Origin: Zetaproteobacteria bacterium CG1_02_53_45
GTDB taxonomy: Bacteria; Pseudomonadota; Zetaproteobacteria; Mariprofundales; Mariprofundaceae
Reading direction: 5' to 3'
Assembly (NCBI GenBank): GCA_001871925.1
Contig: MNWZ01000110.1
Span: 1-32,674 of the forward strand
Length of the DNA stretch: 32,674 nt
The notes beneath the pieces are model-generated. The model made no database searches and was not told the DNA's origin. It worked only from the letters and a program-made list of their open reading frames with translations. Shown here in pieces: positions 1 to 32,674 of the stretch. Each line of letters opens with the position of its first letter. Positions within the stretch are counted from its first letter, which is position 1. The translations under genes and the position numbers were made by a program.

Positions 1-2
1 AT

Positions 3-575
3 GAACTACTCGAGCGGATTAAATATCTGCTGAACCTGCCCGAGCTTGCGACCCCTGAAGAGATCCTGGCTGAGCTGGAGAAGGCGGTTGCCCGTCTGAG
101 TGCCGCAATCAGCTCGGAAGGCTCGGAAGAGGCCAATGCTCAGGCCAACAATGACAACAACCTGATCGATCTGCTGTCACATCTCGAATCGCATGTCGCT
201 ACGCTGGCGGCCAATAGCCAGCAGGATCTGACCGGCTATGTGCCGCGCGGTGAGTTCGACCGCCTCCGCATCGAACTGAAAACCATCACTACCGAGCGAG
301 AAAGCAATCGTGTTGAACTGGCTGTGAACTCCGCCCTGGATGCTGGCCTGATTGCGCCGAAGTCGAAGGCATGGGCCGAGGGCTACTGCCGCCGTGACCC
401 GCAGGGTTTCGCCGACTTCTGCGCCAATGCTCAGAAGGTGGTGCCGCTCGGCGAAGATCCGGCCCCGGCCACAGCCGGCGCACAGGCGCTCTCCGAAGAG
501 GAGCTGGCGATCTGCTCACAGCTGGGTATTTCCCAGGATGAGTTTCTCAAAACAAAACAGGCCCAGGAGGTATAA
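3..575 (+). CDS. Mu-like phage protease/scaffold (gpI-type) protein, 5'-truncated by the window edge
   Basis: Frame is open from nt 3 (ELLERIKYLLNLPELATPEEILAELEKAVARL...) through the listed ORF at 240 to the stop at 575; C-terminus resembles Mu I protein/scaffold; followed by decoration and capsid genes. Confidence 0.75.
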   Translation, partial: ELLERIKYLLNLPELATPEEILAELEKAVARLSAAISSEGSEEANAQANNDNNLIDLLSHLESHVATLAANSQQDLTGYVPRGEFDRLRIELKTITTERESNRVELAVNSALDAGLIAPKSKAWAEGYCRRDPQGFADFCANAQKVVPLGEDPAPATAGAQALSEEELAICSQLGISQDEFLKTKQAQEV

Positions 576-578
576 CCG

Positions 579-977
579 ATGGCTTTAACCAAAGATGCAA
601 ACACACCCGAGCGCGATGGCGCTCTGGTCAGCGCCCCGGTGGCTGCTGCCACCATTATCTATGCCGGATCGATGGTAGCCCTTAATGCCGCCGGAAATGC
701 CGTTCCTGCTGCCGATACAGCAGCCCTGAAGGTGCTTGGCCGAGCCGAGTCGCAGGTGAATAACGCTGCTGGCGCTGCCGGCGACCTGAAGGTCACCGTC
801 AAACGTGGCACATTCCGCTTTAAGAACAGCGGTACCGCTGCACTGGCTGCCGGTGATGAGCTCACCAATGCCCTGGTCGAGGATGACGGCACCGTCGCCA
901 AGACATCAACCAATTCCATCGTCGCAGGCAAGATCATCGAAATCGATGCATCCGGTGTCTGGGTCGAAATCAAGTAA
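579..977 (+). CDS. Phage capsid decoration/cement-like protein
   Basis: 132 aa, Ala/Gly-rich beta-type sequence (GSMVALNAAGNAVPAADTAALKVLGRAESQVNN), located between gpI-like and gpT-like genes; RBS AGGAGG upstream. Confidence 0.6.
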   Translation: MALTKDANTPERDGALVSAPVAAATIIYAGSMVALNAAGNAVPAADTAALKVLGRAESQVNNAAGAAGDLKVTVKRGTFRFKNSGTAALAAGDELTNALVEDDGTVAKTSTNSIVAGKIIEIDASGVWVEIK

Positions 978-993
978 CGGAGGATATGAACCG

Positions 994-2049
994 ATGAAAT
1001 CAACTATCAAAACTATCAGCGCCTGGTCGTTCGCCTTTCTGGTGTGTGCCCTGGCATCCACGCTGGGTGGTGATCCCGCCTATGCCGGCGAAGCGATCGG
1101 CTTCGATATCGGCACTGCCGGCCTGATCGGTATCGGCGGCATCATGGTCAACGCGCAAACGCTGCAGGCGGCGCAGACCAGCTTTAAGACGCTGTTCCAG
1201 AATGCATTCAGTGCAGTGAAACAGTTCTGGACCTCCGTTGCCATGAAGGTTCCGAGCAACACCTCGGCCAATGACTACAAGTGGCTCGGTGAACTGCCCG
1301 GCATCCGCAAATGGCTGGGCGATAAGGTCGTTCACAATCTGGTGGCTCATGGCTATTTCCTGCCCAATGAAGACTTCGAACTGACTGTCGGCGTTGATCG
1401 GAACGACTTCGAGGATGATCAGCTGGGCATCTACAACCCGCTGATGTCCAACCTTGGCGATGCCAGCGCCCGTCATCCCGACGAGCTGGTCTGGCCTGCC
1501 CTGATTGCCGGCTTCACGACTGGCAAGGGCTTCGATGGCGTGACCTTCTTCAATACGGCGCACCCTGTAAACGGTGTTGATGATGCCGATGGCTCCTATG
1601 CCAACCGTCCTGTCACACTCGGCGCCGGTGAGCCGTGGTTTCTGGTAGACGATTCACGTCCCGTGCAGCCGATGATCCTGCAGGAGCGTAAGCCCTACAC
1701 CTTCGTGAGCATGAGCGATGCATCGCATCCGAATGTCTTCATGCAGAAGAAGTTCCTGTTCGGCGTCGAGGCGCGCGGTGCAGTCGGCTATGGCCTGCCG
1801 CAGCTGATCTACGGCTCTCGTGCCACCCTTGATGCAGCCGCATACAAGGCAGCCCGCCTGGCCATGTCCGGCCTCAAGCGCATCGATGGCACACCGCTGG
1901 GCGTGAAGGGGCTGAAGCTGGTGGTCGGTGAAGGCAACTTTGAGGCGGCCAACGTGCTGCTGACCAATGACCGCGACACCGCTGGTGCAACCAACACATG
2001 GAAAGGTACCGCCAGGCTTGAACTTGTCGATTACCTGACCGGCGCATAA
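994..2049 (+). CDS. Mu-like major capsid protein (gpT family) with hydrophobic N-terminal extension
   Basis: TLQAAQTSFKTLFQNAF...VPSNTSANDYKWLGELPGIRKWLGD...FELTVGVDRNDFEDDQLGIYNPL...HPDELVWPALIAGF is typical of gpT; start at 994 preceded by GGAGG; the track ORF start at 805 lies inside the previous gene in another frame. Confidence 0.85.
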   Translation: MKSTIKTISAWSFAFLVCALASTLGGDPAYAGEAIGFDIGTAGLIGIGGIMVNAQTLQAAQTSFKTLFQNAFSAVKQFWTSVAMKVPSNTSANDYKWLGELPGIRKWLGDKVVHNLVAHGYFLPNEDFELTVGVDRNDFEDDQLGIYNPLMSNLGDASARHPDELVWPALIAGFTTGKGFDGVTFFNTAHPVNGVDDADGSYANRPVTLGAGEPWFLVDDSRPVQPMILQERKPYTFVSMSDASHPNVFMQKKFLFGVEARGAVGYGLPQLIYGSRATLDAAAYKAARLAMSGLKRIDGTPLGVKGLKLVVGEGNFEAANVLLTNDRDTAGATNTWKGTARLELVDYLTGA

Positions 2050-2062
2050 GGGAGGATGAATC

Positions 2063-2230
2063 ATGGCTAAATCGAAGATCACTATTCCACAGGTCAATGG
2101 CCTCAGTCTCGGCGGCGATATCGGCCACCTTGGCAAAGGCCACCATGAGCTGGAGCTGACTGCAGCGCAGATCAAGGATCTGAAGGCCGCAGGCGTGAAG
2201 GTCGAATCAACCGCTGCAATCAAGGGCTGA
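2063..2230 (+). CDS. Small phage head-region protein, 55 aa
   Basis: ATG at 2063 preceded by GGGAGGATGAATC; MAKSKITIPQVNGLSLGGDIGHLGKGHHELELTAAQIKDLKAAGVKVESTAAIKG; below the length cutoff of the ORF track; position matches the small gene after T in Mu-like phages. Confidence 0.6.
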   Translation: MAKSKITIPQVNGLSLGGDIGHLGKGHHELELTAAQIKDLKAAGVKVESTAAIKG

Positions 2231-2232
2231 TG

Positions 2233-2265
2233 GAGATCGGGCGGGGCCAGCGCCACGCCCGTCTC
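2233..2265. promoter_or_regulatory. Strong hairpin (GAGA-t-CGGGCG g GGC CAGC GCC a CGCCCG TCTC)
   Basis: Inverted repeat read directly: 10 bp outer stem with one bulged T plus a 3 bp inner stem. Confidence 0.6.
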
Positions 2266-2282
2266 TAAACTAACGCACAAGC

Positions 2283-2319
2283 TCAGCCGAGGAGGCGCGT
2301 CAGCGCCGATGTCGGCTGA
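2283..2319. promoter_or_regulatory. Two-tier hairpin TCAGCCGA gga GGCGC gtca GCGCC gatg TCGGCTGA
   Basis: 8 bp outer and 5 bp inner perfect inverted repeats read directly. Confidence 0.65.
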
Positions 2320-2356
2320 AGCGCCGGGTTATACGGCGACTCGAACGGAGGAACGA

Positions 2357-2599
2357 ATGGAACAGACAAGACTTGGCTCTCTGATTGAGTCACTGATGAA
2401 CATTGCCATTGGCTACGGCGTTGCCCTGCTCTCACAGATTGCGATCTTCCCGCTGTTCGGCATCCATGTACCGCTTACCACAAACCTGTGGATCGGGGCA
2501 TGGTTCACGCTGATAAGCCTGGTGCGCAGCTACGTGATCCGGCGGTGGTTCAACGCTCGCCTACATCGCGCGGCGCAGGCGATGGCGCGAGCCGTATAA
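2357..2599 (+). CDS. Small phage membrane protein (DUF7220-like)
   Basis: MEQTRLGSLIESLMNIAIGYGVALLSQIAIFPLFGI...WIGAWFTLISLVRSYVIRRWFN; start 2357 has RBS GGAGG; two hydrophobic segments. Confidence 0.65.
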   Translation: MEQTRLGSLIESLMNIAIGYGVALLSQIAIFPLFGIHVPLTTNLWIGAWFTLISLVRSYVIRRWFNARLHRAAQAMARAV

Positions 2600-2614
2600 C
2601 AGGAGGAATCATCG

Positions 2615-3043
2615 GTGGCTTATTCAACGTATGCAGATCTGATCAAGAAGCATGATGAGCAATATCTGATTCAGCTCTCGGATGATGATGGTGATGGTAT
2701 TGCCGACGCTGTCGTGATCGATGAGGCCATAGCTCAGGCCGATGCCGAGATCAATGCCAGGATCTCGATGCGCTACAGCGTGCCGATGAATCCGGTACCG
2801 GCACTGGCCACCAGCATTTCGGCCACACTGGCCATCGGCAACCTCTACAGCCATCGCGGCATGGATAAGCCGGATACAGTTAAAGACGATGTGAAGGCGG
2901 CGATCGCGCTGCTCGATCGCATCGGAGAAGGCAGAGCCACCTGGGGCGAGGCTACAGAGCCAGCAGCCGATACAGCGCAGCTCGATGTGCGAATCAGCAG
3001 TCAAACCCGTGTTTTCAATCGCAACAACATGAGCGGGTTCTGA
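2615..3043 (+). CDS. Mu gp36-like head completion protein (DUF1320)
   Basis: GTG start after AGGAGG; MAYSTYADLIKKHDEQYLIQLSDDDGDGIADAVVIDEAIAQADAEINARISMRY. Confidence 0.75.
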   Translation: MAYSTYADLIKKHDEQYLIQLSDDDGDGIADAVVIDEAIAQADAEINARISMRYSVPMNPVPALATSISATLAIGNLYSHRGMDKPDTVKDDVKAAIALLDRIGEGRATWGEATEPAADTAQLDVRISSQTRVFNRNNMSGF

Positions 3044-3044
3044 A

Positions 3045-3482
3045 ATGGCGTTTCAGATTCTGCCCCTGCAGTCGATCGTTACCAGGCTGGAAGATCAGGC
3101 CGTCGGCTTCAAATCACTGGCTGGTGCTGCCGAGCTTGAGCAGGCAATCGCGGGTGGTGTCCGGGTCGCACCGGCCGGGTTCGTTGTTCCGCTTAAGGAG
3201 GATGCCGGCGCGAATACCACCGGCACCATGATCGTCACACAGGATGTGACAACCCGGTTCGCGATTGTATTCGCGGTCAAGGATCTCTCTGACCGCAGCG
3301 GGAAGTCGGCGATCGATGGCGGCCTTCGTGATCTGCGCATTGCGGTCGGCAATGCTCTGGTCGGCTGGGCTCCGGCTGGATTCAACATCTGTGAATGGGA
3401 TGGTGGCTCCATCGTCCGCATCGGCGGCGGAACAGTCTATTGGCGCGATCGATATCGCACCTCACACATCAACGAATTGTAA
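3045..3482 (+). CDS. Mu gp37-like (DUF1834) / tail terminator protein
   Basis: 145 aa; order after gp36-like protein; LEDQAVGFKSLAGAAELEQAI...DLRIAVGNALVGWAP. Confidence 0.65.
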   Translation: MAFQILPLQSIVTRLEDQAVGFKSLAGAAELEQAIAGGVRVAPAGFVVPLKEDAGANTTGTMIVTQDVTTRFAIVFAVKDLSDRSGKSAIDGGLRDLRIAVGNALVGWAPAGFNICEWDGGSIVRIGGGTVYWRDRYRTSHINEL

Positions 3483-3495
3483 CACGGAGGCAACT

Positions 3496-3630
3496 ATGGG
3501 ACGCGCAGGCGGCAGCTATAAACTTGATGAATCAGGCAAGAAAACACGCCAGGAGGTGGTGACGCCTCCGAAGTCGGCGCAAAAGCCGATCAAACCGACC
3601 AAAGCGGCACAGACCGCGAAGGAGGCATAA
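3496..3630 (+). CDS. Small basic phage protein, 44 aa
   Basis: ATG preceded by GGAGG; MGRAGGSYKLDESGKKTRQEVVTPPKSAQKPIKPTKAAQTAKEA; stop directly abuts the next start; missing from the ORF track. Confidence 0.55.
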   Translation: MGRAGGSYKLDESGKKTRQEVVTPPKSAQKPIKPTKAAQTAKEA

Positions 3631-4590
3631 ATGTATAACGCGAAACAGATGGCCATCGCCGCAGCTGTGGAAGCGGCCTATGGCACCGACCCGGTGCCGA
3701 CGGCAGCAGCCAATGCCATGCTGGCCGAAAATGTGAAATGGACAGAGCTGGATGGTGAGGAGATCACCCTCGAACATGTGCGGCCGGGGGGATTCGGCGG
3801 CTACGAAAAGGAGCTGCTAAACAAGCGCTCAGCCATCGATTTCGATGTGCGCCTGCGCGGGGCCGGAGCGGCAGGCGGCGTGCCAGCCATCGATCCACTG
3901 CTGCGCGCAACAGGCTTTGCTGCAACCAACACCCCCGGTGTTTCGCAGGTCTACAACCTGGTCAGTCAGGGGTTCGAGTCTGCATCGATCTATGCGTTTC
4001 GCGGCAACAGCAGCAACGCGGTTCGCCAGCGCCTGCTGGGTGTGCGCGGTTCATCCAAGCTCTCGATCGGCACCAAGGATCATACCAAGATGTCATTCAC
4101 CATGCAGTCGCTCTACGATGCTCCGGCTGCATCGACTATGCCTGTTGATTTCGATTTCTCCGGCTTCACGAACGTGGCGATTGCCGCCGTCAACAAAATC
4201 AACACCACGTTTACGCTCGGTGGTCTGGCGCTGCAGCTGGAGAAGCTCGATATCGATCTGGGCTTTACCGTTGGCCACACCGCGCTGGTTAATTTTGAAC
4301 AGATTGAAATCACCGGGCGCACCGTGACCGGCAGCATCACCATACGCGAACCTGATATCGCCACGATCAATATGTTTGAAACTGCCTATGGCAAGGGCGC
4401 TGCGCTGGAGCCGCTGGTGTTCGAAAACGGCGTGACAGTCGGGCAGATTTTCCGCATCGATGCCGCCCGTGTGCAGCGCGGCAAGCCGAGCCGTGGCGAT
4501 TCGAACGGCGTCTCAACACTCACCATCCCGCTGGAGTTCCTGCCATCCGATGCCGGCGACGATAACGACCTTATTCTCACATTCAAGTAA
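3631..4590 (+). CDS. Phage tail tube protein (siphovirus type)
   Basis: 319 aa; NAKQMAIAAAVEAAYGTDPVPTAANAMLAENVKWTELDGEEITLEHVRPGGFGGYEKELLNKRSAIDFDVRLRG; no sheath or FI/FII pair seen nearby. Confidence 0.7.
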   Translation: MYNAKQMAIAAAVEAAYGTDPVPTAAANAMLAENVKWTELDGEEITLEHVRPGGFGGYEKELLNKRSAIDFDVRLRGAGAAGGVPAIDPLLRATGFAATNTPGVSQVYNLVSQGFESASIYAFRGNSSNAVRQRLLGVRGSSKLSIGTKDHTKMSFTMQSLYDAPAASTMPVDFDFSGFTNVAIAAVNKINTTFTLGGLALQLEKLDIDLGFTVGHTALVNFEQIEITGRTVTGSITIREPDIATINMFETAYGKGAALEPLVFENGVTVGQIFRIDAARVQRGKPSRGDSNGVSTLTIPLEFLPSDAGDDNDLILTFK

Positions 4591-4613
4591 CCTTCAAGTA
4601 AAGGAGCATAACT

Positions 4614-4940
4614 ATGTCATACACCCTCACAGAAGATCGCCGCGTTATGTGGCCAGTGACCATCAATGAGCCGGCCGATGGCGGCAAGATCACGCGCCGG
4701 AAAATCGATATCGAGTTTCGCATTGATGATATAGCGAAGTGGGAAGAGACAGGCGAATCTGTAAAGGATGTGCTGACGCGCAACATCGTTGGCTGGAGTG
4801 GCTTGCAGAATTCGAAGAAAGAGCCGGTCCCGTTTAACGATGAGACGCTTGAGCAGCTGTTGACAGATCCGTATGCACTGCCGGCGATCTGGAATGCGTA
4901 TCTTAATGAAGTGCTCGCCGGGGCCGAAGCAAAAAACTAG
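4614..4940 (+). CDS. Tail assembly chaperone, zero-frame product (lambda gpG-like position)
   Basis: 108 aa between tail tube and tape measure; ends with GCA AAA AAC TAG. Confidence 0.75.
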   Translation: MSYTLTEDRRVMWPVTINEPADGGKITRRKIDIEFRIDDIAKWEETGESVKDVLTRNIVGWSGLQNSKKEPVPFNDETLEQLLTDPYALPAIWNAYLNEVLAGAEAKN

Positions 4941-5311
4941 CGGACGCCGCAAAATTCTGGGTTGAGCAGAGCCGGGGCGGCGCCGGCGGAGATGAGACGG
5001 TACTGGCGGGGCTTGGTGCGATGGGCGCTCCGGCCGAGGTGATCGAGCAGTACCAGGCACAGAAGGCCAGTGAAGAGACCTTCGCCATCTGGCCGGAGAA
5101 TGCACGGGCACTGGAACTGTTTCTGGCGCTCGGTACGCAGTGGCGCACAAGCCTTGTGCCTGTCCAGGGCGGCTTCTTCCGCCATGTCGATGGACTCGAT
5201 TATCAGGCCGCAGAGGCGGTGATGCGGATAGATTGCGATCGCAATCGGAAAGACCTGTTTAGCCGGCTCCGGATTATGGAATCGGCAGCACTGGAGGAGT
5301 TGAACAGCTAA
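4614..5311 (+). CDS. Tail assembly chaperone frameshift fusion (gpGT-like), join(4614..4937,4937..5311), predicted 232 aa
   Basis: Slippery A_AAA_AAC at 4931-4937 immediately before the stop; the -1 frame stays open through KLADAAKFWVEQSRGGAGGDETVLAGLG into the 5021..5311 ORF. Confidence 0.8.
4931..4937 (+). other. -1 programmed ribosomal frameshift site AAAAAAC
   Basis: Canonical X_XXY_YYZ heptamer in the correct phase; downstream GC hairpin potential (GCGG-acg-CCGC at 4940-4950; GCCGG...CCGGC further on). Confidence 0.8.
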
Positions 5312-7950
5312 TGAGCAGTGGCGGCGATATCAAACTTGGCATTACGCTATCAGGCGACGGATCGCAGCTGGTCGGCGAGATTAAGCTATCGGCGGCTGAA
5401 TTCGACAAGATGAAGAAATCCGCCGAGGAGATGGGCAATACCTCGGCCGCTCAGCACCGCAAGATGACCGCCGCTCAGTCCGACTTCTCGCGCAAGCAAT
5501 CGGCCTACAGCGCCCTGCAGATCCGCAGCAATCAATCCATCTCGCGCGAGATCGACAAGGTGCAGGGCGCATATGAACGGCTGGCGGCCTCCGGAACCGT
5601 ATCACAGCAGGAGCTGGCTCGGGCCAGCCGGGCAGCCGAGAGCAGCGTTGCCGCACTGCGCGAAGAGCTCAATGGTGCCGCCGAAACCACATCGAACTTC
5701 AGCAATACCATCGGCGAGCTCGGTAAAGCCGCCGCCGCGCTCTACGTGCTGCGCAATGCCATCAACGCCAGCCAAAAAGCGGCGGTCGAGAAGGAAGCTG
5801 CGCTCACCGGTCTGGCCAGTCAGGCGCGCTATGCCGGAGAAAGCGTCCGGGGATCGATGGTAGCTGCATTGCAACTCAATGATGATGCGATGATGAAGAA
5901 TGCGCAGTCGGCCAAGGCGCTGCAGAATCTTCTTTCACGCGGCTTCTCTCTGCAGGAGTCGATCAACCTGATCAATCGATTTAAGGATTCAGCGGCATTT
6001 GGCCGACAGGCGTCGCTCGGCTTCGGCGAAGCTGTGGTGTCGGCCACCGAAGGTCTGAAGAACGAAAACTCGATCCTTGTTGATAATGCCGGCGTCACCA
6101 AAAACGTCAGCGTGATGTGGGAGGAGTATGCGGCTGAGATCGGCAAGTCGGTCAATGATCTCTCGATGGCCGAGAAGCGTCAGGCTGAATACAACGGCAT
6201 CATGCGCGAGACCGAAGCGCAGCTCGGCAATGCGGCAAGAGCGGCATCCGGTTTGCAGGGGGCGCAAGCCCGCATGGTGCAGGCGCAGGATGATGCGGCA
6301 GCATCGCTTGGTGAAGCGCTGACGCCGGCATTGACCGGCTTCTATCAGATCGCTGCCCGGGGCGTGAATAACGTTGTCAAGCCGCTGATCTTCGAGATTG
6401 GATCGTTCGGTACCGCCGCCGGCGCCGCTGCTACCGAGGCCGGCATCCTCTGGGATGCACTGATGAATCCGGTCGATACGGTCAAAAACTTCGGCGCCTT
6501 CAAACAACGTCTTGCCGATGCTGAGAAGCTGGCGCATGACATGCGGGCAAATCTGGCTGCAGAGCTTGCTGGCGATCAGATCAAGCTGCCGGAAATCGGC
6601 AAGGATAACGGCAAGCGCCGTGTTGATACGACTACCAAGAGTGGCGACAATGATGCTGGCAAGGATAACGGCAAGCGCCGTGTTGATACGACTACCAAGA
6701 GCGGCACTACCAAGAGTGGCGACAATGATGCTCTCAAGAAGCTGGCTGATGAATCCGGGCGTTTTGCTGCGCAGTTGCTGGCCGCCAACGATGACGCTTA
6801 CACCAGAACCTCCAATAAATATGTGGAGATGTGGCAGAAGCTGGTGGCTGCGCATGGCGAAGGGTCTGCCAGGGTCAAGGGCCTTGAATCTGCCTATCAG
6901 GCCTGGGTGAATGAATCTGCAGCTGCCGCGCTGGCTAAAGAGAAGGAGAAGACCGACAGGGTTGTCTCGCTGCAACAGGCAAAATACACCCGCCTGAATC
7001 AATCTGCAGCAGAGGCGATGGCCAGCGATGATGAGCGAGCTCAAATCCGGCTTGATCGCGATCTGCAGGCGATGGCCGATGAGCGGCAGCGGCTGATCGA
7101 TCAGAAGACATGGACCGCCGATCTGGACGATCAATATACACAGGCACGCATCGATCGCGCCCAGATTACGGCGCTCGAGATCGAACGGATCAACGACGAA
7201 AGCCGCCTGCGCCAGGTGCAGAAGGTGGATGAGTCCGAGCAGGCGGCGAGCGGGCTGAAGCTGCAGTTCCAGCAGCTGGCTCAGGAGAACCAGCTTGTTC
7301 ATCTCGGATCCCTGGCCAGCAATCTGATCACATTCAGTGACGCATTTGTCGAGATCGACAAAGAGACCGGCAAGAAGCAGCTCGCTATCGATAAGCTGAC
7401 CGCTGATCAGAAGCTGAGCCTGACCGCATCGGCGCTGGGGGCTATTTCCGGGCTGATGCACAGCAAGGGCCGTGCGATGTTCGAGGTCGGCAAGGCGGCC
7501 GCGCAGGGCGAGAATGCGATCAGCACAGCCCGGGCCGCAATGAACGCCTACGCTTCGGCTTCTGCCATCCCATACATCGGTTTTATATTAGGCCCTGTGG
7601 CCGCCGCCGCCGCTGTCGCAGCCGGCATTTCCAATGCGCAGAAGATTAACAGCGCGCAATTTGGAGCATCCGCATCCGGCGGTGCATCCGTGCCATCCAT
7701 CTCAGCCGGCGCAAGCAATGTGGTGCCGATCAATCCGGGCACCGGCGCGCCGGCGACATTCGGCCAGGGCGGCAGCAATCAGTCGGCGCCGCGCAAGATG
7801 GATATCGATTTCCGGATATCCGGAGCCGATCCGGGATCGCTGGATGCCATCTCCAACAATCCGGATGCGCTGCGCAAGATTGCCGACGGCATAACGCCGA
7901 TGATTCAGCAGAATATGGATGCGCAGCTGAACTTGCGCCTGACGGCCTGA
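5311..7950 (+). CDS. Phage tail tape measure protein
   Basis: 879 aa, long helical/coiled-coil sequence after the chaperones, hydrophobic segment YIGFILGPVAAAAAVAAGI near the C-terminus. Confidence 0.85.
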   Translation: MSSGGDIKLGITLSGDGSQLVGEIKLSAAEFDKMKKSAEEMGNTSAAQHRKMTAAQSDFSRKQSAYSALQIRSNQSISREIDKVQGAYERLAASGTVSQQELARASRAAESSVAALREELNGAAETTSNFSNTIGELGKAAAALYVLRNAINASQKAAVEKEAALTGLASQARYAGESVRGSMVAALQLNDDAMMKNAQSAKALQNLLSRGFSLQESINLINRFKDSAAFGRQASLGFGEAVVSATEGLKNENSILVDNAGVTKNVSVMWEEYAAEIGKSVNDLSMAEKRQAEYNGIMRETEAQLGNAARAASGLQGAQARMVQAQDDAAASLGEALTPALTGFYQIAARGVNNVVKPLIFEIGSFGTAAGAAATEAGILWDALMNPVDTVKNFGAFKQRLADAEKLAHDMRANLAAELAGDQIKLPEIGKDNGKRRVDTTTKSGDNDAGKDNGKRRVDTTTKSGTTKSGDNDALKKLADESGRFAAQLLAANDDAYTRTSNKYVEMWQKLVAAHGEGSARVKGLESAYQAWVNESAAAALAKEKEKTDRVVSLQQAKYTRLNQSAAEAMASDDERAQIRLDRDLQAMADERQRLIDQKTWTADLDDQYTQARIDRAQITALEIERINDESRLRQVQKVDESEQAASGLKLQFQQLAQENQLVHLGSLASNLITFSDAFVEIDKETGKKQLAIDKLTADQKLSLTASALGAISGLMHSKGRAMFEVGKAAAQGENAISTARAAMNAYASASAIPYIGFILGPVAAAAAVAAGISNAQKINSAQFGASASGGASVPSISAGASNVVPINPGTGAPATFGQGGSNQSAPRKMDIDFRISGADPGSLDAISNNPDALRKIADGITPMIQQNMDAQLNLRLTA
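6598..6732 (+). repeat. Nested in-frame direct repeats within the tape measure gene (60 bp period)
   Basis: GGCAAGGATAACGGCAAGCGCCGTGTTGATACGACTACCAAGAG at 6598-6641 and 6658-6701; ACTACCAAGAGTGGCGACAATGATGCT at 6631-6657 and 6706-6732. Confidence 0.95.
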
Positions 7951-7951
7951 G

Positions 7952-8824
7952 ATGATCGAGAATACCGACTGGCCGCTGATCTGCTGGGACAACCAGTTGA
8001 GCCTGGTGAGCAGCTACAGCGTTACCCTGGGGCAGGACGGCTCCTCGGCACCGCTCAACAACGCCTGGACATGGGATGCGCTGCGCCTGGCGATTCCGCG
8101 CGCCGATGCCGGCGGCCAATGGCAGGTGGAGCTGGATATCACACCACAACAGATGCTCGACTCCACGTCGTTCGGCGCCTGGTATTTCGGCGGGTTCGGT
8201 GTTCCGGATGTTCTGGTTCTCGGCGCGCACCAGCATGATGAGGCGGGATTCCGCTTTGCAGAGGGACAGGTGCAACTCGAATACTGGAACGGCGCAGCCT
8301 GGGTGGAGCTGATCGAGCAGCAGGACATTATCGCCGCACCCCATCAATCGATGATCTGTAAAATGGCCTACCATGAGCCGGAGCTGGTCGGGAGCGCCTA
8401 CCGCTATCGGCTGACCTTCTATGGCCTGGATGCATCGGGTGACTTCGTTGTGCCAGAGCTGTTTCTCGGGCCGGCGCTGGAGATGCCGCCGCTCGATCTC
8501 GGCTATGATCCGGAGAATGAGATCTGGACCGGATCGAAATTCCGCGCATCGTCCGGCCGGCTGGTGCGCAGGACCAGCGCCAGGCAGATGATGGGACGAG
8601 CCAGCTGGGACGGCGATGCCCGAATCACGGCGGACAAGATGATCGAGATCAACATGTTTCGCGAGGCGCAGCTGGAGGAGGCGCTGCCTTTCTGGTGGTT
8701 CTGGATGCCGGACTCGGCGCCATTCCACGGCTACCTGATGCTCAACCCGGCAGAAGAGGTGCCGGCCCCCATTCGATCGGGCAACTACCGTACCTGGCAG
8801 TTGCCGATGGAAGAGTCGGTCTAG
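7952..8824 (+). CDS. Distal tail/baseplate-region phage protein
   Basis: 290 aa directly downstream of the tape measure; no motif recognised beyond position. Confidence 0.5.
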   Translation: MIENTDWPLICWDNQLSLVSSYSVTLGQDGSSAPLNNAWTWDALRLAIPRADAGGQWQVELDITPQQMLDSTSFGAWYFGGFGVPDVLVLGAHQHDEAGFRFAEGQVQLEYWNGAAWVELIEQQDIIAAPHQSMICKMAYHEPELVGSAYRYRLTFYGLDASGDFVVPELFLGPALEMPPLDLGYDPENEIWTGSKFRASSGRLVRRTSARQMMGRASWDGDARITADKMIEINMFREAQLEEALPFWWFWMPDSAPFHGYLMLNPAEEVPAPIRSGNYRTWQLPMEESV

Positions 8825-11164
8825 ATGCTGCCGATGAGCCAGGAGCTGATCGAGGCGGCCAGCCAGCTGGGCGCTGTGCCGAAATGGTGGCTGGATATCT
8901 ATGGTCGTCCGGGGCCATCGAGCCGCATCGTCTCACAATCGCAATGGATCGCGTCATCCGGCGCTCAGAAGGCACGCGACAGCAATGTCGATTTCGACCG
9001 CCACCCAGGCAGCGTGGTACTGGCACCAGGCGCGCCTGTAGCCTCGGCTTATGCCGGACCGGATCATCTGGTCGGATCGTTCACCTACATCATCAATCGC
9101 ACAGATGGCTATCATTACGGCGGATTCTGGAATCCGAACCACATCTACGACTGGACGCGCTTCACTGTGAAGCGGCGCGACCCGGGCATGGCGATTCCAT
9201 TCGTTGCCGGCGCCACCCAAATCGTCGACGAACTGAATATCCGCGCCGACTACGACGGCCATCAGTCGATGATCTGCATCGCCCGCATCGTGGACGCCAA
9301 CGGCAACCAGATCGGCAGGGCGGCCAGCTTTATGCCGGCCGCCGGTATTACCACCTACACGCTCACCTATCTCGCCGCCGGCCTGATCTTCAACCGGCAG
9401 TATACCCTGATCATCGATTACACACCGCCGGCTAACGGCACCATTCCTGGCCCGTTCGGTTTTTCGACTTCGTATGACTACACTCACACGATCAACATCC
9501 GTTCGTTCAGCGTGACGGCATCGCAGTGGACCATTGAGGCGGGAGGCGGACGTTTCAGCATGGGAGGGCGTCCCGGTTATATCGGGAGCGGCGAGCTGTG
9601 GCGCATCATCGACGTGGGCAGCATCCCCGCCGGCAGCGGCAACGTCACATTCTCCGACCGGGTGCCGAACGGCACCTCGATGACGATCCTGGCATGGTAC
9701 ACCGACTCGGCCGTTATTGCCGCCGAGGCGGATGAAACAAACTGGATATTTTATGGCCAGGTGGCATCCGGTGACGAAGTGCCGGCGCACCGCTGCTGGC
9801 TGTTCCACATCTCGATGACATCAGACGCATCGCAATCGCTGACGCCGGAGCTGATCGAGCTGGCGGTCAAATATGCCGGTGATCCGATTCGCTTCGGCAT
9901 GGCCGCCAAGCTGGCGCGCACCAGCGAAGCCGGGCAGATGCGACTGTCGCAGATCGCCTTCCCTCTGCTGCATTCGGCAATCTCGTTCTCGGCTGGACTG
10001 AATCCTGCGCTACCCGTGGCCATGCGCAGCAGAACCAAGTTCGACCTGTTGCCGGGAGATGAATCGGATGCGTTACTGGCGCTGCCGCTCAAGGGCAAGC
10101 CGGTGGTTGGACGGGTTGGTTTCGCCGGCACTGAGGATACGGTGGAGGTCTCCTCCTACCTGGTTGACGATATACGCTATACAGGCGGACACTACGAGAT
10201 TGAGGTAATGGACGATTTCCGCCTCGCCGATGCCTCTGTCCCGGCCGAGAACGCCGGCGATTCCTGGAACGACGTTACGGATTACGCCATCAACGACATC
10301 GCGGTGCACGGCTCCGGCTCCTGGCTGGCGCTGGTCGCTTCCGGGCCCGGCGCCGCCGTTGAGCCGGGCACCGACCCGGCCGTGTGGCAGGACAACGGCA
10401 CCGTCTGGGCCGACGTCATCTATACTGCAGCCACCAACAGCGGCGTGGATTGGCATCTGGCAGATATCGCAATCGACCTGTTGACCAATCATGTCAACCT
10501 GCCGACCGAGCGCATCGATATCGAATCCATCCTGGCGCTGAAGACCAAATTCCCGAACCGAAGCGGCAGCCGGATTCTCTCCAAGCCGCAAAAGGCGGCC
10601 ACACTGCTGGCCGAAGTCGCTTGGTTGCTCGAGGCGCAGTTTTTGCGTGTCGGCAATCAGCTTTCGATGGTGCCTGAGCCGGCCGCCGGGGAGCAGGCTG
10701 TCGAATGGATCTCCGACAGCGACATCAAGCACGGCTCGCTCACCTACCGGCGCGGCTGGCGTGAGTTGGTGAACGTCGGCGTGATGTTGGCAGGCTACGG
10801 CGGCGAGGGCGACGACGGCAATGCCTATTTCTCGCAAGGGAGCGGTTACATCAATGCCGCCAGCGTGGCCGAATACGATGCCTCGATATCCGGCAAGCCG
10901 CTGGAAGATCGCTGGAGCATGCCTGTCGCCGAGCGCGAGGCGCGGCTGGCCACTGCTATTGATGTCTATGCCGACGGCCGTCGCGTCGTGACCTTGACGG
11001 CGGATAACAACTACCGGCTGATGCGCCTGGCCGCCGGCAATGTCGTCATGCTGCAAAGCGTGGAGCTGCCGGCCGGAGACCCCGGGCCGCTGCGCATGAT
11101 GGCGGCAAATATCGATGAGGCAGCAAACAACGAATTAAAAATAACACTTTTGGAGGTCAACTGA
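8825..11164 (+). CDS. Large tail hub/tail-tip protein with a carbohydrate-binding-like insert
   Basis: 779 aa; position in tail module; segment SWNDVTDYAINDIAVHGSGSWLALVASGPGAAVEPGTDPAVWQDNG resembles CBM5/12-type modules. Confidence 0.6.
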   Translation: MLPMSQELIEAASQLGAVPKWWLDIYGRPGPSSRIVSQSQWIASSGAQKARDSNVDFDRHPGSVVLAPGAPVASAYAGPDHLVGSFTYIINRTDGYHYGGFWNPNHIYDWTRFTVKRRDPGMAIPFVAGATQIVDELNIRADYDGHQSMICIARIVDANGNQIGRAASFMPAAGITTYTLTYLAAGLIFNRQYTLIIDYTPPANGTIPGPFGFSTSYDYTHTINIRSFSVTASQWTIEAGGGRFSMGGRPGYIGSGELWRIIDVGSIPAGSGNVTFSDRVPNGTSMTILAWYTDSAVIAAEADETNWIFYGQVASGDEVPAHRCWLFHISMTSDASQSLTPELIELAVKYAGDPIRFGMAAKLARTSEAGQMRLSQIAFPLLHSAISFSAGLNPALPVAMRSRTKFDLLPGDESDALLALPLKGKPVVGRVGFAGTEDTVEVSSYLVDDIRYTGGHYEIEVMDDFRLADASVPAENAGDSWNDVTDYAINDIAVHGSGSWLALVASGPGAAVEPGTDPAVWQDNGTVWADVIYTAATNSGVDWHLADIAIDLLTNHVNLPTERIDIESILALKTKFPNRSGSRILSKPQKAATLLAEVAWLLEAQFLRVGNQLSMVPEPAAGEQAVEWISDSDIKHGSLTYRRGWRELVNVGVMLAGYGGEGDDGNAYFSQGSGYINAASVAEYDASISGKPLEDRWSMPVAEREARLATAIDVYADGRRVVTLTADNNYRLMRLAAGNVVMLQSVELPAGDPGPLRMMAANIDEAANNELKITLLEVN

Positions 11165-11757
11165 TGGCTGATCAAACAACGAACTTCGGCTGGCTCAAGC
11201 CGCTCATTGGCCAAGTGAGCCAATGGGGCAAATGGCTACGCAGCTTCATGGACGATCTCGACGCGAAGCTCGGCGCCGAGCACAACACCGATGGCACGCA
11301 TGGAAACATTACCGCCGTTGATCTGGCCATCACAGGCAACGCAGATATCGCTGGAAACATTACCGCCGTTGATCTGGCCATCACAGGCAACGCAGATATC
11401 GGTGGGGCCGCAGATATAGGCGGCCCGCTCACTGTTGCCGGGTCTATCACGTCTGCGGGCATGCTGATCGACACTGTAACGATTCAGAATGCCCTGGCAG
11501 CTGCGGAGGCGGCAGCAGCGGCGGCAGCACAGGATGCGCTGAATGCGGATGAGGACAGGATCGCGGCGGAGGCCGCGTGGACAGCGGCGCTGGCCGCGAA
11601 TCCGGACCTGAACCCAGCACTGCGCATGAACCCCTCCGCGATCACCGCGGACATCACCGTACCGGCCGGATACAACGGCTATTCAGCCGGGCCGCTCGAA
11701 ATCAGCGAGGGCATTGACGTAACAGTGGCCGACACGGCCAACTGGACAATCATCTAA
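11164..11757 (+). CDS. Tail fibre-like protein with tandem repeat and Ala-rich coiled coil
   Basis: GNITAVDLAITGNADIA/GNITAVDLAITGNADIG; AAAEAAAAAAAQDALNADEDRIAAEAAW; C-terminal ADITVPAGYNGYSAGPLEISEGIDVTVADTANW common in phage fibres. Confidence 0.7.
   Translation: MADQTTNFGWLKPLIGQVSQWGKWLRSFMDDLDAKLGAEHNTDGTHGNITAVDLAITGNADIAGNITAVDLAITGNADIGGAADIGGPLTVAGSITSAGMLIDTVTIQNALAAAEAAAAAAAQDALNADEDRIAAEAAWTAALAANPDLNPALRMNPSAITADITVPAGYNGYSAGPLEISEGIDVTVADTANWTII
11301..11402 (+). repeat. 51 bp in-frame tandem repeat, two copies
   Basis: TGGAAACATTACCGCCGTTGATCTGGCCATCACAGGCAACGCAGATATCG at 11301 and at 11352; copies differ only in the last base. Confidence 0.95.
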
Positions 11758-11774
11758 GAAATGAGGAGGATTAA

Positions 11775-13115
11775 ATGAGTAATTTGAATGTGCGCAGCAT
11801 CACCGGCAAGGACGGCCAGCCCGTCGCATTCCCGACCGGCATATCGATCGGCAGCGGTGCCGCCGGATCGACAAATAGCATCGGCATTCCCGGTCAGCAA
11901 GGATTCGGCGTCGGCATCTGTCCCGGCCCGTTGCCCTCCGGCATGGTCGAGCTCTCAGGCACACGCGATCCGGCGTCGGACAACTACGGCAACTATCAGT
12001 ATTCCGATGGCTCGATCATGTGCTGGATACCGGCGTATTTTTACAAGTGGGGCACCGGTGCCAACGGACTGGCGCTCAACGACATCGACATTCAGCCGTT
12101 CAGTGCCTACAGCTCTGTAGCCGAGGCCAATGCTGCCGGCTACGCACTGCACCGGGCATTCTACGACGGCGGCGCCGTGCAGTCCGGCGTGTTCACGGAT
12201 AAATACCTCTGCTCGAACAACGGCGGCATCGCATCATCGATTAAAAACGGCAAACCGCTCTCCAGTCACGTGGATCATAACCCGTTCGCGAACCTGACAG
12301 GCTCCCCGGCCAATGCATATTATGGCGCGATTGATGCGGCAAAAACGCGCGGTGCGTCGTTTTTCTGCAATACGCGCTTCCTGTTCGCCGCATGCGCCAT
12401 GCTCGCCTATGCGCACGCCCGCGCAGCAACGGCCGCGACATGGTGCGCATGGTATGATGCTGATGGCGTCACGAACTTCCCGAAGGGCTGCAACAATAAT
12501 GCGCTCGGTGACCAGCAGGACGGCGGTATTCTGTATATCTCGGATGGTTATATAAATGCCGCAAAAACCGGCTCGGCGAACCTGTTCGCGCGCACAACGC
12601 ACAATGGGCAGAACTGCGGCATAGCGGACCTGAACGGCAACATGTGGGAGATTACTCCCGGCCTGACATCGAACGGCGCCAATCTGTATATTCTCGACAC
12701 GGCTGTGGCGATGAAGGATTTCACCAGCGGCAACACACTGGCGACCGACCTCTGGGGCGCGACCGGACTGGCCGCGATGTATACCAGTCTCGGCGCTACC
12801 TACGAGGCACTATGGGCGACCGGAGCCAATCGCATGATCAAGTACGGCAACGCGGCAGCGCAGGTGTTCAGCGCTGCGGTATCCGGTAATGCCTGGAACT
12901 ATGCCGGGCTCGGTGGCCCGCTCGCCGCCGGCATTGGCGGAACCAACGGCTTCGGCAATGATAAGATATGGGACTATAAGCTAAACGATATGTGCCCGCT
13001 CTCCGGCGGCGGCTGGTCCGGTGCGTCGGATGCGGGGCTGTGGGCGCTGTATCTCAGCAGTACGCGGATCACCTCGACCACTGGCGGGGGTATGCGCGCG
13101 GCCTTGTATCTTTGA
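11775..13115 (+). CDS. Phage receptor-binding/tail fibre protein with C-type-lectin (FGE-sulfatase-like) fold, candidate DGR target protein
   Basis: DLNGNMWEITPG motif and C-terminal GGGWSGASDAGLWALYLSSTRITSTTGGGMRAALYL, closely resembling DGR variable-protein C-termini. Confidence 0.75.
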   Translation: MSNLNVRSITGKDGQPVAFPTGISIGSGAAGSTNSIGIPGQQGFGVGICPGPLPSGMVELSGTRDPASDNYGNYQYSDGSIMCWIPAYFYKWGTGANGLALNDIDIQPFSAYSSVAEANAAGYALHRAFYDGGAVQSGVFTDKYLCSNNGGIASSIKNGKPLSSHVDHNPFANLTGSPANAYYGAIDAAKTRGASFFCNTRFLFAACAMLAYAHARAATAATWCAWYDADGVTNFPKGCNNNALGDQQDGGILYISDGYINAAKTGSANLFARTTHNGQNCGIADLNGNMWEITPGLTSNGANLYILDTAVAMKDFTSGNTLATDLWGATGLAAMYTSLGATYEALWATGANRMIKYGNAAAQVFSAAVSGNAWNYAGLGGPLAAGIGGTNGFGNDKIWDYKLNDMCPLSGGGWSGASDAGLWALYLSSTRITSTTGGGMRAALYL

Positions 13116-13262
13116 GACCATGAGCGATAGCGATGGGGTCCATGCATAAATTCCGCGCGGCAGTCCGGCGCGGCAATGCGGCTGCCGTGGTCTCCATCCT
13201 TGGACACGCGGGCAAAACACACTCTCTGCAGCACATGCTGCACTACGCAAAGGAGCACTATC

Positions 13263-13652
13263 ATGACTATACACGCATACCGGAAATATACCGACGCAAA
13301 CATCAGCCGCGAGCTGCACCTGCCGGACGGAGCCACCGAGCTGGCGACGCTGGACGGCATTACATATGTCCACCTGCCAGCCAACACCACCCTGCCTGCA
13401 GAACAGCCGGCGGAGATCGAAATGGTGGCGGCGGCAATAGACGCCGCGCTGCTGGCAGCCATTGCCGCCGCCAGCCCGCATGTGCGGCTCATCAATGCCC
13501 GTGTGTGCGCCATGATCGCCGAGCGCTACAGCATCGGAGATGAAATCAAAATGCTGCAACTCGCGCCCAGCGTTGAAAGCACGGCCTACAACGATTATGT
13601 CAAAAGCTGCCGCGCCTGGGGCCGCGCCAAAAAAGAGGCAATCGGGCTGTGA
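13263..13652 (+). CDS. Hypothetical phage protein, 129 aa
   Basis: Start 13263 with RBS AAAGGAGC; the track ORF start at 13176 lacks a clear RBS; last gene before the prophage end. Confidence 0.55.
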   Translation: MTIHAYRKYTDANISRELHLPDGATELATLDGITYVHLPANTTLPAEQPAEIEMVAAAIDAALLAAIAAASPHVRLINARVCAMIAERYSIGDEIKMLQLAPSVESTAYNDYVKSCRAWGRAKKEAIGL

Positions 13653-13687
13653 GGTACATTATCTTAATGGTCTGAATATGAAATAGT

Positions 13688-13760
13688 ATTACGCATGGTG
13701 TAATATCGGCGATCTGTAATTATCGCACGTTTGGCCTGTTTTTTTTCACGCGCGGCATCA
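13688..13760. mobile_element. Probable right end of the transposable prophage
   Basis: Phage coding stops at 13652; repeated motifs TGTAATATCG (13699) and TGTAATTATCG (13715) with inverted ATTACGCA (13688); a truncated pflA-like frame begins at ~13757. Confidence 0.5.
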
Positions 13761-14251
13761 TGATGCAGGCTCATTTCATTAAAGAAATATTCTACCTGGC
13801 TAAACACGACTATCACCTGCACACCGCACTGGATACACAGGGCTTTCTGGCTGCTCATCTGGAGGATGAATGGTTTGATGATATCGATCTGGTGCTGCTC
13901 GATATCAAACACATCGATGCAGCCAAACATCAGGCATTAACTTCACAGCCGTTGCAACCGATACTGGATTTTGCCCGGCGCCTCTCTGCCATGGGTAAAA
14001 AAATGTGGATTCGCTATGTGCTGCTGCCGGGTTACACCGATGGCCTTGAAGATGTCGAAAAGCTGGCTGACTTTATCGTTACACTCAACGGCGTTGAGCG
14101 AGTTGAAGTGTTGCCGTTCCATAAAATGGGGGAACATAAATGGCAGGAGCTGGGATTCAAATATCAATTACACGACGTTTTACCACCCTCCCCTGAACTG
14201 GTGAAACGGGTGATTCATCAATTCAGGAAACGTGGGTTGTTCAGTTGTTAG
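13760..14251 (+). pseudogene. pflA: C-terminal remnant of pyruvate formate-lyase activating enzyme-like radical SAM protein
   Basis: MMQAHFIKEIFYLAKHDYHLHTALDTQGF...DIDLVLLDIKHID...MWIRYVLLPGYTD...EVLPFHKMGEHKWQELG; N-terminal CxxxCxxC half is absent. Confidence 0.8.
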
Positions 14252-14257
14252 GGATCC

Positions 14258-15496
14258 TCATTTTCTCTTAAAACGATAACCAACCGGAACAACCGTAATG
14301 CCGGAATCGGTCACTTTGAAATGACGCGAATCTTTTTCCCGATCAACACCAATGGTTTCACCCTCGGGAATATGAACATGCTTATCGACAATACAACGTC
14401 GTAAGATTGCCCCTTTACCGATGCTCACTTGTCCGAAAAAGATCGAGTCTTCGATGTCGGCTTCCGGTTCGATATAGACCTGCCGTCCCAGAATGGAATG
14501 CTTCACTGATGCACCGATAACTGATGATCCCCCATTGATGATGACATTATTCAATCTCTCACATTTGCCCGACGGTGATGGCCCGGTACGGCACGGTGGT
14601 TGCTGCGGATTATAGGTGCGGATCGGCCAGTCTTCCTGATACAGATTTAGCGGCGGAACAGCTTTGAGTAAATCCATATTGGCATCAAAAAAGGAATCCA
14701 GGGTTCCCACATCACGCCAGTATTTATCTGAAGACACACGCCCGGAAATGCCACCGAACGGATAGGCATTCACCTTTCCCTTCTCGATCCATGCGGGAAT
14801 AATGTCATGGCCGAAATCGTGTCGGGAGTGTGGCTGTTGACGATCCTCCTCCAGCATTTGAATAAGTTTCTTTTTGTTAAATATATAAATACCCATTGAA
14901 ATCAGCGATTGATCAGGGGCATCCGACAGTGCGGACGGTTGTTCCGGTTTTTCTGTAAAGCCGGTGATCCGCATCGTAGCATCGACTTCAATGACACCAA
15001 ATTCACTGGCCTGATTACGTGGAATTGTCATGCAGGCAATCGTGGCATCTGCATCATGCTCGATGTGGTGGCAAAGCATAGAGGCATAATCCATGCGATA
15101 AATATGATCGCCGGAAAGTACTACGATATACTTGCAATTACTCCAGCGTAGCAGATCAATGTTTTGATACACGGCATCGGCCGTACCCTGATACCAGTGA
15201 TTTCCATCTTTCATCTGGGCAGGAATCGCAGTGATGTATTCTCCCAATTCCGGCGTCAAAACACCCCAGCCATCGCGTAAATGTTTGAGCATTGAATGCG
15301 AGCGATATTGCGTCAGTACAAAAATATGCCTTATGTCCGAATGCAGGCAATTGGACAGTGTGAAATCAATAATGCGATATTTCCCACCGAAATGAACGGC
15401 CGGTTTGGCCCGGTGATGTGTCAAAGGCGCCAGTCGGGTTCCGACACCACCGGCAAGAATAATCGCAAGCGTTCTTTTCATCGTGTTAGCCATCAT
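14258..15496 (-). CDS. glgC: Glucose-1-phosphate adenylyltransferase
   Basis: LAIILAGGVGTRLAPLTHHRAKPAVHFGGKYRIIDFTLSNC; GTADAVYQN; SGDHIYRMDY. Confidence 0.95.
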   Translation of the reverse strand: MMANTMKRTLAIILAGGVGTRLAPLTHHRAKPAVHFGGKYRIIDFTLSNCLHSDIRHIFVLTQYRSHSMLKHLRDGWGVLTPELGEYITAIPAQMKDGNHWYQGTADAVYQNIDLLRWSNCKYIVVLSGDHIYRMDYASMLCHHIEHDADATIACMTIPRNQASEFGVIEVDATMRITGFTEKPEQPSALSDAPDQSLISMGIYIFNKKKLIQMLEEDRQQPHSRHDFGHDIIPAWIEKGKVNAYPFGGISGRVSSDKYWRDVGTLDSFFDANMDLLKAVPPLNLYQEDWPIRTYNPQQPPCRTGPSPSGKCERLNNVIINGGSSVIGASVKHSILGRQVYIEPEADIEDSIFFGQVSIGKGAILRRCIVDKHVHIPEGETIGVDREKDSRHFKVTDSGITVVPVGYRFKRK

Positions 15497-15635
15497 TATT
15501 TATGTATCCTCCGAACCTCCGCAAAACCAGATAATGGCCCGGCAAACTGTTAAAAGTCAACTGGCAGAAGAGGTTATACCATTTACTTCACGGACCTTCT
15601 AAACGATTTAAGCGATAGACCCCCATCATCACAGG

Positions 15636-17264
15636 CTATGAGCTACAGGAAAGCATTGAGCAAGAAGCACGATTTTTAGCCCATTCCGGCCGTTTGGCCG
15701 CATAACGATCAAACGCTGCCTGCTCATCATAAGGATGTTCCAATAAAGCATACAGTTGATGAATTTCGCTGTAGTCACCTGCTACAGCCTGATCTATCGC
15801 CACCTGCGCCATGTAGTTTCTCAATACATACTTGGGATTGACCCGGTGCATCGAAACCCGGCGCTGCGTATTGCTGCGGCCATCCTGCTGCAATCGTTGC
15901 ACATACTGACGCAACCAGCCGCTGATCTGTTGAAGAATCAAGCCCCTGACATCGCCCGCTTGATAATAAGCCTCCATTAAAGGTTGAATCAGCTCTTTAT
16001 CTGACACGGTGCTGATCTCCATATCAACATCCAGATCAGCCAGCTTGCGATAAAACAGGGTCATGTCCGTCTCGGTCAGCATGAGCACCTGTTGTAACCC
16101 GTCCAGCAAATCGACATCCGTTTCCGCCTGAAACGATGTCAGGCCCAGCTTATCTGCCATCATCGATTGCCATTTTTCTTTGTAGCTGGAGAAATACGTA
16201 TCCAGAACTTCCTGCAAAGCCTGAGTATCATCAACAAGAGGAAGTATCGCTTCCGCCAGACGGGCCAGATTCCAGCCAGCGATGCGCGGTTGCTTGCCAA
16301 AACAATATCGGTGCAACTCACGGTCTGTCGTATTCGGCGTCCAGTCCGGATCATAATCTTCCAACCATCCATAGGGGCCATAATCGAGAGTTAAACCCAG
16401 CACAGACATATTGTCGGTATTCATCACCCCATGCACAAAACCGACGCGCATCCAGTGCACCATCAATTCAGCCGTGCGTTGACAAACCTCATTAAACCAT
16501 CGCAGATAACATGCGCCATCCGGCTCGCCCAGATGCGGGAAATCATGGCGAATGGTGTGATCCAGTAACTGTTGCAGGGTTTTCACATCATTTCGTGCCG
16601 AAAAAATCTGTAAGCTGCCAAAGCGGGTAAACGACGGCGCAACCCGGCAAACAATCGCGCCAGGCTCAAGTTCCGCATGGCCATCATAAAACATATCCCT
16701 GAGCACGGGCTCACCACTTAACATTAAACTCAGCGCCCGTGTTGTTGGCACGCCAAGGTGAAACATAGCCTCACTGCACAGAAACTCACGCACCGAGGAG
16801 CGCAGTACAGCAAGGCCATCGGCACCACGCGAATATGGCGTGGCTCCGGCGCCTTTGAGTTGCAGCATCCAGCGCTCACCGGATGCTGTTCTTAATTCCC
16901 CCAGATTGATGGCACGCCCATCGCCCAATTGTCCGGCCCAGCTGCCGAATTGATGGCCGCCATAACAAGTCGCATGCGGGTCCATGTCAGGCAGCACTTT
17001 GTTACCGGAGAAGATATCGACAAAAGTTTCCGACTGACAAAATGCTTCCGACAAATGTAATCGCTGTGCCACTTCCGGGGCATAAGCAATCAGTTTCGGA
17101 GCGGTAACCGGTGTGGGCTGTACGCGTGAATAACAGGAACCGAACACCTGACGGCGAAAGTTTTGTGCTTCCGGATCGGCAGGGAGCTGGCGTGTAAAGG
17201 TATTATCGAAACACAACTCTTCCGCTGCTTGGCATAAAAGGTCGGTTTCATTGCGACGCATCAA
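15636..17264 (-). CDS. selO: Protein adenylyltransferase SelO (YdiU family)
   Basis: CYGGHQFGSWAGQLGDGRAINLGE; LQLKGAGATPYSRGADGLAVLRSSVREFLCSEAM; C-terminal SCSS. Confidence 0.95.
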   Translation of the reverse strand: MMRRNETDLLCQAAEELCFDNTFTRQLPADPEAQNFRRQVFGSCYSRVQPTPVTAPKLIAYAPEVAQRLHLSEAFCQSETFVDIFSGNKVLPDMDPHATCYGGHQFGSWAGQLGDGRAINLGELRTASGERWMLQLKGAGATPYSRGADGLAVLRSSVREFLCSEAMFHLGVPTTRALSLMLSGEPVLRDMFYDGHAELEPGAIVCRVAPSFTRFGSLQIFSARNDVKTLQQLLDHTIRHDFPHLGEPDGACYLRWFNEVCQRTAELMVHWMRVGFVHGVMNTDNMSVLGLTLDYGPYGWLEDYDPDWTPNTTDRELHRYCFGKQPRIAGWNLARLAEAILPLVDDTQALQEVLDTYFSSYKEKWQSMMADKLGLTSFQAETDVDLLDGLQQVLMLTETDMTLFYRKLADLDVDMEISTVSDKELIQPLMEAYYQAGDVRGLILQQISGWLRQYVQRLQQDGRSNTQRRVSMHRVNPKYVLRNYMAQVAIDQAVAGDYSEIHQLYALLEHPYDEQAAFDRYAAKRPEWAKNRASCSMLSCSS

Positions 17265-18151
17265 AACGAATGGCCTGTGCAGGGAGCACAGTTCTTTTGC
17301 ATATGAGCGGATTCAGGTTGCAAGGTGGCATGGTCAATCCCCTGCTTGTGCAAAGTCTGCAGCAAAAGCTTGAGTGTTGAATCCCAATCAGCCATGGCTT
17401 CAACATCGATATGTGCCGAAATGGCTTTTCTGCTATCGGGAAGTGTCCACAGGTGGGCATGATGCACATCTACAACGCCGGCAGTTTCTTTTAAAACAGC
17501 GATAATATGCTTGATGTCGATATCGGCCGGCACAGCTGCCATCAACTCCGAGGTGGTTTCACGAACCAGTCGCCAGCCACCCCAGGCAAGAATACCGGCC
17601 ACCAGAAATGAAAGTATCGGATCAATCAGCATCCAGCCGGTCAAATAAATAACCGCACCGGCAACAATGGCGGCCACCGAGCCGATCGCGTCACCGACCA
17701 CATGCCAGTATGCAGCACGCGTATTGATATCATGATCACCATGCAGCCATTTCAAAATAATCAGATTCACCAGCAAGCCCAGCAGCGCCACGCCTATCAC
17801 CAGGCCACCCTGCACGTCCGGCACGGATGAAAGACGTCCCACGGCTTCCCAGGCAATCCAGCCGCTTAAAAACCACAGTGCAAAGCCGTTCAGCTGTGCC
17901 GCCAGCACACGCGCCCGACCATAGCCATAAGTCATACCAAGATGCGCCGGTTTGCGTGCCAGACGTCCGGCCAAAGCAGCCAGTGCAAGTGCCACAACAT
18001 CGGATGTCATATGCGCCGCATCGGCCAGTAATGCCAGAGAATTAGACATCCAGCCACCGATGAGCTCAACAATGGCAAACAGCAGCGTCAATATCAGCGC
18101 TGCATCCAGCTTATGATGGTGGCTGTGACCACAGTGGTGGGCATGTCCCAT
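17261..18151 (-). CDS. Cation diffusion facilitator (CDF) family transporter
   Basis: His-rich N-terminus MGHAHHCGHSHHHK; LLADAAHMTSDVVALALA; overlaps selO start by 4 nt. Confidence 0.92.
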   Translation of the reverse strand: MGHAHHCGHSHHHKLDAALILTLLFAIVELIGGWMSNSLALLADAAHMTSDVVALALAALAGRLARKPAHLGMTYGYGRARVLAAQLNGFALWFLSGWIAWEAVGRLSSVPDVQGGLVIGVALLGLLVNLIILKWLHGDHDINTRAAYWHVVGDAIGSVAAIVAGAVIYLTGWMLIDPILSFLVAGILAWGGWRLVRETTSELMAAVPADIDIKHIIAVLKETAGVVDVHHAHLWTLPDSRKAISAHIDVEAMADWDSTLKLLLQTLHKQGIDHATLQPESAHMQKNCAPCTGHSF

Positions 18152-18257
18152 TACAGAGTAACCTCAAATATCATCCGGTGATTATTGGTGCTGCGCGCAT
18201 GATTTCAACCACTTCTAAATGACGGGCTTTTATCTTTTTTTATTCGATGATTCCCTT

Positions 18258-18640
18258 TTATTGTTTCAGGTAGGCTCGATACTTCTCCGCGCCAATGCGT
18301 GCAGCCAGCGCCTGATAGCACCAGACGCAGGAAACCCTGAAAGCACTTGCCAGTATCTGATCATGATTCCAGTTCGACAGCTCGTAAACATGCCCGTCCC
18401 ATTTGAATACATCATCCTTTCCGGCAATTGTCTTTTCTTCGACAGCAATTAACGTATTCATGACTTTGAACGTGGATGCCGGAGAAAAGCGCTGTTTGGC
18501 GCGGGCATCATTGTGAATAAAGGTCTGGCCGCTTTTCAGTGATGAAATAACCAAAGCCCCTCGACACCCCTCTCGGCAAAGAGCCCGGAAATCGTCAACT
18601 CCTCAGCGATGGCAAAGAGCGGCAGAGGAACGGTAATCAT
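18258..18640 (-). pseudogene. Class D (OXA-like) beta-lactamase fragment, frameshifted and 3'-truncated
   Basis: SPASTFK, LSNWNHDQILASAFRVSCVWCYQALAARIG; upstream part MITVPLPLFAIAEELTISGLFAERGVEG is in a different frame; stops before the KTG region. Confidence 0.8.
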
Positions 18641-18829
18641 TGTGATGACATATTCAATCATGCTTCAATGCGGTTATGCTGAATTGATTTTACTTTCCTG
18701 ATGCTGCTTTGATCAGCTGTCATCACCCCTCCCCTGTCTTACACAAAGCTTGAGCGTAATATCCTACTTATCTCAAACCAATCGACACCACTTGTGCGAT
18801 GAAACCATGACAAATTCCCGGCAATATAA

Positions 18830-19032
18830 TCATACACACATCCTGTGGATAACTTTGTGGATTGTTTTTCGCCAACGCTTTAAATCAACAGACTTACGGT
18901 CATATTTTTCACATGATTAAATTTTATGCAGTGAAATCAATATTATATTTATCAATCACTTATATATAAATGCAAATGTAAAACATGAGCATGTCACATC
19001 ATCGTCATATATCATTAGCCGACTGTGGAAAA
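18830..19032. promoter_or_regulatory. AT-rich non-coding region with DnaA-box-like cluster
   Basis: TGTGGATAA (18844, perfect), TCATACACA (18830), TTTTTCACA (18905), TGTGGAAAA (19024), each of the last three one mismatch; AT-rich stretch ~18900-19000. Confidence 0.4.
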
Positions 19033-19078
19033 GGATTGACTTAACAGGGAAAATATCACTGGAAAGTCGGGGATATCG

Positions 19079-21076
19079 CTATCCTGAATTTTTCAGCCGT
19101 TGCAGCTCATCGCGATATTTCGCTGCATCCTCAAAACGAAGATCGGCCGAGGCTTCCAGCATTAAGCGCTCCAGCTCTTTCTGGCGTACCAGCTTCAATT
19201 CAGGCGTTGAATAATCCGCAATATCTTCTGCTACTTCAGGAATACTCGCATAGTCCATAGCGTATACATTGGACATCGCATCCATGATTTTCTTGATCAC
19301 TGTTTCAGGTTCAATTCCATGTTGAAGATTGTAAGCCATCTGCTTTTCACGGCGACGATTCGTTTCATCTATCGCTCGCTGCATCGATTTGGTCATGCGA
19401 TCAGCAAACAAAATCACTCTGCCCTCGACATTACGTGCCGCTCGCCCGATGGTTTGTATCAATGAACGGTCGGAACGAAGGAAACCCTCTTTGTCAGCAT
19501 CAAAAATTGCCACCAGTGCCACCTCAGGCAGATCAAGCCCCTCACGCAAGAGGTTAATGCCAATCAGAATATCGAATTCACCCAGACGCAAATCACGCAG
19601 AATTTCTGTTCGCTCCAGCGTATCAATATCGGAATGCAGATAACGCACACGCAGATGCAGATTATTAAGATATTCGGTTAAATCCTCAGCCATGCGCTTG
19701 GTCAGACAGGTCGCCAGAACACGAAAACCCTTTTCAATCACGGCACCGACCTCAGAGACAAAACTTTCCACCTGATGCACAGCAGGCAAAATATCAATCA
19801 CCGGATCAAGCAAACCGGTTGGCCGGATAATCTGTTCGGCGAACTCACCACCCGTTTGTTGCATTTCATAAGTACCGGGCGTAGCCGAAACATAAATAGT
19901 CTGAGGCACAGCTTTTTCAAATTCGTGAAACTGTAATGGCCGGTTATCCAGTGCCGAGGGTAAGCGGAAGCCAAAATCCACCAGCGTTTGTTTGCGGGAG
20001 CGGTCGCCTTTAAACATCGCCCCGATCTGCGGCACCGTGGCATGCGATTCATCAAGAATCACCAGTGCATTATTCGGCAGATAGTCCAGCAGAGTCGGCG
20101 GCGGATCACCGGGCTGCTGACCGGTTAAATGTCGCGAATAGTTTTCAATGCCCGAGCAATAGCCAATTTCCTGAATCATCTCCAGATCGAACAAGGTGCG
20201 CTGCTCAAGCCGCTGAGCTTCAACCAGCTTGTTCTGATCATGCAGATCCGCCAGTCGTTCACTTAATTCATCACGAATAGCATCCATCGCTTTGACCAGT
20301 AAATTACGCGGTGTAACAAAGTGAGATTTGGGAAACACGGTGAATTTATGTAGCGATTGCAGTCGCTTCCCTGTCAGAGGATCAAAGCGGGAAATGGCAT
20401 CCACCTCATCCCCGAACAATTCGATACGGATGGCATAACTTTCGGCATCGGCAGGAAAAATTTCAATCACGTCGCCACGCACACGAAATGTTCCGCGATG
20501 AAAATCCATGTCATTGCGCTCATATTGCAATTCCACCAGCTTTTTCATCGCCGTACGTTGGTCAATCTCTCTACCCACCTCGAAATATTGCAGCATATTG
20601 GCATAGGCTTCCGGGCTACCCAGACCATAAATACACGATACTGATGCAATGATAATCACATCCTGCCGCTCCATCAGAGCACGCGTAGCCGAATGCCGCA
20701 TACGATCAATTTGCTCATTAATCGAGGAGTCTTTCTCAATATAGGTATCCGACTGCGGCACATAGGCTTCCGGCTGGTAATAGTCGTAATACGAAACGAA
20801 ATATTCGACCGCATTGTTTGGGAAGAATTGTTTAAATTCGCTGTAAAGCTGCGCTGCCAACGTTTTATTGTGCGCCATGATCAGGGTTGGCTTTTGCACT
20901 TTTTTGATCACATTGGCCATGGTGAAGGTTTTTCCGGAGCCGGTGACACCCAGCAGCACCTGATGTTTTTTACCCTCAACAACGCCTTCAACCAACGTCT
21001 CAATCGCCTGCGGCTGATCTCCTTTGGGGGTAAATTCACCATCAAGCTGGAATATTTGATTCATATTGTCGGACAT
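19079..21076 (-). CDS. uvrB: Excinuclease ABC subunit UvrB
   Basis: [54 protein letters not shown]-terminal UVR motif. Confidence 0.97.
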
Positions 21077-21204
21077 TTGCGAATTCTACGAAGCCCTGAT
21101 GAAATTGACAGGAACCATGTTGATCATCAATGCAATTTGAGAAAAGGAAACCCATCGAGAGTAACACTATTGATTCGCATGCACCCAACCTCTCCTATGA
21201 AAAA

Positions 21205-21600
21205 GGAGGGTCGAGTGGTCCGAGAGACCTTCCCCCTCAGGCTCTCACAGAACCGTACGTGAGACTCTCACCTCATACGGCTCTTCATGCCCACTTGAAC
21301 TTACCAGGTTTCCATATCGTTCCAGTTCCTCCCATTGCTGGTTGACCGGAAATCCACTTCCGGACATGTCAGCCCCTTCGCACCATCTCCGTTTAACGGT
21401 GGAAGTGCCATGATTACACATATAAGATGATCCATAGCTCTGGCATCTCCGGTTTTCGATCATCATCCGTCTCTGCTGATTGTGTCTTCCTGTCGATTTC
21501 AATGCTTCAGTGAATTTCTTCGTGTCATCATTCATATGAGTAAAAGCCTGCATGAGCTGAAACTTGCCGTCACCATCAATATAGATGATATACAACACTT
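21205..21600 (-). mobile_element. 3' remnant of a bacterial group II intron, no RT ORF
   Basis: Minus strand carries a full domain V and a characteristic preceding sequence ending in ...GAGGGGGAAGGTCTCTCGGACCACTCGACCC; 5' limit is uncertain. Confidence 0.65.
21250..21283 (-). ncRNA. Group II intron domain V, 34 nt
   Basis: GAGCCGTATGAGGTGAGAGTCTCACGTACGGTTC: AGC triad, 8 bp lower stem, bulge, GAGGT/GTCTC upper stem with GAGA (GNRA) loop. Confidence 0.85.
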
Positions 21601-21721
21601 ATTTTCATCAAATTTCATATCTTTTTAGCACCGCAAGTGGAATCGGTGAAACAACATTGATCATCCCGACAATTTGAGTAAGGTCCACGAAGGAAAAACA
21701 TCATGCAGATAAGGATAAGAT

Positions 21722-22606
21722 ATGAGCCTGACAACCAATAAAAACCAACTGGTGATGACTGCTGTGCAAGGCAGCGTTGCGCCAGCCCATCAATGGGCGC
21801 CGTTTGAAGTCGGCAGCGCTGGCGAGATTTTTTCGTGGCCATCCACCGGTGGCATTACGTATAACGTCAAAATCGGCGATTCAGTGTTTGGCTGGGCCGG
21901 TGAACATATTGAGTCCGGCGTATCGACGACGCTTGATCACAAAAACAGCAAATGCGCAGCGGGATATCAGTTTCTTTCCTGCTGTGGCAATCAGGCCCGT
22001 GTGATTTCCGGCGAAGCCAAGGGTGCAATCGGTACCGTGCTGGGGCACCATGGTGGTGTGGAGCATCTGATGCTCGACTTCCCCGATGCCACGCTGGAAA
22101 AGCTGACTTGTGATGACAAATTTCTGATCAAAGGTTACGGGCAGGGTTTGAAATTCATCGACCATGATGATGTGTTCATTTACAACATCGATCCGAACTT
22201 ACTGGAAAAATGGGGACTCAATGAACGGGATGACGGCAAAATTGAAGTTCCGGTCCATGTGATTGTTCCCTGTTATGCTATGGGTAGCGGCATTGGTGCA
22301 CTGTCGATGACCACGGGCGATTACGACATTCTTTGTCACGATGCATCCGTGGTGAAGGAATTCAGCCTGGATAAACTGCGCTTCGGTGATTTTGTCGCCG
22401 TACTGGACCACGACAACCGTTATGGCCGCACTTATCGCAAAGGTGCCATCACTATTGGTGTGATTATTCATTCGGATTCACCACTGGGCGGGCATGGGCC
22501 GGGCTTGATGACGCTGATGAGCTGCACCATCGACAAGCTGGTTCCTGTACTCAGTGAAAAGGCTAATGTCGGAGCAATTCTCGGCATCGGACGTTATGCA
22601 GTCTAA
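21722..22606 (+). CDS. DUF4438-family protein
   Basis: 294 aa; GHHGGVEHLMLDFPDATLEKLTCDDKFLIKGYGQGLKF and GVIIHSDSPLGGHGPGLMTLMS. Confidence 0.7.
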   Translation: MSLTTNKNQLVMTAVQGSVAPAHQWAPFEVGSAGEIFSWPSTGGITYNVKIGDSVFGWAGEHIESGVSTTLDHKNSKCAAGYQFLSCCGNQARVISGEAKGAIGTVLGHHGGVEHLMLDFPDATLEKLTCDDKFLIKGYGQGLKFIDHDDVFIYNIDPNLLEKWGLNERDDGKIEVPVHVIVPCYAMGSGIGALSMTTGDYDILCHDASVVKEFSLDKLRFGDFVAVLDHDNRYGRTYRKGAITIGVIIHSDSPLGGHGPGLMTLMSCTIDKLVPVLSEKANVGAILGIGRYAV

Positions 22607-23165
22607 GCTTCTGCTGACAGCACTGGCGCTGATACTGATTTCAATATCGGCGCAAGCTGAAGTTTATAAATGGACCGATAAAAAAGGAAAATTGCACTTT
22701 TCCGATCATCCTGTTCAAGGTGCTGAAGTTCAACAGGGTGGCAATGTCAGTCGCGTCAAAAATCAAACCTATAACCTTGCCAGCCTGCGGACGGAAATCC
22801 CCTACAGTCTGCAACATGGCTCCATGCTGGTGGAAGCTCTGGTTAACGGGAAAACACAGACTTTTGTTGTTGATACCGGTGCATCTTTTGTCACTATCCC
22901 GCCGCAACTGGCGGAGCGGGCTAATATTTCCACCGAGCGTGCAAAGCTTATCCAGCTGCAAACTGCCAATGGCGTGATTACAGCGCCGATGGTTGATATT
23001 CAACACATGAGCATTCTCAGTGCCGAACGCCAACAGGTTAAAGCGGTGATTGCTCCGATTGATGCACAGGGGAAGCTGGGTTTGCTCGGCATGAGTTTTC
23101 TCGGCGCATTCCGCATGAATATCGACCATGACCGACGCATGATTATTCTGGAGCCACGTTCTTGA
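22596..23165 (+). CDS. Secreted DUF4124/retropepsin-like clan AA aspartic protease
   Basis: Signal peptide, VYKWTDKKGKLHFSDHP (DUF4124), FVVDTGASFVTIP and GLLGMSFLGAF (retropepsin-like). Confidence 0.85.
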   Translation: MQSKLLLTALALILISISAQAEVYKWTDKKGKLHFSDHPVQGAEVQQGGNVSRVKNQTYNLASLRTEIPYSLQHGSMLVEALVNGKTQTFVVDTGASFVTIPPQLAERANISTERAKLIQLQTANGVITAPMVDIQHMSILSAERQQVKAVIAPIDAQGKLGLLGMSFLGAFRMNIDHDRRMIILEPRS

Positions 23166-23983
23166 GCGATACCGACACTACGATTCAAGCGGCTTGTATT
23201 CAGATGTGCTCCGGCGAACACGTTGCTGATAATCTTGAGAAAGCGGCCACGCTGTTGCAGCAAGCGGTGAAGCAACAGGCCAGGCTTGTTCTGTTGCCGG
23301 AAACCTTTGCCTGCGTCACACAAAACACTGAAAAGCGCCGTATCGCAACCGATATGATGCCTCAGATTGTCAGTTGGTTACAAGATCAGGCCAGGGTGCA
23401 TCAAATCTGGCTTATCGGAGGCTCGATTCTTGCCCTCTCTGATCAGCATGAAAAGCTTCACAATCGCTCCCTGATGATTTCTCCAAATGGCGAAATTATC
23501 GCCCGGTACAATAAAATGCACCTCTTTGATATCGACCTCGCAAAGGAAAGCTGGCATGAGTCGGCCCATGTTCAGGCGGGTGAAAAACCGGTCAGCATCG
23601 ATATTGAAACCGGCTGGAAGCTGGGGCTGTCCATTTGTTACGATCTTCGCTTTCCCGAGCTGTATCGAACATACAGCGCCAATGCCTGCAATATTCTCAG
23701 TATCCCTGCGGCATTCATCGTCTCCACCGGCAAAGCTCACTGGCAGGCACTGTTGCAGGCACGCGCCATCGAAAATCAGTGCTATGTGCTGGCGGCCGGA
23801 CAAAGTGGCACACACGAGGATGGGCGCAATACCTGGGGCCATTCGATGATCATCGATGCATGGGGAAACATTCTGCAGCAGCTTGATGCCGGAGAAGGTG
23901 TGATCACTGCCCCACTCAGCCTCGCTAATCTCAACCGGGTCAGGCAGCATCTACCGGCATTACAACATCGGAGACTGTTATGA
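23162..23983 (+). CDS. Carbon-nitrogen hydrolase (nitrilase superfamily, Nit-like amidase)
   Basis: Catalytic triad context LPETFA, YNKMHLFDID, GLSICYDLRFPELYR. Confidence 0.92.
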   Translation: MSDTDTTIQAACIQMCSGEHVADNLEKAATLLQQAVKQQARLVLLPETFACVTQNTEKRRIATDMMPQIVSWLQDQARVHQIWLIGGSILALSDQHEKLHNRSLMISPNGEIIARYNKMHLFDIDLAKESWHESAHVQAGEKPVSIDIETGWKLGLSICYDLRFPELYRTYSANACNILSIPAAFIVSTGKAHWQALLQARAIENQCYVLAAGQSGTHEDGRNTWGHSMIIDAWGNILQQLDAGEGVITAPLSLANLNRVRQHLPALQHRRLL

Positions 23984-24417
23984 CTCAACCCTCACGGGAA
24001 ACGTTGCGTGCCCATCGACAAGTGTTTTGGGACGCATGGCAGAAGGCTCAGGCTGACTTACCCCTGAATGCGATGGAGGTCCGTATTGCCCGCGTCATCA
24101 AAATGCATCCTGAATATCATCATTTCTTTAACGACATGGAAGATTTTCTGGATCGCGACTTTCAGGATGACGGTGGCATGAACCCCTACCTGCACCTCTC
24201 GCTGCATCTGGCGCTGGAGGAGCAAATTGCCACCCACCAACCGCCGCAAGTCGCCACAACGCTGGAACATCTGATGCAGATAAAAGGCAAAACCCGGCAT
24301 GAGGCGCTGCACACCATATTGGAGATTCTGACAGAAACCCTGCATGCCTCGCACCGTCAGGGCATGGAACCGGATGTGATGGCCTATGCCGAGCGCGTCA
24401 AAGGCTTAACCGGCTGA
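23980..24417 (+). CDS. DUF1841 family protein
   Basis: FWDAWQKAQADLPLNAMEVRIARVIKMHPEYHHFFND...NPYLHLSLHLALEEQI. Confidence 0.85.
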   Translation: MTQPSRETLRAHRQVFWDAWQKAQADLPLNAMEVRIARVIKMHPEYHHFFNDMEDFLDRDFQDDGGMNPYLHLSLHLALEEQIATHQPPQVATTLEHLMQIKGKTRHEALHTILEILTETLHASHRQGMEPDVMAYAERVKGLTG

Positions 24418-24767
24418 TGATCCGTAATATTTTCATCTCCCTGATTTTTTTCTTCGGGCCTGCCCTGTTGATGTTTGTCATTCGCTACTTTTTCCTGCTG
24501 GTCAAAGTGTGGCTGATGATTCGCAGACAGCAGCCGCAAAACGTCATCATCGACATTACACCGCACCCGGCCCACACCAGCCCCGGCAAAATATTTATCA
24601 CCGCGTCGTTGCTGTTCGGCCTGGTCTGTGCCATATGGATCTGGAGTGAAATGACTGACGAATCCACACAGACAGAAATGCAGTATATTCCCGCCCATAC
24701 CGATGCCACAGGCAAGGTCATCCCCGGCCATCATGTACCGATGAAGGATAACGGCACATCCCCTTGA
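24417..24767 (+). CDS. Small two-TM membrane protein
   Basis: Two hydrophobic segments; ATGA overlap with the upstream gene. Confidence 0.6.
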   Translation: MIRNIFISLIFFFGPALLMFVIRYFFLLVKVWLMIRRQQPQNVIIDITPHPAHTSPGKIFITASLLFGLVCAIWIWSEMTDESTQTEMQYIPAHTDATGKVIPGHHVPMKDNGTSP

Positions 24768-27610
24768 GTGAATTCCCATCACTGGCAACTGAGCATGCTC
24801 TAACGGCGCTGCAAGACAAACATAGCATCCTGCTGACAGCGACTGGCGCACTGGCGGCTGACTGGAAACGCCGCTTCGCTCTTAGCAACCCGTCAGACAT
24901 TTGCCAGACACCCGACATTCTGCACTGGCAGAGCTGGCTGGAAACGCTGCACCAGAAACACTGCGAAACGGTTCCCCTGCTCAATATGCAGGAGTTGCTG
25001 CTCTGGCAGCAGGTCATTGGCAACGATTTACTGACTCACGACACTCATCTGCAAACAAGAAACAGTGCGGAAACAAAAGCCGCTGCACGGGAGCTGGCCA
25101 CTCATGCCCGGCAGGCTTATGCCGTGATGCAGGATTATCGCATCGCCACCGATGCACTGGCCTGGCAAGGTGAGGAAGCTGAAGCACTGGCGCGCTGGAT
25201 TGAGGCGATACATGTCCAATTGCAGCAGCCCGGCTTGCAACAGCGTACATTGCAGGCGCATATCACCGATGAAGTGCTGGCAAAGCTCGCAGTTTCGCCC
25301 GGACATCGACATGAAACACTGTTGCTCGATGGTTTTGAAACGCTCAGCCCCAGCCGAACGCGGCTGCTGAACAAGCTGGCGCAAGCAGGCTGCCGCATTT
25401 TCACGCTAAAACATGATGATTTACCACCTGCCCCCCTCTCACATACAACTCTGTCACATACAGCGCTGTCGCATACAGCTTTGCCATTTACAGATTGGTC
25501 ACAAGCTGAGCCTGCCGTGCAGTTCACCGCCCTGAACGATGGGCGTGAAGAAATTCACTTTCTGGCGCATCGCTGTCAGCAAATTCTGCATCAACAGCCC
25601 GAAGCGTTTATCGGCATTGTGATCGACGACGCTTTTTCAACGGAGACACTGGCCGAAGTGATGAATGAATCATTGATGCCTCAGGCAGGCGCTGCACTGC
25701 GCCCCGATATGCAGGCGATATCGATGCAGGGGCCGCCGTTATCGCGCTGGCCGATGATCAGTCAGGCTCTGCATATTATGGGGCTGAACAGTGGTCAGGC
25801 CGTTGCCTTTGAAGATTTCAGTATGCTGCTGTTCTGCCCGTGGCTAAAAGATTATAGCGGGGAGCGCATAGCCCGCAGTACACTCGATGCCACTTTACGC
25901 CAGCAGCAGCAACATGAGTTGCAGCTTGATCGTCTGCATCAGTTCAATGCGGCACGCAGCGTGCCCGGCTTGCTCATGGTCATCGACAGTATCCGTCAGT
26001 TTTCAACGCTCAAATCAAAGCATTATCCGGTCGATCAGTGGGTGCAGCATATTCAGGCCTTTCTCAACGAGCTCGGGCTTAGCCAATACCTTCTCAACGA
26101 AGATCAGAAACCATGCAATCACGAAATCATGCAGATCAATGCGCTGCGCGATGCGCTGCTGTCGCTGGTGGCTGCCGATAGCATTGAAAGCACGCTGGAC
26201 TGGTCATCCCTCTTTTCGCTGCTGCAATCGGCATGCAGCCGTATTCGCCTGACGCCAACACCATTACATCCGAATGTGGCAGTGATCTCACGCCAGCAAA
26301 GTGCCGGTATCCATTTTGATTATCTGCTGTTGCCGGGCATGCATGAGCAGTCATTTCCGTCAGCCGCCAAAGCGCTGACCTTGCTGCCGCTGTCACTGCA
26401 ACGAAAGCTGGATATTCCGTTCACGCATAGCCACACATGCTATGCCCATGCCCGCTGGTTGTGGCAGCAATGGCTCAGCAGCGGCGCGTTTATCGATCTC
26501 AGCTATGCCAGACAGGTGGAAAATCAGGACGTACTGCCCTCACCTCTGCTCGGAGACATCACACCGACAGCGTGGACTTCTACTGCAATATCCGGAGTAC
26601 TCAGCATGCCGATTGAAACTTTTGATGATGCACCGGATGTGCCACTGCTGGATGAAAACATTCGCGGTGGCACCGGCATTCTGACGGCACAATCGGCCTG
26701 TCCGTTTCGCGCTTTTGCCAGCTACCGGCTGAAACTGAAACCGCTGGAGCAACCGGAACCCGGCATCGATGCCAGAATCAAGGGCGAACTGATCCATGCC
26801 GCGCTTGAACATATCTGGATGCAATTACGCACACAGGCCGCACTGGCGGCGCTTTCTGAAACTGAGCGAAGCACGCTGATTACGCAGGCCGTGCAGCAGG
26901 CATGGTTACGCTGTAAGGCATGGGTACAGCCGCCATCGCGCCAGCTTGAGTCGCAACGCCTGCAAAGCCTGCTGGAGCAGTGGCTGAACATAGAACTGGC
27001 ACGGGCACCGTTTCGCGTTGAAAGCATCGAATCGCTTCACAGCGTGGAACTGCCATTTGATCCACTGCCGTTTGACCCTATCAGCGGTAGCCATGGTGCG
27101 ACTGCCCGCACATTTCCCGTCAGCTATAAAATTGACCGCATCGATCGTGACGAGCAAAATCGGCGTATCCTGATCGATTACAAAAGCGGCCAGAAACAAA
27201 GTTTGAGCCACTGGCTGGGTGAGCGCCCGAAAGAGCCGCAATTGCCGTTTTACGCCACCGCCAGTGCTCTTGCCGATGATGATGCGGTCAGTTTTGCGCA
27301 TGTACAAAGCGGTGAGCAGATGGGATTTAACGGACTGGCGCGTGAAAACGTCGGCATTTCCGGCATAAAAACCTGCGATGGCAAGCGTAATAACCCGGAA
27401 GACTGGCCGTTGGTACTTGAGCAATGGCGACAAAGCCTGCAACAACTGGCCGAAGAATTTGTCACCGGCCATTGCACGGTGACACCACGTGATGCGCAGG
27501 CATGCAACCACTGCGGGCTGGAGGCGGTATGCCGCGTTGGAGAAACGGGCGCACTAAACTTCGCTGCCAGTGATGATGCCAACCGTGACAGCACGGAGAA
27601 TCAGGCATGA
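24764..27610 (+). CDS. AddB-like PD-(D/E)XK nuclease/helicase-like repair protein
   Basis: TTG start; DRIDRDEQNRRILIDYKSGQ nuclease motif; CNHCGLEAVCR iron-sulfur-type Cys motif; adjacent AddA-like helicase. Confidence 0.85.
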   Translation: MSEFPSLATEHALTALQDKHSILLTATGALAADWKRRFALSNPSDICQTPDILHWQSWLETLHQKHCETVPLLNMQELLLWQQVIGNDLLTHDTHLQTRNSAETKAAARELATHARQAYAVMQDYRIATDALAWQGEEAEALARWIEAIHVQLQQPGLQQRTLQAHITDEVLAKLAVSPGHRHETLLLDGFETLSPSRTRLLNKLAQAGCRIFTLKHDDLPPAPLSHTTLSHTALSHTALPFTDWSQAEPAVQFTALNDGREEIHFLAHRCQQILHQQPEAFIGIVIDDAFSTETLAEVMNESLMPQAGAALRPDMQAISMQGPPLSRWPMISQALHIMGLNSGQAVAFEDFSMLLFCPWLKDYSGERIARSTLDATLRQQQQHELQLDRLHQFNAARSVPGLLMVIDSIRQFSTLKSKHYPVDQWVQHIQAFLNELGLSQYLLNEDQKPCNHEIMQINALRDALLSLVAADSIESTLDWSSLFSLLQSACSRIRLTPTPLHPNVAVISRQQSAGIHFDYLLLPGMHEQSFPSAAKALTLLPLSLQRKLDIPFTHSHTCYAHARWLWQQWLSSGAFIDLSYARQVENQDVLPSPLLGDITPTAWTSTAISGVLSMPIETFDDAPDVPLLDENIRGGTGILTAQSACPFRAFASYRLKLKPLEQPEPGIDARIKGELIHAALEHIWMQLRTQAALAALSETERSTLITQAVQQAWLRCKAWVQPPSRQLESQRLQSLLEQWLNIELARAPFRVESIESLHSVELPFDPLPFDPISGSHGATARTFPVSYKIDRIDRDEQNRRILIDYKSGQKQSLSHWLGERPKEPQLPFYATASALADDDAVSFAHVQSGEQMGFNGLARENVGISGIKTCDGKRNNPEDWPLVLEQWRQSLQQLAEEFVTGHCTVTPRDAQACNHCGLEAVCRVGETGALNFAASDDANRDSTENQA
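25436..25495 (+). repeat. 15 bp in-frame tandem repeat (LSHTA/T units) in the addB-like gene
   Basis: CTCTCACATACAACT / CTGTCACATACAGCG / CTGTCGCATACAGCT / TTGCCATTTACAGAT (last copy degenerate). Confidence 0.85.
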
Positions 27611-30600
27611 GTGAACACGTCCGCCAGTTGGTCATCGATCCGAGCGCATCGTTTCTGGTGCAGGCACCGGCCGGGTCGGGTAAAACCGAACTGCTGACCC
27701 AGCGGATTTTGAACCTGCTGGCCTGCGTCGATACGCCGGAAGAAATCCTCGCCCTTACCTTCACGCGCAAGGCGGCGGCGGAAATGCGCAACCGCGTACT
27801 GGCCGCGCTCAAACTGGGCCAGCCCGAAGCGGCAGAAAAGCACCGTTTCCTCACCTGGCAGTTGGCGCAAAAGGCACTGGCCCGTGATGCCGCGCAGGGC
27901 TGGAATTTGCAGCAGAACCCGAATCGCCTGCGCATTGTCACCCTCGACAGTCTGAGCAGCGCACTGGCGCGGCAATTACCATTGTTATCCGGGCTGGGAC
28001 GCATGCCGGAAACGCAGGATTATATACAACCGCTGTACCGACAGGCCGCCGAACGTGCCCTGCAACAGGGGCAGCGGCAATATCCCAAAGCCGTGGCCAC
28101 GCTGCTGCTGCATCAGGATCATAATACCGCAGCGGTGATCCGCATGATGGCCGGTATGCTGGAAAATCGTGAACAATGGCTGGCTCCGGTGATTGCGCAT
28201 GCCCGCGATATTCAGGGCTTGCGCCAGCACCTTGAAAGCAATCTTGCCGCCTACATCAGCCACCACTTGCTGCAATGTGATCTGCGCCTGCCGGTGGAGG
28301 TTAAGGCATCGTTGCCGCCGCTGCTGCGCTTTGCCGCTGAACATGGCGGTGACTCACAACTGGCCGAATTATCCGCCTGGCCGGAGGCCGACGTGGCACA
28401 CATGCAGGCATGGCAGGCGATCTGTCGTGCGGTGCTTACAAGCAGTGGCGATATTAGAAAAACCGTCAATAAAAACAATGGATTTCCGGCTGATGCTAAA
28501 GTAGAGAAACAAGCAATTATTGGGCTTCTCGGCATGCTTTCTGACGATCAGAGCTTACTTGAATTGTTACAGGGTATCGGTGAAATGCCGGACTCACCGC
28601 TGTTTGATGAAAGCCAGTGGCAGGTGCTGGAAGCGCTGTTTTATCTGCTGCCAACAGCCGCTTTTTCCCTGCATCAAATCTTCCAGCAATCCGGCAAAAG
28701 TGATTTTACCGAAATCGCCATCCGCGCCATCGATGCCCTGAGCGACGCAGAGGAGCGGCCAACAGATTTGCTGCTCAGGCTGGATTATCGCATTCGTCAT
28801 ATTCTGGTGGATGAGTTTCAGGACACATCCGAATTACAAATTCGGTTGCTGCAATGTCTGACTTCCGGCTGGCAACCGGACGACGCCGATCGCACCCTGT
28901 TCATGGTCGGTGATCCAATGCAGTCCATTTATCGCTTCCGCAAAGCGGAGGTCGGCCTGTTTCTGAAAACCAAGGCCAACCTGAGTGGTTTACCACATGT
29001 GCAAGCGCAGACGCTGGAGCGCAATTTCCGCTCCGATCCGGCCGTTATCGACTGGGTGAATCAGGCTTTCCGCAATATGTTTCCGCGTCACGAAGATATG
29101 CTCGAAGGCGCTATACCCTACAGCCAGGCCAAGGCGATGCGGACTGATGGCGGCAGTGTGCATCTGCATCTGCAAGCCCGGCGCGATGATGAAGCCGAGG
29201 CCAGTGCCGTTATCGCCATGGTACAGCAGGCGCTGCAACAGGGGCACAGCACCGGCATTCTGGCGCGTTCGCGCAAGCATCTGCATCACATCATGGATGC
29301 CCTGCAACAGGCGAATATCCCCTTCCGCGCCATCAAAATTCTGCCGCTGCATGAGCAGCCGGAAATTCGCGCGCTGGTCGCACTGACGCGTGCGCTGCTG
29401 CATCCGCAGGACAGAGTCGCCTGGGCAGGCGTGCTGCGCTCGCCCTGCTGCGGCCTGTCTACGCAGGATTTATTCAGCCTGCCTGGCGACAGCGAAACAT
29501 CGCCCTGGCAGCAGTTGAAACAATCGCAGCAAATGCAACTAACCACCGGCCATGCACAACAGGCACGCATTGCACATGTGGTGCAAGCCCTTGACCCGTG
29601 CATCGGACTGGCCGGAAAAATTGCTGTGCGCACCCTGGTTAAAACGGCATGGCAGCGTCTGGGTATGCCGGGCACGTTGCTGCCAGAGCAGCAAACCAAT
29701 GTCGGCAATGTGCTGGATTTACTGGATCAGCTGGATGGGCAACCCGTCCACGGAGAGATCGATTTCGCTCTGCTCGATGAGCATCTGGCCAAACGTTTCA
29801 CCGAACCGGACAGCTCGCCGCAGGCGAATATGGTTGAATTGCTGACCATGCACGGAGCCAAAGGTCTGGAATGGGATACGGTGATTTTACCCGGCCTCGG
29901 TAAAGATCCGGGCAATTCAGCATCGCCACTATTGGCATTCACCGAAGCCTCAGCGCAAACGCAATCGCTGTTTCTGATGTCACCCAAATCGCAAACCCGC
30001 AGCAACGATACCTTGTACAACTTTATCCGGCGCATCGAAAAAGCCCGCGACACGCACGAAACCCGTCGCCTGCTGTATGTGGCATGCACCCGTGCGCGCA
30101 AAACGCTACACCTGTGCGGGCACCTCAACAAAGCCGAAGAAGCCGCCAGATCATCGCTGCTGCACCTGCTGTTATCGCAGGATGAAACCGCCTTCGGCGC
30201 AACGCTGCACAATATCGAAGCCACCGCCGCATCCGCCACAAACATCCGGCCGCTGACGCGCATGGCCGAGCTGCCCGCCTGCCTTGAAGCAACCACTGCA
30301 CCTGCATCCACAGCATCCGAAATCGAATACATCTGGTCCGGCCCCACCGCTACTGCTGTTGGCCATGCCGTGCATGCTTGTTTGCAGCAAATCGGCGAGC
30401 AAGGCATTGAGCAATGGCAATCAAGCGATAGCGATGCCGCCATCAACCACATGCACCGGTCACTGATGCGTGAGGGCCTTTCCGGCACCCTGCTGGAGCA
30501 AGCCATGCAACGCTGCACCCGTGCCATCAACAACACCCTTAGCAGCAGCCACGGCCAGTGGATTCTTTCCGGCCAGCATCAGCATGCCCGCTGCGAGTGG

Positions 30601-30876
30601 CCATTGAGCAAACGGCAGCATCAGCAGATCAGGCATTTCATTCTCGACCGCAGCTTTATCGATGAACACGGCACCCGCTGGATTATCGATTACAAAGTCA
30701 GCGACCACGAAGGCGGCAATCTCGAAAGCTTCATCGCCAGCGAAGCCGACCGTTACAGCCCGCAAATCCGCGCCTATGGCGCATTGCTGGGTGATCTGGA
30801 GCCAGGAAGAGACATCAAGCAGGCGATCTATTTTCCGCTGATGGATTATTTGTATGTGTATCCGGCATTGGGTTGA
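27607..30876 (+). CDS. addA: AddA-like UvrD/RecB-type helicase-nuclease
   Basis: QAPAGSGKTELLTQRIL (Walker A), LVDEFQDTSELQ (Walker B), MVGDPMQSIYRFR, LTMHGAKGLEWD, C-terminal WIIDYKVS nuclease motif. Confidence 0.92.
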   Translation: MSEHVRQLVIDPSASFLVQAPAGSGKTELLTQRILNLLACVDTPEEILALTFTRKAAAEMRNRVLAALKLGQPEAAEKHRFLTWQLAQKALARDAAQGWNLQQNPNRLRIVTLDSLSSALARQLPLLSGLGRMPETQDYIQPLYRQAAERALQQGQRQYPKAVATLLLHQDHNTAAVIRMMAGMLENREQWLAPVIAHARDIQGLRQHLESNLAAYISHHLLQCDLRLPVEVKASLPPLLRFAAEHGGDSQLAELSAWPEADVAHMQAWQAICRAVLTSSGDIRKTVNKNNGFPADAKVEKQAIIGLLGMLSDDQSLLELLQGIGEMPDSPLFDESQWQVLEALFYLLPTAAFSLHQIFQQSGKSDFTEIAIRAIDALSDAEERPTDLLLRLDYRIRHILVDEFQDTSELQIRLLQCLTSGWQPDDADRTLFMVGDPMQSIYRFRKAEVGLFLKTKANLSGLPHVQAQTLERNFRSDPAVIDWVNQAFRNMFPRHEDMLEGAIPYSQAKAMRTDGGSVHLHLQARRDDEAEASAVIAMVQQALQQGHSTGILARSRKHLHHIMDALQQANIPFRAIKILPLHEQPEIRALVALTRALLHPQDRVAWAGVLRSPCCGLSTQDLFSLPGDSETSPWQQLKQSQQMQLTTGHAQQARIAHVVQALDPCIGLAGKIAVRTLVKTAWQRLGMPGTLLPEQQTNVGNVLDLLDQLDGQPVHGEIDFALLDEHLAKRFTEPDSSPQANMVELLTMHGAKGLEWDTVILPGLGKDPGNSASPLLAFTEASAQTQSLFLMSPKSQTRSNDTLYNFIRRIEKARDTHETRRLLYVACTRARKTLHLCGHLNKAEEAARSSLLHLLLSQDETAFGATLHNIEATAASATNIRPLTRMAELPACLEATTAPASTASEIEYIWSGPTATAVGHAVHACLQQIGEQGIEQWQSSDSDAAINHMHRSLMREGLSGTLLEQAMQRCTRAINNTLSSSHGQWILSGQHQHARCEWPLSKRQHQQIRHFILDRSFIDEHGTRWIIDYKVSDHEGGNLESFIASEADRYSPQIRAYGALLGDLEPGRDIKQAIYFPLMDYLYVYPALG

Positions 30877-30980
30877 CGTGAAACCGAAACAGGCGCATTT
30901 TCGCAATGTTGTGTTTATTTATAGGCAAAAAAAAGAATGAATTACTTGTATAAGCACTATTAACTACACAAGGAGGAATT

Positions 30981-31450
30981 GTGGAGTCATTTGCAAAATT
31001 AGTATCTGCTTTGTCGTCTTTAGCATGGCCAGCCATAATTGGAATTCTATTGTTTAAGTTTTACCAACCCATAAAAACTCTTATTGAATCGGCACAAGGA
31101 AGAAAATTCAGTATTAAAGTAGCCGGTAATGAATTAACAATGGAAGAAGCTTCGGAGCAACAAAGGCAAATAATTAATGACCTGCAATCCAAATTAGCTG
31201 AAATAGAGAAAAGGCTTGAGTCTGATCAAACGGTCTCGATATGGGGCGTCCCGAAGATAATCGAGCAGGACTTACATTGGTTAAGAAAATTAGAGCGCTA
31301 GGTTCAAAGGTTCCATTTTATATTTTTTGTGGAGGCTGGGCGGCTAGAAACTTAAGGGATGAAGCAATCAATAATGGTGTTACCGAAATCACTTCTTCTG
31401 GCACGACTTTATTAAGTCGACTTCCATTAGAAAATAGCAGCTGCTCTTAA
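30981..31450 (+). pseudogene. Disrupted membrane-anchored receiver-like protein (two ORF fragments)
   Basis: GTG start after AAGGAGGAA: MESFAKLVSALSSLAWPAIIGILLFKFYQP...KFSIKVAGNELTMEEASEQQRQIINDLQSKL; then, in another frame, DMGRPEDNRAGLTLVKKIRALGSKVPFYIFCGGWAARNLRDEAINNGVTEITSSGTTLLSRL. Confidence 0.65.
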
Positions 31451-31486
31451 CAGAATCGACAGACCAGACTGAGTTAAATTAATAAA

Positions 31487-32113
31487 ATGAAATCTACCCT
31501 TGAAATAAGCAAATTCCTCCAATTCATCTCCCTCATCCTTGCAGTGTTACTGCTGTATGGATGTAGTAACTCCAAGCTTGAGCCTGTGCATCCCGGCGGG
31601 ACTATTCTGGCTTTTGGCGACAGTTTGACGGCTGGCGTCGGCGTCTCGGCTGAGCATAGCTACCCTTCTGTGCTGGCTGAACTGACAGGGCTGAATGTAA
31701 TCAATGCCGGTATCTCGGGTGAAATCAGCGCAGAGGGTTTGGCGCGCCTGCCGGAGGTGCTTGAGCAAACGCAGCCGGAGCTGCTGATTCTGATTGAAGG
31801 CGCCAATGATATTCTGCGCAACCAGAGCTTTGCCGAAGCCAAACGTAATCTGGCTGCCATGATCACACTGGCAAAAGCGCGTGGTATTCAGGTGGTGCTC
31901 GTGGGCGTGCCGCAAAAGGCGCTGTTTTCTGATTCTGCGCCTTTTTACGCGGAACTGGCCGAGCAATTTGATGTACCCTTCGAGGCTTCGGTGATTGGTG
32001 ATCTGGAGCGGAGCCCTTCGAGCAAATCCGATCAGATACATTTCAATCAAAAAGGTTACCGCAAAATGGCCGAGGCTATCCGCGATCTGTTAGCTGACCA
32101 TGGCGCTATTTGA
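31487..32113 (+). CDS. GDSL/SGNH arylesterase, predicted lipoprotein (TesA-like)
   Basis: Lipobox LLLYGCS; AFGDSLTAGVGV; IEGANDILRN; SDQIHFNQKGYRKMAE. Confidence 0.92.
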   Translation: MKSTLEISKFLQFISLILAVLLLYGCSNSKLEPVHPGGTILAFGDSLTAGVGVSAEHSYPSVLAELTGLNVINAGISGEISAEGLARLPEVLEQTQPELLILIEGANDILRNQSFAEAKRNLAAMITLAKARGIQVVLVGVPQKALFSDSAPFYAELAEQFDVPFEASVIGDLERSPSSKSDQIHFNQKGYRKMAEAIRDLLADHGAI

Positions 32114-32362
32114 AAGTTGACCCCCTACTTCTACCGGAAATGGCGAGAGAGCTTACAGACTCAGGCCGACTGCCGGGTTCTCGCCTTCTACCGCCGGGAG
32201 AAGGCCTGGATGAAGGGATGCTGTGAATCTCTGCGAACCGCTGGCTAAACAATCTTATGCTTGCCCCCCTTTGTTGGGCCAAACCGTTGAATCAAGCTTG
32301 CAAATTCAGCATGAAACCTGCAACTTGTACCACGCTCGCTGCACCCACAAGGAAGAAATCTT

Positions 32363-32479
32363 ATGAGCTCTGAAAATCGCCGACGCCATCAACGTCACTC
32401 CGTCAACTTCGAAATTATAGTTGCTGTGGAATCCATGCAAAGTGAGATGCTTTATGAGACACGGCAAATTTGCCCTTAG
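32363..32479 (+). pseudogene. Short PilZ-like N-terminal fragment, 38 aa
   Basis: MSSENRRRHQRHSVNFEIIVAVESMQSEMLYETRQICP; RRxxxR-type start only. Confidence 0.3.
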
Positions 32480-32499
32480 GTTCAACCCTTAGATTCTAA

Positions 32500-32674
32500 A
32501 GATGTAAACCAGCATGTCTGGACATTCTTTGGGCCCTCACTATCATTCGCTTCATGCATAAGACTCATGAAGGAGAATTTCAGCTTGATCGGATCGCGGT
32601 TCGTCCGGTTCATGTGAATGAAGAAGAGCGATTTCAACGGCTGATGCAGATGCATCATTACCTTGGCTCGTTGC
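32500..32674 (+). CDS. DUF4338 (DruA-like, often transposase-associated) protein, N-terminus only, cut by the window edge
   Basis: Open frame LTIIRFMHKTHEGEFQLDRIAVRPVHVNEEERFQRLMQMHHYLGSL; RPV...RFQRLMQMHHYLG resembles the DUF4338 N-terminus; exact start unknown. Confidence 0.6.

Follow-up and report, generated by a model that had tools for sequence, protein, structure and literature searches.

Is the 3' end of the phage tail gene at 11775-13115 the variable region (VR) of a diversity-generating retroelement (DGR), and is the machinery that would diversify it still present? The gene lies in a 32,674-nt stretch of DNA (the window), contig C58 of a 2.44 Mb MAG with 171 contigs and 86% completeness. 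From the window's letters, the C-terminus of its product had been predicted to be a DGR VR whose variable codons derive from AAC or AAT by adenine changes. Feature coordinates are collected in Table 1.

Table 1. Features of the prophage, the DGR target gene and the remnant downstream of it, in window positions.
Feature	Position	Strand	Description
Mu-like prophage structural genes	3..11757	+	protease I, gpT major head protein and gp36 (Pfam PF10123, PF10124, PF07030); tape measure and tail genes (PHROGs)
DGR target gene	11775..13115	+	446 aa; phage tail/receptor-binding type, relative of formylglycine-generating-enzyme-like C-type lectins; homologues are DGR targets
VR	12990..13104	+	aligned to 113-120 nt template repeats of relatives; ends 11 nt before gene end
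Relic of DGR homing hairpin	13116..13140	+	GACCAT-GAGCGATAGCG-ATGGGGTC; loop GATA, fits the GRNA rule
Remnant Avd start	13133..13138	+	ATGGGG; agrees with Avd starts of relatives in position and sequence; in frame with RT tail
DGR RT 3' stub	13139..13324	+	last ~60 codons; 54% identical to residues 276-338 of the 338-residue L015 RT (E=6e-16)
Next phage gene	13263..13652	+	129 aa; ribosome site AAGGAG (13250-13255) and start codon both fall within the RT 3' end
Prophage right edge	13653..13763	+	homology to a same-genus chromosomal radical-SAM (PflA-like) locus from 13761-13764

For comparison with relatives, IMG/VR was scanned with the target (70 loci, 40-100% identity), a scan of species genomes added 10 loci, and three more scans enlarged the set. 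After removal of duplicates, 136 target 3' ends were examined. A template repeat (TR) was present downstream in 102 non-redundant relatives; pooled over these, the VR differed from the TR at 1513 of 2715 TR adenines and at 55 of 9091 other bases. A minus-strand TR search across the relatives' loci gave chance-level scores only. Among the 95 relatives for which over 1.8 kb of downstream sequence was available, an Avd ORF was found in 94 and a reverse transcriptase (RT) ORF of more than 280 aa in 91. Pfam matches in L014 were to bAvd (PF22296, E=1.4e-17) and RVT_1 (E=1.6e-18). The cassette runs from the target gene with its VR through hairpin, Avd, TR (about +420 to +540 nt) and RT (about +680 to +1700) to the next gene. 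With BPP-1/Mtd-type phage DGRs these relatives share the gene order, the adenine-specific VR/TR mismatches, a 3' hairpin with a GRNA loop, the bAvd and RVT_1 proteins and a C-type-lectin-type target. The full VR-hairpin-Avd-TR-RT cassette is also carried by a Mariprofundaceae MAG (L084/L086, 73% identical); L086 is the nearest named relative of the target, and a genome search placed the same-order genome G064 beside it. These placements suggest a Zetaproteobacteria-like host.

The target protein ends in GGGWSGASDAGLWALYLSSTRITSTTGGGMRAALYL, as had been quoted, with the stop codon at 13113-13115. Compared with the L014 TR, the window VR is changed at 17 of 23 template adenines and at 18 of 92 non-adenines (Fisher p=1.6e-6; p=2.9e-5 for codon positions 1 and 2 alone). 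The templates of seven further relatives gave p values between 2e-6 and 2e-4. As a control, the first 1200 nt of the gene were compared with L014 at codon positions 1 and 2; 30/189 adenines and 127/611 other bases were changed, that is, without adenine excess. L086 was left out of the codon-bias control because the gene lengths differ and an ungapped comparison runs out of register. Eleven codons of the window VR (GGC, TCC, GGT, GAT, TAT, AGC, AGT, ACC, ACC, ACT and GGC) stand opposite AAC or AAT in the template of at least one near relative. The ten from TCC onward were among the twelve variable codons of the original prediction, but its ATC and last GGT do not fall on AAY, and the GGC just before TGG had been overlooked. 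The reading of this end as a DGR VR holds up, given that relatives carry a TR and a DGR RT and that mismatches lie almost only at template adenines. So does the proposed comparison among related genes, in which changes pile up at template adenines within the VR, with no such bias over the rest of the gene. Judged from sequence, the 3' end of 11775-13115 is a genuine DGR-made VR. This VR is no evidence of an active DGR at the locus.

For assignment of the target protein, a family profile was compared with PDB chains. TaqVP (5VF4), the DGR variable protein of Thermus aquaticus with the formylglycine-generating-enzyme type of C-type lectin fold (PMC6328139), was the sole significant chain (E=2.8e-6); its VR (341-374) lies within the match, as the second aligned segment and opposite the window VR. 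Foldseek with the target model also ranked 5VF4 first (E=4.3e-5); the model is of moderate quality with the last 50 residues unreliable, and the pLDDT of 29-45 at the C-terminus of the AlphaFold model is too poor to show a lectin fold directly. TaqVP is thus the only significant PDB match by both profile and fold, with the VRs aligned, but identity is low and the fit is limited to parts of the protein. Pfam searches of the target protein and the next-gene product gave no family above cut-off. Homology to TaqVP and the phage context indicate that the target product is probably a C-type-lectin-type receptor-binding tail protein. In the targets of L054, L055, L057, L061, L065-L067 and L094, about 200 bp of extra sequence separates the conserved N-terminal part from the C-terminal part that bears the VR.

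Downstream of the VR, the removed cassette has left a trace: the Avd start is fused in frame to the 3' end of the RT gene, and the conserved next gene follows. The loop of the hairpin relic follows the GRNA rule for DGR hairpins (PMC3240598). The hairpin is short and was calculated at -3.4 kcal/mol; in most intact relatives with this hairpin type it is stronger (about -4 to -9 kcal/mol), and two intact relatives of the type are at -3.5 and -4.1 kcal/mol. When the whole genome was searched with the L014 RT, the stub was recovered at G000:C58:13127-13273 (51%). The junction lies 24 nt past the VR stop, beyond the hairpin relic, where the remnant Avd start passes into the RT tail. Measured against L015, the deletion comprises about 1.48 kb (Avd, TR and RT core); since the nearest TR-bearing relatives are 69-73% identical to the window, its exact junction and the lost TR are beyond reconstruction. 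Homologues of the next gene come after the RT in about 50 loci and start inside the RT 3' end in most of them. The window differs from BPP-1/Mtd-type DGRs in the deletion of TR, Avd and RT core, with VR, a weak hairpin and the RT tail left. In L035, a second partial copy of the C-terminus of the next-gene product was seen 2388-2555 nt past the gene end.

The remnant is placed at the right end of a Mu-like prophage whose left end is off the contig. A Radical_SAM Pfam match was found at 13760-14251, and because chromosomal homology begins at 13761-13764, the prophage must end between the stop of the next gene at 13652 and that point.

For machinery elsewhere, the 2.44 Mb assembly was searched for a TR by BLAST and by a degenerate pattern (3 mismatches allowed in the 31-nt constant stretch). 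Only the VR itself was recovered, and the near-repeat sought by the original prediction is absent from the window and from the 86%-complete assembly. The DGR RT and Avd that it expected in the host fared likewise: no DGR RT was found over the assembly apart from the stub and no bAvd above threshold, with one sub-threshold bAvd-like match. Four RVT_1 matches were considered as an RT acting in trans and rejected, three resembling group-II-intron RTs and the fourth divergent and without a nearby TR. It is very unlikely, therefore, that a TR and RT in the unassembled part of the genome, in the missing left part of the prophage or in another prophage still diversify the VR in trans. The incompleteness of the MAG and the prophage end lying off the contig leave room for such a source, a GC-rich 3' VR segment and a recognisable hairpin persist, and distant DGRs that serve remote targets are known (PMC7517822, PMC4891356). 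In intact relatives, however, TR and RT adjoin the target, and an IMG/VR search for an intact version of the window phage returned only an identical contig with the same deletion and junction (L013), which may stem from the same sample as the window. Other retroelement traces were noted in this genome. At G000:C138:2063-2596 (L004 1261-2163, minus strand), a divergent 300-aa RT with the active-site motif FIDDF adjoins an asparagine-synthetase-like ORF, with a group-II-type RT close by; the arrangement of RT matches around it is also found in the same-genus genome G010. In the window, a Group II intron domain V-like 3' end (21210-21286, minus strand; Rfam RF00029, 61.7 bits) lies just upstream of uvrB (19079-21076, minus strand); the contig gave no RT ORF match to go with it.

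That L013 carries the same junction also speaks, within the limit of a possibly shared sample, against an assembly artefact that would hide an intact DGR in the living phage. Metagenome assemblies are involved, and TR/VR near-repeats may confuse an assembler. Collapse of such repeats would join VR to TR, however, and would not predict the observed junction between the hairpin/Avd start and the RT 3' end. In addition, deletions are shared across separate IMG datasets by L182/L184/L185 and by L025/L026. An artefact is accordingly held to be highly improbable. Still less credit can be given to the view that this is an ordinary tail gene of the C-type-lectin kind, without any past as a DGR target, whose AAY look comes from codon usage. 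The wider target family does include divergent members with neither TR nor RT (L065, L068 and L077), but in the window an RT stub lies directly 3' of the VR, and the changes concentrate at the template adenines of relatives, a bias that the rest of the gene lacks. The stub and the adenine-specific pattern together refute this reading.

The best explanation for the locus is that the phage carried a DGR aimed at this gene and lost the machinery by internal deletion, which left an orphaned VR in a Mu-like prophage; we put the probability of this at roughly 0.9. The ancestral order was that seen in the relatives, with target gene and VR, hairpin, Avd, TR, RT and next gene. By mutagenic retrohoming, as comparison with the TRs of relatives shows, an AAY-rich TR was copied into the VR with randomisation of adenines only. 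A single later deletion of about 1.5 kb, the remnant of which is directly visible, then brought the 3' end of the RT gene up against the sequence that lies immediately after the hairpin of the VR. Avd, TR and the RT catalytic core were lost with it, whereas the target gene was spared, as was the beginning of the gene that follows the RT. With these parts deleted, the VR is orphaned and its variant looks frozen: the present VR is probably a fixed variant for which diversification in cis would no longer be possible.

For the family as a whole, TR and RT core were missing in 20 of 121 classifiable loci. On a gene tree of the target protein without its VR, cassette loss was reconstructed as 17 changes, at least 14 of them on supported (starred) branches, so loss arose many times. 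On the right, most deletions end within the 3' part of the RT, short of the next gene; on the left, they end near the VR stop or within Avd. L033 and L230 are ~98% identical in the target-gene region, and 1602 bp are lost in L033; the L033 VR differs from the L230 template at 19/26 adenines and 0/88 other bases. The L117 VR differs from the L121 template at 18/25 adenines and 1/89 non-adenines, with about 1155 bp lost, and the L205 VR from the L035 template at 14/27 and 0/87. From these sister pairs, some of the losses must be recent. The junctions of L033 and L117 show just short imperfect microhomology. Close phage pairs without and with Avd-TR-RT (L033/L230, L117/L121, L205/L035 and L216/L214) constitute natural experiments on DGR loss. 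Point inactivation of the RT is rare in TR-bearing loci; an in-frame stop or frameshift was found in three of the four that have no full RT ORF (L208, L076 and L091).

In about 10-12 of the 19 listed deletions, the window included, the reading frame left over after the Avd start extends up to, or almost up to, the point where the next gene begins. This suggests, speculatively and on a small sample, that the deletions able to persist are constrained by coupling to the next gene. As a tentative proposal, which we consider somewhat less probable than its opposite, internal deletions would lock the DGRs of this family time and again, in every case leaving intact the VR and the beginning of the gene that follows, and often leaving an Avd-RT fusion frame that runs into this beginning. 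Fixation of a successful receptor-binding variant with translational coupling kept would then be a common, selected outcome for the DGRs of prophages.

Orphan DGR targets are already known. Leftover target genes without RT or TR occur in Treponema denticola strains (PMC4891356) and, as all3226-type paralogues, in cyanobacteria, for which removal of the machinery once a good variant arises has been proposed (PMC7517822). As in the window, RT and TR are gone in these cases and the VRs differ from the TRs of relatives mainly at adenines. The window differs from them in the RT 3' stub that marks the deletion, in its Mu-like prophage carrier and in the many losses within one target family. A literature search, with subscription papers mostly outside its reach, returned leftover targets and no account of recurrent deletion with an RT tail. 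What is added here, with no earlier description among the searchable papers, is the visible stub, a Mu-like prophage as the setting and independent loss at a high rate within one target family.

Finding a DGR-like VR in a genome need not mean that the DGR is active. The window presents a halted DGR with the cut still visible. With about 17 losses that arose independently, some of them separating sisters ~98% identical, it can be asked how long phage hypermutation persists, and whether its loss reflects neutral decay or selection for a good receptor-binding variant.
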